Shown: positions 1 through 64,000 of the stretch, piece after piece
How positions within the stretch are numbered: position 1 is the first letter of the stretch
Layout: every line of letters begins with the position of its first letter
From: Haploplasma modicum ATCC 29102
GTDB taxonomy: Bacteria > Bacillota_I > Bacilli_A > Acholeplasmatales > Acholeplasmataceae
Direction of reading: 5' to 3'
Assembly: GCF_000687835.1 (NCBI RefSeq)
Contig: NZ_JHYB01000002.1
Span: forward strand, 1 to 64,000
DNA length: 64,000 nucleotides
Made by a program: the position numbers and the translations under genes
Notes under the pieces: model-generated
The model's input: only the letters and a program-made list of their open reading frames with translations
Told to the model about the DNA's origin: nothing
Databases searched by the model: none

Positions 1-370
<370 letters not shown>

Positions 371-418
371 TTTTATTTATACATATTTGTTACGAAAATT
401 TATCTAGTTTTGAGAGAT

Positions 419-530
419 TGTCTGGTGACGATGGCGAAGTGGATCCACCTGTTCCCATCTCGAACACAGAAGTTAAGCACTTCAGCGTCGAAAATAGTCC
501 TAAGGGGCGAAGATAGAACGTTGCCAGGCA
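419..530 (+). rRNA. 5S ribosomal RNA
   Basis: The conserved core CCCATCTCGAACACAGAAGTT is present in its normal place. The ends TGTCTGG (419-425) and CCAGGCA (524-530) pair to form helix I. At about 112 nt it is slightly short, as is common in mollicutes. It directly follows the 23S gene and is part of the same operon. Confidence 0.95.
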
Positions 531-568
531 TTTTCTTACTTATTTTTTTATCAAAAAACCAATTTATA

Positions 569-597
569 TTGACATTTAAATAATTATTTACTATAAT
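569..597 (+). promoter_or_regulatory. Promoter of tRNA-Asn
   Basis: TTGACA (569-574) and TATAAT (592-597) are both perfect sigma-70-type hexamers with a 17-base spacer. Transcription would start about 604, just before the tRNA, so this tRNA can be made independently of the rRNA operon upstream. Confidence 0.85.
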
Positions 598-606
598 ATT
601 TATGTT

Positions 607-683
607 GCCTACTTAGCTCAGTCGGTTAGAGCACTTGACTGTTAATCAAGGGGTCCTAGGTTCGAGTCCTAGAGTGGGCGCCA
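607..683 (+). tRNA. tRNA-Asn (anticodon GTT)
   Basis: Complete cloverleaf: acceptor GCCTACT pairs with AGTGGGC, the D arm is GCTC/GAGC, the anticodon loop CTGTTAA carries GTT, the T loop is TTCGAGT, and CCA is encoded. A terminator follows directly. Confidence 0.96.
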
Positions 684-695
684 CTATATAAATTT

Positions 696-720
696 AAACA
701 ACCAAACGGTTGTTTTTTTT
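696..720 (+). terminator. Rho-independent terminator after tRNA-Asn
   Basis: Stem AACAACC (697-703), loop AAAC, stem GGTTGTT (708-714), then a T run. It ends the rRNA/tRNA-Asn unit. Confidence 0.85.
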
Positions 721-814
721 ATGCTTTTGCGATGATTTGTTTATAAAACATGTAATTAATCATTGATTATGTATTTTTTATATGCTAAACTATTAGTAAT
801 TTAAGGGGGATAAA

Positions 815-1315
815 ATGAAAAAGAAAATTTTTAGTATTTTTTTAATGTTATTAGTAACTGTTAGTTTAGTTAGTTGTGGTATTTTAGGATCTAAAAAAAC
901 ATTTACTGCAAGGGGATTAACAATTGAACTTACAAGTGAATTTCATGAACAAGATTCAATGATTGGTGATATGTACCTTCAAGCAACTAAGTATGGTTTT
1001 ATCAGTAATTCCGAATCTAAAAGTATGGTAGGTAACCATACATTAGAACGTTATACAGAGTTAGTTTTAGCAAATACCCAAAGTGGGGCAGTAGAAGAAA
1101 TAAAAGAGTACAGTGATGATAATGTGACTTTCTACTACTCTAAATACTATGCAAGTGTAGACGGTACAGATTTTGGTTATTTCTTAGTAACATATATGAC
1201 TGATAAATATTACTATACAACTAATTATTTTACTAAACGTGAAGATTTAGATAAACATTATGATAAATTTTTAAAATGGGCTAAAACTGTTGTTATTGAT
1301 GAATCAATGAGATAA
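815..1315 (+). CDS. Lipoprotein of unknown function
   Basis: The 166-residue product starts with a classical bacterial lipoprotein signal: a basic MKKK start, a hydrophobic stretch to about residue 20, and the lipobox LVSC with Cys21 as the lipidation site. It should be exported and anchored on the outer face of the cell membrane. The mature part is polar, with many Tyr and Lys residues and no motif I recognise. An AAGGGGG ribosome-binding site precedes the ATG at good spacing. The gene stands alone, with a terminator right after the stop. Function unknown; the exported lipoprotein assignment is firm. Confidence 0.85.
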   Translation: MKKKIFSIFLMLLVTVSLVSCGILGSKKTFTARGLTIELTSEFHEQDSMIGDMYLQATKYGFISNSESKSMVGNHTLERYTELVLANTQSGAVEEIKEYSDDNVTFYYSKYYASVDGTDFGYFLVTYMTDKYYYTTNYFTKREDLDKHYDKFLKWAKTVVIDESMR

Positions 1316-1319
1316 TTAT

Positions 1320-1346
1320 AAAACGCTTGATTGCGTTTTATTTTTA
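1320..1346 (+). terminator. Terminator after the lipoprotein gene
   Basis: Stem AAAACGC (1320-1326), loop TTGATT, stem GCGTTTT (1333-1339), continuing into a T-rich tail. Confidence 0.85.
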
Positions 1347-1372
1347 TATAAATACAATTGATCAATAATAAA

Positions 1373-1381
1373 TGTTATAAT
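1373..1381 (+). promoter_or_regulatory. Extended -10 promoter of the GNAT-MTAN-DJ1 operon
   Basis: TGTTATAAT is a perfect extended -10 (TGn plus TATAAT). It lies 67 bases before the first ATG, directly after the previous gene's terminator. No clear -35 element is visible. Confidence 0.6.
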
Positions 1382-1448
1382 ATTATTATAGATTTATTAG
1401 TTATTTTAAGCGAAAGGATAAATTAATTAATTTTAATTGGTATATATA

Positions 1449-1757
1449 ATGAATTTTATAAGAGAAAAAAATAAGATATATGTTTTAAATGAAGATAATA
1501 AAAAAATAGTTAGAGCTACTTTTCCATTTGTTGAAAAGAATGTAATAAATGTTAATCATACATATGTAGATCCATCCTTGAGAGGTCAAGGCGTTGCATC
1601 TACCTTAATGGATGAAGTATATAATTATGCAAAAGAAAAAGGATATACAGTAGTAAATTCATGCCCATACGCAGTTGCGTGGTTTAAACGTCATCCGGAA
1701 AAATCTGATGTATTAAATAAAGATATAGAAGTTAACGAGGCATGTGCAATATTATGA
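1449..1757 (+). CDS. GNAT-family N-acetyltransferase, short Acetyltransf_CG type
   Basis: The 102-residue protein matches the short, stand-alone GCN5-related acetyltransferases of the Acetyltransf_CG group (YjdJ-like). The acetyl-CoA binding segment reads DPSLRGQGVASTLMDEV, followed by the group's typical Cys-Pro-Tyr and WFKRHPE blocks near the C terminus. The acceptor substrate is unknown for this group. I chose the ATG at 1449; an in-frame TTG at 1437 would add four residues, and the AAAGG at about 1413 fits neither start perfectly. It is the first gene of a three-gene overlapping operon. Confidence 0.85.
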   Translation: MNFIREKNKIYVLNEDNKKIVRATFPFVEKNVINVNHTYVDPSLRGQGVASTLMDEVYNYAKEKGYTVVNSCPYAVAWFKRHPEKSDVLNKDIEVNEACAIL

Positions 1758-2374
1758 GACTTTATTTACTAGCAATGGAATCAGAAGCAAAAGATATAAT
1801 TAATTCGTATAAATTAGTACAGGATAAGCCATTTCAGTTATATAAAAATGATTATAATTTACTTGCTATAACAGGTATTGGTAAGGTTAATAGCGCGTTT
1901 GTATTAACATATGTAACACAGCACTTTGACATAACAGAAGTGGTTAATTTAGGGTTTGTAGGTGCATTTGGAAATTATCAGATTGGAGATAATATCTTTG
2001 TAGAAGAAGCAGTATATCATGATTTTAATTTAACCGTATTTGGTTATAAACATGGAGAAGTACCTAATATTAAAGAGGATTTAAAACCTGATTTTAATTA
2101 CTACAATAAACTTAAGAATTACTTTAGAGGATCTAAACTATACACAGGTGATTCATTTCAAGAATCTAAAATTGATGATAATTTTATAGTTGATATGGAA
2201 GCTACTGCACTATTTCATGTATGTTTCTTATTAGGTCTTAAGATTGTATCAATTAAAACTGTTTCAGATGTGATAGGTTTAAATTCTAATTTAGAAGAGT
2301 ATAAGAATTTTGAAGAAGTAGGTAGCAAAAATATTTTTGAATTATATAATAAAATAGAGGAGTTGTTAAAATGA
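1754..2374 (+). CDS. mtnN: 5'-methylthioadenosine/S-adenosylhomocysteine nucleosidase
   Basis: The 206-residue protein has the layout of MTA/SAH nucleosidase (Pfs/MTAN). It shows an early AMESEAK with the catalytic Glu, TGIGKVNSA for phosphate/ribose contact, YHDFNLTVFGYKHG, the VDMEATALFHVC block and a TVSDVIG block carrying the catalytic Asp. The enzyme removes adenine from MTA and SAH, clearing by-products of polyamine synthesis and methylation. The start at 1754 gives an ATGA overlap with the upstream stop and puts a GAGG 13 bases away; an in-frame ATG at 1742 is less likely because the GAGG would touch it. It is translationally coupled to both neighbours. Confidence 0.9.
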   Translation: MRLYLLAMESEAKDIINSYKLVQDKPFQLYKNDYNLLAITGIGKVNSAFVLTYVTQHFDITEVVNLGFVGAFGNYQIGDNIFVEEAVYHDFNLTVFGYKHGEVPNIKEDLKPDFNYYNKLKNYFRGSKLYTGDSFQESKIDDNFIVDMEATALFHVCFLLGLKIVSIKTVSDVIGLNSNLEEYKNFEEVGSKNIFELYNKIEELLK

Positions 2375-2916
2375 TTAAGGGTCTAATGTTATTAAACAAT
2401 GGCGTTGAAGATGTTGAGGCACTAGCTACAAAAGCTTTATTAGTAAGAGCTGGTTTAGCTATTGATTTTTTTACACTCGAAAAAACTAAAAAAATTGAAA
2501 CATCATATAACACATTTGTTGACGTTAATTATTTAGCAGATGAAGTAACATTAGAAAATTATGATTTTTTAGTTCTCCCAGGTGGTCCTCATGTAGCTAA
2601 ATGGGTTGATTTAGATACTAAACTTGATAAAATAATTGAGTATTTTAATAATAAAAAAATGTTGATTGCGGCAATTTGTGCGGCACCACTATTTTTAAAT
2701 AAATTTAATCTATTAGAAAATAAAGAATTTACGGCCTTTCCATCAGTTGTGCGAAAAATTAATGGTAATTTTGTTGACCTTAGAGTCATAAAAGTGGATA
2801 ATATTATTACAAGTAGAGGTGCTGGTACAGTCTATGATTTTGCTTTTTTAATTGTAAAAACACTGCTTGGTGATGATGCTTTAGTAACTTTAAAAGAAAA
2901 AATTGCTTTTTATTAA
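2371..2916 (+). CDS. DJ-1/PfpI family protein (YajL/ThiJ-like)
   Basis: The 181-residue protein has the class-I glutamine-amidotransferase-like fold of the DJ-1 superfamily. Cys103 sits in the nucleophile elbow IAAICAAP, and Glu16 occupies the place of the DJ-1 Glu that polarises the cysteine. The LPGGP turn is at 69-73. Relatives act as glyoxalases, chaperones or oxidative-stress proteins; the exact role here cannot be read from sequence. It overlaps mtnN by ATGA and has a strong GAGGAG ribosome-binding site. Length is normal for the family. Confidence 0.9.
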   Translation: MIKGLMLLNNGVEDVEALATKALLVRAGLAIDFFTLEKTKKIETSYNTFVDVNYLADEVTLENYDFLVLPGGPHVAKWVDLDTKLDKIIEYFNNKKMLIAAICAAPLFLNKFNLLENKEFTAFPSVVRKINGNFVDLRVIKVDNIITSRGAGTVYDFAFLIVKTLLGDDALVTLKEKIAFY

Positions 2917-2954
2917 TAAAAAGTAAAAAAAAGATAAAAAGTTAATTAAAAGTA

Positions 2955-2982
2955 TTGACTTAGTTATATATTTTGATATAAT
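2955..2982 (+). promoter_or_regulatory. Promoter of the tRNA Glu-Arg-Pro-Gly cluster
   Basis: TTGACT (2955-2960) and TATAAT (2977-2982) are separated by 16 bases. The -10 also carries an upstream TG (TGATATAAT). The first tRNA begins about 20 bases downstream. Confidence 0.85.
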
Positions 2983-3002
2983 AAATAATGTGCTTATAAA
3001 GT

Positions 3003-3078
3003 GGCCCGTTGGAGAAACGGTTAACTCACATGCCTTTCACGCATGCACTCACGGGTTCGAATCCCGTACGGGTCACCA
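3003..3078 (+). tRNA. tRNA-Glu (anticodon TTC)
   Basis: Acceptor GGCCCGT pairs with ACGGGTC, the anticodon arm is CATGC-CTTTCAC-GCATG with anticodon TTC, the T loop is TTCGAAT, and CCA is encoded. First of four closely spaced tRNAs. Confidence 0.95.
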
Positions 3079-3097
3079 TTTATTTATACACCTAGAG

Positions 3098-3174
3098 GCA
3101 CCCATAGCTCAATTGGATAGAGCGTTTGACTACGGATCAAAAGGTTAGGGGTTCAACTCCTCTTGGGTGCGCCA
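3098..3174 (+). tRNA. tRNA-Arg (anticodon ACG)
   Basis: Acceptor GCACCCA pairs with TGGGTGC; the anticodon loop CTACGGA reads ACG, which needs A34-to-inosine editing to read the CGN box. CCA is encoded. Second gene of the tRNA cluster. Confidence 0.95.
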
Positions 3175-3181
3175 TCTAATT

Positions 3182-3258
3182 CGGGAAGTAGCTTAGCTTG
3201 GTAGAGCGCCTGGTTTGGGACCAGGAGGTCGCAGGTTCAAATCCTGTCTTCCCGACCA
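3182..3258 (+). tRNA. tRNA-Pro (anticodon TGG)
   Basis: Acceptor CGGGAAG pairs with CTTCCCG; the anticodon loop TTTGGGA carries TGG, and CCA is encoded. The first base C of the acceptor stem is typical of bacterial tRNA-Pro. Confidence 0.95.
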
Positions 3259-3275
3259 TCTATAATTTAATAAAT

Positions 3276-3350
3276 GCGGGTGTCGTATAATGGCTATTAC
3301 CTTAGCCTTCCAAGCTAAAGACGTGAGTTCGATTCTCATCACCCGCTCCA
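3276..3350 (+). tRNA. tRNA-Gly (anticodon TCC)
   Basis: Acceptor GCGGGTG pairs with CACCCGC; the anticodon arm TTAGC-CTTCCAA-GCTAA carries TCC, and CCA is encoded. Last gene of the cluster; a terminator follows. Confidence 0.95.
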
Positions 3351-3361
3351 TTAGAAATAAC

Positions 3362-3398
3362 ATAGAGATACATTTTAGAGTGTACCTCTATTTTTTTT
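3362..3398 (+). terminator. Terminator of the tRNA cluster
   Basis: Stem ATAGAGATACA pairs with TGTACCTCTAT with one mismatch, loop TTTTAGAG, followed by a run of eight or more T. Confidence 0.9.
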
Positions 3399-3488
3399 AT
3401 ATTTTATTGATGTTTTATTATCTGTATTTTCATCTTTAATGTAAAAATTCCGTATATTGAAAGAAGTATGAAAACTTAGTGTTAATTA

Positions 3489-3497
3489 TGTTATAAT
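3489..3497 (+). promoter_or_regulatory. Extended -10 promoter of nagAB
   Basis: TGTTATAAT, a perfect extended -10 with no good -35 at the expected distance. The transcript would have a very short leader, since the nagA ATG is only 20 bases after it. No riboswitch or operator palindrome is visible. Confidence 0.6.
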
Positions 3498-3516
3498 AAT
3501 TTAGAAGGTGAGAAAT

Positions 3517-4647
3517 ATGATTAATTTTAAGAAAATAAATATTGTTTTAGAAAATGAAATTGTTACTTCAAGCTTGAAAGTAACAAACGGAAAAATTGAA
3601 TCAATTGGTAGTTCTAGTGATGAACAAGGATTTGATTTTAGTGACTATTATTTGGTCCCAGGCTTTATCGATCAACACATTCATGGTTCAGCTGGATTTG
3701 ATATTATGGATGGAACATTAGAAGCGTTTGATGAGATGTCAAAATCATTACTTAAAGAAGGTACTACATCTTTTTTAGGTACAACAATTACTCAAAGTTT
3801 TGATAATATTGAAAAGACTGTTCACTTAATGGCTGATGCTAAAGTAAGTGGAGCAAACTTGGTTGGTGTTCACTTAGAAGGACCTTTCCTAAATAAAGTA
3901 TTTAAAGGTGCTCAACCCGAACAATATATAATTCCAACAGATGTTAAAATGTTTGACAAATGGAATAAGTATAAAAATATCAAGATAATCTCAATGGCAG
4001 CAGAAGTTGATGAAGCTTTCAAATTAATAAAACATTGTAGCAAAAATAATATCATTGTTTCACAAGCACATACTAATGCAACATATGATATTTCAAGAAA
4101 AGCAATTGATAATGGAGCAAAAGGATTTACACATGCATATAACGCAATGAGCAAATTACATCATAGAGATATTGGTGTAGTTGGTAATATGTTATTAAAT
4201 AATGATGCATATGCTGAATTAATTTGTGATGGTATTCATGTAAGCAAAGATGCTGTTAGATTACTTTATAAAAATAAGGGTAGAGAAAATATTATTTTAA
4301 TCACCGATAGTATGAGAGCTAAATATTTACCAGATGGTAAATCAGAACTAGGTGGTCAAGAAGTATTTGTTAAAAATAATGAAGCAAGACTTGCTGATGG
4401 TACTTTAGCTGGAAGTATATTAAAAATGAATGATGGCGTAAGAAACATGATTGAATTTGCTAATGTTAGTTTAGTGGATGCTGTTTATATGGCTTCTACA
4501 AACCCTGCAAAGAATTTAGGACTAGATACTAAAGGATCAATAAAAAGTGGTTTTGATGCCGATTTAACGGTTTTAAATAAAGACTTAGAAGTAGTAATGA
4601 CAATAGTTAATGGAAAAATAGTTTATGAAAAGGAATTGAAGAAATGA
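3517..4647 (+). CDS. nagA: N-acetylglucosamine-6-phosphate deacetylase
   Basis: The 376-residue enzyme removes acetate from GlcNAc-6-phosphate to give glucosamine-6-phosphate, the first cytosolic step of amino-sugar use. It is an amidohydrolase: PGFIDQHIHG carries the metal-site His54 and His56, HLEGPF has Glu121, SQAHTNA has His185, THAYNAM has His206, and TDSM has the catalytic Asp264. I start at the ATG at 3517, with AGAAGG eight bases upstream; a GTG at 3508 overlaps that site and is unlikely. It overlaps nagB by ATGA, so the two steps are coupled. Confidence 0.95.
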   Translation: MINFKKINIVLENEIVTSSLKVTNGKIESIGSSSDEQGFDFSDYYLVPGFIDQHIHGSAGFDIMDGTLEAFDEMSKSLLKEGTTSFLGTTITQSFDNIEKTVHLMADAKVSGANLVGVHLEGPFLNKVFKGAQPEQYIIPTDVKMFDKWNKYKNIKIISMAAEVDEAFKLIKHCSKNNIIVSQAHTNATYDISRKAIDNGAKGFTHAYNAMSKLHHRDIGVVGNMLLNNDAYAELICDGIHVSKDAVRLLYKNKGRENIILITDSMRAKYLPDGKSELGGQEVFVKNNEARLADGTLAGSILKMNDGVRNMIEFANVSLVDAVYMASTNPAKNLGLDTKGSIKSGFDADLTVLNKDLEVVMTIVNGKIVYEKELKK

Positions 4648-5372
4648 AAGTATTAATATTTGACACAAAAGAAACATTATTTGAAAGTTTATCTCACTAT
4701 TATATTAATGAGATTAAAGCTAATCCAAATATTCATTTAGGTTTAGCAACGGGAGGAACACCAGTTCCACTTTATGAAAAATTAATCGAAGATCACAAAT
4801 TAAATAAAACATCATATAAAAATGTTAAGACATTTAACTTAGATGAGTATGTGGGAATTGAAGAAACTCATCCTCAAAGCTACCGTACATTTATGAATGA
4901 AACATTATTTAATCATATAGATATTAATTTAAATAATACAAAAGTTCCAAGTGGAATGGCTAGTGATTTAGAGTTAGAAGCAAAAAAATATGATAAATTA
5001 TTAGATGAACACGGTATTAATATTCAATTACTTGGTATTGGTACAAATGCTCATATTGGTTTTAATGAACCAGGTTCAAACTTAAATAGTGGAACAATAA
5101 TTGCTCCACTTACTCAAGAAACAAGAGATGCAAATGTTAGATTCTTTAACGATATGAGCGAAGTTCCAACAGTATCTATTACAATGGGAATTGGCTCAAT
5201 CCTAAAAGCAGATAAAATTATTTTAGTTGCAACTGGAGCAAACAAAGCAGAAGCAATTAAAAATACTATTGAAGGATATATTACAAAAGATGTTCCAGCA
5301 TCAGCACTGCAAACACATAATGATGTTGTAATATATTTAGATAAAGAAGCAGCTTCTTTACTAAGTAAATAA
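4644..5372 (+). CDS. nagB: Glucosamine-6-phosphate deaminase
   Basis: The 242-residue enzyme turns glucosamine-6-phosphate into fructose-6-phosphate and ammonia, feeding amino sugars into glycolysis. The phosphate loop LATGGTP is at 34-40, the general-base Asp67 lies in NLDEYVG, and GIGTNAHIGFNEPG carries His137 and Glu142. Asn135 replaces the Asp of the E. coli hexameric enzyme, as in the shorter Bacillus-type NagB, which is also the length class seen here, so allosteric control by GlcNAc-6-P is probably absent. It is the second gene of the nagAB operon. Confidence 0.95.
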   Translation: MKVLIFDTKETLFESLSHYYINEIKANPNIHLGLATGGTPVPLYEKLIEDHKLNKTSYKNVKTFNLDEYVGIEETHPQSYRTFMNETLFNHIDINLNNTKVPSGMASDLELEAKKYDKLLDEHGINIQLLGIGTNAHIGFNEPGSNLNSGTIIAPLTQETRDANVRFFNDMSEVPTVSITMGIGSILKADKIILVATGANKAEAIKNTIEGYITKDVPASALQTHNDVVIYLDKEAASLLSK

Positions 5373-5386
5373 TTTATATAATAATT

Positions 5387-5412
5387 AAAAGTCCACTTGG
5401 GCTTTTTTATTT
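5387..5412 (+). terminator. Terminator of nagAB
   Basis: Stem AAAAGTCC (5387-5394), loop ACTT, stem GGGCTTTT (5399-5406) with one G-U pair, then a T-rich tail. Confidence 0.85.
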
Positions 5413-5506
5413 TATTTAGCAGATTAAAGTGCCTCTAAAAGCAACTACTTGTCATATTTATAAATATAAGATATAATATAAGTAAATAATATGGAGGTGT
5501 AGTAAA

Positions 5507-5983
5507 ATGGGTTTATTTAAAAAATGGCGTGCAAAGAAAGCAGCTAAAAAACAATTGAAAGAGCAACAAAATAAAGACTTGATTAATAGGGTTGATGAAA
5601 AACCAACTAATGTAAAACCTGAAGAAAAACAATCACCAACACCAAAACCAACTGAAGAAGTTATTGAGCAAAAAAAAGTAGTTGAGCCTAAAAAAGAAGA
5701 AGAGACAAAAAAAGAAGCTACTGTAAAAAAAGCAGAAACTGAAACAAAGACAGAACCTGCAAAAGAAGTAAAACCGGTTAAGTATCATGTTTCTCAAAAC
5801 AAAGATGAAAATAGCCAGTTTTATAAAAAGTGGCGTGTTAGAAAACAAGGATCACAAAAAGTAATTAAATATTTTGATACACAAAAAGAGGCGATTGTTT
5901 ATGCTGAAGATTTAGCAGCAAAAGCAGGCACCCAAATTGTTATTCATAAATTAGATGGATCAATTAGAAAGCAAAAGTATTAA
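5507..5983 (+). CDS. DUF2188 domain protein with a Lys/Glu-rich linker
   Basis: The 158-residue product has three parts: a strongly basic N terminus (GLFKKWRAKKAAKKQ), a low-complexity linker of Lys, Glu, Pro and Thr at about 25-95, and a C-terminal DUF2188-like domain (YHVSQNKD, KKWRVRKQGSQKVIKYFDTQKEAIVYAEDLA). The domain's function is unknown. There is no signal peptide or membrane segment. The linker suggests a tethered cytoplasmic protein, perhaps binding nucleic acid or membrane through its basic end, but that is only a guess. It has a GGAGG ribosome-binding site and stands alone. Confidence 0.8.
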   Translation: MGLFKKWRAKKAAKKQLKEQQNKDLINRVDEKPTNVKPEEKQSPTPKPTEEVIEQKKVVEPKKEEETKKEATVKKAETETKTEPAKEVKPVKYHVSQNKDENSQFYKKWRVRKQGSQKVIKYFDTQKEAIVYAEDLAAKAGTQIVIHKLDGSIRKQKY

Positions 5984-6004
5984 TTTATTTAATACTTTTT
6001 TTTA
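5973..6004 (+). terminator. Terminator between convergent genes
   Basis: An 11-bp stem, AAAAGTATTAA (5973-5983) with TTAATACTTTT (5989-5999), loop TTTAT, followed by T on the plus strand. It overlaps the stop codon of the DUF2188 gene and faces the end of the reverse GDPD gene; the reverse reading has only a short T tail. Confidence 0.85.
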
Positions 6005-6730
6005 TAACTTAAATCCTTCAAAAACGATATTATCAAGATATTTTATTTTATCATTATACTCATTAATACTTTTAGCAGTATAACCAAAGATAATTCTATT
6101 TTTATTTTTTTCGCGTTTAATATATTTATTAGGAACATTTAAAATATTATATGAGATAAAATCAGGTTTAGTAAATTTATTAAACCACATTGATTTTAAA
6201 AACCATTTAGGTATTTTAGGTAATTTAGAATCAGCAAAAAACGAACTAATTTGTCCTCTAATATAATTTGGTTTATTTTTCTTAAACCAATAAACTATTC
6301 TAAAATCAAAGCTAAAAACTGCAAAGGGATAATTGTAGTTATCTAGTAAAGAAGTGAGAATTTTTAATTTCTTCTTATAATTTTTATGTGACTTAATCTC
6401 AATTAAAAGTGGAACTTTTCCGCCAACAATTTTTAAGATGTCACTAAATAAAGGAACTTGTTCCTTAGAATCTAAAAGCTTAAACTCTAATAACTCCTCA
6501 TAAGTTATACTCTCTATATCAATATTATTATTAGTCATTCTTAATAAATTACTATCATGAAAACATACGTATTTATTGTCTTTGGTTGCAGTTACATCAA
6601 GCTCAATCGCGTATCCTTCTTTAATAGCATTTATGTAAGCTATAGTAGAGTTTTCTGGGATATTATCATTATTATTAAACAAGCCACGATGTGCATATTT
6701 AAAATCTTTTAAAAAATTAGTCTCTTTCAT
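6002..6730 (-). CDS. Glycerophosphodiester phosphodiesterase family protein
   Basis: The 242-residue protein has the GDPD TIM-barrel signature: AHRGL with the catalytic His near residue 14, PENS, the metal pair in ELDVT (Glu-x-Asp), CFHD with the second catalytic His, and LIEIK. It should split glycerophosphodiesters into glycerol-3-phosphate and an alcohol, recycling lipid head groups. There is no signal peptide, so it is cytoplasmic. AAGAAGG lies at good distance before the ATG on the reverse strand. It is transcribed divergently from acpP across about 126 bases. Confidence 0.9.
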   Translation of the reverse strand: MKETNFLKDFKYAHRGLFNNNDNIPENSTIAYINAIKEGYAIELDVTATKDNKYVCFHDSNLLRMTNNNIDIESITYEELLEFKLLDSKEQVPLFSDILKIVGGKVPLLIEIKSHKNYKKKLKILTSLLDNYNYPFAVFSFDFRIVYWFKKNKPNYIRGQISSFFADSKLPKIPKWFLKSMWFNKFTKPDFISYNILNVPNKYIKREKNKNRIIFGYTAKSINEYNDKIKYLDNIVFEGFKL

Positions 6731-6856
6731 CTTATCAAATCCTTCTTAATGAATAATATAATACAAAGTTAGCGAATAGTCAATATTCATATTTTAGTTG
6801 ACAAATTACTTTGAATATCATAAAATACTAGGTAGTTATGTAAGGAGGGAAGAAAA

Positions 6857-7087
6857 ATGATTTTTGATAGAATTAAAGCTTTAGTTGAACAAGAAATGAA
6901 TATTCCAGCTGAAAATATCTCTTTAGAGTCAAGAATAGCTGAAGATTTAGGAGCAGACTCAATCGATGCGATTGAATTAATTATGGGTGTTGAAGAAGAG
7001 TTTGATATTGAAATTAGTGATGATGAAGCTATGAATATTAAAACTATTGGCAACTTAGTTGAAGTAATTGAAAAGTTAACAAAATAA
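6857..7087 (+). CDS. acpP: Acyl carrier protein
   Basis: This 76-residue acidic protein carries growing acyl chains on a phosphopantetheine arm. The attachment site is Ser35 in LGADSIDAIELI, where Ile replaces the usual Leu after the Ser. The rest has the normal four-helix ACP pattern. A very strong AAGGAGGG ribosome-binding site suggests high expression. It stands alone with its own terminator, away from any fatty-acid synthesis gene in this window; fakA at 23 kb is the only other lipid-precursor gene here. Confidence 0.95.
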   Translation: MIFDRIKALVEQEMNIPAENISLESRIAEDLGADSIDAIELIMGVEEEFDIEISDDEAMNIKTIGNLVEVIEKLTK

Positions 7088-7115
7088 TCTTATTTGAATA
7101 AGTAAAAAAATATCT

Positions 7116-7155
7116 ATAAACTAAGTTGAAATAGACTTAGTTTATTTTATTTTTT
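7116..7155 (+). terminator. Terminator of acpP
   Basis: An 11-bp stem, ATAAACTAAGT (7116-7126) with ACTTAGTTTAT (7135-7145), loop TGAAATAG, then a T-rich tail. Confidence 0.9.
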
Positions 7156-7156
7156 A

Positions 7157-7165
7157 TGATATAAT
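7157..7165 (+). promoter_or_regulatory. Extended -10 promoter of leuS
   Basis: TGATATAAT lies 28 bases before the leuS ATG, directly after the acpP terminator. Unlike pheS and thrS, leuS has no T-box leader. Confidence 0.6.
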
Positions 7166-7192
7166 AATTGTTAGTAAAAGTAGGTGTAATAT

Positions 7193-9598
7193 ATGAATTA
7201 TAATTTTAAAGACATAGAAATTAAATGGCAAAATTACTGGTTTGAAAATAAAATGTTCAAAGCAAGTAATGATCCAAATAAACCAAAAAAATATATTTTA
7301 GATATGTTTCCATATCCTAGTGCACAAGGATTACACGTAGGACATATTAGCGGCTATACAGCAACTGATATTCTATCTAGATATTATCGTATGAAAGGAT
7401 TTAATGTCTTACATCCTTTTGGTTGGGATGCATTTGGCTTACCAGCAGAACAGTTTGCATTAAAAACTGGGAAAGATCCAGAAGGTTTTACTAAAGAAAA
7501 CATTTCAAACTTTAAAAAACAAATAATAAGATCAGGTAAGGGAATTGATTGGGACCGTGAAATTTCAACTGCTGAACCTTACTACTTTAAATGGACACAG
7601 TGGATTTTTAAAAAATTATACGAACATGATCTTGCAGAAATAAAAGATGTAGAAGTTAACTGGTGTAAAGATTTAGGAACAGTTTTGGCTAATGATGAAA
7701 TCATTAATGTTGATGGAAAAATGGTATCTGAGAGAGGTAATTATCCAGTTGTTAAAAAAGCAATGAGACAGTGGGTATTAAAAATCACTAAATATGCTGA
7801 CCGTTTACTTGATGATTTAGAATTAATTAATTGGACACATTCACTTAAAGAAATGCAAAAAAACTGGATTGGTAAGAGTCAAGGAGCAATTATTGATTTT
7901 AAGGTATTTGAAAGTAACCATAAAATTCAAGTATTTACAACAAGACCAGATACTATTTATGGTGTGACATATGTAGTTTTAGCACCTGAACATGAATTAG
8001 TTTCAAGTATTACTACTGATAGTGAAAAAGAGTCTGTTTTAAATTATATTGAAGAGACAAAACATAAATCAGATTTAGAAAGACAAACTAATAAAGAAAA
8101 AACTGGTATTTTTAGTGGTTCATACGCTATTAATCCTTTAAACAATAAAAAAGTACCAATTTGGATTGCAGACTACGTACTTCCAGAATATGGAACAGGA
8201 GCAGTTATGGCTGTTCCAGCTCATGATGAGAGAGATTTTGAATTTGCTCAAAATTTTGGGTTAGATATGATTGAAGTAATTAAAAATGATTCAGATGACT
8301 CATACACTGGAGATGGGATTCATTATAATAGTGGAATAATTGATGGCTTAAATAATGAACAAGCAACTAAGAAAATTATTGATTATTTAACACAAACAAA
8401 AACAGGATATGGTCATGCAACTTATAGACTTAGAGACTGGGTTTTCTCACGTCAAAGATACTGGGGCGAACCATTCCCTGTAGTTTATGATAGTGATGAT
8501 AATATTATTATTTTAGATGAAGAAGATCTACCATTATTATTACCAAAAATGAAAAACATAGCTCCAAGTGGAACAGGTGAATCACCTCTTGCTAATGCAC
8601 ATTCATGGTTAAATGTTGAATATAAAGGGAAAAATGTAAGAAGAGAAACTAATACTATGCCTCAACTCGCAGGTAGTTCATGGTATTATATTGGCTTTAT
8701 TCTAAAAGAAATTTTAGGCATGATTCCTTTAAATAGTGAAGAAGCAAAAGAAGAACTAAAAAAATGGTTACCTGTTGATATTTATTTAGGCGGGACTGAA
8801 CATGCAGTGGGACACTTACTATATTCAAGATTCTGGCATAAATTCTTATATGATTTAGGAATTGTTGAAACAAAAGAACCATTTTTAAAACTAATTAATC
8901 AAGGGATGGTCCTTGGACCAGATAATCAAAAAATGAGTAAATCACGTGGGAATGTTATTAATCCCGATGATATCATTGATGAATTTGGTGCTGACACTTT
9001 AAGAGTATATGAAATGTTTATGGGTCCTCTTACAGCAGAAAAATCATGGTCAAATGAATCAGTTTCAGGAATTAAACGTTTCTTAGACCGAGTATTTAGA
9101 ATGTATCAATTTGAAATAGTAGATGAAGTAGAAGAATTAAATAATGTTTATCATCAAACAATAAAAAAAGTTACTGAAGATATTGAAAATTTAAACTTTA
9201 ACACAGCAATAAGTCAGTTAATGATTTTTGTTAACGATGCATATAAAGTTAAAAAAATTAGCCACGAACAGGCAAGAGGATTTATTAAACTATTAAATCC
9301 ATTTGCTCCACATATCACAGAAGAAATAAATAAAGTTGTTTTAAATGTTAAAGAAGATCTAATTTATTCAACATGGCCAAGCTATGATGAAAAATATTTA
9401 GAAGTTAGTGAAATTGAACTTGTAATTCAAGTAAATGGTAAATTAAGAGCACGTATCATGACAAAGCCTAATTTAACTAATGAAGAATATGAAAAAATGG
9501 CTTTAAGTGATCAAAATGTTATTAAACATTTAGAAAACTTAACAATTAGAAGAGTTTTAGTTGTACCAAACAAATTAGTAAATATTGTAGCAAATTAA
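7193..9598 (+). CDS. leuS: Leucyl-tRNA synthetase
   Basis: The 801-residue class-I synthetase charges tRNA-Leu. The HIGH motif is HVGH (48-51) after PYPSAQGL, and the KMSKS motif is at 580-584. The connective-peptide editing domain is present, with TTRPDTIYG and the VPAHDERD loop, so hydrolytic proofreading of wrong amino acids should be kept, unlike in some Mycoplasma that have lost it. Length is the Bacillus norm. The promoter is immediate and a terminator follows, so it is monocistronic. Confidence 0.97.
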
Positions 9599-9626
9599 GA
9601 TGGTTTATAACCATCTTATTCTTTTT
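9596..9626 (+). terminator. Terminator of leuS
   Basis: Stem TAAGATGGT (9596-9604), loop TTATA, stem ACCATCTTA (9610-9618), then TTCTTTTT. It begins in the leuS stop codon. Confidence 0.9.
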
Positions 9627-9627
9627 A

Positions 9628-9636
9628 TGATATAAT
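9628..9636 (+). promoter_or_regulatory. Extended -10 promoter of the DUF1189-polC unit
   Basis: TGATATAAT lies immediately after the leuS terminator and 22 bases before the next start codon. Confidence 0.55.
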
Positions 9637-9657
9637 AAAAAATAAGGAGTTGGAAAA

Positions 9658-10440
9658 ATGTTAAGAGACATAAAAGATAATATTAATAGCCCTAAAAATG
9701 CCTTTAAGCATATAAATGATAAGATAATTAAATCAATTTCTTATTTATTAATTCTAACACTACTGATGATGTTACCTCTATTTATTTATATATTTACCGA
9801 TAGAACTAAGCTAACTGTTTCACCTGAAGAAATTAGAAGTGAAGTTGGTTTATTTTTGTCTGATGAAATAAAGATTGTTGATGGCAAACTTTTAAATGAA
9901 AAAAATAATAAGGCATTTTTTGTATCTGGTTATTATTTTGTAATGGGGGATTATAATATTATTAATCCGGGTGTCGTTATTAGTTTTAAGGAAGAACATA
10001 TTTCAATATCATTCTTAGTAAATAAATATACGAATACTGAAGTAGGAACTTATACTTATCAATCACTCGGAATGGAGAATTATTTGTTTAATAACTCTAA
10101 CCGTAATGATTTATCATATAAATTAAGTAATGTTTTAGCTAATAACAATACAATTATTACTTACACATTTATTCAAGTATTTTTTTCATTCTTCATTGAT
10201 ATGATAATTATTGTTTTAATTTTAAGTTTATTAAGCAAAGTTAGTAGACCACTACCATTTACATATAGTAATCATTTTAATATTAATGCACATCTAACAA
10301 CAATATATGCACTAATTATTTTAATTTCAGGATTGTTTGGGCTTGGATTTGGAACTATTATTGCTTGGATTGCAGTAATTTTATATAATAATATTGCATA
10401 TCGTTCAATTCGAATAATTAAAAAGGAAGGGATTAGGTAA
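9658..10440 (+). CDS. DUF1189-like membrane protein
   Basis: The 260-residue integral membrane protein has one N-terminal segment (about 27-48), an extracytoplasmic region of about 115 residues, then a hydrophobic C-terminal half with about three segments (165-195, 215-250). The start (DIKDNINSPKNAF) and this layout resemble the DUF1189 family, whose role is unknown. An AAGGAG ribosome-binding site fixes the ATG. Its stop codon abuts the polC start, so the two are co-transcribed. The family call is by eye and moderate. Confidence 0.65.
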   Translation: MLRDIKDNINSPKNAFKHINDKIIKSISYLLILTLLMMLPLFIYIFTDRTKLTVSPEEIRSEVGLFLSDEIKIVDGKLLNEKNNKAFFVSGYYFVMGDYNIINPGVVISFKEEHISISFLVNKYTNTEVGTYTYQSLGMENYLFNNSNRNDLSYKLSNVLANNNTIITYTFIQVFFSFFIDMIIIVLILSLLSKVSRPLPFTYSNHFNINAHLTTIYALIILISGLFGLGFGTIIAWIAVILYNNIAYRSIRIIKKEGIR

Positions 10441-13400
10441 ATGAATAAGTACCAAATATTTTTAGCACAGAGTAAATATCAAAATCCAATTCTTAAAGAT
10501 TCCAGACTAGTAAAAGTGGTTGTTGATGATATTAAAAGTATCTGGATTTTTCATATTGAACTAAATGATTTCATTGAAGCAGATCTCTTATTTACATTTA
10601 CTAAAACATTAAAAGATTATTTTAAGCATCAAGATATTTTAGAGATTGATATAAAATATCATCATTTAAATACTAATAATTTTGACAAAGAAGCTCTAAA
10701 TTATTATGATAATACTCTTTATTACTTACAGGAATTAAAGTCATCATTTGATGCTTTAAAACAATTTAAAGTTACATATAGTAATAACACATATACAATT
10801 CATGTTGATAATGAGTCTTTATGGGTAAGGGAATATTTTAATGAAATTGCAAATGTTTTCTCAGATCTCGGTATAAAACCTAAATTAAAGTTAGAAGTCA
10901 ACGAAGAATTAAAAACAATTAATCAAAAAATAAAAGATAGAATTGAAACTAGAGTTGAAAGACTTAAAGAGATTGAACCTGTAAAAAGAGAGATTGTTGA
11001 AACTAAAAAGATTTATAGTAAAACTAAAGCAAGCACAATCGAACTATCTAAAATACCAGTTGATCAATTTGGATTAGATAAATATATAAATGAGTTCGGT
11101 AATGACTTTTTTATTGTTGAAGGTGAAATTTTAGAAATTGAAGTTTTAGAAAAAGCTAATTTCAAATTATTAGAAATGATAATTGGTGATGATAGTGATG
11201 CTATTACCATTAAGAGTTTTATTAGAAAAGAAGAGGACTTATTTTTTGTTAAAAGTTTAAAGCCTGGTAATTTTGTTAATGTTGAGGATAAAGCTAAATT
11301 TGATACATTCTCAGGAGAAGTTACGATTACAACTAATAAAATATCATTAATTGAAGGTTTAAAGAAAGATAATAAAAAAGATAAAGCAAAAGAAAAAAGA
11401 GTGGAATTCCATGTTCATACGAAGATGAGTGATATGGATGGCGTATCAGAAGCTAAAGAATATATTGAAAGAGCAATTCAGTATGGTCATAGTGCAATTG
11501 CATTTACTGACCATAATGGAGTTTATGCGTTTCCAGATATATATAAGGCTGCTAAAGGCAAAGATATTAAAATAATTTATGGCGCAGAGTTAGATTTTGT
11601 TGATCCAGATAAATTTATCGTAATTTCAAGCGCATCAAAAGAAGTTGATTTAATCGATGACACATATGTGGTCTTTGACTTGGAAACAACCGGACTTTCA
11701 GCAACAAATGATAATATTATTGAAATTGGTGCAGTGAAAGTTAAAGGTGCTGAAGTTATTGCTAGATACCAAAGTTTTGTTAACCCCCACCGTGAGTTAT
11801 CAGACTTTATTAAAGGATTAACTAAAATTACTGACGAAGATTTAGTAAATGCAAGAAACATTGATGAAGTATTAACAGAGTTTTTAGAGTTTGTTGGTGA
11901 TTCAACAATGGTTGCTCATAATGCATCTTTTGATATGAAATTTATTCTTGAAAACTCTAAAAAATTAGGAAAAGAATTTAAGAATCCTTATATAGATACC
12001 CTACACCTTGCAAGATACTTTTATAATCAAGAAATAAAGCGATTTAATTTAAAAAGTTTATCTAAGTATTTTAAAGTTGAACTTGAAAATCACCATAGAG
12101 CTGATGAAGATGCTGAAGCAACAAGTAAAGTATGGATTAAAATGCTTTATGAATTAAGAGAAAAAGGAATTAAAACCCCAGCTGATTTATATAATAGTAT
12201 TGATAAAAACGAATCATTTAAACATTTAATGCCAAGCCATGTAACAGTTCTTGCCAAAAATCAAGACGGATATAAGGACCTTTTTAAAGTAATTAGTTAT
12301 GCACTAACTAAGAATTATTATAATGGTGCAAGAACAATTAAAGAAGAATTAATTGGCTTAAGAAAAAATCTTTTAATCGGAAGTGCTTGTGATTCAGGTG
12401 ATGTTTTTGAAGCAGCACTAAACGGAAGAGAAGAAGATTTAATTGAGGCAATTAAATTTTATGATTATATTGAAGTTCAACCGCCAAGTGCATATAAACA
12501 TGTAATCGATAAAATTGACTTTAACGGATATGAAGTAGTAACCGGTACAATTGCTAAAATTATTAAATATGCAAAACAACAAGATAAAATTGTGATTGCT
12601 TCTAGCAATGCACATTATGTTGATAATGCAGATGAGTTATATAGAAAAATAAATGTTAAATCAAAAATTGTCGGTGGAGGGTTACATCCACTTTATCACG
12701 CTAAAGAATTACCAAAACAATATTTTAGAACAACTAATGAAATGTTAGATGAATTTGATTTTCTAGGTCATGATTTAGCAAAAGAAATAGTAGTAACTAA
12801 TACTAATCTTTTAAATAATATGATTGAAAGTGTTAGAGCATTTCCTAAAGAATTATACTCACTTCCAGATGATGCATTCCAAAATATTGGAATAACTAGT
12901 ATTGAAGAAGAAACAAGGAAACTTGTTTTAGATGAAGCAACAAGACTTTATGGCTCTAATCCCCATCCAATAGTAACTGAGCGAATTGATAAAGAATTAA
13001 AAAGTATTATTGGTAACAAGTTTGCTCCAATTTATTATATTTCTCACTTACTAGTTAAAAAATCATTAGAAGATGGATATCTAGTAGGATCTAGAGGTTC
13101 TGTTGGATCAAGTTTTGTAGCAACTCTAATGGGCATTACAGAAGTAAACCCATTAAAGCCTCACTACAGATGTAAAAAAGGCCATTTTACGGCATTTAAA
13201 CTAGATCAAAACGAAATATATGAATACGGAATAAGTGAGCAAGAAAAGGAAGTACAGAGTTATTTTGATAAGGTTCAATCAGGCTTTGACTTAGAAGACT
13301 TAAACTGCCCTATTTGTAATGAGCGATTAGTTAAAGATGGACATGATATTCCGTTTGAAACTTTCCTAGGTTTTGCAGGTGATAAAGTTCCTGATATTGA

Positions 13401-14892
13401 CTTAAACTTCTCAGGAGACTATCAGTCAAAAGCTCATGAGTATATTAGAGAATTATTAGGTGAAGATTATTCATTTAGAGCAGGAACTATCGGTACAGTT
13501 GCTGATAAGACTGCATATGGTTATGTACTTGGATATTTAGAAGAAAATAATTTAAATGTACGAAAAGCTCAGATTAAAAGAATGGCTAATAAAATGGTTG
13601 GAGTTAAAAGAACAACCGGACAACATCCAGGTGGAATTGTTGTTGTGCCAAAAAACAAAACAATTTATGATGTAACACCAATCCAGTATCCAGCCAATGA
13701 TACTTCAAGCAATTGGTATACTACTCATTTTGATTATCACTCATTTGAAGATAACTTATTAAAACTTGATATCTTAGGACATGATGATCCAACACTTATT
13801 AAGTATTTAATGGATGAAGTATATAAAAATCCTAGTGATTTTCCTTTTGATAAAGCAACCGATATTCCATTAGATGACCACAATGTTTATAAAATGTTTA
13901 GTGGAACAAAGGCACTAGGAATAAAAGAAGAAGATATATTAAGTGAAGTAGCATCTTTTGGTATTCCAGAGTTTGGGACACCATTTACTCGTGAAATGTT
14001 AAGAGATACAAAGCCAAGTACGTTTGCAGGATTAGTAAAAATATCTGGTCTTTCTCATGGGACTGATGTTTGGTTAAAAAACTCTAAAGATTTAATTGCG
14101 GGTGATACAAAATTTGATAAAGTAAGTTTTGATGATATTATTGCTTGCCGTGATGATATTATGGTGCAATTATCAGAAATGGGACTAGATCCCTTTAAGG
14201 CTTTTGAAATAATGGAGTTTGTGAGAAAAGGTAAACCAAGTAAAGATACAAAAACTTGGAATACATATGTTGAAGAGATGGAAAAACATGAAGTACCTGA
14301 ATGGTATATTTGGTCAGCAAGTCAAATTAAGTATATGTTTCCTAAAGCTCACGCTACAGCATATGTTTTAATGGCAATGAGAATAGCATGGTTTAAATTT
14401 TACAAACCAGTCTTATTTTATAGTGGATTTTTCTCGAAAAGAGCAAGTCAATTTGACTATGAGTCAATGATTCTTGGAACTAACGCTATTAGAAATAAAT
14501 TAAACCAATTAGAAAAAATTCCAATGTTTGAAAGAAAAGTCAAAGATAATGATTTAATCGTAACTCTTGGGGTTGCTCTTGAGATGTCACTTAGAGGAAT
14601 TAAGTTTTTACCTGTTGATATAAATAAATCAGAAGCAACAAAGTTTTTAATTGAAGGTGATAAAATTAGAATGCCATTTATTAGTGTAGGTGGTTTAGGT
14701 GAACAAGTAGCTTATGGAATTGTAGAAGCAAGAACTGAAAAAGCTTTTGATTCAATTAAAGATGTTAGAGAAAGAACAAAAATTAATAAAACAGTTCATG
14801 ATTTATTAATTGAGTATGGAGCATACGGTGATTTAAAAGATGAAAGTTTTCATATTAATGAAGGATTCTTAAATGAAACTCACTTTAGATGA
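10441..14892 (+). CDS. polC: DNA polymerase III alpha subunit, PolC type
   Basis: The 1483-residue replicative polymerase of low-GC Gram-positives. In order: an N-terminal domain; an OB fold; a PHP domain (EFHVHTKMSDMDG) interrupted by the DEDDh proofreading exonuclease (VFDLETTGL with Asp413 and Glu415, later HNASFDMKF and HHRADEDAEAT); zinc-type cysteines (C911, C956, C959); and the catalytic palm with PDIDLNFSG (Asp985, Asp987). All active-site residues are present, so proofreading should work. It starts right at the upstream stop codon. The C terminus ends NETHFR, unlike the clamp-binding ending of Bacillus PolC. Confidence 0.97.
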   Translation: MNKYQIFLAQSKYQNPILKDSRLVKVVVDDIKSIWIFHIELNDFIEADLLFTFTKTLKDYFKHQDILEIDIKYHHLNTNNFDKEALNYYDNTLYYLQELKSSFDALKQFKVTYSNNTYTIHVDNESLWVREYFNEIANVFSDLGIKPKLKLEVNEELKTINQKIKDRIETRVERLKEIEPVKREIVETKKIYSKTKASTIELSKIPVDQFGLDKYINEFGNDFFIVEGEILEIEVLEKANFKLLEMIIGDDSDAITIKSFIRKEEDLFFVKSLKPGNFVNVEDKAKFDTFSGEVTITTNKISLIEGLKKDNKKDKAKEKRVEFHVHTKMSDMDGVSEAKEYIERAIQYGHSAIAFTDHNGVYAFPDIYKAAKGKDIKIIYGAELDFVDPDKFIVISSASKEVDLIDDTYVVFDLETTGLSATNDNIIEIGAVKVKGAEVIARYQSFVNPHRELSDFIKGLTKITDEDLVNARNIDEVLTEFLEFVGDSTMVAHNASFDMKFILENSKKLGKEFKNPYIDTLHLARYFYNQEIKRFNLKSLSKYFKVELENHHRADEDAEATSKVWIKMLYELREKGIKTPADLYNSIDKNESFKHLMPSHVTVLAKNQDGYKDLFKVISYALTKNYYNGARTIKEELIGLRKNLLIGSACDSGDVFEAALNGREEDLIEAIKFYDYIEVQPPSAYKHVIDKIDFNGYEVVTGTIAKIIKYAKQQDKIVIASSNAHYVDNADELYRKINVKSKIVGGGLHPLYHAKELPKQYFRTTNEMLDEFDFLGHDLAKEIVVTNTNLLNNMIESVRAFPKELYSLPDDAFQNIGITSIEEETRKLVLDEATRLYGSNPHPIVTERIDKELKSIIGNKFAPIYYISHLLVKKSLEDGYLVGSRGSVGSSFVATLMGITEVNPLKPHYRCKKGHFTAFKLDQNEIYEYGISEQEKEVQSYFDKVQSGFDLEDLNCPICNERLVKDGHDIPFETFLGFAGDKVPDIDLNFSGDYQSKAHEYIRELLGEDYSFRAGTIGTVADKTAYGYVLGYLEENNLNVRKAQIKRMANKMVGVKRTTGQHPGGIVVVPKNKTIYDVTPIQYPANDTSSNWYTTHFDYHSFEDNLLKLDILGHDDPTLIKYLMDEVYKNPSDFPFDKATDIPLDDHNVYKMFSGTKALGIKEEDILSEVASFGIPEFGTPFTREMLRDTKPSTFAGLVKISGLSHGTDVWLKNSKDLIAGDTKFDKVSFDDIIACRDDIMVQLSEMGLDPFKAFEIMEFVRKGKPSKDTKTWNTYVEEMEKHEVPEWYIWSASQIKYMFPKAHATAYVLMAMRIAWFKFYKPVLFYSGFFSKRASQFDYESMILGTNAIRNKLNQLEKIPMFERKVKDNDLIVTLGVALEMSLRGIKFLPVDINKSEATKFLIEGDKIRMPFISVGGLGEQVAYGIVEARTEKAFDSIKDVRERTKINKTVHDLLIEYGAYGDLKDESFHINEGFLNETHFR

Positions 14893-14924
14893 ATTTGGTA
14901 AAAAGTGTAAACTAGCAAATTTAA

Positions 14925-14953
14925 TTGCATAACACAATATATTAGATTATAAT
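14925..14953 (+). promoter_or_regulatory. Promoter of the Bax-inhibitor-like gene
   Basis: TTGCAT (14925-14930) and TATAAT (14948-14953) with a 17-base spacer. Confidence 0.75.
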
Positions 14954-14979
14954 ATTAGCAAAAGAAGGGAAGTGCAATC

Positions 14980-15708
14980 ATGCAAAGAACAAAAAACCCA
15001 ATACTAAATCAAGTATCAAATGCAGATGTAATGGATAGAAGTAATTCTGCTAGTTACTTAGGAATTAGTATTAAAACAGGTATTTTATTACTTACAACAA
15101 TTATTAGTGGGTTATTTGCTTGGTTCTTAATTAGTACAAAACCAGAATCAGCAGTAACAATTTTAAGTGTTAGTGGAATCACTGCATTAATCTCAGTTTT
15201 ACTAGCAAGCTTTATTCCAAGAATGGCAATGCCTTTTTCAATCTTATACACACTTGCAGAAGGATTCATTTTAGGAGCAATAACAGTTGTTGCAGAATTA
15301 TTTGCTCCAGGAATTGGAATGACAGCAGTTATTATTACAGTAGTGATATTTGGAGTTATGCTTGCTTTATACTCTTCAAGAACTATAAGAGCAACAAGCA
15401 AATTTAGAAAATTTATGTTTTCAACAATCATTGCTATCTTAATATTTTCAATATTAGGAGCGCTTATTCCACAAATTAGTGCATTATTTGCAAATAATTT
15501 TGGATTAGCAATCGGTTTATCAGCGTTTTTAATTATTTATGGTGCATTCATGTTAATTTTAAACTTTGATCAAGCTGAATATATAGTAGATGCTGGTGCA
15601 GATAAGATGTATGAATGGAGTGTTTCATTAGGTTTAATGATAACAATTTTCTGGATTTACATTGAAGTAATCAGATTATTGATTATTCTTGCAGCAAATA
15701 GAGATTAA
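14980..15708 (+). CDS. Bax inhibitor-1-like membrane protein (BaxI_1 type)
   Basis: The 242-residue protein has seven hydrophobic segments beginning near residue 30, after a polar N terminus with the NPILNQ block typical of the BaxI_1 branch of the TMBIM superfamily. Related bacterial proteins are pH-sensitive calcium-leak channels; the role here is not proven. GAAGGGAAG precedes the ATG. It has its own promoter and is followed by the pheST leader with no clear terminator between, so some read-through into the T-box is possible. Confidence 0.8.
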   Translation: MQRTKNPILNQVSNADVMDRSNSASYLGISIKTGILLLTTIISGLFAWFLISTKPESAVTILSVSGITALISVLLASFIPRMAMPFSILYTLAEGFILGAITVVAELFAPGIGMTAVIITVVIFGVMLALYSSRTIRATSKFRKFMFSTIIAILIFSILGALIPQISALFANNFGLAIGLSAFLIIYGAFMLILNFDQAEYIVDAGADKMYEWSVSLGLMITIFWIYIEVIRLLIILAANRD

Positions 15709-15723
15709 CAATTAAATATAAAA

Positions 15724-15937
15724 CTTTGAGAAGTCATAGTAATATCAATTAGTTTATTTAAGCGAGTGTATGATAGTGAAAGATACATAATAAATGTGAT
15801 ACGAATTCAACTTTGAGTGGTACTAATCATACCCGGGTAATTCCGTTAAAAATATAAGAGTGCTAGAGTAATCTAGAACTAAGGTGGTACCGCGTATAAC
15901 ATACGTCCTTAGATATAAGGACGTATGTTTTTATTTT
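15724..15937 (+). promoter_or_regulatory. T-box leader of pheST (tRNA-Phe sensing)
   Basis: This leader has the parts of a T-box riboswitch: an AGCGAG/GTGAAAG stem-I loop region, a specifier loop GAATTCAA with codon TTC (15806-15808) for Phe, the CCGTTA...GAGTG block, and the T-box AAGGTGGTACCGCG (15881-15894), whose TGGT would pair with the ACCA end of uncharged tRNA-Phe. A terminator follows at 15898-15937. Uncharged tRNA-Phe should favour the antiterminator and raise pheST expression. The 5' end is approximate, and no clear promoter was found. Confidence 0.93.
15898..15937 (+). terminator. Regulated terminator of the pheST T-box
   Basis: A 13-bp stem, AACATACGTCCTT with AAGGACGTATGTT, loop AGATAT, then a T-rich tail. 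Its 5' arm follows directly on the T-box sequence. Confidence 0.92.
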
Positions 15938-15979
15938 TAAAATATCAGAAAGGATTACTAGTTTTAGTATAAGAGAAAA

Positions 15980-16996
15980 ATGAGTAATAATATAGAAAAA
16001 TTAAAAGAAGAAATTAGGCTTAAAGTTGAAGAAGCTTTAACGAAAGAAGAATTAGAAATAATTAGAAATAATTATCTTAGCAAAAAAGGTGAGTTTGCTA
16101 AATTAATGGCAAGTATGAAAGATTTACCAAATGAGGAAAAACCGGCATTTGGTAAACTTGTTAATGAAGCAAAAACTTTAATTGAATTAATTCTTTTAGA
16201 TAAATTATCAATTATCAAAGATAAGTTATTAGAAGAAAAACTAAATAATGAAAAAATAGATATAACTGTAAAAGGTGATAAATTTAGTCTTGGAACAATT
16301 CATCCATTAAACCAAGTGATCGAAGACTTAGAAGACTTTTTTATCGCGATGGGATATGAAGTAAAAGAAGGACCTGAAGTAGAACTTGATTTATATAATT
16401 TTGAGATGATGAACTTTAGTGAAGGCCATCCAGCAAGAGATATGCAAGATACATTTTATGTTGAAGATAAAGTTTTACTAAGAACCCATACTTCACCAGT
16501 TCAAGCAAGAACAATGTTAGAGAGTAAAAATAATCCAGTAAAGATTATCTGCCCAGGTAAAACATATAGAAGAGATGAAGATGATTTAACTCACTCCCAT
16601 CAATTTATGCAAATTGAAGGATTAGTAATTGATAAAAATATTTCATTTGCTAATTTAAAAGATACTCTACTTAGAATGGTTAGACATTTATTTGGTGAAA
16701 AAAGAGAAATAAGAGTAAGACCATCTTATTTTCCATTTGTTGAACCAGGGGTAGAAGTTGATGTTGTTGTTAATAACAACGATGGGACAAAAAGATATAT
16801 TGAAGTACTTGGGGCAGGACTAATTCATCCAGAAGTATTAAGAATGGGTGGTTATGATCCAAAGGAATTTAGTGGATTTGCATTTGGTATTGGTGTTGAG
16901 CGTATCGCAATGCTTAAATATAATGTTGAAGATATTAGAAACTTTTATTTAAATGATTTACGTTTCTTACAACAATTTAAGGGAGATTTATCATGA
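15980..16996 (+). CDS. pheS: Phenylalanyl-tRNA synthetase alpha subunit
   Basis: The 338-residue catalytic subunit of PheRS has an N-terminal coiled-coil tRNA-binding arm (about 1-90) and a class-II core. Motif 2 lies around CPGKTYRRDEDDLTHSHQF, and motif 3 is GFAFGIGVERIAML near the end. It forms an alpha2-beta2 enzyme with PheT. A T-box sensing Phe controls it. The ATG follows only a weak GAGA-type ribosome-binding site. It overlaps pheT by ATGA, which helps keep the subunits in equal amounts. Confidence 0.97.
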   Translation: MSNNIEKLKEEIRLKVEEALTKEELEIIRNNYLSKKGEFAKLMASMKDLPNEEKPAFGKLVNEAKTLIELILLDKLSIIKDKLLEEKLNNEKIDITVKGDKFSLGTIHPLNQVIEDLEDFFIAMGYEVKEGPEVELDLYNFEMMNFSEGHPARDMQDTFYVEDKVLLRTHTSPVQARTMLESKNNPVKIICPGKTYRRDEDDLTHSHQFMQIEGLVIDKNISFANLKDTLLRMVRHLFGEKREIRVRPSYFPFVEPGVEVDVVVNNNDGTKRYIEVLGAGLIHPEVLRMGGYDPKEFSGFAFGIGVERIAMLKYNVEDIRNFYLNDLRFLQQFKGDLS

Positions 16997-19326
16997 AATT
17001 ATACGAAAACATATTAAAACAATTTATTGATGTTCCAAAAGATATTTATGAATTAACTAATAGTTATATAACAGAAGTTGAAGACTTTAAAAAACTATTT
17101 GATATTAACAATCTAGTTATAGGTTATGTTTCAGAATTAGTTAAACATCCTGATGCTGATACACTAAGTGTTACAAAAGTAAATGTTGGTCATGAAGTTA
17201 AACAAATTGTTTGCGGGGCACCAAATGTTGCAAAGGGACAGTATGTAATAGTGGCACTTGAGGGTGCAGTATTACCTGGAGATTTTAAAATCAAGAAATC
17301 TAAAATTCGTGGTGTTGAATCATTTGGGATGATTTGCTCTTTAAGTGAACTAGGAATTGAAAAAGACTTAATACCAGAAAAATATTCAAGTGGAATATAT
17401 TACTTTGACACAGAAAAAAAGGTTGGAACTAATCCTTTGAGCGAATTAATGTTAGATGGTTTTATTTTAGAATTATCCCTTACACCAAATAGAAATGATT
17501 TATTATCTCATTATGGCTATGCAAGAGATCTAGCAGCTGTTTTAAATAAAAAAATTGAATTAAAAGAATATAAAATTAATGAAATTACAAAGAAAAATGA
17601 ACTTAGCGTTAAGATAGAATCCAAAAATACAAATAGTTATTATGCAAGATATTTTAGTGATGTTAAAATACAAGAATCGCCACTTTGGCTAAAAGTGTAT
17701 TTAAAAGAAATGGGAGTTAACCCGGTTAATAATATTGTAGATATTACAAATTATATTTTATACACATACGGAATTCCAATGCATGCTTTTGATGCAAATA
17801 AGTTTAATAGTAAAACTATTGTTGTTAAAGACAATGACAAAAAACAAACTGTTAAAACCTTAGATGGTAATGATATTGAAATAACAAGTGGTGAAATATT
17901 AATTACAAATGGTAAAGATATTATGGCACTTGGTGGCATAATGGGACTTGATAATTCAAAAATTTCAGAAAACACAAGTGAAATTATTTTAGAAGTTGCA
18001 AGTTTTTCAAGAGAAACAACAAGAGCAACAAGTAAAAAGACTAACTTAACTAGTGATTCACAATTAAGATTTGAACGTGGTATTGATGAAGCAATTATGC
18101 TTCAAGCATTAAATCATGCAACATATCTTTTTGAAACCTTAGCAAGTGCTAAAACTCATCAAGGAATTAGTAGTGAAGTATTAAAACAAAACGAAAATCC
18201 ATTCATTAAAATTGATCTAAATAAGATTAATGAAATGATTGGAACTAATATCGAAGATAAGATGATTTATGATATTCTAGACCGCTTAAACTTTGAAGTT
18301 AACAAAAAAACTCTTGAAGTAAAAGCACCTTCATATAGAAGTGATATTTTAATATTTGCAGATGTTTTAGAAGAAGTTTTAAGAATTTATGGACTAGACA
18401 ATGTTAAGATGGAATCTTTAATAACAACTAGTTCAAAAGGCTTAACAGATAGTCAAAAAATGGTTAGAAAACTAAGACATTATTTAAGTGATTTTGGATT
18501 AAATGAAGTAATAACTTATAGTCTTTTAAAAGAAGAAAATGTTAATAAATATAATACTATTGGTGATGTTGTAAAAGTGATAAAACCGATCTCCAATGAT
18601 AGAAGAGTTATAAGACAAAGTTTAATTAATGGATTAGTTGATGCAATGCACTATAATCAAAATAGAATGAACAACAATGTTAATTTATTTGAAATTGGTA
18701 ATGTTTATGCAAAAGATTTAGAAAAAAGAAAACTTGCTATTTTACTAACAGGAGATGTTAGAGAAAATCCATGGAAAAAGACAAGCACAAAAATAGATTT
18801 TTATTATTTAAGTGGAATTTTAGCAAATATTATGACATTAACAAATGTTTTATATGAACTAGAAGAATCAAACAATCCAATGTTTCACCCTCATCAACAA
18901 GCAAATATAATTGTTGATAAAAAAGTGGTTGGAATTATTGGTAAACTTCATCCAAAACATGAAGCAACAGATACATTTGTTTTAGAGTTAGATTTAGGAT
19001 TATTAATTAATAATAATAAATTCAAATATAAAATGATTTCAAAATATCCAAATGTTGAAAGAGATATTGCGATTGTTGTTGAAAAAGACTTAAAAGCAAA
19101 TAATATTATTAAAGTAATTGAACAAACTTTAAGAAAAAACTTAGTTAAAGTTGAACTATTTGATATCTATGATGGAAAAGGAATTAAAGAAGGTTTTAAA
19201 TCACTAGCATTTAATATTGTCTTTAATGATGATTCTAAGACATTAGAAAAAGAAGAAGTTGATAAACTAATGAAAAAAGTAACAAACCGCTTAATGTTTG
19301 AATTTAATGCAGAAATAAGAGAATAA
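16993..19326 (+). CDS. pheT: Phenylalanyl-tRNA synthetase beta subunit
   Basis: The 777-residue non-catalytic subunit has the usual order: a tRNA-binding OB domain near 40-150 (YVSELVKHPDADTLSVTKV, GVESFGMICSLSELG), the B3/B4 editing domain with NPVNNIVDITNYI, the B5 domain, a catalytic-like core (LRHYLSDFGLNEVITYSL), and a C-terminal anticodon-binding domain (KYPNVERDIAIVV, FDIYDGKGI). The editing domain looks intact. It is the last gene of the T-box operon and has a strong terminator. Confidence 0.96.
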   Translation: MKLYENILKQFIDVPKDIYELTNSYITEVEDFKKLFDINNLVIGYVSELVKHPDADTLSVTKVNVGHEVKQIVCGAPNVAKGQYVIVALEGAVLPGDFKIKKSKIRGVESFGMICSLSELGIEKDLIPEKYSSGIYYFDTEKKVGTNPLSELMLDGFILELSLTPNRNDLLSHYGYARDLAAVLNKKIELKEYKINEITKKNELSVKIESKNTNSYYARYFSDVKIQESPLWLKVYLKEMGVNPVNNIVDITNYILYTYGIPMHAFDANKFNSKTIVVKDNDKKQTVKTLDGNDIEITSGEILITNGKDIMALGGIMGLDNSKISENTSEIILEVASFSRETTRATSKKTNLTSDSQLRFERGIDEAIMLQALNHATYLFETLASAKTHQGISSEVLKQNENPFIKIDLNKINEMIGTNIEDKMIYDILDRLNFEVNKKTLEVKAPSYRSDILIFADVLEEVLRIYGLDNVKMESLITTSSKGLTDSQKMVRKLRHYLSDFGLNEVITYSLLKEENVNKYNTIGDVVKVIKPISNDRRVIRQSLINGLVDAMHYNQNRMNNNVNLFEIGNVYAKDLEKRKLAILLTGDVRENPWKKTSTKIDFYYLSGILANIMTLTNVLYELEESNNPMFHPHQQANIIVDKKVVGIIGKLHPKHEATDTFVLELDLGLLINNNKFKYKMISKYPNVERDIAIVVEKDLKANNIIKVIEQTLRKNLVKVELFDIYDGKGIKEGFKSLAFNIVFNDDSKTLEKEEVDKLMKKVTNRLMFEFNAEIRE

Positions 19327-19332
19327 CTTACT

Positions 19333-19374
19333 AAAAGTACTTTAGATTGTAAATAACCTAAAGTACTTTTTTTA
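19333..19374 (+). terminator. Terminator of pheST
   Basis: A 13-bp stem, AAAAGTACTTTAG (19333-19345) with CTAAAGTACTTTT (19358-19370), then T. Confidence 0.92.
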
Positions 19375-19419
19375 TAATAAAACTTAATTTTTTATTTTCT
19401 TTAACATCAATCAAATTAA

Positions 19420-19428
19420 TGATATAAT
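19420..19428 (+). promoter_or_regulatory. Extended -10 promoter of the rlmN operon
   Basis: TGATATAAT lies 16 bases before the rlmN ATG. Confidence 0.55.
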
Positions 19429-19443
19429 CATTATGGTGATAAA

Positions 19444-20475
19444 ATGATGTTAATATATGACTTGACATATGTAGAATTAATTAAATATTTAGAAGAAAAA
19501 GGTTTTAAAAAATATCGTGCTGATCAAATTTGGCACTGGTTATATAAACAAAAAGTAAGTGATTTTGATCAGATGGTTAATATACCTAAAGATATTTTAA
19601 ATTTATTAAAAGAAAATTTTAGTTTAAATGCATTAGAATTAGTTGTAGATACAAAGAGCTCTGACGGAACAATCAAAGCTTTATTTGCACTACATGATGG
19701 GCATTTAATTGAAACTGTTTTAATGCAACATTATTATGGTAAGAGTGTTTGTGTTACAACACAGGTTGGCTGTAATATAGGTTGTAGTTTTTGTGCATCA
19801 GGACAACTTAAAAAGAAAAGAGATTTAACAAGTGGGGAAATTATTGCCCAAGTTATCGCAATGAGCAGACTTTTAAATGATAGAGTTAGCCATATTGTTG
19901 TTATGGGAATTGGTGAGCCATTTGATAACTATAAAAATTTACTTAAATTTTTAAATGTTATAAATGATCCAAAAGGATTAGAAATTGGTGCTAGACATAT
20001 TACAGTAAGTACATCGGGATTAGTACCTAAAATTAGAGATTTTGCAGATTTAAACACACAAGTAAACTTAGCAATTAGTCTTCATGCACCAAATAATGAA
20101 ATTAGAAGTGAGTTAATGAAAATTAACAAATCATTCCCAATTGAAAAAGTAATTGAAGCAGTTAGATACTATATTGAAAAAACGAATAGAAGAGTTACAA
20201 TTGAATATATTTTAATTGATGGTCTAAATGATAAAGTTGAGCATGCAGTAGAACTATCAAATTTACTTAGAGGATTAAATTTATATGTAAACTTAATACC
20301 TTACAATGAAGTAAAAGAAGCAGGATATAGAAGAAGTACCAAAGCAAATCAGTTAGCATTTTATGATACACTTAAGAAACGTGGAATTAATTCAACTTTA
20401 AGAAAAGAACAAGGACATGATATTGATGCAGCATGTGGTCAATTACGTAGTCAACACTTAGAAAAGGAGATTTAA
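19444..20475 (+). CDS. rlmN: Dual-specificity RNA methyltransferase RlmN
   Basis: The 343-residue radical-SAM enzyme methylates C2 of A2503 in 23S rRNA and A37 in some tRNAs. The iron-sulfur cysteines are in CNIGCSFC (C110, C114, C117), GIGEPFDNY is the SAM-binding GEP motif, and Cys331 in DAACGQL is the methyl-carrying residue. It heads an operon rlmN-rsgA-rpe-thiN, each joined by overlaps or a very short gap. In B. subtilis the phosphatase prpC and kinase prkC lie between rlmN and rsgA; here they are absent. A second ATG three bases in could also serve. Confidence 0.95.
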
Positions 20476-21437
20476 TGGATTTTAAAAAATGTTTGGTAAA
20501 AAAACAAATTTCTAATCAATATGTTGTTATTGATTTAGAAAATAATACTGAGTATGATGCAATTGCTAGTGGTAAGTTAAGATATGTAAGAATAGATGAG
20601 AAAAGCAGTTTTAACGAAGCGTATGGCAGAAGACTTAAAAAAGACTTACAAACTATTAAAATAAGCCCTAAAGTAGGGGATAGAGTAATGGTTAACTTTA
20701 GTATGGATAAAGTAATTATCGAAGAAGTTACCCCAAGAATAAATGATCTAGTAAGACCTGACGTTGCAAATGTTGACCAGGTTTTATTAGTCTTTTCTGC
20801 TATTAGACCCGATTTTAGTTTTCACCTCTTAGATAAGTTTTTAGTTATTTTAAATGAACAAAATTTAAATATTACACTAGTAGTATCTAAGATTGATTTA
20901 ATTGAAGATAATGATTTGCTAAAACTTAAAGAAAACTTAAATTATTATAAAGAAAGTTTAGGGATTGAAATCCATTATGTTAACAGTAAACAAAAAATTG
21001 GTTTTGACACGCTAGAAGACATATTTAAAGATAAAATTACTGTACTTGCTGGTCAAACTGGGGTTGGTAAATCGACACTACTTAATGCATTAATTCCAGA
21101 GCTTAATTTAAAAACACAGGAAATATCTGATGCACTTGGCCGTGGTAAACATACAACAAGACATTCACAGTTATATGATTTTAATTTAGGATATATTTGT
21201 GATACACCAGGTTTTTCTAAAATTGAAATTAGCTTAACTGAAAAAGAAGATTTGAAGCTTTATTATAAAGATTTTATGGATCATGCAATAAATTGTAAAT
21301 TTAGTTCATGTAATCATGTTAATGAGCCAAGCTGTGAGATTAAACATCAAGTAGAAATGGGTAATATTCCAAAGGAAAGATATGATAATTACTTATTGTT
21401 TTATGAAGAAATAGAAAAAAAGAAAAATAAATTTTAA
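20475..21437 (+). CDS. rsgA: Ribosome small-subunit maturation GTPase RsgA
   Basis: The 320-residue circularly permuted GTPase helps late 30S assembly. It has an N-terminal OB fold (1-75), then the permuted G motifs: G4-like SKIDL, G1 GQTGVGKSTLLNALIP, a GRGKHTT switch and G3 DTPGFS. A zinc knuckle CKFSSCNHVNEPSCEIK follows. It starts in the last base of the rlmN stop codon. Confidence 0.95.
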   Translation: MDFKKCLVKKQISNQYVVIDLENNTEYDAIASGKLRYVRIDEKSSFNEAYGRRLKKDLQTIKISPKVGDRVMVNFSMDKVIIEEVTPRINDLVRPDVANVDQVLLVFSAIRPDFSFHLLDKFLVILNEQNLNITLVVSKIDLIEDNDLLKLKENLNYYKESLGIEIHYVNSKQKIGFDTLEDIFKDKITVLAGQTGVGKSTLLNALIPELNLKTQEISDALGRGKHTTRHSQLYDFNLGYICDTPGFSKIEISLTEKEDLKLYYKDFMDHAINCKFSSCNHVNEPSCEIKHQVEMGNIPKERYDNYLLFYEEIEKKKNKF

Positions 21438-21447
21438 GGAGAATAAA

Positions 21448-22077
21448 ATGAAAATTGCCCCATCAATTTTAACTGCAGACTTTACAGATTTAAAAAATGA
21501 AATAAAGTCAATTAGTAATGCAGACTTAATCCATATTGATATAATGGATGGAAATTTTGTGCCAAATATTTCATTTGGTCCAGCAATTAATAAACAAATT
21601 GCAAAAATTAGTAATATTGATTTAGATGTCCATTTAATGGTAACGAATCCATTAATGTGGATTGATGAATTTAGCTTAGAAAATGTTAAATATATAACCG
21701 TTCATTATGAATCACAAAATTTCTTAGAATCAATTAAAAGAATAAAGGAAAACAAGAAATTAGTAGGTATAACAATTAAGCCTAAAACTAAAGTAAGTTC
21801 GATATTAGATGTTTTAAAGCTTGCTGATTTAGTATTGGTAATGAGTGTTGAACCCGGTTTTGGTGGTCAAAAATTTATGCCTGAAATGTTAGATAAGGTA
21901 AGAGAGTTAAAAAGACTAAGAGAAGAAAATAATTATAACTATCAAATTGAAATTGATGGTGGAATTAATAATGAGACAATTAAGCTTGCAAAAGAAGCAG
22001 GCGTTGATATTTCTGTTGTTGGTTCATATTTATTTAATCAAACAGACAGAAATAAAGTAATAGATAATTTAAAATGA
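21448..22077 (+). CDS. rpe: Ribulose-phosphate 3-epimerase
   Basis: The 209-residue TIM-barrel enzyme interconverts ribulose-5-phosphate and xylulose-5-phosphate in the pentose phosphate pathway. It shows APSILTADF at the start, HIDIMDGNFVPNISFGP with metal-ligand His and Asp, HLMV, MSVEPGFGGQKF, and EIDGGI with the second metal Asp. An AAGGAG ribosome-binding site fixes the ATG. It overlaps thiN by ATGA. Confidence 0.96.
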   Translation: MKIAPSILTADFTDLKNEIKSISNADLIHIDIMDGNFVPNISFGPAINKQIAKISNIDLDVHLMVTNPLMWIDEFSLENVKYITVHYESQNFLESIKRIKENKKLVGITIKPKTKVSSILDVLKLADLVLVMSVEPGFGGQKFMPEMLDKVRELKRLREENNYNYQIEIDGGINNETIKLAKEAGVDISVVGSYLFNQTDRNKVIDNLK

Positions 22078-22673
22078 GAGTAGTTGTTTTTGCAGGTACA
22101 ATAACTGCTAAACTAAATAAAATTATAACTCTAAAAGATAGTGATTACGTAATTGCTGTTGATCTTGCTTTTGATTACTTATTAGACAATAACATCAAAG
22201 TAGATTTGGTTGTTGGTGATTTTGATTCTTTAATAAATAAAGAGCTATTAAAGGATTTTAAAACCCTAAAATTAGATCCAATAAAAGATGAAACTGATAC
22301 TTATATTGCGATTAAAGAAGCATTTAAAATTAGTGATGAAGTAATTCTAATTGGTGGGATAAAAGGACCTAGAATCGAGCATTTCATTGCTAATTTATAT
22401 TTACTAGATAAGTATCCGAGCCTAGTAATAATTGATGAGGATTCAAAGATAAGTTTAATAGATAAAGGCGAAAATATTATTACATCAAAGGGATATATTA
22501 GCTTATTTGCTCATAGTAATTCAAGGATAACTTTAAAAGGTTTTAAGTATCCATTAGATAAATATAATTTATCTAAGTATGATCCACTTTGTATTTCAAA
22601 TGAGTTAACGGGAAGTGTTGGTTTAATTGAAATTGATAAAGGATCTTGCTTTTTAATCGAGACAAAAAAATAA
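22074..22673 (+). CDS. thiN: Thiamine pyrophosphokinase
   Basis: The 199-residue enzyme makes thiamine diphosphate directly from thiamine and ATP. VVGDFDSL and LDPIKDETDTYIAI are the family's metal/ATP-binding blocks, and IGGIKGPRIEHFIANLYLL is the GGxGGRxDH-like turn. No thiamine riboswitch is visible upstream, so it probably serves constant salvage of imported thiamine. It is the last gene of the operon and shares a two-way terminator with rpmB. Confidence 0.93.
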   Translation: MRVVVFAGTITAKLNKIITLKDSDYVIAVDLAFDYLLDNNIKVDLVVGDFDSLINKELLKDFKTLKLDPIKDETDTYIAIKEAFKISDEVILIGGIKGPRIEHFIANLYLLDKYPSLVIIDEDSKISLIDKGENIITSKGYISLFAHSNSRITLKGFKYPLDKYNLSKYDPLCISNELTGSVGLIEIDKGSCFLIETKK

Positions 22674-22700
22674 AAGAACCAGAAGGTTCTTTTTATTTTT
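22672..22700. terminator. Bidirectional terminator between thiN and rpmB
   Basis: Stem AAAAGAACC (22672-22680), loop AGAA, stem GGTTCTTTT (22685-22693). T runs follow on the plus strand, and the A run before it gives a T tail on the reverse strand, so it can serve both convergent genes. Confidence 0.88.
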
Positions 22701-22710
22701 ATTGTTTAAA

Positions 22711-22899
22711 TTAATTTAATTCTAATTTAAATTTTTTAATTGCGCGAGCGGAAACTTTAACCTTTTTAGTTGACCCATCCTCAAATTGAACACGGACAGT
22801 CTGTAGATTACTTTTCCATTTACGTCTTGTGGCATTCAACGCGTGACTTCTTCTATTTCCGGATAGCGTAGATTTACCTGTTACATAACATTTAGCCAT
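22711..22899 (-). CDS. rpmB: 50S ribosomal protein L28
   Basis: The 62-residue basic protein begins [20 protein letters not shown], typical of L28, with the [12 protein letters not shown] end. I moved the start to the second ATG on the reverse strand: AAGGAG lies eight bases before it, and the longer reading would add eight unlike-family residues. It has only one Cys, so it is the zinc-free type. It is convergent with thiN and divergent from fakA. Confidence 0.95.
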
Positions 22900-22928
22900 A
22901 TATTTCTCACTCCTTACTTGCATTTAAT

Positions 22929-22957
22929 AATTTAACACAAAAAACGTAAAAATGCAA
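22929..22957 (-). promoter_or_regulatory. Promoter of rpmB
   Basis: Read on the reverse strand: TTGCAT (22957-22952), a 17-base spacer, then TAAATT (22934-22929). It lies about 30 bases before the rpmB start. Confidence 0.6.
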
Positions 22958-22985
22958 TAAAACTAGTAAATATTAAGTGACAAAG

Positions 22986-23017
22986 TGATAAAATGGCCAT
23001 AATAGTACATTTTATCA
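22986..23017. repeat. Perfect 10-bp inverted repeat between rpmB and fakA
   Basis: TGATAAAATG (22986-22995) and CATTTTATCA (23008-23017) are exact inverted copies separated by 12 bases. It lies between the divergent promoters and has no T tail, so a regulator operator is more likely than a terminator. It does not match the FapR or Zur consensus as I know them. Confidence 0.6.
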
Positions 23018-23055
23018 ACATAAAATTAAGAAAATAGTAGCATTTACATCGAATA

Positions 23056-23064
23056 TGTTATAAT
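23056..23064 (+). promoter_or_regulatory. Extended -10 promoter of fakA
   Basis: TGTTATAAT, with TTTACA nearby but too close to serve as -35. The transcript would begin about 23071, leaving a leader of about 109 bases. Confidence 0.6.
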
Positions 23065-23070
23065 ATATAT

Positions 23071-23179
23071 ACGAAATGATGGAACTTTGTTCCTATATTT
23101 ATCGCGCCATATTTTATAATATGGCAACTCTTAAACATCTCATTTCAAATAGAATGTTCTATATTATAGGAGGGTCTCA
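23071..23179 (+). ncRNA. Structured fakA leader, possible cis-regulatory RNA
   Basis: Three helices can form together. P1 is GAAATGA (23073-23079) with TCATTTC (23140-23146). P2 is GGAAC (23081-23085) with GTTCC (23089-23093). P3 is GCCATATT (23106-23113) with AATATGGC (23118-23125). This is a three-way junction with A/U-rich joining strands. A further palindrome, ATAGAATGTTCTAT, lies just before the AGGAGGG ribosome-binding site. It matches no riboswitch class I can identify; the assignment is inferred from pairing only. Confidence 0.4.
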
Positions 23180-24844
23180 ATGGCTAATAGTAAATTAAGC
23201 GGAACTCTATTTAAAAAAATGGTTACAAACGGTGCAGTTAATTTAAAAAATAATCATAAAGAAATTGATAACTTAAATGTTTTTCCAGTACCAGATGGTG
23301 ATACAGGAACAAATATGCAAATGACAATGATGGCTGGAATTAAAGAAGTAAAAAATAATAAAACTGATTCAATTCAAGATATTTCAAAAATATTATCACG
23401 TGGACTATTAATGGGAGCTAGAGGTAACTCAGGAGTTATTCTGTCTCAGTTTTTCCGCGGACTTTATTCTGAAATTGCAAAAATCGACAGCGACTCAGTC
23501 AGTGTTGATGATTTCATCCAAGCTTTAGTTGGTGGTTACCAAATGTCTTATCGCGCCGTAATGGATCCTGTTGAAGGAACTATTTTAACTGTTGTTAGAG
23601 AATCTGCAGAAAAAGTATTACAAGAAAGAAAAAACTTAAAATCAATAGATGAAGTGTTAAAAGTTTATTTAACACAAGCAAAAGAAACATTAATTAAAAC
23701 TCCAGACTTATTACCAGTCTTAAAAGAAGCAGGTGTAGTAGATAGTGGTGGAGCAGGATTTATTAAAATTGTTGAAGGTTGGATGATGGCACTTAATGGT
23801 CAAGAAATTCAAGAAGAACAACAATATGTAGAACAAAATAGTTTTGTACATGAACATAACGAAATTGGGGCACATAACTTAGGTGAAATTGATATTAAAT
23901 TTGGTTACTGTACTGAATTTATTGTTAAATTATTTGATTATGAAAAATTTGATGAAAAATTCATGAGAGAACCTTTATCACAAATGGGTGATTCATTAGT
24001 AGTTGTAACTGATGAAGACTTATTAAAAGTACACGTTCATACAAATCAACCAGGGGTTGCTTTAACACTTGCTCAAAAATATGGTGAGTTACAAACAATT
24101 AAAGTTGATAACATGAGAAATCAACATAGTAATATTATGAATAGTGAAAAAGAAGTTACCAAAATAGAAACACCAAAACAAAAGTCTAAATATGCTTTAA
24201 TTTCAGTAGCATCAGGCGAAGGTATTAAAGAAGTATTTTTAGAATTAGGTGTTGACCGAGTAATTAGTGGTGGACAAACAATGAATCCATCAACTGAAGA
24301 CTTTGTAAAAGCAATTAATGAGTTAAATGCCGAAAATATTATTATTTTACCAAATAACTCAAATATTATTTTAACAGCTGAACAAACAGTTGAACTTTGT
24401 CCAGAATACAATATTAGAGTACTTAAGACAAAGAGTATTGCTCAAGGATATAGTTCATTAATTTCTTTTGATCCAACAATGAAAATTGATGAAAATATTG
24501 AAGCAATGACTGAATCAATTACAAACATGAAATCAGGCGAAGTAACATATGCAATCCGCGACACTGAAATGAAAGGTGTTAAGATTAAAGAAGGTGACTT
24601 CATTGGTATTTCAAGTAGTGAAATTAAAGTTTCAACAAATAATAAAGTTGAAACAACAAATAATTTAATTGATCTTTTATTAAGTGATGAAAGTGAAATA
24701 ATTACTGTATTTTATGGCCTTGACGTATTAGATGAAGAATTAGATGAAGTTATTTCTCATATTAATACAAAAGCACCTGATATTGAAGTAGAAATCATTG
24801 AAGGTAAACAAGATATTTATTCATTTATAATTGCAGTTGAATAA
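23180..24844 (+). CDS. fakA: Fatty acid kinase ATP-binding subunit FakA (YloV)
   Basis: The 554-residue protein has the DhaL-type kinase domain at about 1-200 (FPVPDGDTGTNMQMTM with the metal-binding Asp residues, and SRGLLMGARGNSGVILSQ), then the FakA middle domain (DIKFGYCTEFIVK, VHVHTNQPG) and a C-terminal domain. With a fatty-acid-binding FakB partner (not in this window) it phosphorylates exogenous fatty acids for phospholipid synthesis. In B. subtilis the Asp23-like yloU lies between rpmB and this gene; it is missing here and a structured leader occupies the space. Confidence 0.94.
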   Translation: MANSKLSGTLFKKMVTNGAVNLKNNHKEIDNLNVFPVPDGDTGTNMQMTMMAGIKEVKNNKTDSIQDISKILSRGLLMGARGNSGVILSQFFRGLYSEIAKIDSDSVSVDDFIQALVGGYQMSYRAVMDPVEGTILTVVRESAEKVLQERKNLKSIDEVLKVYLTQAKETLIKTPDLLPVLKEAGVVDSGGAGFIKIVEGWMMALNGQEIQEEQQYVEQNSFVHEHNEIGAHNLGEIDIKFGYCTEFIVKLFDYEKFDEKFMREPLSQMGDSLVVVTDEDLLKVHVHTNQPGVALTLAQKYGELQTIKVDNMRNQHSNIMNSEKEVTKIETPKQKSKYALISVASGEGIKEVFLELGVDRVISGGQTMNPSTEDFVKAINELNAENIIILPNNSNIILTAEQTVELCPEYNIRVLKTKSIAQGYSSLISFDPTMKIDENIEAMTESITNMKSGEVTYAIRDTEMKGVKIKEGDFIGISSSEIKVSTNNKVETTNNLIDLLLSDESEIITVFYGLDVLDEELDEVISHINTKAPDIEVEIIEGKQDIYSFIIAVE

Positions 24845-24861
24845 TTAATTACATTAAATTA

Positions 24862-24892
24862 ATAGGCTTAGTTTAAATAACTAGGCCTTTTA
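24862..24892 (+). terminator. Terminator of fakA
   Basis: AGGCTTAGTT (24864-24873) pairs with AACTAGGCCT (24879-24888), loop TAAAT, then a short T tail. Confidence 0.85.
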
Positions 24893-24979
24893 ATGTTATA
24901 AATATTTAAAAATAAATCACTTTGATTTGTTATACTGATTCAATATTAAAATTTAATTTCATTTTTGATTAAAACAGAT

Positions 24980-25054
24980 TATAATTTAACAAAGTTGCAA
25001 AGGGATATAACTTGCGCTAGATTAAGTTCTGATGGATCTCGCAACTTTTTCTTT
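24980..25054 (+). ncRNA. Candidate small structured RNA with its own terminator
   Basis: The 24893-25183 interval has no open frame. A TATAAT at 24980-24985 would start an RNA at about 24991. From there the sequence folds into one long arm: AAAGTTGC (24991-24998) with GCAACTTT (25041-25048), GGGAT with ATCTC, and AACTT (25009-25013) with AAGTT (25024-25028), closed by a 10-base loop. A T run (25046-25050, then CTTT) follows. It may be a roughly 60-nt small RNA or a complex terminator. No -35 is clear, and I could not match it to 4.5S, 6S, tmRNA or RNase P RNA. Confidence 0.45.
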
Positions 25055-25099
25055 CTAATTATAAATTTTACAGGTTTTATTAAATGAATCAAAACATTA

Positions 25100-25128
25100 T
25101 TGTTTTTTTTCGTTTTTTAGTGTATAAT
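25100..25128 (+). promoter_or_regulatory. Promoter of tRNA-Leu
   Basis: TTGTTT (25100-25105) and TATAAT (25123-25128), spacer 17. A precursor leader of about 50 bases precedes the tRNA. Confidence 0.7.
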
Positions 25129-25183
25129 TAATCACAGAAAATTAAATATAAAACACCTTAGATAAAGAGTGATATATGTAATT

Positions 25184-25269
25184 GCGAAACTGGTGGAATG
25201 GTAGACACGCTATCTTGAGGGGGTAGTGGACGTAAGTCTGTAAGGGTTCAAGTCCCTTGTTTCGCACCA
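25184..25269 (+). tRNA. tRNA-Leu (anticodon GAG)
   Basis: Acceptor GCGAAAC pairs with GTTTCGC, the anticodon arm CTATC-TTGAGGG-GGTAG carries GAG, a long variable arm (TGGACGTAAGTCTGT) marks it as class II, and CCA is encoded. Confidence 0.95.
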
Positions 25270-25285
25270 AATACTAAATTAATTT

Positions 25286-25316
25286 AGACTATTTTATAAA
25301 AAAAATAGTCTTTTTG
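25286..25316 (+). terminator. Terminator of tRNA-Leu
   Basis: AGACTATTTT (25286-25295) with AAAATAGTCT (25302-25311), loop ATAAAA, followed by TTTT. Confidence 0.9.
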
Positions 25317-25344
25317 TTTATAATCTTCATTTTACAAATTAAAA

Positions 25345-25353
25345 TGTTATAAT
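25345..25353 (+). promoter_or_regulatory. Extended -10 promoter of ntdP
   Basis: TGTTATAAT, 24 bases before the ATG. Confidence 0.55.
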
Positions 25354-25377
25354 ATTAACAAGTTTAGGGGTGAAAAT

Positions 25378-25911
25378 ATGAAAATAGCAAAAGGAACTAA
25401 GACAAATATTCAAAGCTATAAACATAATGAACAGCTTCACCGTGTATGGAAAGATACTGTTATAGTAGATTATCAAGATAATTATGTAGTTACAGCACAC
25501 CAAAAATCTCGGGTTTTTGAACACACAGGTAAGTCGTGGTATACAAAAGAACCAGCAATATGTTATTTTTATGATGACTTATGGTATAACGTGATTGTGA
25601 TGTTCAAAAAGACAGGAATTTATTACTATTGTAATTTATCAAGCCCTTATTTGTTTGATGGGGAATCAATAAAATATATTGATTATGATTTAGATTTTAA
25701 GGTATTTCCAGATGGTAAATATGTTGTGTTAGATAAAAATGAATATAAATATCATAGTAAAAAGATGGATTATCCGGTAGAAATAAAAGAGATTGTTGAA
25801 AAAGAGCTACAAGAATTAATTAAGAAAATTGAAAAAAAGGAACCTCCATTTTCACATGAATATGTAAAAAATGATTATAAAAAAGCATTCAAGGATAGTA
25901 TAAATGAGTAG
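25378..25911 (+). CDS. ntdP: DUF402 nucleoside tri-/diphosphate phosphatase (Ntdp/YgaC family)
   Basis: The 177-residue protein closely follows the Staphylococcus Ntdp/Bacillus YgaC pattern: NIQSYKHNEQLHRVWKDT at the start, KEPAICYF, the YYCNLSSP block, KYIDYDLDFKVFPDG, and YPVEIKEIVEK. Ntdp hydrolyses nucleoside tri- and diphosphates with a metal and is linked to virulence control in staphylococci; the physiological role here is unknown. GGGGTG lies before the ATG. It overlaps the next gene by 8 bases. Confidence 0.92.
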   Translation: MKIAKGTKTNIQSYKHNEQLHRVWKDTVIVDYQDNYVVTAHQKSRVFEHTGKSWYTKEPAICYFYDDLWYNVIVMFKKTGIYYYCNLSSPYLFDGESIKYIDYDLDFKVFPDGKYVVLDKNEYKYHSKKMDYPVEIKEIVEKELQELIKKIEKKEPPFSHEYVKNDYKKAFKDSINE

Positions 25912-26860
25912 ACAATTAATAAATATTTCATTAAAACAAGTTTTGGCAGGGGTTATTGCATTAATTTTAGGCTATCTACTAGACCTCCAATTTTTTACAA
26001 CAGCTTCAGCTGGGGCAATTTTATCAATACAATTAACCAAACGAGATTTTATTCAAATTGGCATTAAGAGGCTTATAAGTAGTTTTTTTGCAATTACACT
26101 TGGTGCAGTAATGTTTAAGTATTTAGGACAAACATTTCTTTACTTTTCCCTATTTTTAATTATTTTTGTTTTATTTTCATGGATATTTAAAATGCCAGAG
26201 GGAATTGTGTTAGGAGTAGTTTTTGTTACTCACTTTTATGTAATTGATAATATTACACTGAATTTTTACTTAGAAGAATTACTCGTATTATTATTATCTC
26301 TTGGTGTTGCATTCTTAGTAAATATGTTTTATCCTGAATTATCAAAAAATAGAATGTATGAAAATATGCATAAAGTAGATGATTTGGTTGAAGAATATAT
26401 TTTAGCAATTGTTAATGACTTTAGTAGTAATTCTATAAATAAACTAGAAAATTATAAAGACACGCTAAATAAGATTATGAATGAAGCACAAATGGTAGAT
26501 AAAAATATTATTGTTCAAAATGATCACCGATATATGACATATTTATATATGAGAAATTTACAAATAAGTACGTTATCTGATATTTATAATAACCTTAGAA
26601 AAATTAAACATAATCATGAATATACAAAAATGATTTTAGATTATTTAAAAGAAATAAGTAACAATATTGGTTTTAGTAATAATGCAGAGAAATGCTTAAT
26701 AACATATAATGAGTTATCAAGTTATTTTATTAATTCTAGTCTTCCTAAAACGAGGGAAGAGTTTGAAACAAGAGCAAGACTTTTTGTTATATTAAATGAA
26801 ATTGAGTCATTTTTAAATTTAAAAATTGAGTTTCATCAAAAATATCCAAATTTTAGTTAA
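25904..26860 (+). CDS. Aromatic acid exporter-like membrane protein (DUF939/ArAE_1)
   Basis: The 318-residue protein has a hydrophobic N-terminal half with about six close membrane segments (about 10-150) and a helical, charged cytoplasmic half. This is the layout of the ArAE_1/DUF939 family, a half-size relative of aromatic-acid efflux pumps such as YccS/AaeB. The opening (ISLKQVLAGVIALILGYLL, ASAGAILSIQLT) fits. Substrate unknown. It overlaps ntdP by 8 bases and is followed closely by another membrane-protein gene, so the three likely form one operon. Confidence 0.8.
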   Translation: MSRQLINISLKQVLAGVIALILGYLLDLQFFTTASAGAILSIQLTKRDFIQIGIKRLISSFFAITLGAVMFKYLGQTFLYFSLFLIIFVLFSWIFKMPEGIVLGVVFVTHFYVIDNITLNFYLEELLVLLLSLGVAFLVNMFYPELSKNRMYENMHKVDDLVEEYILAIVNDFSSNSINKLENYKDTLNKIMNEAQMVDKNIIVQNDHRYMTYLYMRNLQISTLSDIYNNLRKIKHNHEYTKMILDYLKEISNNIGFSNNAEKCLITYNELSSYFINSSLPKTREEFETRARLFVILNEIESFLNLKIEFHQKYPNFS

Positions 26861-26871
26861 AGGAGAAAAAT

Positions 26872-27591
26872 ATGAATATAAAAGAAACCTTAAAAAGACA
26901 AGAAAGTAGAGGACTTTCTAAAAGTATCCTAATTAGTATTATTTTATTTTTAGTTGTTGTAAATGTAGTTCCAGTATTTAAAAATTTTAGTAATACAAAC
27001 TTTATAGTTGCTTTAATAGCACTTGTTATTATTTTATTAAGAGGTGCATTGCCACTATTTTACCAAACAAAAAGAATGGCATTTGTTGCTAACTTTATTA
27101 CATTTGCCCTATTTGTTCCAAATATATTAAACAATATTAATTTTACTTCAAATATGGAAATTCTAGATATCCTTATTTTACTAATTAATATTGCAATAAG
27201 TATTTATTTGATTCTTAAAATGTATGCTCATTTTGATGAATTAAATCAGTATGCAAGAAAACCAAGTAGAAGCATTTTATTTATAATACTTCTTTCTCTT
27301 GCAAGAATTTATTTTGATAAATATTTTCAAACATTAACTGTTTTCTTACTATTTTTCCTTACAATTATCTTACAGGGAAATGCAAGAGAATCATTGATTT
27401 TATCAATCTTTATCTTTGTAGTAAGTACATTAGAAATCATTTCATTAATAGTTTTAACACAGCAGTTTTCAAGTGGATTTGTAAATTTCTTTCCATCGTT
27501 AATTAGCATTTTGTTTAACGTATTAATGATTTCAACAGCATTAAAATTTTATCAAGAAGATACTGATTCAAATTATTTTACTTATGAATAA
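26872..27591 (+). CDS. Polytopic membrane protein of unknown function
   Basis: The 239-residue product has about eight hydrophobic segments and almost no loops longer than 15 residues. Short basic or polar patches (KETLKRQESRGLSK at the start, YQTKRMA, NQYARKPSR) orient it with the N terminus inside. I recognise no family motif. An AAGGAG ribosome-binding site lies 7 bases before the ATG, 11 bases after the upstream stop, so it is co-transcribed with the ArAE-like gene and may share its transport role; this last point is inference. Confidence 0.75.
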   Translation: MNIKETLKRQESRGLSKSILISIILFLVVVNVVPVFKNFSNTNFIVALIALVIILLRGALPLFYQTKRMAFVANFITFALFVPNILNNINFTSNMEILDILILLINIAISIYLILKMYAHFDELNQYARKPSRSILFIILLSLARIYFDKYFQTLTVFLLFFLTIILQGNARESLILSIFIFVVSTLEIISLIVLTQQFSSGFVNFFPSLISILFNVLMISTALKFYQEDTDSNYFTYE

Positions 27592-27617
27592 AAAAATGAT
27601 TGAATTAATCAATCATT
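27590..27617 (-). terminator. Terminator of the reverse HAD gene
   Basis: AATGATTGA (27595-27603) with TCAATCATT (27609-27617). On the reverse strand it is followed by a run of T. It overlaps the stop codon of the HAD gene and may also slow plus-strand transcription arriving from 27591. Confidence 0.75.
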
Positions 27618-28399
27618 AAGTAGTTTGCAATAAATCTTGCAATTCCATCATTATTATTATCAAAGGCAGTTATATGTGTAGCTGCTTTTTTTACTGCATC
27701 CAGACCATTTTTCATAGCAACACCATTGGAAGATAATTTAAGCATTTCAACGTCATTAACGCCATCACCAAAGGTGAATAAATTATTAGTAGAAGTATTA
27801 TAATAATCTAACACTTCTTTAATTGCTGTAGCTTTTGATATGTTGTTTTGATAAATATCATAAAATGCATTACCGTTATATGATCCCCAATATCTGGGAC
27901 TAATTTCCTTACCCTCAAAAAAGGATTCAAATTTAGATCTATCTTTATCATCAATTAAGCAAATAACATTTAAGACTTTATCATATGTTTTGTTATTGTC
28001 ATATAAAGTCACTTCATCATAATTATCACCATTAAATATTCGTTCTAATTCTTTATTATGTTTAAATGAAATAATATTATTTGGTTCATTTAACATCATG
28101 CTTTTTAAAATAGTAGAGTTTTTTTCATATAATTCTTTAACTAAATTAGGCTTAATATAATGAACTTTAATATTTCCATCAGGATATTTAATAAAAGCCC
28201 CATTAAGTGATATAATTGGTGTTTTTAAGTTTAATAAACGATAATATTTAACCATGCCCATTAAACTCCTACCACTTGCTAAAACAACTAAATGTCCGAG
28301 TTCTGAAATTTTGTTTATTTTATCGATTGTATATGTATTTAACTCACTTTTATTATTAAGTAAACTACCATCCATATCCGTTACAAAGATGTATTTCAT
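27605..28399 (-). CDS. Cof-type HAD-IIB phosphatase
   Basis: The 264-residue haloacid-dehalogenase phosphatase has motif I DMDGSLL with the nucleophile Asp near residue 8, motif II in VLASGRS, a C2B cap domain, and motifs III/IV in KATAIKEVL and FGDGVNDVEML. Such enzymes dephosphorylate sugar phosphates, FMN or other small phosphoesters; the substrate cannot be read. I start at the second ATG because AGGAGG lies seven bases before it, while it touches the first. It is divergent from the next gene. Confidence 0.92.
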   Translation of the reverse strand: MKYIFVTDMDGSLLNNKSELNTYTIDKINKISELGHLVVLASGRSLMGMVKYYRLLNLKTPIISLNGAFIKYPDGNIKVHYIKPNLVKELYEKNSTILKSMMLNEPNNIISFKHNKELERIFNGDNYDEVTLYDNNKTYDKVLNVICLIDDKDRSKFESFFEGKEISPRYWGSYNGNAFYDIYQNNISKATAIKEVLDYYNTSTNNLFTFGDGVNDVEMLKLSSNGVAMKNGLDAVKKAATHITAFDNNNDGIARFIANYLMID

Positions 28400-28452
28400 T
28401 GTCATTCCTCCTTAGATATATTAATTATTATAACATATATAAATTTGATTTA

Positions 28453-28461
28453 TGTTATAAT
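28453..28461 (+). promoter_or_regulatory. Extended -10 promoter of the 28.5-kb operon
   Basis: TGTTATAAT, 24 bases before the ATG at 28486; a TTGATT lies close upstream but too near for a -35. Confidence 0.55.
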
Positions 28462-28485
28462 ACAAATAGTAATGGGGTAGATAAA

Positions 28486-29262
28486 ATGTTTTTATTTAAA
28501 ATATTAAATATCGAAATAAACTTTAGTGTTTTTATAGCCTTTTTCATTGGTATTGGATTAGGTTTTTTATTACTTTTATTAATTTATTTATATGCAGTCT
28601 TAAAAGGATTAAACAAAGAATTAAGATTAAATAAAGTAATGGAAGAAGATATTGATGAAGAAGAAATCAAATGGATGATTGAATCAGCACAAACTAATTT
28701 CAAAGATACAAAAAGAAGAAATGAAGAAGGGTATTCAACACTTTTGTTAAGTGAAATTAAATCACTAACATATGATATATCTAAAAAGTTTTATCCAGAT
28801 TCACCATATCCGTATCTAGAGTTAACGATAGATGAGACATTAGAACTTACACACTATATTAGTGATAGAATGAAAGAGTTATTGAATAATAGACTACTTA
28901 AATTATTTAGAGGAATGACACTTAGAACAATTGCAGAGCTTAATAATACAAAGACAAAGATTGAGGAAAATAAAATTGTTCAGGCATCGAAAAAAGTTGG
29001 TTTAGGTAAGATTGTTTCAAATACTTTGAAAGTTGTTAATATTGCTAATCCATTTTACTGGTTTAAAAAAGCAACAGTCGATCAAGCAATAAAAATAATA
29101 ATGGTAAAAATTGGACTTTCTTTGATTGCAATTAGTGGTGAAGAAACATATAAAATATATTCTAAAAAAGTATTTAATGTGGATAAAACAATTGAAACAA
29201 ATGCAAATGATTTATACGAATCAATTAAGAAAGATTTAGAGGAGGCAGGAGAAAATGAGTGA
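28486..29262 (+). CDS. Membrane-anchored protein of unknown function, coupled to ftsK
   Basis: The 258-residue protein has one long, strong N-terminal membrane segment (about residues 12-40), possibly preceded by a short hydrophobic start, then an acidic linker and a helical cytoplasmic part. A moderately hydrophobic stretch near 205-220 (IIMVKIGLSLIAISG) might dip into the membrane. I do not recognise the family. GGGGTAG precedes the ATG at 28486; an upstream in-frame extension crosses the promoter and is rejected. It overlaps the membrane-free FtsK-like gene by 8 bases, which suggests a partner role. Confidence 0.75.
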   Translation: MFLFKILNIEINFSVFIAFFIGIGLGFLLLLLIYLYAVLKGLNKELRLNKVMEEDIDEEEIKWMIESAQTNFKDTKRRNEEGYSTLLLSEIKSLTYDISKKFYPDSPYPYLELTIDETLELTHYISDRMKELLNNRLLKLFRGMTLRTIAELNNTKTKIEENKIVQASKKVGLGKIVSNTLKVVNIANPFYWFKKATVDQAIKIIMVKIGLSLIAISGEETYKIYSKKVFNVDKTIETNANDLYESIKKDLEEAGENE

Positions 29263-31330
29263 TCAACCAAGAAAAGTTATAAAACATTCAGTTCATCGTA
29301 AAGATTTTAAGATTCATCAATACGTAAAATTAGAAGGAATAAAAACTAAGAAAACTAGACAAGAGTTTGGCAGATTTTCTTCACCGATCTTTGGAACAAA
29401 CGTACCTGATGAAGTAATAATACCAGAAGTAGATAATTCAGTATTAGGAGATAATGGACAAAGACTAGATGCTTTTAGAGATAAACCTAAAATATCTGAT
29501 GAAGAAAAAATTAAAAAAACAGGAACTATTTATACAGAATTTGACTTTGTAACAAATAAACATCGTACTGAGTATTTAGGTGGAAAGATTATTAAACCTA
29601 AGGAAGAAGTAAAGGTGGAAGAAGATTTACCAAAGAAAATAAAACCTATTTTACCTGGTCAAAAACAAGCAATTCAAGTTGAAATAAAAGAAGAAGTAAA
29701 TAATATAAGTACTGAAAAAGTTGAAGAAACTATTAAACTAGAACCAATTGTTGAGGTAGTAGAACCTAAAAATGGTTCATTTGATATTGATGATTTTGTA
29801 AGTACTTCAAATTTTGAAGAAGTTATAGAAGAAGTTATTGAAAGACCAAAACAAATTGAAAGAAAAGAAAAAGAGCCTAATATACCAAATAAAGTTTACA
29901 GACAACCTAAGAAGTATATTAAACCTAATGTTAATATGTTTAAAACTGTTGATTTAGATAAAGATAGTAAACCAGAATGGTTATTAGAAAATATTAGAAT
30001 AATTGATGAACAATTAGACTTCTTTAAAATACCAGCTAAAGTATCAGATAGCATTAAAGGACCAACTGTTACTAGATATGAATTATCATTAGAACCAGGT
30101 GTTAATGTTAATAGAATTTCTTCAATTGAAAATAATATTAAACTTGCCTTAAGTGCAATTGATATTAGAATACTCGCACCAATTCCTGGAAAACCTTATG
30201 TTGGTATTGAAGTTCCTAATAATAAGAGTGAAATAGTTCCGTTTGGGAATGTTGTAAACAATAAGGAGTTTTTATCAAGCAATAAACCGTTATTATTTGC
30301 TTTAGGTATAAATATTAATGGGGATTATATGTATGAAGATATTGCAAAAATGCCACATGGTTTAATTGCAGGTGCAACTAATAGTGGTAAGAGTGTTGCA
30401 ATTAATACCCTTTTAGCAAGTTTACTAATTAAAAATACTCCAGATGATTTAAAATTAATTTTAATTGATCCTAAATATGTTGAACTTACAGCATACAATG
30501 ATTTACCACACTTAATTACTCCAGTAGTAACCGATCCAAGAATTGCTTCACAAACTTTAAAATGGTCTGTTGAAGAGATGGAAAGAAGATTTATTTTGTT
30601 TGCTAATAACAAATCTAAAAATATTGAATCATTTAATGAGGGAATTGCTTATGGTAGAATAAACCATGACAAAATGCCTTATTTAGTAATTGTAATTGAT
30701 GAATTAGCAGACTTAATGCAAGTCGCATCACAAGACGTTGAAGATTCAATCCAACGTCTTACACAAAAAGCTCGTGCTGCAGGTATTCACTTAATTGTAG
30801 CAACCCAAAGACCTTCTGTTGACGTTATTAAAGGGACAATTAAATCAAATATTCCAACTAGAATTGCCTTTAAAGTTGCTTCAAACGTTGACTCACAAAC
30901 AATTCTAGATGGTTCTGGTGCAGAAAAACTACTTGGTAAAGGTGATATGTTAATTAAAACTGTTGACCATCCAAATAGACTTCAAGGAGCATATATATCA
31001 GATGATGAAATTTATGCACTAACAGATTTTATTAAAGAACAGGCTGAGCCTAAGTATTTATTCATGCATGAGGAATTAAATCAAAAAATAACAAGTTTTG
31101 AAGAGTTAGATGAATTATTTAATGATGTAGCAAGATTTGTTGTAATGGAACAAAAAACATCAATTAATGTAGTTTCTAAAGAGTTTCAAATTGGTTTTAA
31201 CCGTGCTCAATCAATTGTTAAGTCACTTGTTCAAAGTGGAATCATTTCTGAGGGTGAAGGAACAAGATCAGGAACTGTTTTAGTCTCCCTAGCAGAATTA
31301 GAGGAGATATTAGATGATGTTAAATTCTAA
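29255..31330 (+). CDS. ftsK: FtsK/SpoIIIE-type DNA translocase lacking membrane segments
   Basis: The 691-residue protein is a hexameric DNA pump for chromosome segregation. Residues 1-230 are charged and low in complexity, then come the alpha domain, the RecA-like motor with Walker A GATNSGKS (373-380) and Walker B VIDELADL (Asp482), TQRPSVDVIKGTIKSNIPTRIAFKV, and a gamma-type winged helix near the end (INVVSKEFQIGFNRAQSIV). FtsK and SpoIIIE normally start with about four membrane helices; none is seen here. It overlaps the upstream membrane-protein gene by 8 and lepB by 17 bases. Confidence 0.93.
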   Translation: MSDQPRKVIKHSVHRKDFKIHQYVKLEGIKTKKTRQEFGRFSSPIFGTNVPDEVIIPEVDNSVLGDNGQRLDAFRDKPKISDEEKIKKTGTIYTEFDFVTNKHRTEYLGGKIIKPKEEVKVEEDLPKKIKPILPGQKQAIQVEIKEEVNNISTEKVEETIKLEPIVEVVEPKNGSFDIDDFVSTSNFEEVIEEVIERPKQIERKEKEPNIPNKVYRQPKKYIKPNVNMFKTVDLDKDSKPEWLLENIRIIDEQLDFFKIPAKVSDSIKGPTVTRYELSLEPGVNVNRISSIENNIKLALSAIDIRILAPIPGKPYVGIEVPNNKSEIVPFGNVVNNKEFLSSNKPLLFALGININGDYMYEDIAKMPHGLIAGATNSGKSVAINTLLASLLIKNTPDDLKLILIDPKYVELTAYNDLPHLITPVVTDPRIASQTLKWSVEEMERRFILFANNKSKNIESFNEGIAYGRINHDKMPYLVIVIDELADLMQVASQDVEDSIQRLTQKARAAGIHLIVATQRPSVDVIKGTIKSNIPTRIAFKVASNVDSQTILDGSGAEKLLGKGDMLIKTVDHPNRLQGAYISDDEIYALTDFIKEQAEPKYLFMHEELNQKITSFEELDELFNDVARFVVMEQKTSINVVSKEFQIGFNRAQSIVKSLVQSGIISEGEGTRSGTVLVSLAELEEILDDVKF

Positions 31331-32003
31331 AATAAAAAAGAAATCTATCTTTTTCTTATTCAATGTTATTCTTTTAATCATCTTTTTAGGTTTTAATTTA
31401 TCAAATTATGTTGATTCTAAAAACTTACTTTTTATCTTAATTTTAATGTTAATAACAGATTTTCTTCTTCTACTGTCAATATTTTCGAAGAAAATTTTTG
31501 GTGAGATTTTTGATTTACTAACATTCTTAACAAATTTTTCAATATTTTTAATGATTATAGTTACCTTTGTTGTTTTTACTTCTAAAGTAGATGGTTCATC
31601 AATGGAACCAACATTAAAAAACCACAAAAGAGTATACATATATAAAATAAGAAATGATGTTAAAGTAGATAATGTAGTTGTTTATAAGGATACTTTTTCT
31701 GATGTTTTTATTGTTAAGAGAGTAGTTGCCATCAAAGATGATATAATAAGTGTTGCTTATAATGAAGAAAATAAGCCATATATTTTAATAAATGATGTAG
31801 AATATAGAAATAAATATGATGAAAGATACTATATGGACCTAAAAGGTAAGTTATATTTAGCTATCAAAGATGAACCTTATAAAGTATTAGAAGATGAATT
31901 TCTTTTACTTGGTGATAATGAAGAATTATCTAGAGATGGTAGACATATAGGGATATCAAGTTATAAGTACTTGATTGGAAAAGTAATAGGTGATTTTAAA
32001 TGA
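31314..32003 (+). CDS. lepB: Signal peptidase I
   Basis: The 229-residue type-I signal peptidase cuts signal peptides of exported proteins. Three hydrophobic segments fill residues 11-92, then VDGSSMEPTL carries the nucleophile Ser, FIVKRVVAI the general-base Lys, and LLLGDNEELSRDGRHIG the C-terminal box, where Gly replaces the more usual Ser in the D-S-R part. Three N-terminal segments instead of one is unlike Bacillus SipS. A GAGGAG within ftsK serves as ribosome-binding site. Confidence 0.92.
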   Translation: MMLNSKIKKKSIFFLFNVILLIIFLGFNLSNYVDSKNLLFILILMLITDFLLLLSIFSKKIFGEIFDLLTFLTNFSIFLMIIVTFVVFTSKVDGSSMEPTLKNHKRVYIYKIRNDVKVDNVVVYKDTFSDVFIVKRVVAIKDDIISVAYNEENKPYILINDVEYRNKYDERYYMDLKGKLYLAIKDEPYKVLEDEFLLLGDNEELSRDGRHIGISSYKYLIGKVIGDFK

Positions 32004-32875
32004 ATAAAAATACAAGATACCAACAAATAAATTGGTATCCAGGACATATGTTTAAATCTTATAAGATATTAGAAGAAGAATTAAAGCAAATTGATTTAGC
32101 ATTTGTTTTGATTGATGCTAGAATTCCTTATTCTAGTATGAATCCTAAGATTATTAAAACATTAAAAAACAAACCAGTTATTATTCTTTTTAATAAAGCT
32201 GATTTATCAGACAAAAAAGAAACTATTAAATGGATAAAACATTATGAAGCAATGGGACATACTTGTTTGATGATTGATGCCCAAAGTGGCAGAAATGTTA
32301 ATTTAATTTATCAAAGTGTTGAAAACATCTTAAGCGAAAAGATTGAAAGAATACTTAATAAAGGGTTAAAGGTAAAAAACTTTAAAACGATTGTTTTAGG
32401 TATACCAAACGTTGGTAAATCAACACTAATTAATAAATTAGTTAATAAAAAAAGTACAAAGACAGGTAATACACCAGGATTAACTAAATCTAAACAATGG
32501 GTTAAAATGGAAAATGGTTTTGATTTATTAGATATGCCAGGGGTTTTATGGCCAAAGTTTGAAGAAGAAATGGTCGGCTATAATCTTGCAGTAACTGGAG
32601 CAATAAAAGACAACATTTTACCACTTGATGATATTTGTAAATATGCAATTTCATTTATGCAAAAATATTATTTAACAAATTTACAGGAAAGATATAGTAA
32701 AGAAATAAATAGTGACACTTCTTACGTAGAAGTACTTGATATAATTGGTAAAATTAGAGGAGCATTACTACCTAGAGAAGAAATAGATTATGAACGAGTC
32801 TATTCAATTATATTAACTGATATTAGAAATAAGAGCTTAGGAGAACTTACTTTTGATAGATATGAAAGAGTTTGA
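32000..32875 (+). CDS. rbgA: Ribosome biogenesis GTPase RbgA (YlqF)
   Basis: The 291-residue circularly permuted GTPase is needed for late 50S assembly. It starts with the family signature INWYPGHM, then has the permuted order G4 LFNKADL, G1 GIPNVGKSTLINKL and G3 DMPGVLWP, and ends with a C-terminal RNA-binding domain. The ATGA overlap with lepB and the rnhB gene behind it repeat the Firmicutes order (ylqF-rnhB). Confidence 0.95.
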   Translation: MNKNTRYQQINWYPGHMFKSYKILEEELKQIDLAFVLIDARIPYSSMNPKIIKTLKNKPVIILFNKADLSDKKETIKWIKHYEAMGHTCLMIDAQSGRNVNLIYQSVENILSEKIERILNKGLKVKNFKTIVLGIPNVGKSTLINKLVNKKSTKTGNTPGLTKSKQWVKMENGFDLLDMPGVLWPKFEEEMVGYNLAVTGAIKDNILPLDDICKYAISFMQKYYLTNLQERYSKEINSDTSYVEVLDIIGKIRGALLPREEIDYERVYSIILTDIRNKSLGELTFDRYERV

Positions 32876-33467
32876 AACTAATCTTAATAATAAAGGAGTT
32901 AGTTTAATTGCAGGTATTGATGAGGCGGGTAGAGGCCCAGTTGCAGGTCCGGTTGTTGCTGCATCAGTCATTCTTGATTTAACTAAGGATTATAGTTTAG
33001 TAAATGATTCTAAGAAATTAAGTAAGAAAAAAAGAGAAGAATTATATGATTATATTTCTAAGACAGCAATTAGTATTGGTGTATCTATTATTGATATTGA
33101 TATAATTGATCAGATAAATATTTTAGAAGCAACTAAACTTGCTATGAAGGAAGCAGTAAATAATATGGATATCAAACCTGAACATCTTTTAATTGATGCT
33201 GTTAAGTTAAACAGTAATTATAGTGAAACAAGTATTATTAAGGGAGATCTTAAATCTGTCTCAATTGCAGCTGCTTCAATTATTGCTAAGGTAACAAGAG
33301 ATAATTTAATGGAAAAATATGATTTAATATATCCTAATTACGGATTTAAAAAACACAGTGGATATTTAACCAAGATGCATAAAGAAATGATTAATTTATA
33401 TGGTCCATGTGAAATTCATAGAAAATCATTTGAGCCGATTAAATCAATTGTAAAATTTAATAAATAA
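32853..33467 (+). CDS. rnhB: Ribonuclease HII
   Basis: The 204-residue enzyme removes ribonucleotides from DNA and RNA-DNA hybrids. IAGIDEAGRGPVAGPVVAA carries the first catalytic Asp-Glu pair, LIDAV the next Asp, SIIAKVTRD another, and YPNYGFKKHSGY is conserved. A TTG at 32853 has AGGAG nine bases upstream and is my choice; ATG at 32862 would leave 18 bases. It overlaps rbgA by 23 bases. Confidence 0.95.
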   Translation: MIDMKEFETNLNNKGVSLIAGIDEAGRGPVAGPVVAASVILDLTKDYSLVNDSKKLSKKKREELYDYISKTAISIGVSIIDIDIIDQINILEATKLAMKEAVNNMDIKPEHLLIDAVKLNSNYSETSIIKGDLKSVSIAAASIIAKVTRDNLMEKYDLIYPNYGFKKHSGYLTKMHKEMINLYGPCEIHRKSFEPIKSIVKFNK

Positions 33468-33469
33468 AT

Positions 33470-33503
33470 AGAGATTATTGGTTCTTCAATAATTTCTTTT
33501 TTT
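33470..33503 (+). terminator. Terminator of the ftsK-rnhB operon
   Basis: GAGATTATTG (33471-33480) with CAATAATTTC (33487-33496), loop GTTCTT, then seven T. Confidence 0.9.
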
Positions 33504-33592
33504 GTGGATAGATAAAATTTATTAATCTTTAAAGTAATTTTGTGAAATTGTATATATTATATAATATATAGAAAACAAGGATAAAATATTAC

Positions 33593-33620
33593 TTGACAAA
33601 GTAATTTATCGTTATATAAT
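33593..33620 (+). promoter_or_regulatory. Promoter of topA
   Basis: Perfect TTGACA (33593-33598) and TATAAT (33615-33620), spacer 16. Confidence 0.88.
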
Positions 33621-33643
33621 TGTATGGGAAATGAGGAATTTGT

Positions 33644-35470
33644 ATGAAGAGTAAATTAGTAATTGTGGAATCACCATCAAAAGCTAAAACGATTGCTACA
33701 TATTTAGGTAGTGAATATGAAGTCATGTCATCCGTTGGTCATATTAGGGATCTAGCAACAACTGGTCCAGGTGGTCTAGGATTAGATATAGAAAATAATT
33801 TTAAACCTAATTACGTTACAATTAAAGGTAAAACTAAAGTTGTAAGTGATTTGAAAAAAGCAGCTAAAGGAAAAGAAGTTTTAATCGCAACTGACCCTGA
33901 CCGTGAAGGAGAAGCTATTGCTTGGCATATAGCAGATGTTTTAGGTCTAGACATTAACTTAGATAATAGAATAATATTTACAGAGATTACAAAAGGTGCA
34001 ATTTTAGAGGCAATAAATAACCCAAGAAAAATTGACCGTAATTTAGTAGACTCACAAGAAGTAAGAAGAGCTATTGACCGTATTATAGGTTTCAAACTAT
34101 CAAAGTTACTATTTACTAAGATTAAATCTAAATCAGCGGGTAGAGTTCAAAGTGTTGCTCTTAAGTTGATTGTTGATTTGGAAAAAGAGATTAAAGCCTT
34201 TATTCCAGAGGAATATTATGAAATAGATGCAATCTTTAATGAATTTAAAGCAAGTTATATTATTAAAGGAAAAGAAAGAATTAAATTAGAAGAAGCAAAT
34301 AAAATAGTTGAAACTTCAACTAATCCTTTTATTGTTGATAGTATTGAAGTAAAAGATAGTAATAGAAAACCAAAACCAGCTTTTACAACTTCGCAATTAC
34401 AACAAGATGCTAATATCTATTTAGGTATGAGCAGTTCTAGAACAATGAGAATAGCTCAACAATTATATGAAGGTATTGAAATCAATGGAGAGTTAACAGG
34501 GTTAATTACTTATATGAGAACTGACTCAACAAGATTATCTGAAGTATTTATTAAAGATGCTAATAATTTTATTAAAAATGAGTTTGGTAATGAGTATTTA
34601 GGAAGTTATAAATATGTTAAAAATGATGCAAGTCAAGATGCTCATGAGGCAATCAGACCAACTTTAATAGAGAATACTCCAGCCAAAATGCGAGATTTCT
34701 TAGATGATCAACAATTTAAATTATATAAAAGAATTTATGAAAGAGCTGTAAGTAGCTTAATGAGTGATGCTATTTTTGAAAGAACAAAAGTGATCTTAAA
34801 TGCTAATGGTAATTTATATGACTTAAATGGTGTTAGAGAAAAATTCAAAGGGTTCTTAGCACTTTATGATGAACAACAAACAAAAGATGTTATCTTACCT
34901 TTAATTAATGTGGGTGATAAGTTTAATGCAAATAGTGTTGAAAAAATTAGAAAAGAAACTCAACCCAAAGCAAGATATAATGAAGCATCGCTAATTAAAG
35001 AAATGGAAAGTCTAGGTATTGGTAGACCATCAACTTATGCTCAAACAATGGAAACATTAAAATCGCCAACTAGAGGATATATTACACTTGATAAGAAAAG
35101 ATTTATTCCAACCGATCAAGGAATCTTAACAATTGATAAATTAGATGAATTTTTCAGTGAAATAATTAATGTTAATTACACTAAACAAATGGAGGAAAAC
35201 TTAGACGAAGTATCTTTAGGTAATATTAAAGATTTAAACGTTCTAACAGACTTTTACTATAAGTTTATTCCTATGATTGACTATGCAAATATTAATATGG
35301 AAAAAATAATGCCAACAATAACTGATGAGATTTGTCCATTATGTGGTAACCATTTAGTTATTAGAAAAGGACCAAAAAGTGAATTTTATGGGTGTTTAAG
35401 CTTCCCTAAATGTAAATTCACAAAAAGTATTGACAATGTCGAAGAAAATGCAACAAAATCACATAATTAA
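33644..35470 (+). CDS. topA: DNA topoisomerase I
   Basis: The 608-residue type IA topoisomerase relaxes negative supercoils. The Toprim domain starts KLVIVESPSKAKTI and contains ATDPDREGEAI; the active-site Tyr290 lies in GLITYMRTDST. A single zinc finger (CPLC...GCLSFPKC) closes the protein; Bacillus TopA is longer because of extra C-terminal DNA-binding repeats, so this is a short form. GAGG precedes the ATG at good spacing. It is monocistronic with a strong promoter. Confidence 0.96.
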   Translation: MKSKLVIVESPSKAKTIATYLGSEYEVMSSVGHIRDLATTGPGGLGLDIENNFKPNYVTIKGKTKVVSDLKKAAKGKEVLIATDPDREGEAIAWHIADVLGLDINLDNRIIFTEITKGAILEAINNPRKIDRNLVDSQEVRRAIDRIIGFKLSKLLFTKIKSKSAGRVQSVALKLIVDLEKEIKAFIPEEYYEIDAIFNEFKASYIIKGKERIKLEEANKIVETSTNPFIVDSIEVKDSNRKPKPAFTTSQLQQDANIYLGMSSSRTMRIAQQLYEGIEINGELTGLITYMRTDSTRLSEVFIKDANNFIKNEFGNEYLGSYKYVKNDASQDAHEAIRPTLIENTPAKMRDFLDDQQFKLYKRIYERAVSSLMSDAIFERTKVILNANGNLYDLNGVREKFKGFLALYDEQQTKDVILPLINVGDKFNANSVEKIRKETQPKARYNEASLIKEMESLGIGRPSTYAQTMETLKSPTRGYITLDKKRFIPTDQGILTIDKLDEFFSEIINVNYTKQMEENLDEVSLGNIKDLNVLTDFYYKFIPMIDYANINMEKIMPTITDEICPLCGNHLVIRKGPKSEFYGCLSFPKCKFTKSIDNVEENATKSHN

Positions 35471-35505
35471 GTTTTAAAGTCAACAATTTTCTTTACAAAC
35501 AGGTT

Positions 35506-35594
35506 AATAGGTGGTAAGATATAAATGCATCCAAAAGGATGCACTTATCCCCTATTTTGTGTACATAAAATGTGCACAATAAATCCCCTTATTT
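35506..35594 (+). ncRNA. Two-hairpin structured region between topA and tpx
   Basis: Hairpin 1 builds from AATAGG (35506-35511) with CCTATT (35551-35556), GG and TAAG with CTTA and CC, and TGCATCC (35526-35532) with GGATGCA (35537-35543), loop AAAA: about 19 pairs in all. Hairpin 2 is GTGTACA (35559-35565) with TGTGCAC (35571-35577). A 13-base near repeat (ATCCCCTATTTTG at 35547, ATCCCCTTATTTG at 35583) follows each. A terminator and a separate tpx promoter come next. It may be the topA 3' end, a small RNA or a mobile hairpin remnant; I cannot tell. Confidence 0.4.
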
Positions 35595-35626
35595 GACTCC
35601 TGAGACTTTTCTTAGGGGTCTTTTTT
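35595..35626 (+). terminator. Terminator upstream of tpx
   Basis: GACTCCTGAG (35595-35604) with CTTAGGGGTC (35611-35620) including G-U pairs, loop ACTTTT, then six T. Confidence 0.9.
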
Positions 35627-35627
35627 A

Positions 35628-35656
35628 TTGACTTTAAGTACTAATTAGATTATTAT
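35628..35656 (+). promoter_or_regulatory. Promoter of tpx
   Basis: TTGACT (35628-35633), spacer 17, TATTAT (35651-35656). Confidence 0.8.
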
Positions 35657-35676
35657 GAATATACGGAGGAATTAAT

Positions 35677-36183
35677 ATGAAAACATTTAAAAATAAACCA
35701 ATTACATTAGTTGGTAAAGAATTACAAGTTGGGGATATTGCCCCTAATTTTAAAGCAATGAATAATCATTTAGAAGAAGTAAGCCTAAGTGATTTCAAGA
35801 ATGAATATATTGTTATTAATGTTGTGCCTTCACTAGATACACCTGTTTGTGACCTTCAAACAAAAACTGTTAACAATGAGTTATTAAGTGTTACTAACAT
35901 CGATATAAAAGTATTAACATTAAGTAATGATTTACCATTTGCTCAAGCTAAATGGGTTATCAATGAGGAATTTGAAGGAATTGTGACTTTAAGTGATTAC
36001 TTATATCATGATTTTGGTACAAAGTACGGCTTATTAATTAAGGAGTTAAATTTATTAGCTAGAGAGCTATTTGTCTTAAATGCAAAGCGTGAAATTATTT
36101 TCAAACTTGAAACTAATGAAATGACTCAACATTTAGATTATGAAAAATTAATCAAATTTATTAACACATTATCAGGGAAATAA
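35677..36183 (+). CDS. tpx: Thiol peroxidase, single-cysteine form
   Basis: The 168-residue atypical peroxiredoxin reduces peroxides. The peroxidatic Cys58 is in PSLDTPVCDLQT, the normal Tpx setting. The helix that carries the resolving Cys in E. coli Tpx (DLPFAQ...RFC) reads DLPFAQAKWV here, and Cys58 is the only cysteine in the protein. It must therefore work as a 1-Cys enzyme, with an outside thiol as partner. GGAGGA precedes the ATG. Confidence 0.94.
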   Translation: MKTFKNKPITLVGKELQVGDIAPNFKAMNNHLEEVSLSDFKNEYIVINVVPSLDTPVCDLQTKTVNNELLSVTNIDIKVLTLSNDLPFAQAKWVINEEFEGIVTLSDYLYHDFGTKYGLLIKELNLLARELFVLNAKREIIFKLETNEMTQHLDYEKLIKFINTLSGK

Positions 36184-36197
36184 TTCCTGATTTTTTT
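36171..36197 (+). terminator. Terminator of tpx
   Basis: ATCAGGGAA (36171-36179) with TTCCTGAT, one bulge, then seven T; overlaps the tpx stop codon. Confidence 0.85.
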
Positions 36198-36240
36198 ATT
36201 TAATAATTAATAATAATAATTAATAATATTAATTAATAAT
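36198..36240. repeat. TAAT-rich simple repeat
   Basis: A 40-base stretch built almost only of TAAT and AAT units follows the tpx terminator and precedes the ABC operon promoter (TATAAT at 36268-36273). It is of low complexity and probably intrinsically bent or easily melted. Confidence 0.6.
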
Positions 36241-36293
36241 TTCAATGCATTTCTTATTTAAATAATGTATAATAAGACTAAAGAGGTGGTTAG

Positions 36294-37004
36294 ATGTTAA
36301 TTATTGAAAATTTAACAAAAGTTTATGATAAAAATAAAGTTGCAGTTGATAATTTATCACTAAGAGTTGAATCTGGTGAAATATTTGGATTTATTGGCCA
36401 TAATGGTGCGGGTAAAACAACAACAATTAAAGCAATTGTTGGTATTATTGATTTTATAGGTGATGTGACCCTAAATGGGGTAAGTATTAAGAGTGATCCA
36501 ATTGAATTTAAAAAGATGGTTGCTTATATTCCTGATTCACCAGAGATATACGATAATTTAACTGGAATTCAATATTTAAATTTTATTTCAAATATCTATG
36601 ATATTAGTTCAGAGAGAAGAATTGAGTTAATAAAAAAATATAGTAGTGAGTTCGAACTATTAGATGTCTTAAATGATCAAATTAAAACATATTCACATGG
36701 AATGAAACAGAAGTTAGTATTAGTATCTGCATTTATTAGGGAACCCAAGTTATTAATATTAGATGAACCATTTGTTGGCTTAGATCCAAAAGCAAGTTTT
36801 AAGATGAAAGAGTTAATGATTGAAATGGCAGAGAAGGGATCAATTATTTTCTTCTCGACTCACGTTTTAGAGGTTGCTGAAAAGTTTTGTAATACAGTTG
36901 GAATTATTAAAAAAAGTAAATTAGTTAAAAAAGGTACAATGAGTGAAGTAAGAGGAGATAAATCATTAGAAAATATTTTCTTGGAGCTTTTAGATAATGA
37001 ATAA
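36294..37004 (+). CDS. ABC transporter ATP-binding protein (exporter type)
   Basis: The 236-residue ATPase has Walker A GHNGAGKTTT, a Q loop near IPDSPEIYDN, the ABC signature YSHGMKQK (His replaces the second Ser-Gly position variant seen in this group), Walker B LLILDEPFVGLDP and the switch His in FFSTH. It pairs with the permease gene that overlaps it by 8 bases. This subfamily drives drug, lantibiotic or membrane-stress exporters; the substrate is unknown. AGAGGTGG lies before the ATG. Confidence 0.93.
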   Translation: MLIIENLTKVYDKNKVAVDNLSLRVESGEIFGFIGHNGAGKTTTIKAIVGIIDFIGDVTLNGVSIKSDPIEFKKMVAYIPDSPEIYDNLTGIQYLNFISNIYDISSERRIELIKKYSSEFELLDVLNDQIKTYSHGMKQKLVLVSAFIREPKLLILDEPFVGLDPKASFKMKELMIEMAEKGSIIFFSTHVLEVAEKFCNTVGIIKKSKLVKKGTMSEVRGDKSLENIFLELLDNE

Positions 37005-38583
37005 TATCTTATCACTTACTAAAATACTTTTAATTAATACTTTTAATATTAATAAAATTTTTAAGAAAGATAAACTAGCACGAAAAATTTTAATACTAGT
37101 TTTATTTTTAATAATCTCTGCATTTTTATTTTTCTCAATGTATCAAATGTACTATAGCATTTTATTATTTTCAAACCCTGAAACAATGATTGAAGCAGTA
37201 TTAACTATTACAATATTAATGGCAGTAACACTAACATTAATAACAAGTATTACACAAATGATTCAAATATTTGGAAGAAGTAATGACTTTGATTTATTGA
37301 TGAGCTTACCGGTTAAGCCAAGAGAAATAATAATTGCTAAAATATTAACTATTCTAGCTACAAACTATTTTTCAATTGTCTTATTTGTTTTCGCTCCAGC
37401 TTTTAGCGCAATTGTTTTTAATATTGCAATGCCAAGTATTTTTTATCTTAACTATTTATTAATCGTTATTTTCTTTCCTTTATTTATAACAGGGATACTT
37501 GGGATATTATTTTATTATATAAAAATGATCTTTAGAAACTTTAGATATAAAAACTTACTTGTAATTTTATCTAGTATCACTTTCTTTGTCTTATATATGT
37601 TGTTTTTCAATATAGGTATGGATAATGAAAATATGGATAAATTACTTGATACAATAATGAATAACTTAAAATATATTTATTATCCTGGAAGTTTTGCTGT
37701 AAATGCACTAACTGGTGATTTTAAGAGTCTTATAATATTTATTGGATTAAATCTTTTAGTATTTGTAGTATTTATTTATTCATTTAATAGAAACTACGTT
37801 AAACTTAACAATATTAATGTAAGTGTTAAAAAGCATAAAAATACTGAAATAAAAGATTCTAAAAGAACAAACAATACAATTGAATTATTTAAAATTGAAG
37901 TAAAAAGATATTTTGGTTTATCAAGTTATGTTTTAAATACAATTATTGGGAAAATTATGATTATAATATTTATTATTATATTTTATAGTAGTATAAATAA
38001 AGAGGTAGAAGGTATTAATATTCCAAGCGAACTTCCTGTTATGTTATTGATGGGGGTAATAACATTTGGAATAACCTTAACTTCCACTACATCATCAGCA
38101 ATTAGTCTAGAAGGTAAGAAGTTTTGGAATGTTAAGTCACTACCAATTAGTCATAATTCAGTTTTTAAGAGTAAGATTTTATTAGAAGCTTTAATGGGTA
38201 CTATATTTGGTTTAATTGGTGTTATCTTAGGTTTTATTTTATTTAAGATTAATATCATTACAATTTTATTAATTAGTATCTTAACCGTATTACTTGCTAT
38301 CCACAATGGTGTATTAGGACTAATAATTAACTTATTATTTCCAAAGATGGAATGGGATTTACCAATTAGAGCAATAAAACAAAGTATGAGTGTATTTGTA
38401 TCAATGCTTGCATCATTTGCAATTACAATTATCTTAATTGCTTTAGGTGTATTAATATATAGTTATACTGAATTAATAAATTTAGTTGTAATAGGCTTAA
38501 TTGGTACTATTTTAATAATTCTAATTACAGAAGTACTAATCTTAAAATATCGTGGTAAAAAATGGTATATTAACATTAACTAA
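36997..38583 (+). CDS. ABC transporter permease, large ABC-2-like
   Basis: The 528-residue protein has about twelve hydrophobic segments in two groups of about six, split by a charged region near 270-305 (VSVKKHKNTEIKDSKRTNN). The LLMSLPVKPREII and NVKSLPISHNSVFKSK segments mark the cytoplasmic coupling regions just before membrane helices in each half. One gene therefore gives a full membrane domain. It is translated with the ATPase upstream by an 8-base overlap. Substrate unknown. Confidence 0.88.
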   Translation: MNNILSLTKILLINTFNINKIFKKDKLARKILILVLFLIISAFLFFSMYQMYYSILLFSNPETMIEAVLTITILMAVTLTLITSITQMIQIFGRSNDFDLLMSLPVKPREIIIAKILTILATNYFSIVLFVFAPAFSAIVFNIAMPSIFYLNYLLIVIFFPLFITGILGILFYYIKMIFRNFRYKNLLVILSSITFFVLYMLFFNIGMDNENMDKLLDTIMNNLKYIYYPGSFAVNALTGDFKSLIIFIGLNLLVFVVFIYSFNRNYVKLNNINVSVKKHKNTEIKDSKRTNNTIELFKIEVKRYFGLSSYVLNTIIGKIMIIIFIIIFYSSINKEVEGINIPSELPVMLLMGVITFGITLTSTTSSAISLEGKKFWNVKSLPISHNSVFKSKILLEALMGTIFGLIGVILGFILFKINIITILLISILTVLLAIHNGVLGLIINLLFPKMEWDLPIRAIKQSMSVFVSMLASFAITIILIALGVLIYSYTELINLVVIGLIGTILIILITEVLILKYRGKKWYININ

Positions 38584-38611
38584 ATAAAGGTGCATTGCAC
38601 TTTTATTTTTT
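38584..38611 (+). terminator. Terminator of the ABC exporter operon
   Basis: ATAAAGGTG pairs with CACTTTTAT around loop CATTG, then a run of T. Confidence 0.85.
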
Positions 38612-38628
38612 TATTAAAAGTAGTTTTA

Positions 38629-38637
38629 TGGTATAAT
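38629..38637 (+). promoter_or_regulatory. Extended -10 promoter of ftsY-ylxM-ffh
   Basis: TGGTATAAT, 22 bases before the ftsY ATG. Confidence 0.55.
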
Positions 38638-38659
38638 ATTTTAAGATTGGAGTGATTTT

Positions 38660-39616
38660 ATGAGTTTCTTTAAAAAACTATTTGGCCGTAAACCTAAAAA
38701 TGATAAGTATGAAATGGGATTACATAAAACTAAAGAAAGACTTGGTAATTTAAAACAAGTTTTAGCAAACTCAAAAAAGATTGATGACACTTTATTTGAT
38801 GAATTAGAAGATATTTTCATTCAAGCAGATATGGGTGTTGATACAGTACTTTATTTTATAAATGAACTTAGAAAAGAAGTAGATAATAAAAAGATTGAAG
38901 ATCCAAATCTCTTAGCAGAAATAATTGTTGATAAGATGTTTGAGATTTACTTAAAAGGTGAAATTTTAGATACTGAATTAGATTATAGTGATTCTAGAAT
39001 TAATGTCTATTTATTTGTTGGCGTTAATGGTGTGGGCAAAACCACAACAATTGGTAAAATAGCTAAATCTTATGTTGATCAAGGTAAAAAAGTAATGGTT
39101 GTTGCTGGAGATACATTTAGAGCTGGTGCTATTAACCAACTTGATGTTTGGGCTAATAGAAGTGGTGCAACTTTATTTAAAAAAGAAGAAGGAAGTGATC
39201 CTTCAAGTGTAATTCATGATGCATTAGTTTTAGCTAAAAAAGATAAGTATGATGTTGTTTTAGTAGATACTGCAGGAAGACTACAGACTAAAGTTAACTT
39301 AATGAATGAATTAGCTAAAATGAAGCGAGTTATTGAAAAAAATATTCCAGGTGCACCACATGAAACATTACTTGTTATTGATGCAACTACTGGTCAAAAT
39401 GGAATGAGACAAGCTGAAGTATTTAAAGAAGCTACTAGTGTTAGTGGGATTATTCTAACTAAATTAGATGGAACCGCAAAAGGTGGTATTGTCTTAGCAA
39501 TTAGACATAATTATGGCATACCTATTAAATATGTAGGTCTTGGTGAAAAGATTGATGATCTTGTAATGTTTGATATTGAATCATATATTTATGGGTTATT
39601 TAAGGAGTTTTTTTAA
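38660..39616 (+). CDS. ftsY: Signal recognition particle receptor FtsY
   Basis: The 318-residue SRP GTPase docks ribosome-SRP complexes at the membrane. A short basic N terminus (SFFKKLFGRKPKNDK) replaces the long acidic A domain of E. coli. The NG domain shows G1 GVNGVGKTTTIGKIA, DTFRAGA, G3 DTAGR and G4 TKLDG. It heads the operon ftsY-ylxM-ffh, whose genes overlap by one base each. Confidence 0.96.
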   Translation: MSFFKKLFGRKPKNDKYEMGLHKTKERLGNLKQVLANSKKIDDTLFDELEDIFIQADMGVDTVLYFINELRKEVDNKKIEDPNLLAEIIVDKMFEIYLKGEILDTELDYSDSRINVYLFVGVNGVGKTTTIGKIAKSYVDQGKKVMVVAGDTFRAGAINQLDVWANRSGATLFKKEEGSDPSSVIHDALVLAKKDKYDVVLVDTAGRLQTKVNLMNELAKMKRVIEKNIPGAPHETLLVIDATTGQNGMRQAEVFKEATSVSGIILTKLDGTAKGGIVLAIRHNYGIPIKYVGLGEKIDDLVMFDIESYIYGLFKEFF

Positions 39617-39930
39617 TGGAGAAGTTAGTTAAAACCGAACTTTTAAATGAACTTTTTGAAACATATAAAGATTTATTTACTGAAAAACAAATTGAATATT
39701 TTAAATATTATTATGAACTAGATTATAGTTATCAAGAAATAGGAGAAATGTTTAATGTTTCTAGAAATGCTATTTTTGACTCATTAAAGAAAGTTGAAGA
39801 TAGTCTTTATATGTATGAAGAAAAACTTAAAATTGTAGAAAAAAGAAATTTAAGAAAAGAATATCTAGATTGCTACTTAAAGACAAATGATAAGGTCTAT
39901 TTAGATAAACTTAAAGGGATGGATGAATAA
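39616..39930 (+). CDS. ylxM: YlxM/p13-like helix-turn-helix protein
   Basis: The 104-residue protein is of the UPF0122 family: a sigma-70 region-4-like helix-turn-helix, LTEKQIEYFKYYYELDYSYQEIGEMFNVSRNAIFDSLKK, written here in part as YQEIGEMFNVSRNAIFD. It is the usual neighbour between ftsY and ffh in Firmicutes and streptococcal YlxM modulates SRP GTPase activity. One-base overlaps on both sides couple all three proteins. Confidence 0.93.
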   Translation: MEKLVKTELLNELFETYKDLFTEKQIEYFKYYYELDYSYQEIGEMFNVSRNAIFDSLKKVEDSLYMYEEKLKIVEKRNLRKEYLDCYLKTNDKVYLDKLKGMDE

Positions 39931-41336
39931 TGGAAAATAGTTTAAGTTCAAGAATGCAAATGGCAATTAGAAGAATAACAGGTCGTGGTAAATTAACAGA
40001 AGCAGATATTGATGAAATGATGCGTGAAGTTAGATTATCATTACTTGAAGCAGACGTTAACTTTAGAGTTGTTAAAACTTTTACAGCGAACATTAAAGAA
40101 CAAGCTATTGGTGAGAAGATATTAAAAGGTTTAAATCCAGGTCAACAAGTTGTAAAAATTGTTCACGATGAATTAAAGCGTGTAATGGGCGATGAGAATG
40201 CTCCTTTAACATTTGAAAATAATGGTTTAACTACTTTTATGACTATTGGGTTACAAGGATCTGGTAAGACAACATCAATTGGTAAACTAGGTGTTTATTT
40301 AAGAAAAAACTTAAAGAAAAAAGTAATGTTTATTGCTGCAGACGTTTATAGACCAGCAGCGATTGATCAGTTAATAACAATTGGGAAACAAATTGGAATT
40401 GAAGTCTACGATGAAGGCTTAAAAGATGCAAGAGAGATTGTTAAAAATGGTTTGAAGTATGCTAAAGAGAAAAACTATGATGTAGCAATCATTGATACTG
40501 CCGGAAGACTTCACATTGATGAAACAATGATGCAAGAATTAGTAGATGTTAAAAAAATTGCCAATCCAAGTGAAATATTACTAACTGTTGATGCGATGAC
40601 CGGTCAAGATGCAGCACAAATTGCTAAGAGTTTTCATGACCAATTAAATGCAACCGGTGCAATCTTAACCAAACTTGATGGTGATACTAGAGGTGGAGCA
40701 GCATTATCAATTAGAGAAGTTTCAGGTATTCCAATTAAATTTGCTTCAAGTGGTGAAGGAATGGATACATTTGAACCATTCCATCCTGAACGTATGGCTT
40801 CAAGAATTCTTGGTATGGGTGATGTTTTAACATTAATTGATAAAGCAACTGAAGCAATCGATGAAGATGAAGCAAAAAACATGATGGAAAAAATGATGAG
40901 TGATAATTTTAACTATTATGACTTATTAAAACAATTTAAAATGATTAAAAGAATGGGGTCTATTTCTAAATTAATGGGCTTTATTCCAGGTATGGGTAAT
41001 ATTAAAAAAGCAGCAAGTCAAATAGATGATAAACAATTTGATAAAATGGCGGTTATTATTAACTCAATGACTGATAAAGAAAAGAAAAATCCTACTTTAA
41101 TTGATAAAAGTTCAGGGAGAAGACAAAGGATTGCTAAAGGTGCTGGTGTTAACGTAAGTGATGTTAATAACTTGCGTCAAGCATTAGAAACTCAAAAGAA
41201 AATGGTTAAAACCATGAGTAATATGAGTGAAAAGGATCTAGAAGATTTACAAAAAGATCCAAGTAAATTAATGAATAAAATGCCTCAAAGAAGCAATACC
41301 GGAAAAGGTAAGGGCAAAGGTAACTTTAGAAGATAA
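39930..41336 (+). CDS. ffh: Signal recognition particle protein Ffh
   Basis: The 468-residue SRP54 homologue binds signal sequences and 4.5S RNA. It has an N domain (1-90), a G domain with G1 GLQGSGKTTSIGKLG, DVYRPAAIDQL, G3 DTAGR and TKLDGDTRGG, and a Met-rich M domain (about 300-440) with the RNA-binding SSGRRQRIAKGAG. The tail is Gly/Lys rich. No 4.5S RNA gene was recognised in this window. Confidence 0.97.
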   Translation: MENSLSSRMQMAIRRITGRGKLTEADIDEMMREVRLSLLEADVNFRVVKTFTANIKEQAIGEKILKGLNPGQQVVKIVHDELKRVMGDENAPLTFENNGLTTFMTIGLQGSGKTTSIGKLGVYLRKNLKKKVMFIAADVYRPAAIDQLITIGKQIGIEVYDEGLKDAREIVKNGLKYAKEKNYDVAIIDTAGRLHIDETMMQELVDVKKIANPSEILLTVDAMTGQDAAQIAKSFHDQLNATGAILTKLDGDTRGGAALSIREVSGIPIKFASSGEGMDTFEPFHPERMASRILGMGDVLTLIDKATEAIDEDEAKNMMEKMMSDNFNYYDLLKQFKMIKRMGSISKLMGFIPGMGNIKKAASQIDDKQFDKMAVIINSMTDKEKKNPTLIDKSSGRRQRIAKGAGVNVSDVNNLRQALETQKKMVKTMSNMSEKDLEDLQKDPSKLMNKMPQRSNTGKGKGKGNFRR

Positions 41337-41342
41337 ATTAAT

Positions 41343-41373
41343 AAAGGTGTTAGATTTTTTATCTAGCACCTTT
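41343..41373 (+). terminator. Hairpin after ffh, probable terminator
   Basis: AAAGGTGTTAGAT (41343-41355) with ATCTAGCACCTTT (41361-41373), a 13-bp stem with one G-U and loop TTTTT. The tail is ATATGTT rather than a T run, so termination may be incomplete. Confidence 0.7.
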
Positions 41374-41407
41374 ATATGTTAAAATAGAAAAGAAAGTAGG
41401 GATTATA

Positions 41408-44020
41408 ATGGAAAAATTAATTTTAGTGGATGGTAATTCAATTCTATTTCGTGCATATTATGCAACAGCTTATCCAGGCGCTGTTTTAATGAAAACATCT
41501 AAGGGTGAATATACAAATGCATTATTTGCCTTTATTAATATGTTTAGTAAAATAATTGAAGACCACAATTCATATATCTTAGTTGCATTTGATACAAAAG
41601 AGCCAACTTTTAGACATATAGACTATAAAGAATACAAGGCTGGAAGAGCAAAAATGCCAGAAGAACTCGCTGAACAAATTCCAAGAGTGTATGAGTATAT
41701 TGAAAAACTAGGAATTAAGGCATATTTTAAGGCTGGTTATGAAGCGGATGATATTATAGGTATCTATGCAAAAGAAGCTTCAAATAAAGGAATTAAAGTA
41801 GAAATTTTTTCAAGTGATCGTGACTTACTGCAATTAGTAGATGAAAATATTACTGTTAACTTATTAAAAAAAGGAATGCAAGAAGTTATCGCCTATACTC
41901 CAAGTAGTTTGTTTGCTGAGTTTGAGTTAACTCATGAACAAATAATTGATTTAAAAGCCCTACAAGGTGATCCAAGTGATAATATTCCAGGAGTTCCAGG
42001 TGTTGGTCCTAAAACAGCAACTAATCTATTAAAGGAATATCATACTTTAGAAGGTATTTATGAAAACATTGATGCTCTAAAAGGTAAAGTTAAAGAAAGA
42101 TTAGAAGAAAATAAAGAATTAGCTTTATTAAGTAAAAAATTAGTAACGATTATGACAGAAGGAAGTCTTGATTACACTTTAGAAGAGTTAAAACGTGATA
42201 ATTTTGATCTATCAAACTTAGTTTCTTTTCTACAAAAATATGAGTTACATAATTTAGTAAAATTAATTGATACCGAAAAAATTGATTATTCATTTGATTA
42301 TGAGATAGTAGATAATGCTAGCAAGTTAGATAAAATACTTAAAAACAATTCAAGTATTTATTTTGAATTAAGTGATTCAAATTACCATAAAGCAACCCTT
42401 TGGGGGATTGGTTATTTTGATGGTAAATCAAGTTATTTTATTGATCCTAAGTTATTAGAAGAAGATATTTTTAAAAGCTATTTAAAGAATAATAAAATAA
42501 ATAAATATTCATACAATTATAAGGCAGCTAAAGTAAATTTATTATATAAAGGGATAGACTTTAATAATATTACTTTTGATTTACTTCTTGCTGCATACTT
42601 AATTGATTCACATTATGGTAAGGATGAATTTAAGTATGTTGTTTCTAACTTTAATTATGATGGAATTGAATATGAAGATTTAATTTATGGAAAAGGTGCT
42701 AAAAAAGGTTTACCAGAAAAAGAAGTATACCAAAAGCATATTGTAAGTAAAGCTCGTGCAATTTATCTACTTAAAGATTTACTAATTAAACAATTAAAAG
42801 AAAAAGAACAATATCATTTATTAACCGAGATAGAGTTACCACTTTCTAATGTTTTAGCGAAAATGGAATATCAAGGAATATTGATTGATAAAGAAGAGTT
42901 AAAAAAACAAACAATTGAAACTAATAATAGAATATTAGAATTAACTAAAGAAATTATTAATTTAGCAGGCGTAGATTTCAACGTTCAATCACCAAAACAA
43001 TTAGGTGATGTTTTATTTGAAACCTTAAACCTCCCACATGGTAAGAAAAATAAGACTGGTTATTCAACAAATGTTGATGTTTTAAATAAGTTAGTTAATG
43101 TTCATCCAATAATTCCTTTAATTTTAGATTTTAGGGAATTAAACAAATTATATACGACATATTTAGTAGGTCTTGATAGTGCAATTTTTGATGATAATAA
43201 AATTCATACAATCTATATGCAAGCTGTAACAACAACAGGTAGATTATCTTCAGTTGAGCCTAACTTACAAAATATTCCAACTAGAACAAAAGAAGGTAAA
43301 GAAATTAGAAAAATCTTTATTGCTGATAAAAACAACTATTTAGTAAGTTCTGACTATTCGCAAATTGAACTTAGAATCCTTGCAGATATGGCTGATGTTA
43401 ATGAATTAAAGAAAGCATTTAATGATTACCGTGATATTCATAGTGAAACAGCTAAGAAAGTATTTAGCATAGACAGTGAACCATCAAGTGAACAAAGAAG
43501 ACAAGCTAAGGCGGTAAACTTTGGAATTATTTATGGAATGGGAGCATGGAGTTTAAGTGAAGATTTAAATATCTCACCGGCTGAGGCCCAAAATTTTATT
43601 GATAAATATTTAGAAGTATATCCAGAAATAAAAGATTATATGACTAACATTGTAGAGTTTGCGACAAATAAAGGATATGTTGAAACTCTAAGCAAGAGAA
43701 GAAGATATATTCCAGAACTTTCATCAAGTGTGTATATGCAAAGAGAGTTTGGTAAAAGAACGGCATTAAATGCACCAATTCAAGGAACTGCAGCTGATAT
43801 TATTAAGATTGCGATGATTAATTTAGATAATTATATTGTAGAAAATAACTTAAAATCAAAAATACTTCTTCAAGTACATGACGAACTGATCTTAGAAGTT
43901 CCAGAACAAGAAGTAGAATTAATGAAAAATATCATTGGTAAAATTATGTCAGAAGCTTATAAATTAAAAGTAAAATTAGAAACAAGTACTGCAGTTGGTA
44001 AAACTTGGTATGAAATATAA
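41408..44020 (+). CDS. polA: DNA polymerase I
   Basis: The 870-residue repair polymerase has an N-terminal 5'-3' exonuclease (LVDGNSILFRAYYA, KAGYEADDIIG, GDPSDNIPGVPGVGPKTA), a middle domain, and a polymerase domain with motif A SDYSQIELR, motif B RRQAKAVNFGIIYG and motif C LQVHDEL. The middle domain starts IYFELSDSN, without the Asp-x-Glu pair of an active 3'-5' exonuclease, as in Bacillus and Taq Pol I, so it should not proofread. It leads the conserved order polA-mutM-coaE-dnaB-dnaI. Confidence 0.96.
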   Translation: MEKLILVDGNSILFRAYYATAYPGAVLMKTSKGEYTNALFAFINMFSKIIEDHNSYILVAFDTKEPTFRHIDYKEYKAGRAKMPEELAEQIPRVYEYIEKLGIKAYFKAGYEADDIIGIYAKEASNKGIKVEIFSSDRDLLQLVDENITVNLLKKGMQEVIAYTPSSLFAEFELTHEQIIDLKALQGDPSDNIPGVPGVGPKTATNLLKEYHTLEGIYENIDALKGKVKERLEENKELALLSKKLVTIMTEGSLDYTLEELKRDNFDLSNLVSFLQKYELHNLVKLIDTEKIDYSFDYEIVDNASKLDKILKNNSSIYFELSDSNYHKATLWGIGYFDGKSSYFIDPKLLEEDIFKSYLKNNKINKYSYNYKAAKVNLLYKGIDFNNITFDLLLAAYLIDSHYGKDEFKYVVSNFNYDGIEYEDLIYGKGAKKGLPEKEVYQKHIVSKARAIYLLKDLLIKQLKEKEQYHLLTEIELPLSNVLAKMEYQGILIDKEELKKQTIETNNRILELTKEIINLAGVDFNVQSPKQLGDVLFETLNLPHGKKNKTGYSTNVDVLNKLVNVHPIIPLILDFRELNKLYTTYLVGLDSAIFDDNKIHTIYMQAVTTTGRLSSVEPNLQNIPTRTKEGKEIRKIFIADKNNYLVSSDYSQIELRILADMADVNELKKAFNDYRDIHSETAKKVFSIDSEPSSEQRRQAKAVNFGIIYGMGAWSLSEDLNISPAEAQNFIDKYLEVYPEIKDYMTNIVEFATNKGYVETLSKRRRYIPELSSSVYMQREFGKRTALNAPIQGTAADIIKIAMINLDNYIVENNLKSKILLQVHDELILEVPEQEVELMKNIIGKIMSEAYKLKVKLETSTAVGKTWYEI

Positions 44021-44042
44021 GCCGCTTATGTGGCTTATTTTA
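44017..44042 (+). terminator. Short hairpin at the polA stop
   Basis: ATAAGCC (44017-44023) with GGCTTAT (44032-44038), loop GCTTATGT, then TTTAT. It directly abuts the DnaA-box inverted repeat, so the boundary of the two is unclear. Confidence 0.5.
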
Positions 44043-44062
44043 TCCACAAAAATTGTGGATAA
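44040..44062. promoter_or_regulatory. Inverted pair of consensus DnaA boxes before mutM
   Basis: TTATCCACA (44040-44048) is a perfect DnaA box, and TGTGGATAA (44054-44062) is its exact inverted copy, five bases apart. The same bases form a 10-bp hairpin with an AAA loop. It may bind DnaA to regulate mutM or to titrate DnaA; it may also be only a hairpin. Confidence 0.55.
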
Positions 44063-44105
44063 GTATTTGCATAAAATATGATAAGATAAATTGAGAGGTG
44101 ATTAG

Positions 44106-44918
44106 ATGCCAGAACTACCAGAAGTTGAGACGGTTAGAAAACAGTTACGTAATCTAGTCTTAGATAAAAAAATAATTGAAGTTTTACCAGTCTATGAAAA
44201 AATAGTAGACGGAGATATTAATGAATTCTTACAAATCATGACAAATAATAAAATTATTGATGTTGAAAGATATGGTAAGTATTTAGTTTTTATACTAAAT
44301 GATAGTCATGTTTTAATTTCACATCTTCGCATGGAAGGTAAATATCATATTAGAGATAGTAAGTATCCTTTAAGTAAACATGAGCATATAATATTTTACT
44401 TTGAAGATAATACTAGTCTTAGATATGATGACACAAGAAAATTTGGAAGAATGGAAATAAGAACTAAAGATAATTATTTAAAAGTTAACCCACTTGCTAA
44501 ACTTGGAAGTGAACCAAGTAATATGAGTGATAATGAATTATTTTTAAAATTAAAAAATAAAAATACAACAATTAAACAAGCGCTACTTGACCAAACAGTT
44601 ATTTCAGGTCTTGGTAATATCTATGTTGATGAAACCTTGTTTTTAAGTAAAATTGACCCAAGAAGAAACACGAAAGAAATTACCCTAGATGAAGCAAACT
44701 CGCTAACTAATAGCGCAAAGCTTGTTTTAGACAAAGCGATAAAACTAGGTGGAACAACCATTAAGTCATTCTCAGCAACTGACATTCATGGAAAATTCCA
44801 AAATCATTTAAATGTACATACTAAAGTTAATGAAGCATGTCCTGTTTGTGGAAATACAATTATTAAAATAAAAGTTGGGGGAAGAGGAACTTATGTCTGT
44901 GAAACATGCCAAAAATAA
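44106..44918 (+). CDS. mutM: Formamidopyrimidine-DNA glycosylase
   Basis: The 270-residue Fpg protein removes 8-oxoguanine and nicks the abasic site. After Met removal it begins PELPEVET, with Pro2 the catalytic amine and Glu3 an active-site residue. SHLRMEGKY has the conserved Lys, and the helix-two-turn-helix includes ISGLGNIYVDE. A zinc finger CPVC...CETC ends the protein. GAGAGGTG precedes the ATG. It overlaps coaE by 26 bases. Confidence 0.96.
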   Translation: MPELPEVETVRKQLRNLVLDKKIIEVLPVYEKIVDGDINEFLQIMTNNKIIDVERYGKYLVFILNDSHVLISHLRMEGKYHIRDSKYPLSKHEHIIFYFEDNTSLRYDDTRKFGRMEIRTKDNYLKVNPLAKLGSEPSNMSDNELFLKLKNKNTTIKQALLDQTVISGLGNIYVDETLFLSKIDPRRNTKEITLDEANSLTNSAKLVLDKAIKLGGTTIKSFSATDIHGKFQNHLNVHTKVNEACPVCGNTIIKIKVGGRGTYVCETCQK

Positions 44919-45516
44919 ACCATTTATCTATGGGTTAACTGGTGGTATTGGTAGTGGGAAGACAACAGCAACTAACTTTTTCCTAGAAAAAGATATCAAA
45001 GTATTTGATTCAGATCTGTTTGTTAAACATATTTGGGAAAGTAATTTAGAATTAAAAAAAACTATCAAAGATAAATATAATATTGATATATCAACTATAT
45101 CTGGAAAAAAAGAATTATCTAATATTATATTTAGTAGTATAAGTGATAAGGCATATATTAATTCATTAATTCATCCACTAGTCCTTAATGGTATTTTAGA
45201 ATTTATAAATTTAAATAGTAATGAAAAATACTTAGTTATAGATATGCCATTATTATTTGAAATTAATTATGAAAAAAATGTTTCTAAAACAATCTTAATT
45301 TATACAAGTAAGAAAAATCAAATAAAAAGAATTATGAAGCGTGATAACTTAACGAAAGAAGAAGCGCTTAATAGAATTAATAATCAAATGAGTTTAAAAG
45401 ATAAGAAAAAGTTAGCAGACTATGTAATAGTTAACAATAGTTCAATGGATAAATATTTAGAAAAGTTAGAATTACTATATGGGGGAATGAATGATGAGAG
45501 TGGGGAGCAAATTTAG
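44893..45516 (+). CDS. coaE: Dephospho-CoA kinase
   Basis: The 207-residue kinase carries out the last step of coenzyme A synthesis. The P-loop is GLTGGIGSGKTT near residue 17, followed by FDSDLFVK, VIDMPLLFE and the lid region IKRIMKRDNLTKEEALNRI. I take the ATG at 44893, behind AGAGGA; a TTG at 44875 would add six residues. The start lies inside the mutM zinc-finger coding region and the end lies inside dnaB. Confidence 0.94.
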   Translation: MSVKHAKNKPFIYGLTGGIGSGKTTATNFFLEKDIKVFDSDLFVKHIWESNLELKKTIKDKYNIDISTISGKKELSNIIFSSISDKAYINSLIHPLVLNGILEFINLNSNEKYLVIDMPLLFEINYEKNVSKTILIYTSKKNQIKRIMKRDNLTKEEALNRINNQMSLKDKKKLADYVIVNNSSMDKYLEKLELLYGGMNDESGEQI

Positions 45517-46663
45517 ACTACAAACTAAAACCGATTTAAGTTTTAGTGATTTTCGTGTTTTATCACTACTATATCAACCTTTAATAGGGATTGATGGTTT
45601 TAGTTTATATGTAACCTTAACCCACTTATCAAAATCAATTAGTGAATTAAAACATCAAGCATTGTTTGATATCCTTAATTTAACAAAAGATAATTTTATT
45701 AGTATAACAGAAAAACTAGAGGCTATTGGCTTAGTTGAGACCTTTGTTAGAGATGAAACTGATTATATTTATGTATTAAAGCCACCATATTCAGCTAAAA
45801 AGTTTTTAATTGATACCTTCTTAGGGACATATTTAGAAAGTGAAATTGGCGATAAAAATTTAAAAATATTACTTGAAATCTTCAAAGTAAAGGAACTAGA
45901 TTTTTATGGCTATGAAAATATTAGTAAAACTTTTGATGACTTATATAGCTTTAGAGTAAAGAAACTACTTAAAGTTGATTTTAAATTAGAAGAAAGAAAT
46001 GGCAATAATACTAAATTAATTAGAAATAGTATTGACTATAATATGTTAATAGAAAAATTACCAAGAGCACTTAAAACACCTAGTTTATTTAATGAAAACT
46101 TTAAACAAAAAATTATTCAACTTGCATATGTCTATCAGTTTAGCATTAGTGATCTAATAGAAATCTTTAAGGAGTCGGCTAAAAATGGTAGTGATTTAAA
46201 CATTGAAGCAATTAATTTTAGAGCAAAACTTTATTATGCAAATCAAAATAAAGATATTTATGTTGAAGAAAATAAGTTAACTGATGAAGAAAAGATTGCT
46301 ACATTACCACTTGATACAATTGTACAAAAGTTTGTACTTGGTGATCATCAGCAAAAAGCAATGGCACTATCAACTATTAATGATTTTATTAATCAAACAG
46401 AAATTGATTTAGGAGTTTTAAACATATTAATAATGTTTATCTTGAAAAATAAAAATGGTGAACTACCACACGTTAATTACATATTAAAGGTTTGGAAGTC
46501 ATGGCAAAACAGTGGTGTGTCAAGTATTAGTGATGCTATTAGTCATCAAGAACAAATTGAAAAGAAATGGAAAAACAAGAAATCATATAGTAATGAACCG
46601 AAGGTTAATAAACCTGAATGGTTAGATGAGTACTTAAAAGAAATACAAGAGATGGAGGGATAA
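45491..46663 (+). CDS. dnaB: Replication initiation and membrane attachment protein DnaB (Firmicutes type)
   Basis: The 390-residue protein is the Gram-positive DnaB/DnaD-related helicase loader component, not the helicase. Its start (LQTKTDLSFSDFRVLSLLYQPLIGIDGFSLYVTL) is the winged-helix DDBH1 domain, and the C-terminal part carries a DDBH2/DnaB_2 domain (ADLNVLNILIMFIL-like, HVNYILKVWKSWQNSGV). It brings DnaI and the helicase to the origin. GGGGGA precedes two adjacent ATG codons (45491, 45494); either may start. It overlaps coaE by about 26 bases. Confidence 0.9.
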   Translation: MMRVGSKFRLQTKTDLSFSDFRVLSLLYQPLIGIDGFSLYVTLTHLSKSISELKHQALFDILNLTKDNFISITEKLEAIGLVETFVRDETDYIYVLKPPYSAKKFLIDTFLGTYLESEIGDKNLKILLEIFKVKELDFYGYENISKTFDDLYSFRVKKLLKVDFKLEERNGNNTKLIRNSIDYNMLIEKLPRALKTPSLFNENFKQKIIQLAYVYQFSISDLIEIFKESAKNGSDLNIEAINFRAKLYYANQNKDIYVEENKLTDEEKIATLPLDTIVQKFVLGDHQQKAMALSTINDFINQTEIDLGVLNILIMFILKNKNGELPHVNYILKVWKSWQNSGVSSISDAISHQEQIEKKWKNKKSYSNEPKVNKPEWLDEYLKEIQEMEG

Positions 46664-46664
46664 A

Positions 46665-47471
46665 ATGAGCTTAAAAGATATAAGAGATAGAGTAAAAAAT
46701 GATTTAGAGACAAAAGATTTAATTTTAGATGATAATGATTTAATGATAGTTGATAGATATTTAAATATTAGAAATCAAATTAAAGATGGCTATAAACCAA
46801 TTTTAAAAACAGATCCTTATATTGAAATTGTTTATATCCCAACAAAAGAACGATTAGAAGAAGAAAAACTCTCGAAACTTAAAAATAATTTATTAGTTTT
46901 TGAAAGTGATATTTATCTTCAAGATGCAGATATCGAAAACTTTGAAATTTTTAATGATGAACGTGAAAAAATAAAAAAAATCGCCTTAGATTTTGTTAAA
47001 AACTATGATGAAAATGTTTATCAAAAAGGATTATATATTTACGGGAAATATCGTACAGGTAAGACATATATATTATCAGCAATTGCTAATCACTTAGCTA
47101 AAAATGATTGTCAAGTTTTATTAGTATTTATGCCTGATTTAGTAAGAACAATTAAACAAGGAATTAGTGATGGTACTATGGAGAGTAAAATTAATTTATT
47201 AAAACAAACTGAAGTTTTAATGATTGATGATATTGGTGGGGAAAATATTACTGCATGGTTTAGAGATGAGATTTTACTTCCAATCTTGCAGTACCGATTA
47301 TCAGCAAAACTTACTACATTTTTCTCATCCAATTTAGATTATAATAATTTAACACAGAGTCTAAGTCAAGGTTCAAAAACCGAACACGATTTTGTTAAAG
47401 CAGTAAGAGTAATTCAGCGAATTAGAGAATTAACAACATACATTAAATTAGACGACAAACAATATAAATAA
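46665..47471 (+). CDS. dnaI: Primosomal protein DnaI, helicase loader
   Basis: The 268-residue AAA+ ATPase loads the replicative helicase. Walker A is GKYRTGKTY near residue 126-134, Walker B is VLMIDDIGGE, and sensor 1 lies in TFFSSN. The N-terminal domain has none of the cysteines that form the zinc site of Bacillus DnaI. It follows dnaB by one base. The nrdR gene that often precedes dnaB in Firmicutes is absent here. Confidence 0.92.
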   Translation: MSLKDIRDRVKNDLETKDLILDDNDLMIVDRYLNIRNQIKDGYKPILKTDPYIEIVYIPTKERLEEEKLSKLKNNLLVFESDIYLQDADIENFEIFNDEREKIKKIALDFVKNYDENVYQKGLYIYGKYRTGKTYILSAIANHLAKNDCQVLLVFMPDLVRTIKQGISDGTMESKINLLKQTEVLMIDDIGGENITAWFRDEILLPILQYRLSAKLTTFFSSNLDYNNLTQSLSQGSKTEHDFVKAVRVIQRIRELTTYIKLDDKQYK

Positions 47472-47476
47472 AATAA

Positions 47477-47504
47477 TTGACTACAATTAAAATTGTGATA
47501 TAAT
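47477..47504 (+). promoter_or_regulatory. Promoter of the thrS T-box
   Basis: TTGACT (47477-47482), spacer 16, TATAAT (47499-47504), with an upstream TG making TGATATAAT. Confidence 0.88.
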
Positions 47505-47510
47505 TTATTT

Positions 47511-47715
47511 AATAACGAAGAAGAGGACACGATTAATTTAGAAATTAGCGACGTAGGTTAGTGAAAGCTACGAACATAAATTAATTACTACCTTGGAGTT
47601 GGCATTGCCCGGGTAATTCCGTTAAAGATCAAATGAGTGCTAGGAAACTAGAACTAAGGTGGTACCGCGTAAATTTACGTCCTTAGATATTAATATATCT
47701 AGGGATTTTTTTATT
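47511..47715 (+). promoter_or_regulatory. T-box leader of thrS (tRNA-Thr sensing)
   Basis: It contains the stem-I GTGAAAG region, a specifier loop ATTACTACC with Thr codon ACT (47587-47589; ACC at 47590 is the alternative), the CCCGGGTAATTCCGTTAAA block shared base for base with the pheST leader, and the T-box AAGGTGGTACCGCG (47656-47669). A terminator ends it. Uncharged tRNA-Thr should switch thrS on. Confidence 0.93.
47680..47715 (+). terminator. Regulated terminator of the thrS T-box
   Basis: TCCTTAGATAT (47680-47690) with ATATCTAGGGA (47695-47705), loop TAAT, then seven T. Confidence 0.9.
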
Positions 47716-47737
47716 TATAAGAAAGAAGGAAATAAAT

Positions 47738-49660
47738 ATGATTAAAATAACATTACCTGATGGAAGCATTAAAGATTATGAATTAAATATAACACCATTT
47801 GAGATTGCTAAAAGCATTAGTGAAGGTCTATCAAAAATGGTTAAAGCTGCAATTTTCAATGATGAATATGTTGAACTTAATAGAAAGTTACAGGCTGATG
47901 GAAAAATTAGATTACTAACAAAAAATGATAAAGAAGCGCTAGATGTTTTAAATCATAGTACAAGTCATTTAATGGCTGAGGCTATCACTAATCTTTATCC
48001 GGGTGCTAATTTTGGGGTTGGACCTTACATTAAAGAAGGTTTTTACTATGACGTTGATTTTAAAGATGTTGAGGTAACAGATCAAATGTTACCTTTAATT
48101 GAAAAAGAAATGTTAAGACTTGCAAACCTTGGTGAAGAAATTGTAAGAAGAGATGTAACATATAAAGAAGCAAAGGAAATATTTAAAAATGATAAATATA
48201 AATTAGAAATCATTGAACAATATAAAGATGATTTATTAACTGTATATACACAAGGAAATTTTACTGATTTATGCCGTGGTGGTCATTTAGTTAATACAAA
48301 AGAAATTAAACATTTTAAACTTTTAAATATGGCTGGTGCTTATTGGCGTGGTGATTCAAAAAACAAACAGTTAACTAGAATTTATGGAACAAGTTTCTTT
48401 AGCGCTAAAGAATTAAAGGAACACCTAGAAATACTAGAAGAAAGAAAACAAAGAGATCACCGTAAACTAGGTAAAGAATTAAACTTATTTATGATTAGTA
48501 ACGAAGTTGGTCAAGGTCTACCTATATGGTTACCTAAAGGAGCAACAATTAGACGCACTATTGAAAGATATATTACAGACGTTGAAATAAGAGCAGGGTA
48601 TAATCATGTTTATACTCCAATACTAGCAAAACATGAATTATATATAACATCTGGACACTGGGGTCATTACCAAGATACAATGTTTCCACCAATTGATATG
48701 CCAGATGGTGAAAAACTAGTTTTAAGACCAATGAACTGTCCACATCATATGATTATTTTTAAAGATGAAGTTAGAAGTTACCGTGATTTACCAATTAGAA
48801 TCGCAGAACTTGGAATGATGCACCGTTATGAAAAATCAGGCGCATTGTCAGGACTTCAAAGAGTAAGAGAAATGACATTAAATGATGCTCATATTTTTGT
48901 AAGACCAGATCAAATTAAAGAAGAAATTAGTCGTACTATGAATATGATTGTTGAAACATATAAAGTCTTTGGTATAAGTGATTATTACTTTAGACTAAGT
49001 TACCGTGATCCAAATAATACTGACAAATACTTTGATGATAATGAAATGTGGAATAAAGCAGAAAGCACATTAAAACATGTTATGGATGAATTAGAGTTAA
49101 ATTATGAAGAAGCAATTGGAGAAGCAGCATTTTACGGACCAAAAATTGACGTTCAAGTTAAAACAGCAATGGGTACAGAAGAAACATTATCAACCGTACA
49201 ATTAGACTTCTTATTACCAGAGAGATTTGAATTAACTTATGTTGGTGAAGATGGTAAAAATGATAAAAGACCAGTTGTTATCCACCGTGGTGTAGTATCA
49301 ACAATGGAAAGATTTGTTTCATACTTAATTGAAGTATATAAAGGTGCATTTCCATTTTGGTTATCACCAGTTCAAATTAAGGTAATTCCAGTTAATAATA
49401 ATCACCATTTAGATTATGCTAAGGAATTAACTGATAAATTAATCAATCTAGGATTTAGAGTAGAAGCGGATTACCGTGAAGAAAAATTAGGTTATAAGAT
49501 TAGAGAAGCTCAAACTCAAAAGATTCCATATCAATTAGTTTTAGGTGATAACGAAAGAGATAATGAATTAGTTACATACCGTAAATATGGAAGCACAGAA
49601 CAAACAACAGTTAAGTTTATTGACTTTGTTAATATGATTGAAAAAGAATTAATTAAATAA
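47738..49660 (+). CDS. thrS: Threonyl-tRNA synthetase
   Basis: The 640-residue class-II synthetase has an N-terminal TGS domain (1-60, [13 protein letters not shown]), the N2 editing domain ([13 protein letters not shown] with the HxxxH motif, later CRGGHL), the catalytic core with zinc-binding Cys in RPMNCPHHM, motif 2 ([20 protein letters not shown]) and motif 3 ([12 protein letters not shown]), and a C-terminal anticodon domain. All usual domains are kept. It is monocistronic under a T-box. Confidence 0.97.
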
Positions 49661-49670
49661 TTAAAGAAAG

Positions 49671-49698
49671 AATGCATGTTTTTCATGCATTTTTTTTG
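49671..49698 (+). terminator. Terminator of thrS
   Basis: AATGCATG (49671-49678), loop TTTTT, CATGCATT (49684-49691), then T. Confidence 0.9.
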
Positions 49699-49705
49699 AT
49701 ATAAT
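49697..49705 (+). promoter_or_regulatory. Extended -10 promoter of the mrp-ABC operon
   Basis: TGATATAAT, overlapping the tail of the thrS terminator and 20 bases before the ATG. Confidence 0.55.
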
Positions 49706-49724
49706 AGATAAAAGAGGTGGTCTT

Positions 49725-50735
49725 ATGACTAAAATTGAAATAATAAAATTATTAGGTAAGATAATTGAACCTGATACTAATAAAACACTAGAAGAACTTG
49801 ATGCTATTAAGTCTTTAAATATTTTAACTAATAAAGTAGTTGATGTAGTAATCAAATTACCATCACTTAATCATTTAGAAGATATTAAACGCCAAGTAGC
49901 AACAATTATTAAAATAGATTTAGCATATCCAGGAGTAAAGATTGATATTACTAAGGATTTATCAATAAAAGAAGAAGTAGTTGTTTCAAATGATTCTTCA
50001 AAAATTAAATATTTAGCAATTGCAAGTGGCAAAGGTGGTGTTGGTAAATCAAGTGTTACCGCAAATTTAGCTTATGCATTTAAGAGATTAGGAAAAAAAG
50101 TAGGTATTATTGATGTTGATATTTATGGCGCTAGCATTCCTTTTGTCTTAGATATGAAAATTAAGCCACTTGACTTAGATGATGAAGGTAAAATAATTCC
50201 TGCAAATTTTGAAGGAATTCAAATTATATCAACAGAATTTTTTGTTCCAAGAGATAAACCTTTAATGTGGAGAGCACCAATTGCTAGTCAAATGACAAAA
50301 ATGTTTTTTGAATCAGTAGCTTTTCATGAAGATACAGAAATAGTTTTAATTGATATGCCACCAGGAACTGGTGATATTGCAATTGATGTTAGAGAATTAC
50401 TTCCTAAAAGTGATATGATTATTGTAACAACACCTAATATACCAGCAAGTAATATTGCCGTTAAAGCGGGTCTTGGCTCAAAAGAAATTGGCCACAATAT
50501 AATAGGTGTAATAGAAAACATGAGTTTTTACTATAATGCATGTAGTAAAGAAAAAGAATATATATTTGGTACTGGGGGAGCGGAGTTAGTTGCTGAAAAA
50601 ATAGGAGTAGATATTATAGGTAAAATTCCACTAACTACGATAACAGAAAATACAATCCTATTTGACATGACAACAATTCAGGGGAAAATCTTTATGCAAA
50701 TTGCTGCAAATTATTTAGAAAGGATAAAAAAATGA
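49725..50735 (+). CDS. Mrp/ApbC-type P-loop ATPase without the CxxC pair
   Basis: The 336-residue protein has an N-terminal MIP18/DUF59-like domain (1-85) and a MinD-like ATPase with the deviant Walker A ASGKGGVGKSSV, DVDIYGASIP, VLIDMPPGTGD and IGVIENMSF. Mrp/NBP35 proteins normally hold an Fe-S cluster between subunits through a CxxC after the ENMS block. Here that place reads YYNACSKEKEY, with the only cysteine in the protein, so a cluster carrier role is doubtful. It overlaps an ABC ATPase gene by ATGA. Confidence 0.9.
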   Translation: MTKIEIIKLLGKIIEPDTNKTLEELDAIKSLNILTNKVVDVVIKLPSLNHLEDIKRQVATIIKIDLAYPGVKIDITKDLSIKEEVVVSNDSSKIKYLAIASGKGGVGKSSVTANLAYAFKRLGKKVGIIDVDIYGASIPFVLDMKIKPLDLDDEGKIIPANFEGIQIISTEFFVPRDKPLMWRAPIASQMTKMFFESVAFHEDTEIVLIDMPPGTGDIAIDVRELLPKSDMIIVTTPNIPASNIAVKAGLGSKEIGHNIIGVIENMSFYYNACSKEKEYIFGTGGAELVAEKIGVDIIGKIPLTTITENTILFDMTTIQGKIFMQIAANYLERIKK

Positions 50736-51421
50736 TAAAAATTTCTAATTTATCAAAAAGTTATGGCACAGTCAAAGCTTTAAATAACATCAATTTAGAA
50801 ATTGGGGAAAATAGAATTATTGGTTTATTAGGACCAAATGGTAGTGGAAAATCAACTTTAATTAAAATTTTAAATGGTCTTTTAAAAGAAGACTCAGGTA
50901 TAGTTTTAATCGATGGTTTTGAGATTGGAGTTTCTAGTAAAGAGATAATTTCTTATTTACCAGAGAGAACTTACTTAGATAATAATTTAACAGTTTCTGA
51001 AACAATAAGTTTTTTTAAAGACTTTTATAAAGACTTTAGCCAAGTTAGAGCTTATAAATTAGTAGAGGATCTAAAGATTGATCCAAATAAAAAAATTAAA
51101 ACCTTATCTAAAGGTAATAAAGAAAAAGTTCAACTTATTTTAGTAGTTAGTAGAGATGCAAGATATTATATCCTTGATGAACCAATAGCAGGAGTTGATC
51201 CAGCAACAAGAGATTATATACTAGAAACTGTCCTAAATAATTTAAGTATAAATTCAACCCTTATTATTTCCACTCATTTAATCTCTGATATTGAGAGTTA
51301 TTTAAATGAAGTTATAATAATTAAAGAAGGAAACATAATCTATAATGGCGATAAATTAAATCTTTTAAAAGACTATGAGTCACTTGATGAATGGTTTAGA
51401 AGGGAGTTTAGACATGTTTAA
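50732..51421 (+). CDS. ABC transporter ATP-binding protein
   Basis: The 229-residue ATPase has Walker A GPNGSGKST, a Q loop near YLPERTYLD, the signature LSKGNKEK (Lys-Gly in place of the classical Gly-Gly), Walker B YYILDEPIAGVDP and the switch His in ISTH. The pattern is that of ABC-2 export pumps. It overlaps both the Mrp gene and the permease gene, so the three are translated together. Confidence 0.92.
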   Translation: MIKISNLSKSYGTVKALNNINLEIGENRIIGLLGPNGSGKSTLIKILNGLLKEDSGIVLIDGFEIGVSSKEIISYLPERTYLDNNLTVSETISFFKDFYKDFSQVRAYKLVEDLKIDPNKKIKTLSKGNKEKVQLILVVSRDARYYILDEPIAGVDPATRDYILETVLNNLSINSTLIISTHLISDIESYLNEVIIIKEGNIIYNGDKLNLLKDYESLDEWFRREFRHV

Positions 51422-52142
51422 GTTATTGAAATATCACTTAAAATCCTTCATAAAAATTCACATCTTACTAACTGTAGTAATATTTGTTAATATGTTTATG
51501 CTTAAGATACTAAATGAAATTGCCAAATCCAGTAATAGTCTTGTTTTTAGAACTATAACAGGATTCTTACAAGCAATCTTTATCATTACAATAATAATTC
51601 TTGTAATATTTACAGTCTTTTTATCAATTAGACTTTTTTATCAAAAAGTATTAAGTGATCAAGGCTATCTTACAAATACTTTGCCACTTAAACCAAGTAG
51701 TATTATAAATTCAATTACACTTAATGCTATTATTTATTTAGTTTATGATTTTTTTGTAATTTTAGTAGTTTTTCTTCTCTACAGCAATGTATTTATAGAT
51801 AATCAAATTCTTGATTTTAGTAAAATACCAATCTATTTATTATTATTCTTAAGCCTTACTCTAACCTTTACTTATTTTGCTTTATTAATTCTTAGTTACG
51901 GCTTTAGTAGAAACAATAAAATATCATCTACAGTTATTTCTGGAATTATCCTATATGCGATCAATCAATTTTTAGGTGGAATTTTAGTTGCTATCTTATT
52001 TTTTGGTGTAAGAAGTATTGATTTTTCAGTATCAGGAGATACGATAATTTTTTTAATAATCTCAGGTTTTTATTTAGTACTTACTCTATTATATTATTTA
52101 GGGGTTAATTACTTAATTAAGAATAAATTAAACCTTGAGTGA
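51414..52142 (+). CDS. ABC-2 type permease
   Basis: The 242-residue protein has about six hydrophobic segments with short loops; LPLKPSSIINSITL is the cytoplasmic coupling segment. I start at the ATG at 51414, with AAGGGAG seven bases upstream, inside the end of the ATPase gene; an upstream in-frame ATG at 51375 has no ribosome-binding site. It forms a transporter with the ATPase before it. Substrate unknown. Confidence 0.85.
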   Translation: MFKLLKYHLKSFIKIHILLTVVIFVNMFMLKILNEIAKSSNSLVFRTITGFLQAIFIITIIILVIFTVFLSIRLFYQKVLSDQGYLTNTLPLKPSSIINSITLNAIIYLVYDFFVILVVFLLYSNVFIDNQILDFSKIPIYLLLFLSLTLTFTYFALLILSYGFSRNNKISSTVISGIILYAINQFLGGILVAILFFGVRSIDFSVSGDTIIFLIISGFYLVLTLLYYLGVNYLIKNKLNLE

Positions 52143-52210
52143 TAATCTTGTAAAAATACTCTTTTTAAGATAAAATAATATAGGTAATTTTACAAAAAAG
52201 GAATGATTTG

Positions 52211-53182
52211 ATGGATGAATTAATAATCATTGGTGCAGGACCAATGGGTTTATATGCAGGTTATACAGCAGGGCTTAGAGATTTAAATGGGAGAATACTT
52301 GAGTCTTCTTATACATATGGCGGACAAGTAATAACTCTTTATAGTGAAAAAAAGATTTATGATGTTCCAGGATTTCAAGTTTTAACAGGAAAAGATTTAA
52401 TAAATAATTTATATCTACAATATAAAAGATATGAAGATAATTTTCCATTGCATCTAAACACTGAAGTTTATGAAATAATAAAAAAAGAAAATCATTATAT
52501 TGTAAATACAAGTTCTGGAAGTTATTTAACAAAGAAAATACTAATTACTGATGGTGGTGGTAAGTTTAAACCAAAACCACTTGAATTAGATAATGAATTA
52601 CTTCAAGATAATATTTTATATTCAGTAACAAATAAAGAAATGTTTAGGGATAAAGATGTTTTAATTCTTGGTGGCGGTGATAGTGCAGCTGACTGGGCTT
52701 TAGATCTAAAAGATATTGCGAAAAATATTACATTAGTTCACAGAAGAGATAAATTTAGAGCACATCAAGCAACTATTAATGAAATAGAAGGTAGTGTTAA
52801 TATTTTAACGCCTTATGTAGTTAAAGATATTATTGGTGATGCTAAAGTAAGTGAAGTAGTATTAGAAAACGTAAATGACAAGAGTATTAAAAGTATTAAG
52901 ACAGATTATTTATTAGTTTTTTATGGTGTAAATAACACTAAATCAAATGCTAATGTTTGGAATATTAATACTGATAAAAATGGGATTATCGTTAATACAT
53001 TAATGCAAACAAACCTAGAAGGTATTTATGCAGCAGGTAATGCTGTAAGCTATCCAGGTAAACTAAAAATGATAGTAACAGGTATGGGTGAAATAGGAAC
53101 TGCAATTGGAGCAATCACTAATGAATTATATCCAGATCGTAAAACTAATAACTTATACTCATCAATGTTAATAAAAGAATAA
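52211..53182 (+). CDS. Ferredoxin/flavodoxin-NADP reductase, thioredoxin-reductase-like
   Basis: The 323-residue flavoprotein has an FAD-binding IIGAGPMGLYAGY, the NADPH site GGGDSAADWALDL with VHRRDKFRA, and a C-terminal FAD site YAAGNAVSYPGKLKMIVTGMGE. It lacks the CxxC of thioredoxin reductase, so it matches the YumC/FNR2 group that moves electrons between NADPH and ferredoxin or flavodoxin. AAGGAA fits the ATG at 52211 better than the TTG three bases before. It appears monocistronic. Confidence 0.9.
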   Translation: MDELIIIGAGPMGLYAGYTAGLRDLNGRILESSYTYGGQVITLYSEKKIYDVPGFQVLTGKDLINNLYLQYKRYEDNFPLHLNTEVYEIIKKENHYIVNTSSGSYLTKKILITDGGGKFKPKPLELDNELLQDNILYSVTNKEMFRDKDVLILGGGDSAADWALDLKDIAKNITLVHRRDKFRAHQATINEIEGSVNILTPYVVKDIIGDAKVSEVVLENVNDKSIKSIKTDYLLVFYGVNNTKSNANVWNINTDKNGIIVNTLMQTNLEGIYAAGNAVSYPGKLKMIVTGMGEIGTAIGAITNELYPDRKTNNLYSSMLIKE

Positions 53183-53188
53183 AATATA

Positions 53189-53216
53189 TTTGAATATTCA
53201 TACATTTTATGTATAA
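53189..53216 (+). promoter_or_regulatory. Promoter of tRNA-Val
   Basis: TTGAAT (53189-53194), spacer 16, TATAAT (53211-53216). Confidence 0.8.
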
Positions 53217-53225
53217 TATTCATAA

Positions 53226-53300
53226 GGGACTATAGCTCAGCGGGAGAGCGCTTGCTTGACGTGCAAGAAGTCGTAGGTTCAATCCCTACTAGTCCCACCA
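53226..53300 (+). tRNA. tRNA-Val (anticodon GAC)
   Basis: Acceptor GGGACTA pairs with TAGTCCC, the anticodon arm CTTGC-TTGACGT-GCAAG carries GAC, the T loop is TTCAATC, and CCA is encoded. Confidence 0.95.
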
Positions 53301-53311
53301 TTTAAAAGGTT

Positions 53312-53342
53312 AAGAGACTACAAAATTGTAGTCTTTTTTTTG
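53312..53342 (+). terminator. Terminator of tRNA-Val
   Basis: AGACTACAA (53315-53323) with TTGTAGTCT (53326-53334), followed by T run. Confidence 0.9.
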
Positions 53343-53397
53343 TAGTAAAAATCTTATAAATATGAGATAATTACTAAGAGAATATGGAGTGGTATAT

Positions 53398-54684
53398 GTG
53401 ATTGCATTTATAATTTTTTTAATAACAAGTTTATTGATCATCTTAAGTTTTTTCTTCTATCCTAAAATTAAAATAAGTAAATATGAGTTTAGTTCTTATT
53501 GGATTATAGCTATAATCGGAGCCATACTTTCACTAATATTTAAACAAATAACTTTTAATCAAATTTTTAGTAGTTTAGTTAATGAAAGTAGTATGAATCC
53601 AACTAAATTAATAGTAATTTTTATTTGTATGGCAGTCTTATCACTATATTTAGATGAGATAGGTTTTTTTAAATATTTGGCAAATATCGTAATTAAAAAG
53701 TTTAACAGATCAAAATGGCAATTGTTTTTCGGGCTTTATTCGATTGTTGCTATTCTTACTGTATTTACTTCCAATGACGTAATTATTTTAACTTTAACTT
53801 TTTTTATAATATATTTTAGTAAAAATGCTAAGATCAATCCGATTCCTTTTTTATTTGCAGAATTTATAGCAGCAAATACACTAAGCATTTTATTAATAAT
53901 AGGAAATCCAACTAATATGTATTTATCAAGTATTAATAATATAAGCTTTATTTCATACTTTAAAGTAATGATTTTACCAACTATTGCAACTTTAATATCA
54001 TCGCTAACAGTATTATCAATTATGTTTAGAAAAGAGTTGAATACAAAAATAGAACACATTGAAACAAGTGAATTAAAAGTAGAAAGATATAGTTTAATTC
54101 TTGGTTTAGTTACATTGTTTGGTGCTTTAATATTTTTGACTATTAGTAACTACTTAAAAATAGAAATGTGGGTTATTACTTTGTTCTTTTTAATAGTTTT
54201 ATCTATTTTATCTAATTTAAATATAAATTCAAGAATTGGTTTTAATAAAAGTATTAAAAGAGCTCCTTGGAACTTTATACCCTTTTTGATTAGTATGTTT
54301 ATTATAATAATTAGTCTAGACAATAATGGAATAACCTCAATTTTCAGCAAAATGTTAGGAACTAAAAATCCAATATTTGTTTATGGTTTTTCTAGTGCAC
54401 TTATGGGTAATTTAATGAATAATATTCCAATGAGTATTTTTTATGGAAGTGTTATTAGTAATACAAGTATTCTTATTCAAAAACAAGCAATATATGCAAG
54501 TATCATAGGATCAAATCTCTCTGCTTTGTTTACTCCACTTGGTTCTTTAGCTGGATTAATGTGGCTAGAGACTCTAAAGAAGGAGGAAATAAATTTAAAG
54601 TTTAAAGAATTTATTATAAGAGGAAGTATTGTTGCATTAGTTACATTATTTTTTGCATTAGTTACATTAAAAATTGTACTTTGA
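53398..54684 (+). CDS. ArsB/NhaD-type ion transporter
   Basis: The 428-residue protein has about eleven membrane segments. The two hallmark re-entrant regions are FTSNDVIILTLT and ANTLSILLIIGNPTNMYLS in the first half and GNLMNNIPMSIF plus GSNLSALFTPLGSLAGLMW in the second. This fits the ion transporter superfamily of ArsB, NhaD and the citrate/dicarboxylate carriers. The ion is not clear; no arsR or arsC gene is nearby. A GTG at 53398 has GGAG eight bases upstream; the earlier GTG at 53389 overlaps that site. Confidence 0.85.
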   Translation: MIAFIIFLITSLLIILSFFFYPKIKISKYEFSSYWIIAIIGAILSLIFKQITFNQIFSSLVNESSMNPTKLIVIFICMAVLSLYLDEIGFFKYLANIVIKKFNRSKWQLFFGLYSIVAILTVFTSNDVIILTLTFFIIYFSKNAKINPIPFLFAEFIAANTLSILLIIGNPTNMYLSSINNISFISYFKVMILPTIATLISSLTVLSIMFRKELNTKIEHIETSELKVERYSLILGLVTLFGALIFLTISNYLKIEMWVITLFFLIVLSILSNLNINSRIGFNKSIKRAPWNFIPFLISMFIIIISLDNNGITSIFSKMLGTKNPIFVYGFSSALMGNLMNNIPMSIFYGSVISNTSILIQKQAIYASIIGSNLSALFTPLGSLAGLMWLETLKKEEINLKFKEFIIRGSIVALVTLFFALVTLKIVL

Positions 54685-54698
54685 AAAAATTAAATAGT

Positions 54699-54742
54699 AG
54701 ATGTATTTTATTAAACAGTAAGTAAAATACATCTTTTTTTAT
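54699..54742 (+). terminator. Terminator of the ion-transporter gene
   Basis: AGATGTATTTTA (54699-54710) with TAAAATACATCT (54723-54734), then T run. Confidence 0.9.
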
Positions 54743-54861
54743 TATTTAATAAAAATTGCAATAAATGGATATAATCTCTAATTAATCATACTATTTATAA
54801 TTAATTCTTTTACTAATCTTTTAAGTTAAAAAATATCACAATTTCACATATTGCACTTGAA

Positions 54862-54885
54862 TGTAAACGGTTTCTATGTTATATT
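54862..54885 (+). promoter_or_regulatory. Catabolite-type operator and extended -10 of the 55-kb ABC operon
   Basis: TGTAAACGGTTTCT (54862-54875) agrees with the cre/LacI-family operator pattern TGWNANCGNTNWCA at all but the last base. It ends two bases before an extended -10, TGTTATATT (54877-54885), so a bound repressor would block the promoter. CcpA or a LacI-type sugar regulator is the likely partner; neither is in the window. Confidence 0.65.
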
Positions 54886-54918
54886 AAAAATAGATAAATA
54901 AAACATAGGAGGAAAAAT

Positions 54919-56293
54919 ATGAATAAAAAAAATAAAATCAATTATTTTGTTATTTATCATGGTGATGGTTACAGTTACTTTAGTATCCTGTAAACCAAAA
55001 GATACAGGGGAAGTCCAAAAAATTATTGAGCAAGCTCAAAAAATGGACAGAAATGAATTGTATGCAAAAGCAATAGAAGAACTTGATGGTAAAACTATGA
55101 CGGCTGTTGGTAATTCAAGTCGTGGTAAAACTGCACAAGAGTATTTTCTTGCATACTTACAAGGAAAGAAGTTTGATTCAGCAACTGGTACTTATGTAGC
55201 AGATGCAAAGATTAGAGAAGAGTTTCCACAATATAAGGAAGATTTTAACGGAAAAATTGACTGGACACAGCCAAAAAACAATCGTATTTTTGCACAAATT
55301 AGTTCAGACGTTAATTCATCAAAACCTCTAATTTCTATGACATTAATTCAAGATGGTAATCAAATTAAGAGTAAAATGCTTGATACAGGTTATCTCCTTA
55401 ATTATATACCAAAAGAATGGGGTGGAGATAAAGCAACTAATGGTGAACCATTTGCTTTACAATCATTAAATAAAGTATTTATGTATAATAATTTAGGCGG
55501 GAAATCGATTAAAAACGTTTGGCAATTTGTAGCTGAAGGGGAAAGACCAATGTTCATGGGATTAGATAGTGAACCAGTTGGTAAAAACTTCTTATACATG
55601 TTAACAAATGAAAAAAATTCAAATATTATGAAAGAAGCATATGATGCATTAACAGCAACAGAAAAAACTTATTTTGATAAAACAATCAAAGAAGTTGAAC
55701 AAGATGCTAAAGATTTAGGTTTAACACATGCAAATGCTAAATATTCATTAGCTTGGATTAAATTATGGGTAAAACAATTTAATCAACAAACAGATGATGG
55801 TCCAATTATGGGTGAATTAGCAAAATCATCATCAGTTGGTGAATCAGGTTTAATCGTGTATTCAAAATTAAGAAGTGTTAATGAAACACCTGAAGTTTCA
55901 AAGAATAACGTAACAGTTGCAGCATATCAAGAAGGTTATGTTGGTATTGGTGGATTTATGTATAAACACTACTTACAAGTTTTAAAAACTTCACCATTCC
56001 CATGGACATCAGTTGCATTTATTCATTTTATGACAACTACACAAGATGGTTTCTCACCTTGGGGTAAAGATATTGGTGGATATGCTTCAGATGATAAAGC
56101 AAATCAAGTTCACTTATATGATGGCCATGAAGATAGAGATAAAAATAAGCCAATCTTATTCCCAGCATTAAATGATCGTGGATATGAATGGTGGTCAGGT
56201 GATACAGCAGGTAAAGGTAGATTAGTAATTGAAGATCCTACATATGTAGCAAGTGTAAGTCATATCGTTGGTGACTGGATCGATTTATTATAA
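54919..56293 (+). CDS. ABC transporter substrate-binding lipoprotein, frameshifted in an A8 run
   Basis: From 54947 to the stop an open frame of about 440 residues encodes a binding protein with a clear lipobox (TLVSC), so the mature protein would sit on the outer membrane face. The only good start, ATG 54919 behind AGGAGG, is out of frame by one base and stops after 24 codons. Removing one A from the run of eight at 54925-54932 joins the frames into a perfect lipoprotein signal (MNKKIKS...LVSC, Cys24). It is either an assembly error, a phase-variable switch or a slippage site. The next two genes complete the transporter. Confidence 0.85.
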
Positions 56294-56362
56294 TAAATAG
56301 TATTATATAAACATTTAAGGGGCGTATAATACTCGCCCCTTAATCATAGTGAAGGTGAGAAA

Positions 56363-58147
56363 ATGGAACAAAATAAAAATTTTAGTCTATATAGAAACAA
56401 AATAAAAACATATTTCTCAAAACCGGAAAATGCAATCTTAGTGGTTTTAGGTATTTTATTATCTATTTTCACATTAGCACCACTGGTAACAATATTATTT
56501 GATACCTTTAAAATCCATGTTGGGACAGTTGAAACAGTGATATCAGGTAAGACTGGTGGATATTCATTATCCAACTATAAAGATCTCTTATTTGGTAATT
56601 TAAGTAAAAGAAACCTTCGTGAACCATTTATGAACACAATGTATTTAAGTATTTTATCAACGATAATTGCATTAGTTTACGGGGGAATTGTAGCATACTT
56701 AATTACAAGAACTAACATGAAGTTTAAAAAGTTTATTGGTGCTGTATTTATTTTCACATACATCATGCCACAATGGACAATGGCAATGGTTTGGAGAAAT
56801 TTATTTAATAGTAATTTAGTAACAGGTGGGTCAGATGGGGTATTAGCAAGTTTATTTGGGATAAGAGCACCTCTATGGGTTACGACAGGACTGTTTCCAA
56901 GTGCAATCGTACTTGGATTACATTATGCACCTTTTGCATATATATTAATTGGTGGAGTATTTAAAAATATGGATGCTAACTTAGAAGAAGCAGCAACAAT
57001 TCTAAATACACCAAAACATAAGATATTTTTTAGAGTCACATTACCAATGGTCTTACCAGCAATATTATCAACAATCTTATTAGTTTTTAGTAGTTCAATG
57101 GGAAGTTATCCAGTACCACATTACTTGAAATTATCAACACTTTCAACAAGATATGTTGAAATAGCGGCTCAAAGACCAGGATCAGCAAGTATTTTATCAG
57201 TTATTATGATTTTAATTGGTATTACAATCTTAACAGTAAACCAAAGAGCAACAAGTAGTAGAAAATCATATACAACTGTAACCGGTAAATCAGGTCAAGT
57301 AACAAAAGTTAGACTAGGTAAAATTAGTATGTATACAATACCTAGTGTATTAATTGTACTTACTTTGTTTACAAGTATTTACCCAATTATTGCCTTTGCA
57401 GTTGAAACATTCTTGCAAAACCCAGGAGATTATAGTCAATTTACCTTAAAGTGGTGGATTACTAAAACCGGTGGTGGCGAACAAGGAATGTATGGTCAAG
57501 CGGGAATGCTTTATAACCGTGAAATCTGGGGAGGATTTATTGGATCAATTAGAGTTGCTTTATTTAGTGCCTTTTTTGCAGGGACAATTGGTCTATTAGT
57601 TGGATATGCAGTAAGTAAGAAGCGAAGAAGTAAATATGCAGGTTATGTAAATGCAATTTCGTTTTTACCATATTTATTACCTTCACTATCAGTAGGTGCT
57701 GCATACTTTGTATTTGGTAACATGATAGGACTTTGGGGAACTTATACAATTTTAATTATTGTTGGGACAATTAAATATGTTCCATTTGCAAGTAGAAGTT
57801 CACTTGGTGCAATGATGCAATTAAGTTCTGAAATTGAAGAAGCGGCATATATTCAAAATATTCCTTGGTACAAAAGAATGTTTAGGATTGTTATACCAAT
57901 TCAAAAAACAGCGATATTAAGCGGATATCTCTTGCCATTTATGACGGCATTAAGAGAGTTAACCCTATTTATGCTATTAGTACCACAAGCAATGATTGTA
58001 ACAACTTTACTTGATTATTATGATGAGATGGGATTATATGCTTTCTCTAGTGGAATTAACTTAATCTTAATTGTCTTTATTTTAATCATTAACAAAGTTA
58101 TTGAAACCTTAACAGGTGCAAGTTTAGATAAAGGAATCGGAGGATAA
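56363..58147 (+). CDS. ABC transporter permease, two fused permease domains
   Basis: The 594-residue protein holds two type-I permease domains in one chain, split near residue 310 by a polar linker (TGKSGQVTKVRLGK). Each half has about six membrane segments and an EAA loop: EEAATILNTPKHKIFFRVTLP in half one and EEAAYIQNIPWYKRMFRIVIP in half two. Fused permeases of this sort belong to the Fbp/Afu-like group for iron or hexose-phosphate. The catabolite-type operator upstream favours a sugar or sugar phosphate, but this is inference. GAAGGTGAG precedes the ATG. Confidence 0.9.
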   Translation: MEQNKNFSLYRNKIKTYFSKPENAILVVLGILLSIFTLAPLVTILFDTFKIHVGTVETVISGKTGGYSLSNYKDLLFGNLSKRNLREPFMNTMYLSILSTIIALVYGGIVAYLITRTNMKFKKFIGAVFIFTYIMPQWTMAMVWRNLFNSNLVTGGSDGVLASLFGIRAPLWVTTGLFPSAIVLGLHYAPFAYILIGGVFKNMDANLEEAATILNTPKHKIFFRVTLPMVLPAILSTILLVFSSSMGSYPVPHYLKLSTLSTRYVEIAAQRPGSASILSVIMILIGITILTVNQRATSSRKSYTTVTGKSGQVTKVRLGKISMYTIPSVLIVLTLFTSIYPIIAFAVETFLQNPGDYSQFTLKWWITKTGGGEQGMYGQAGMLYNREIWGGFIGSIRVALFSAFFAGTIGLLVGYAVSKKRRSKYAGYVNAISFLPYLLPSLSVGAAYFVFGNMIGLWGTYTILIIVGTIKYVPFASRSSLGAMMQLSSEIEEAAYIQNIPWYKRMFRIVIPIQKTAILSGYLLPFMTALRELTLFMLLVPQAMIVTTLLDYYDEMGLYAFSSGINLILIVFILIINKVIETLTGASLDKGIGG

Positions 58148-58150
58148 AAT

Positions 58151-59749
58151 ATGCCAGAAATTGTATTAACTAATATAACAAAAAGATATGGTGACTACTA
58201 TGCAGTTGACAATTTAAATTTAACCATTGAAAATAAATCATTTGTTACTTTACTTGGTCCATCTGGTTGCGGTAAAACAACAACTCTTAGAATGATTGCA
58301 GGGCTTGAAACACCTACAACTGGAAGAATTGAAATCGATGGATTAACTGTTTTTGATAGTGAAAAAGGAATAAACATTCCGGCTAACAAGAGAAAAGTTG
58401 GATTCTTATTCCAAAATTATGCCCTATGGCCAAACATGACAGTTTATAATAATATTTCATTTGGACTAAAAAACATTAAAGAAGAAATGAAAAACTATGC
58501 TTTTGATTTAATGAAAGTATCAAAAATACTTGATGTTTTAGCAAATGATAAAGATCTATTAACTGTATACTTAGATGCACTTGATAAAAACAAAGAAGTA
58601 AATGAGACAATATTAATCAATAAATTAATTGATAAGTTTGATTTGACAATTTATACAGCAAAAGAAATTTTACAATTAAAACCTTTTGCTGATGATAAAT
58701 TAGTTGACTTAACTCCATTAAAGGAAAAATATCAAGAAGAAAAGAAAGTAATATTAAATAAATATCAAGAAGCAAATAAAGAAATTAATGAAAACTTTGA
58801 GTTTACTGAAAATAATGTTCCAGTAAAAACTGTTAGAAGATTAACAAAAGAAGAAATTGATCTAAAAGTTAGAAGAGTAAGTAGAATTGTAAAAATTGGT
58901 GAATATATGGATCGTTATCCATCAGAGTTATCAGGTGGGCAACAACAAAGAGTCGCAATTGCAAGAACTCTAGCTCCAGAACCACTTGTTTTATTAATGG
59001 ATGAGCCACTTTCAAACTTAGACGCAAAATTAAGATTAGAAATGCGTTCTGAACTACAAAGACTTCATATTGATACCAATTCAACAATTGTTTATGTAAC
59101 TCATGACCAACTAGAAGCGATGACGTTAGCTAATAATATTTGTTTAATTGATAATGGACTTCTTCAACAATATGAACCACCGCTTACAGTTTATAGTAAA
59201 CCTAATAATTTATTTGTAGCAGACTTTATCGGTAATCCTTCAATCAATTTTATTGAAGCTAATGGATCTTTATCAAAAGATGGGACTTTTGAGTTGAAAA
59301 TTTTTGGTAAAGAAAAAATAAAGTTTATTCCAAATGAAAAACTAAATTTAGAAGAAAAACTTAAAGAAATGCGTCATAAAGAAGAAGCAAATTATAAAGT
59401 TGAAAAAATAAACAAAGACTATAAATTTAAATATAATATATCACGTGTTGATGATGAAATAGAATTAGAAGAAAACACAGAATTTGTAGTTGCAATAAGA
59501 CCTGAACATATTTCATTTGTAAAAGATGATAAAGAAACAATTAGTGGGACTGTATATAGTTTAATGCCAGCTGGAATGGAAACAACAATTAAGCTTAGAT
59601 ATGATAACTTTTTATTAACAGGTGTAGTATTTGGAGTTCTACCTTACAAGATTGATGAGAAAGTTAACTTTAAATTTAATACAAATCAACTTTTAATCTT
59701 TGATAAAGAGTCAGGTAAATTAATTACACAAGGATCAATCAAAATTTAA
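58151..59749 (+). CDS. ABC transporter ATPase with a large helical insertion
   Basis: The 532-residue importer ATPase has Walker [11 protein letters not shown] (35-44), a Q loop FLFQNYALWPNMTVYNN, signature LSGGQQQR (260-267), Walker B LLMDEPLSNLD, a switch His in VTHDQ, and a C-terminal TOBE-like domain. About 115 extra residues, rich in Lys, Glu and Leu, lie between the Q loop and the signature (roughly 108-240), where relatives have about 40. A smaller insertion sits in the C-terminal domain. It starts three bases after the permease stop codon. Confidence 0.92.
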   Translation: MPEIVLTNITKRYGDYYAVDNLNLTIENKSFVTLLGPSGCGKTTTLRMIAGLETPTTGRIEIDGLTVFDSEKGINIPANKRKVGFLFQNYALWPNMTVYNNISFGLKNIKEEMKNYAFDLMKVSKILDVLANDKDLLTVYLDALDKNKEVNETILINKLIDKFDLTIYTAKEILQLKPFADDKLVDLTPLKEKYQEEKKVILNKYQEANKEINENFEFTENNVPVKTVRRLTKEEIDLKVRRVSRIVKIGEYMDRYPSELSGGQQQRVAIARTLAPEPLVLLMDEPLSNLDAKLRLEMRSELQRLHIDTNSTIVYVTHDQLEAMTLANNICLIDNGLLQQYEPPLTVYSKPNNLFVADFIGNPSINFIEANGSLSKDGTFELKIFGKEKIKFIPNEKLNLEEKLKEMRHKEEANYKVEKINKDYKFKYNISRVDDEIELEENTEFVVAIRPEHISFVKDDKETISGTVYSLMPAGMETTIKLRYDNFLLTGVVFGVLPYKIDEKVNFKFNTNQLLIFDKESGKLITQGSIKI

Positions 59750-59754
59750 CTAAG

Positions 59755-59783
59755 TAAGCAGTTATATACTGCTTATTTTTTTG
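59755..59783 (+). terminator. Terminator of the 55-kb ABC operon
   Basis: TAAGCAGT (59755-59762), loop TATAT, ACTGCTTA (59768-59775), then seven T. Confidence 0.9.
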
Positions 59784-59895
59784 TTTTATAATATAAATAA
59801 TGTAAATATAACACATTTCTTGAAAAGTTTACTAGTTAGTATTAATACTTTAAGGAAACTAAAAGAAATATTAAAGTTTCCAAAGGTGGTATAAT

Positions 59896-60457
59896 TTGCA
59901 AGATAAAATAATTGATAAGCAATCTTTCTCCTTAAAAAGGATGGCTTAAAGTATACTATAGATGATCTTTCTAGTAATCTAAGTATTTCAAAAATAACAA
60001 TCTATAAATATTTAACTAACAAAGAAAATATAACAATTCAGTTATATGAAAAAATCTATAGAGACTTAATATTTAAGATTTGTAAGTTAAGTGATAATAT
60101 TGACTTAAACATTGTTTTAAAGATATTATATGAAGCAATATATTTCAAACAATAAAGACTATTTACAGTAGTATATATAGTAGCAAGAAGTATTGGTAAA
60201 ATAGGTGAATCATTTATTGCTGGTACTCTCTCAAAAGCTGAACCTAACATTAGAAAATATTTAGGTTTCACTTTAAAACCACACTAAGGAACATCATTAG
60301 TATTTACTTAAATTGCGGTTTCAATGCTTCAAGGTGTTGATACTAGGCAGCATCAATTATTCAATAAACAATCGCATAACCTGCAATTATTAATGAAATT
60401 ATTGCTGTAATTCTAGCAAAACAAGGATTTAAGTGGGCAAATGAAATTATAATATAG
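59896..60457 (+). pseudogene. Decayed TetR/AcrR-family regulator
   Basis: A TTG at 59896 behind AAAGGTGG opens QDKIIDK, typical of a TetR start, but stops after 17 codons. One added A in the run near 59934 would restore the frame to KKDGLKYTIDDLSSNLSIS and ITIYKYLTNKENI, a clear TetR helix-turn-helix. An in-frame TAA at 60153 and at least one more shift follow; recognisable fragments (ARSIGKIGESFIAGTL, KQGFKWANEII) run to 60457. The gene is dead or dying. It lies beside the ABC operon it may once have controlled. Confidence 0.75.
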
Positions 60458-60489
60458 AAATTACCGAATAAGAAGTATTAAAAATATTA

Positions 60490-60527
60490 AACACCTCTAT
60501 CTATGATATATTTTAGATAGAGGTGTT
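60490..60527. repeat. 14-bp perfect inverted repeat around promoter and ribosome-binding site
   Basis: AACACCTCTATCTA (60490-60503) and TAGATAGAGGTGTT (60514-60527) flank a 10-base spacer that contains an extended -10, TGATATATT (60504-60512). The right arm also contains the ribosome-binding site AGAGGTG of the gene at 60532. It can be an operator, a translation-blocking hairpin in transcripts from upstream, or a terminator without a T tail. Confidence 0.65.
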
Positions 60528-60531
60528 ATTT

Positions 60532-60843
60532 ATGAAATTAGTAGAATTAAGTGAAGTTGTTAAACTTGCATATAATAAAATATATGGTGAAAAAATTATT
60601 AAAGAAGAGATGCTTACTGAAAAAAAGTTTAAACTAACATTTAGAAAAGAAGCAATTATTATTGATAATTCAGTTGGAAATAAATATCGTATAACCTTTA
60701 ATGACTATGTCGGAACAATTGATCACTTTAGAAATTTATTTGATTATATTTTAGGATTTAATGATTTTTGTTGTGATACAAGCAATTTTATCGATTTAAC
60801 AGAAAGTTTCATAACAAAATTATATAAGCATTTACATTTATAA
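60532..60843 (+). CDS. Small cytoplasmic protein of unknown function
   Basis: The 103-residue product has no signal, membrane segment or motif I know. It shows alternating strands and helices, a Lys-rich stretch (KKFKLTFRKEAI), a central FNDYVGTIDHFRNLFDYIL and a vicinal Cys-Cys pair (FCCDTSN). The ATG at 60532 has AGAGGTG seven bases upstream; a GTG at 60523 is inside that site. It lies between the TetR remnant and guaC and has its own promoter within an inverted repeat. No operator-linked partner gene can be named. Confidence 0.7.
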   Translation: MKLVELSEVVKLAYNKIYGEKIIKEEMLTEKKFKLTFRKEAIIIDNSVGNKYRITFNDYVGTIDHFRNLFDYILGFNDFCCDTSNFIDLTESFITKLYKHLHL

Positions 60844-60867
60844 TATACTAACCTAAATTATTATTTA

Positions 60868-60876
60868 TGATATAAT
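60868..60876 (+). promoter_or_regulatory. Extended -10 promoter of guaC
   Basis: TGATATAAT, 39 bases before the TTG start of guaC. Confidence 0.55.
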
Positions 60877-60915
60877 AAATAAGGTATTAAAATATTATTT
60901 TAAGGAGACAATAAA

Positions 60916-61890
60916 TTGAAAGTATTTGATTATGAAGATATACAGTTACTACCAAGAAAATGTATCGTGAATAGTAGAAAAGAATGTGATACAAGCGTTA
61001 AGTTTGGTAAACATAGTTTTAAAATGCCAACTGTTTTAGCAAATATGGAAACAGTAATAAATGAGGATTTGGCAATTTACTTAGCAGAAAATGGATATTT
61101 TTATATTATGCACCGCTTTGATGAAGAATCAAGAATACCATTTATTAAGAAAATGAAAGAAAAAAACTTATTTTCTTCAATAAGTATTGGTGTTAAAGAC
61201 TATGAATATGATTTTGTAATTGAGTTAAAAGAACTAAATTTAGTTCCTGATTATATTACAATTGATATTGCACATGGTCATTCTGATAATGTTATTAATA
61301 TGATTAAACATATTAAAAAGCATTTGAATGATTCATTTGTTATTGCTGGAAATATTGGAACTCCTGAAGCAGTAATAGATTTAGAAAATGCTGGAGCAGA
61401 TGCAACAAAAGTTGGAATTGGACCAGGTAAAGTATGTATTACTAAACTGAAAACTGGATTTGGTACAGGTGGATGGCAATTAGCTGCTTTAGAAAGAATT
61501 AGTAAAGTTGCTAAAAAACCGTTGATTGCTGATGGTGGGATTAGAAACCATGGTGACTTAGCAAAATCAATTAAGTTTGGAGCAACAATGATTATGATTG
61601 GATCATTATTTGCTGGACATGAAGAATCACCAGGACAACTAATTGAAATAGATGGTAATAAATTTAAATCATACTATGGTAGTGCCTCATATAACCAAAA
61701 AGGTGAAATGAAAAATATTGAAGGAAAAGAAATTTTAGTGCCATATAAAGGAAGTATTATTAATACTTTAAATGAGATGCAACAAGATTTACAATCTTCA
61801 ATTTCCTATTCGGGTGGTAAAGATTTAAGTTCATTAAGAGAAGTAGATTTCGTTATTTTAAAAAATTCAATCTTCAACGGAGATTATTAA
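60916..61890 (+). CDS. guaC: GMP reductase
   Basis: The 324-residue TIM-barrel enzyme deaminates GMP to IMP with NADPH, a purine salvage step. It starts [13 protein letters not shown], the GuaC-2 pattern, and has the catalytic Cys174 in [17 protein letters not shown], plus [19 protein letters not shown] and [15 protein letters not shown]. It lacks the CBS domains of IMP dehydrogenase. The start is a TTG with AGGAGA seven bases upstream; no in-frame ATG fits the family. Monocistronic. Confidence 0.95.
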
Positions 61891-61892
61891 TT

Positions 61893-61925
61893 AATAGGAG
61901 AGTTTGCTCTCCTATTTTATTTTTA
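61893..61925 (+). terminator. Terminator of guaC
   Basis: AATAGGAGAG (61893-61902), loop TTTG, CTCTCCTATT (61907-61916), then a T-rich tail. Confidence 0.92.
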
Positions 61926-61941
61926 AAAATAATTAAAAATG

Positions 61942-61970
61942 TTGACAAGTTAAAAAAAAAAGTATATAAT
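61942..61970 (+). promoter_or_regulatory. Promoter of the potAB operon
   Basis: Perfect TTGACA (61942-61947) and TATAAT (61965-61970) with a 17-base spacer. A roughly 100-base A-rich leader follows, with one weak hairpin TTTGGTAT/ATACTAAA near 62000-62020. Confidence 0.88.
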
Positions 61971-62076
61971 ATCTATGTTCGGTTTATTATAGGTTAACTT
62001 TTGGTATAGTAATACTAAACAAAAATATAAGAAAATAATTAAAATATTATAAATATTAAACAAAGGGGGAATTAAG

Positions 62077-63354
62077 ATGGCAGCCTTAATAGAATTAAAG
62101 GATGTTACTAAAGAATTTAATGGACAAGTCGTACTTCGTGGAATTGACTTAGTTATTGAACAAAATGAGTTCGTTACTCTTCTCGGTCCTTCAGGATGTG
62201 GAAAAACAACTACACTTAAAATAATTGGTGGGTTCACTGAGGCCAATTCAGGACAAGTTATATTTGATGGTAAGGATATTGCACATATTCCGGCTCATAG
62301 GAGACCTACTAATACGGTATTCCAAAGATATGCTTTATTCCCACATTTAGATGTTTATGAAAATGTTGCTTTTGGTCTTAGAGTAAAGGGAAGAAACGTT
62401 GGACAAAAAAGACAAATTAATAGTATTGAAAAGAACTTTAAAAAAGAAATTACAAAGTTAGATAATGCTTTAAATCAAAATATTTTAGAATTAAAGGCTA
62501 AAGGTTATGACTATGATGAATATAAAGTAAAAGAAGATGCCTTATATGAAAAATATGATTTAAAAGTAGAAAAAGCAACAGAGAAGAAAAATGATAAAAT
62601 TAGCCATTTAGAAAATACATTTATTAATAAAAAAGATTTTGAACATTTAATTAAAAATAAAGTAACAAAATATTTAAAAATGGTTGGTTTAGAAGGTTAT
62701 GAACACCGTGATATTAGCAAATTATCTGGTGGACAACAACAAAGAGTTGCAATTGCAAGAGCGCTAATTAATGAACCAAAGGTACTTTTATTAGATGAGC
62801 CACTTGCAGCACTTGACTTAAAACTAAGACAAGAAATGCAATATGAATTAAAAGAATTACAAAAAAGTGCTGGAATTACTTTTATTTTTGTAACACATGA
62901 TCAAGAAGAAGCTTTAACAATGAGTGATAAGATTGTTGTTATGAATAATGGTGAAATTCAACAAATTGGCACCCCTGAAGATATTTATAATGAACCAATC
63001 AACACATTTGTTGCTAAGTTTATTGGTGAATCAAATATTATTGAAGGAATTATGAAAGATGATTATTTAGTAAACTTTGATGGACAAGATTATACATGTG
63101 TTGATAAAGGGTTTGCTAGAAATGAAAAAGTAGATATCGTTATTAGACCAGAAGACATTGATATTGTTAAAGTAGGTAAAGGTTTATTAACTGGTGTAGT
63201 AGATAGTGTTGCTTTTAAAGGAGTACACTATGAAATTGACGTTATAACAAATGATAGAACATATACAATCCATACAACTGATTATAGTAAGGTAGGAGAA
63301 AAAGTTGATATTACATTTAATCCAGAAGATATTCATATCATGGAGGAATGGTAA
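62077..63354 (+). CDS. potA: Spermidine/putrescine import ATPase PotA
   Basis: The 425-residue importer ATPase has Walker [11 protein letters not shown] (37-46), a Q loop [18 protein letters not shown], signature LSGGQQQR near 216-223, Walker [12 protein letters not shown], switch VTHDQEEA, and a C-terminal TOBE domain ([10 protein letters not shown]). About 75-80 extra residues, Lys/Glu-rich and likely coiled coil (105-193), lie between the Q loop and signature. The potB gene starts in the last base of its stop codon. AAAGGGGG precedes the ATG. Confidence 0.93.
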
Positions 63355-64000
63355 TGCCTTTAATTATTGATAAGTTTAAGAAAAACAAAGATGAAGAATC
63401 AAAAATTAAAAAAACAATCTTATCTAACAATAGTACACTTCTTGGAATTCCATATTATATTTTATTGTTTGGTTTAATTGTTTTTCCATTTTTTATAATG
63501 GTTCTTTATGCATTTAGTAGTACAAGCGGCAGTATTTTTCAAATTGAATTTACTTTAAAAAACTTTGCAATGTTTTTTAACGAAAAATTGTTTGTTAAAA
63601 CAATGTTTGAATCACTTTATTTAGCTGCTCTTTCAACAGTTTTTACTCTTCTTGTAGGTTATCCTTTAGCATATTTTATAACTAAACAATCAAGAAGAAA
63701 ACAAGCTTTATTAATAGCATTAATAACATCAACAATGTGGGTTAATATGCTAATTAGAGCGAATGCTTTAAAACAAGTAACAGAAATGTTTGCTCCTAAA
63801 TTATTAGGGACAGATTTTATAATTATTTTAGGTAATGTTTATATGTTCTTACCATTTATGGTACTGCCAATTTATACAATATTATCTAGAATTGATAAAA
63901 GTTTATTAGAAGGTGCAGCAGATTTAGGTGCAACACCACTCCAAACTTTTAGACGAGTTGTTTTACCACTTTCATTATCAGGTGTTGTATCTGGATCTAT
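63354..64000 (+). CDS. potB: Spermidine/putrescine permease PotB (partial, cut by window end)
   Basis: An open frame starts at ATG 63354 behind GGAGG and runs off the window after about 215 codons. It begins with a basic cytoplasmic tail ([17 protein letters not shown]), then a first membrane segment (GIPYYILLFGLIVFPFFIM) and further segments of a type-I permease, ending in the EAA loop EGAADLGATPLQTFRRVVLPL. The missing part should hold the last membrane segment. PotC and PotD should follow outside the window. Confidence 0.92.
   Translation, partial: MPLIIDKFKKNKDEESKIKKTILSNNSTLLGIPYYILLFGLIVFPFFIMVLYAFSSTSGSIFQIEFTLKNFAMFFNEKLFVKTMFESLYLAALSTVFTLLVGYPLAYFITKQSRRKQALLIALITSTMWVNMLIRANALKQVTEMFAPKLLGTDFIIILGNVYMFLPFMVLPIYTILSRIDKSLLEGAADLGATPLQTFRRVVLPLSLSGVVSGS

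Follow-up and report, generated by a model that had tools for sequence, protein, structure and literature searches.

A hairpin element between fakA and tRNA-Leu as a candidate small RNA with paired changes in two other genomes

The spacer between fakA and tRNA-Leu(GAG) in Haploplasma modicum ATCC 29102 contains a hairpin RNA element at 24991-25048 on the + strand of the window, which is the whole stretch of 64,000 nucleotides analysed here from a genome of 1.22 Mb. We consider it fairly probable that this element is transcribed on its own as a small RNA of about 60 nt, which terminates itself and acts in trans through a conserved strand. Matching paired changes in two other genomes suggest that the hairpin RNA gene is real, and the small RNA is, on present evidence, restricted to a few Acholeplasmataceae. 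The family comprises three sequences in total, namely, that of the window, that of a congeneric genome (G001) and that of a genome from another genus (G015), which is probably Acholeplasma palmae J233.

The -10 box, hairpin and T run that were described in the first-pass annotation are present at 24980-24985 (TATAAT), 24991-25048 and 25046-25050 (TTTTT), respectively, all on the + strand. The outer helix, P1, is formed by the 5′ arm AAAGTTGC (24991-24998) and the 3′ arm GCAACTTT (25041-25048), and the next helix, P2, is formed by GGGAT (25002-25006) and ATCTC (25036-25040). A start 6-7 nt past TATAAT falls at about 24992, within the first paired bases, as had been predicted, and the predicted transcript extends from there to about 25050, with the T run, three of whose T are able to pair, as the predicted termination site. 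According to the accessible text of PMC5138195, the distance from the -10 box to the start in the mollicutes mapped there is most often 6 nt and can also be 5 or 7, and the promoters of A. laidlawii have a pronounced -35 box. The predicted promoter of the element has no good -35; at a spacing of 16-18, no hexamer matches a -35 box at more than 3 of 6 positions. TATAAT occurs in 97 + strand copies in the window. A script that looked for stems with 7 or more pairs and a T run found 16, and a -10-like box lies just upstream of four of them, the element included; a simple promoter/terminator scan lists neither the promoter of the element nor its hairpin.

As a single sequence, the window hairpin is not beyond chance by folding. 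Its energy is -12.3 kcal/mol (z -0.89), 36 of 200 shuffles are at least as stable, and folding is unremarkable for all three copies taken alone (z -0.77 to -1.67). By G+C composition and by comparison with relatives, the hairpin is beyond chance. The G+C content is 42% in 24994-25045 versus 13% upstream and 18% downstream. When islands were defined as 52-base stretches with at least 40% G+C outside ATG frames of at least 80 codons, the window contained 13, the hairpin element among them. The other 12 comprise six with rRNA or tRNA genes, a T-box leader, a T-box-like leader (by eye), two short frames (70 and 76 codons), a terminator-like hairpin at 35595-35620 and the stretch 56308-56362. The last is a small island (40%) between two frames and matches no assigned feature. 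Separately, we observed a second T-box-like leader in the window at 47560-47710, where AAGGTGGTACCGCG is followed by a terminator-like hairpin; unlike the T-box at 15717-15913, it is absent from the gathering-level Rfam matches.

The comparison with relatives was based on R1, a covariance model whose only input was the window hairpin; it was run over 88 family genomes and matched seven of them at E up to 1. The matches at G001:882816-882878 (E 2.1e-6) and G015:314386-314450 (E 2.1e-4) align with the window hairpin over its full length, and the next match, in G098, has an E of 0.018. In the alignment of the three sequences, P2 (columns 12-16 with 49-53) is paired in 100% of cells, and four of its five pairs have changed on both sides, which is the covariation in related genomes that had been named as a check. 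In P1, 91.7% of cells are paired, with both-side changes at one pair. For the whole structure, 94.1% of cells are paired versus 39-49% when the 3′ partners are slid. The covariation score was reached by 5 of 500 column shuffles; the count of further pair types was reached by 309 of 500 and is not above the shuffles. A conserved structure with covariation, as expected of a trans-acting small RNA gene, is present here in three sequences only. These homologs with compensatory changes in two other genomes lend support to the free-standing small RNA that was proposed in the first-pass annotation, and the alignment supports the formation of P1 and P2, with a conserved strand, AYAUAAYUU, on the 5′ side, level with the top of P2 and above it.

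Chance could also account for the similarity among the three genomes, in which case the window hairpin would be functionless; we regard this as improbable. The explanation draws on the number of sequences, which is only three, on the rough calibration of the E-values, and on weak model matches elsewhere, such as that in G454 (E 4.1e-4), some of which lie inside coding frames. However, a control in order-2 random sequence (3.22 billion positions), which is independent of the Infernal calibration, yielded 1,112 stretches that agree with the 5′ core at 18 or more of 24 positions, of which a single one has both stems as well. The threshold was picked at the level of G001, which has 18 of 24 matches; G015 has 19 of 24. 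For the 88 genomes (approximately 0.1 billion bases, both strands), the chance expectation is approximately 0.07 such matches, a rough value that derives from one random event. The both-side changes in P2 also argue against chance, as does the fact that, of the two further genomes of the genus, the more complete one has the best match. A point against the family is the remaining one, G002 (93% complete, 210 contigs), in which R2, the covariance model built from the three sequences, has no match.

Inside P2, the comparison departs from the earlier description of a three-segment hairpin. Three segments are indeed present in the minimum-energy fold of the window hairpin alone, but the third helix (AACTTG at 25009-25014 with TAAGTT at 25023-25028, + strand) is not conserved; 55.6% of its cells are paired across the three sequences, and none of its pairs has changed on both sides. 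RNAalifold also returns P1 and P2, with an inner helix that differs from that of the earlier fold. Because the consensus inner helix used for R2 is unfavourable in the window sequence (-2.2 kcal/mol versus -11.8 kcal/mol for the earlier fold), we claim only P1 and P2. The conserved bases are GTTRCAAA, followed by AYATAAYTT-N-C-N-C and then by TGRNGG on the 5′ side of the P2 3′ arm. In the window, the conserved strand is ATATAACTT (25005-25013, + strand; consensus AYATAAYTT), whose first two bases are within P2, and the conserved 3′ strand is TGATGG (25030-25035, + strand; consensus TGRNGG). On the basis of this conservation, we propose the conserved strand beyond its two P2 bases as the functional site. 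The 10-base apical loop, GCGCTAGATT, had been put forward as the working part, a role that the comparison does not support, and both its sequence and its length vary among the copies. A search of the window for complements of the loop, which had been suggested as a check, gave 23 near-complements, the element included, versus 23.9 expected. The complement of the conserved strand has six matches in the window, the element included, versus 3.3 expected; 11 of 100 shuffles reach six, and we do not count this as evidence.

A further explanation is that the element encodes a short peptide, in a 40-codon TTG frame at 24965-25087. Each of the three copies keeps this frame open across most of the element, and the starting residues are similar (LQRDIT, LQRNII and LQKNIT). 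However, a stop lies just upstream in G001, after which no ATG, GTG or TTG occurs ahead of the conserved part, and the lengths and ends of the frames differ. Moreover, base-pairing accounts for the changes in P2. We therefore regard a peptide as extremely improbable.

The fakA stop (the gene label is that of the first-pass annotation) is at 24842-24844, and tRNA-Leu(GAG) lies downstream of the element at 25184-25269; fakA and the tRNA gene together occupy 23180-25269. The distance between them is 339 bases, or approximately 295 bases if measured from the end of the terminator-like hairpin of fakA (24864-24888, + strand), which forms the upstream boundary of the element. Relatives of fakA are mainly from Acholeplasmataceae. 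Among 30 fakA loci (29 relatives and the window), tRNA-Leu(GAG) is at most 600 bases from fakA in 27 and is absent there in two, and one locus is too short to read. The spacer is 26-160 bases in 26 of these 27 loci and 339 bases in the window; thus, the hairpin element is extra sequence in a compact and conserved neighbourhood. The order of fakA and tRNA-Leu(GAG) was also observed in six of the seven phytoplasma loci that were read.

According to the first-pass annotation, a hairpin that merely terminates read-through from fakA would count against a small RNA. In its general form, this alternative holds that the element does not function as an RNA and serves only as a back-up intrinsic terminator, which would catch fakA read-through in the window and act on other genes elsewhere. 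The element has the stem and T run of an intrinsic terminator, with the T run directly after the outer stem; it lacks the loop of 3-8 nt, and 42 nt lie between the P1 arms. The terminator-like hairpin of fakA carries a short T tract (TTTTAATG), and the G001 copy directly adjoins the end of a convergent gene, a site at which termination would be of use. However, a terminator has no need of the conserved AYAUAAYUU and TGRNGG strands, or of the 42-45 nt that separate the P1 arms. Furthermore, fakA already has a terminator-like hairpin, and, as judged by eye, a hairpin with a T run also follows fakA in many relatives. The 68-base spacer between fakA and tRNA-Leu in the congener G001 has no hairpin such as the element, and neither the G001 copy nor the G015 copy sits downstream of fakA, which disfavours the fakA explanation in particular. 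We consider a terminator without RNA function possible but unlikely.

The neighbours of the three copies differ. The G001 copy lies downstream of a small same-strand frame that is HTH-like and abuts the end of the convergent frame; the next same-strand ATG frame (at least 70 codons, filtered) is about 5.8 kb away, and a 90-codon GTG frame, antisense to the long gene, begins within the element. The G015 copy lies approximately 67 bases past the last partial CRISPR repeat and 277 bases before a 199-codon frame. These differences argue against both a mere fakA terminator and a leader of a single gene. A cis-acting leader that controls the downstream gene through its terminator, such as a riboswitch or attenuator, is in our judgement very improbable, even though some riboswitches are short hairpins that combine conserved bases with a T run, according to the accessible text of PMC8632094. 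The same kind of gene is not found downstream in each of the three genomes, tRNA-Leu in the window is preceded by a separate TATAAT at 25123 (TTGTTT lies 17 bases upstream of that box), and the element has no Rfam match.

The upstream sequences of the two other copies also differ from that of the window. In G015, TACAAT lies 7 nt before the GTTGC of the hairpin, for which the window equivalent is 8 nt, and the T run is TTTT only. In G001, the nearest TATAAT ends 18 nt 5′ of the hairpin; a promoter-like TTGACT/TAAAAT lies further up, so the transcript there may be a longer, two-hairpin RNA. A second hairpin, ATGAAGG with CCTTCAT, was observed just upstream of the G001 copy (L110 1570-1625, minus strand). 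It lies behind TTGACT/TAAAAT, and the 131-base stretch folds better than shuffles (z -2.91).

Because the G015 copy sits just past a CRISPR array, a likeness to tracrRNA was considered and rejected, as the combination of an anti-repeat and cas9 was not found at the element. The best non-array anti-repeat of G015 is elsewhere (L121 about 5881-5960), past the cas9 frames and ahead of a frame judged cas1-like by eye. The cas9 profile TIGR01865 matched one of eight genomes, G015 only, with no match in G000 or G001. Therefore, the array is probably an incidental neighbour. The accessible text of PMC6882279 describes a degraded CRISPR/Cas9 system in A. palmae J233 that is not found in 11 other acholeplasma genomes, and the probable identity of G015 draws on this. 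As a side observation, G015 has, at L121 about 5880-5990, a likely tracrRNA whose anti-repeat fits the 36-base CRISPR repeat, and it adjoins a cas9 match with in-frame stops.

Searches with R2 found no further convincing copy in the order, class, phylum or family genome sets, which overlap. Among 160 order genomes, 25 were matched at E up to 0.5, and the best match after the three copies (0.0017) is within a coding frame. Six of 395 class genomes were matched at E up to 0.05, with G454 the best after the three, and five of 392 phylum genomes were matched at E up to 0.01. Sets of more than 40 genomes were searched with stricter filters, under which weak matches are lost; with laxer filters, 15 of 38 family genomes were matched at E up to 1, and the best after the three was 0.0115. 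We aligned 15 weak R2 matches, G454 and L122 among them, and attribute them to chance, since parts are broken or missing. G454 was set aside because the stems are kept and the conserved strand is missing, and L122 lies inside a coding frame. The weaker R1 matches were likewise set aside as chance. Of these, L112 lies inside a pheT-like frame, and L113 aligns as a near-copy of L112. Pairs are broken in both L114 and L115, and L116-L118 cover the inner 33 bases only, with L116 within a transposase-like frame.

In DNA-level searches, the 339-base interval had matches in all 61 genomes searched at E up to 10; the best listed outside its own genome was 1.1e-5, and none of the matches listed spans the hairpin (query 147-204). 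Within its own genome, the next match has an E of 0.037. Among phages, 215 records were matched at E up to 10, and the 20 listed have a lowest E of 0.3 with none covering 80% of the query; among plasmids, 430 records were matched at E up to 10, and the 20 listed have a lowest E of 0.8, again with none covering 80% of the query. In viral contigs, an exact pattern had no match and a degenerate pattern found five, for which R2 gave four matches at E up to 1, the best being 0.17. A mobile repeat is ruled out by the single full-length match per genome in each of the three genomes.

The element resembles several known RNAs in part. According to the accessible text of PMC8632094, structured RNAs have been found as G+C-rich intergenic regions (the GC-IGR approach), with one Acholeplasma motif described as the aroF leader uORFC-13-1; the element is not among the motifs given in that text. 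Like these RNAs, it is a structured, G+C-rich patch within an A+T-rich spacer, shows covariation and ends like a terminator, but it differs in being drawn from three genomes only and in being absent from Rfam 15. With the HMP-PP and guanidine-IV riboswitches in the same text, the element shares a strong stem, a T run and conserved bases inside, whereas it has no shared downstream gene and its conserved bases are beside and above P2 rather than at the tip. No gathering-level match in Rfam 15 overlaps the element in the window; a laxer search of the interval gave one 18-base match elsewhere in the interval (E 7.2), and among the matches of the three loci at E up to 5, none overlaps the element. 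SRP RNA is rejected because the single RF00169 match of each of the three genomes lies elsewhere. A full-text literature search that returned titles and abstract starts and covered few subscription journals found no description of the element.

6S RNA is likewise a hairpin with a conserved A+U-rich opening. Across the three copies, the conserved strand holds a -10-like hexamer (TATAAC, CATAAT and CATAAC), and a strand that resembles a -10 element in a bubble could bind RNA polymerase. By this analogy, the element might be a minimal functional stand-in for 6S RNA, which we consider highly improbable. The element is about one third of the 187-position 6S model, and RF00013 matched none of the three genomes at E up to 1, whereas it matched 6 of 14 controls, four of them over the cut-off. 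If the element were such a stand-in, it would be a polymerase-binding RNA in bacteria in which RF00013 finds no 6S RNA.

Taken as a small RNA gene of its own, the element would work as follows. RNA polymerase would start at about 24992 from TATAAT and transcribe the whole hairpin; P1 would then act as the terminator, and the polymerase would stop at the T run. The AYAUAAYUU strand, rather than the apical loop, would be the working part, and the RNA may act in trans, either base-pairing with a target RNA or binding to a protein; this action is the weakest step of the proposal. The element is probably a new and narrowly distributed small RNA of an ordinary kind, with firmer support from comparison than the first-pass annotation could offer. 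A reading of the raw sequence, based on a -10 box, a hairpin and a T run, can find an element that is supported by comparison despite an unimpressive folding statistic, and the comparison shifts the likely functional part of that element. Moreover, what was an unproven hairpin becomes a testable small-RNA family in bacteria that are wall-less and have reduced genomes.

Follow-up and report, generated by a model that had tools for sequence, protein, structure and literature searches.

The window, a stretch of 64,000 nucleotides from Haploplasma modicum ATCC 29102, contains an operon with genes for a solute-binding protein, a fused permease and an ATPase. The start of the first gene and its control region include the following features.

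54857-54885, + strand: promoter-like site, hexamers TTGAAT and TATATT 17 nt apart, the second preceded by TG (consensus scan, 9/12)
54862-54875, + strand: cre/LacI-type operator-like site TGTAAACGGTTTCT, in the spacer of the promoter-like site (13/14 to TGWAANCGNTNWCA)
54907-54912, + strand: Shine-Dalgarno AGGAGG, with a 6-nt spacer to ATG 54919
54919-54993, + strand: short frame of 24 codons from ATG 54919, stop TAA 54991-54993 (sequence)
54923-54988, + strand: signal-peptide remnant in the long frame, (I)KKIKSIILLFIMVMVTVTLVSC, last codon Cys (translation)
54925-54932, + strand: A8 run (read in the sequence), the probable place of a one-base frame change
54947-56293, + strand: solute-binding lipoprotein frame, whole to its stop, 448 aa from TTG (homologues, alignment, model)
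56363-58147, + strand: fused ABC permease with two BPD_transp_1 domains (Pfam PF00528)
58151-59749, + strand: ABC ATPase (Pfam PF00005; separated stretches match UgpC/MalK models)

The 5’ end of the binding-protein gene is divided between two frames. Read directly, the short frame runs ATG AAT AAA AAA AAT AAA ATC and onward, crossing A8. The list of open frames places the 448-codon frame one base off from it. TGA 54920-54922 overlaps ATG 54919 in the long frame, which is open only from 54923. Candidate initiators in the long frame are ATA 54923, ATT, TTG 54947 and ATG/GTG/ATG at 54959-54967. No ribosome-binding site at normal spacing was found for any of them in the 54923-54967 stretch. The out-of-frame start at A8 described in an earlier note on this DNA is thus correct to the base.

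The long-frame peptide KKIKSIILLFIMVMVTVTLVSC combines a charged start with a strongly hydrophobic core and ends in LVSC. Its best 14-residue Kyte-Doolittle mean is 3.05, compared to 0.49 for the peptide begun at ATG 54919. In the sequence as it stands, ATG 54919 is the only well-placed start, and it does not share a frame with the signal peptide and its lipobox. The two frames would be rejoined, with an acceptable signal peptide, by a change of one base at any point from about 54922 to about 54940. A8, as the longest run in this region, is the likeliest site, although the sequence gives no proof of it, and codon usage over 19 codons was uninformative as a locator. The earlier note had claimed that losing one A from A8 gives a signal peptide with LVSC. 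The peptide in the long frame stands, with the refinement that A8 is one of several places where the frames could be rejoined.

Other lipoprotein genes were collected with a regular expression from stretches that make up about half the genome. One of the 12 matches was judged spurious and 11 were kept. Four besides the binding-protein gene also encode an LVSC lipobox. Most of the 11 have A/T runs of 5-9 near the start. Ten have an in-frame ATG, and the binding-protein gene is the sole exception. The locus is distinctive for its frame, not for its run.

The long frame is not a chance frame, since 17 relatives align with it and the inspected ones start in frame. These relatives are 50-69% identical to the window protein along its length, and more than 100 positions are invariant in the 18-sequence alignment. 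One scan of GTDB genomes found homologues at 184 loci, mostly in Firmicutes and Spirochaetes going by record titles. The window protein has no match in Pfam, NCBIfam or PDB sequences, the last of which was searched with the single protein and with a profile. Its AlphaFold model has a mean pLDDT of 82. Foldseek gave 331 matches at E ≤ 0.001, the best of which are ferric, opine and metal-citrate solute-binding proteins. The TM-scores are about 0.4-0.5 by query length and allow a class-level assignment only. The model has a two-lobed binding-protein fold, and permease and ATPase genes identified with Pfam adjoin the gene. The gene product is predicted to be the binding lipoprotein of an ABC importer. 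Together with loci L003-L082, the window protein belongs to a large and well conserved solute-binding family, in which it is a member outside the reach of Pfam and NCBIfam models. An apparent paralogue sharing its start (L002) was rejected, as it is the start of another gene with like bases and not a copy of the gene.

The rest of the operon is whole. The permease is nearest to the PhnU2 model in NCBIfam, below the cut-off of that model. Both the permease and the ATPase carry their Pfam domains and the long frame runs whole to its stop, as expected from the earlier description of these genes as intact. An insertion of about 110 residues, common to relatives, is located between the Walker A and signature parts of the ATPase. 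It is also visible in L003 (8228-9880) and L094 (691-2322). The operon is similar in predicted fold and make-up to the ferric, opine and metal-citrate systems with a fused permease, including FbpA, FutA, MotA and MctA. However, identity to these proteins is about 10% in Foldseek alignments, sequence searches of Pfam, NCBIfam and PDB do not connect them, and the ATPase of the present operon carries the extra insertion. Upstream, the promoter-like site is suggestive only, since such sites are no commoner than in shuffled sequence. Operator-like sites matching at 13-14 of 14 positions are also found upstream of L003, L004, L026, L027, L041 and L076. Such cre/LacI-type sites precede the binding-protein gene in 7 of the 22 operons examined.

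All inspected relatives have an in-frame start and a signal peptide, with no A8 near the start. The intact form is therefore ancestral. Among 36 relatives, the start finder gave none for L026 and L041, whose translations show an in-frame ATG and a signal peptide; the start of L003 was assigned by eye. The operon is patchily kept across the family. Neither genus mate, G001 or G002, has the gene. In 88 family genomes, clear homologues outside the source genome were found only in G006 and G023. The G023 copy (L095 7374-8948) is decayed: its permease frame is truncated at 524 aa and is not followed by an ATPase frame. Synteny with G001 and G002 is seen downstream of the operon, for the genes at 60916 and 62077 (the latter an ATPase gene). 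These genomes share neither the operon nor its upstream genes.

The long frame could be expressed in spite of its offset, through slippage of RNA polymerase or the ribosome at the A run, or from a non-AUG start at ATA 54923 or TTG 54947. We consider this quite unlikely. ATA 54923 is 10 nt behind AGGAGG and would give a complete signal peptide, but initiation at AUA is very rare. There is no ribosome-binding site for TTG 54947, and a protein begun there would lack the charged start of its signal peptide. A -1 ribosomal frameshift was ruled out because, relative to the ATG frame, the long frame is +1. Endosymbiont genes with an out-of-frame poly(A) in Buchnera and Blochmannia are similar in that the genome is AT-rich, the gene is otherwise intact and the break is in an A run. 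Those cases rest on transcript data or on ancient conservation of the broken run. Unlike them, no relative of the present gene shares the run. The relatives are in frame without A8, so neither the broken frame nor a slippery run is conserved. Transcription slippage does occur at A/T runs (PMC5574713), but rejoining the frame here needs a -1 or +2 event. At such runs in E. coli and Buchnera, single-base insertions dominate slippage and deletions are rarely tied to runs, and that study detected no frame restoration (PMC5574713). The base loss needed at the present locus is thus the rarer direction, which argues against the slippage rescue proposed in the earlier note.

A8 runs are not unusual in this genome. 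In-frame runs in 474 strong genes include 429 A7, 86 A8, 3 A9, 69 T7 and 8 T8. These genes were chosen by a codon model and cover 605 kb, about half the genome, and the counts are approximate. The window contains fewer A runs of at least 8 than a first-order model expects. Genome-wide, A8 directly follows four GGAG-ATG starts; the three besides that of the binding-protein gene are in frame. With 86 in-frame A8 runs and 10 of 11 lipoprotein starts in frame, neither the length nor the placement of the run stands out from the background.

These counts bear on the suggestion that the gene is phase-variable. Slipped-strand mispairing at the A run would switch the lipoprotein reversibly and at high frequency, and the sequenced clone would be in the off state. 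The precedent in mollicutes is real. The p78 gene of Mycoplasma fermentans (Theiss and Wise 1997, as described in PMC2831843 and PMC3711429) has a seven-base poly(A) at its 5’ end, and loss of one A inactivates it. The present gene is similar: it encodes a lipoprotein of an ABC transporter operon, and its frame is broken by one base at a short 5’ poly-A tract. A8 is located between the ATG and the signal-peptide core, where its length sets the frame, and the remainder of the gene is intact. By analogy, the gene may work like P78. However, absent mismatch repair and an outstanding run, which would support this, are not features of the present genome. P78 switching was demonstrated among clones, whereas the present gene is known from one sequence, in a genome that has mismatch repair and in which this run length is common in intact genes.

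Mismatch repair is present in this bacterium. MutS scores 934 bits, over the cut-off, in an open frame of 845 aa, and MutL is also over the cut-off in an open frame. With both intact, a hypermutation background of the kind caused by absent mismatch repair was not found. Mycoplasmas are without MutS and MutL, whereas functional mismatch repair is ascribed to A. laidlawii (PMC4007778). The presence of mismatch repair makes high-frequency switching less likely. In addition, only one of the 11 lipoprotein genes in the half-genome sample is affected, and no set of similarly switched lipoproteins was found among them. The run is kept in no relative, A8 is common within genes, and the other A8 starts of the same kind are in frame. 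We regard a phase-variable lipoprotein of the P78 type as unlikely. The narrower reading, a reversible A8 on/off switch of a nutrient-binding lipoprotein in an Acholeplasmataceae-like bacterium with mismatch repair, is slightly less likely still.

Other genes of this genome are also broken. We searched for such breaks in about half the genome. The glmU gene (G000:C2:326197-327532, minus strand; L116, L131, L132) is split at an A7 run into two overlapping frames, which cover profile positions 1-177 and 175-449. G001 has it whole; in G002 the part covered by the contig is unbroken. An in-frame TAA at L109 16263-16265 (G000:C2:120263-120265) divides the gene for an M32 carboxypeptidase (carboxypeptidase Taq), both halves of which match Pfam PF02074. 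Two further candidates, L096:994 and L101:1424, turned out to be normal genes. A weak case is an HD-domain (HD-GYP-like) gene that may have lost its tail to an in-frame stop at L124 4578-4580; the stretch behind this stop gave no profile match. Transposase-like frames in L110 and L111 resemble insertion-sequence genes. Those on the minus strand of L111, at about 3880-4450 in locus coordinates, contain a TGA in frame and are overlapped by a second frame; they are probably an insertion sequence.

An assembly or sequencing error is the real alternative that the earlier note took it to be. The A run would have been called one too long, and the gene would be intact in the organism. The sole defect is one homopolymer base in an otherwise whole operon. 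The second homopolymer break is in glmU, a normally conserved gene, and both breaks could be errors. However, runs in this assembly are mostly in frame, with two broken against the hundreds counted above. The M32 nonsense break cannot be a homopolymer error, and it indicates real private decay in the genome. We place an error second to a null allele and hold it to be rather unlikely.

We favor, with somewhat better than even confidence, an ordinary recent loss-of-function frameshift at the start of the solute-binding lipoprotein gene in the sequenced strain. It is preferred to a switch because nothing points to a dedicated on/off mechanism. The split of glmU at A7 and the nonsense break in the M32 gene suggest that private gene decay is under way through more than one type of mutation, and a frameshift fits the patchy loss of the operon in the family. 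The mutation is probably recent, since the remaining 448 codons are undamaged. The same lack of decay elsewhere in the gene counts against a null allele, as a switch, rescue or error would explain it equally. It also counts against a null allele that both homopolymer breaks are in A runs, where assembly errors occur too. The on/off switch proposed in the earlier note is not supported, given the abundance of A8 in intact genes, the single lipoprotein affected, the presence of mismatch repair, the relatives without the run and the other private breaks, one of them by nonsense.

Under a null allele, replication slippage in the A run most likely added one A, going by the inferred direction and site of the mutation. 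Ribosomes starting at ATG 54919 would yield a 24-residue peptide only, and little or no lipoprotein would be expected at the membrane. The permease and ATPase have separate starts; they would be left without their binding protein, and the importer would be impaired. Going by the fold, this importer would be ferric, opine or metal-citrate-like. A8 would revert at the usual homopolymer rate, like any A8, with no sign of selected switching. The pattern agrees with a survey of frameshifted genes by GeneTack, in which singletons are attributed to recent indel mutation or sequencing error (PMC3711429). As in those singletons, one genome has one broken gene with whole homologues, and we see no substantial difference.

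As a null allele, the frameshift is of little import, one more private loss among the genes of a small, AT-rich genome. It does call for caution, as a switch should not be read from a single frameshift at a homopolymer. If switching were true, it would extend P78-type switching beyond mycoplasmas and indicate that A-run contingency works despite mismatch repair.
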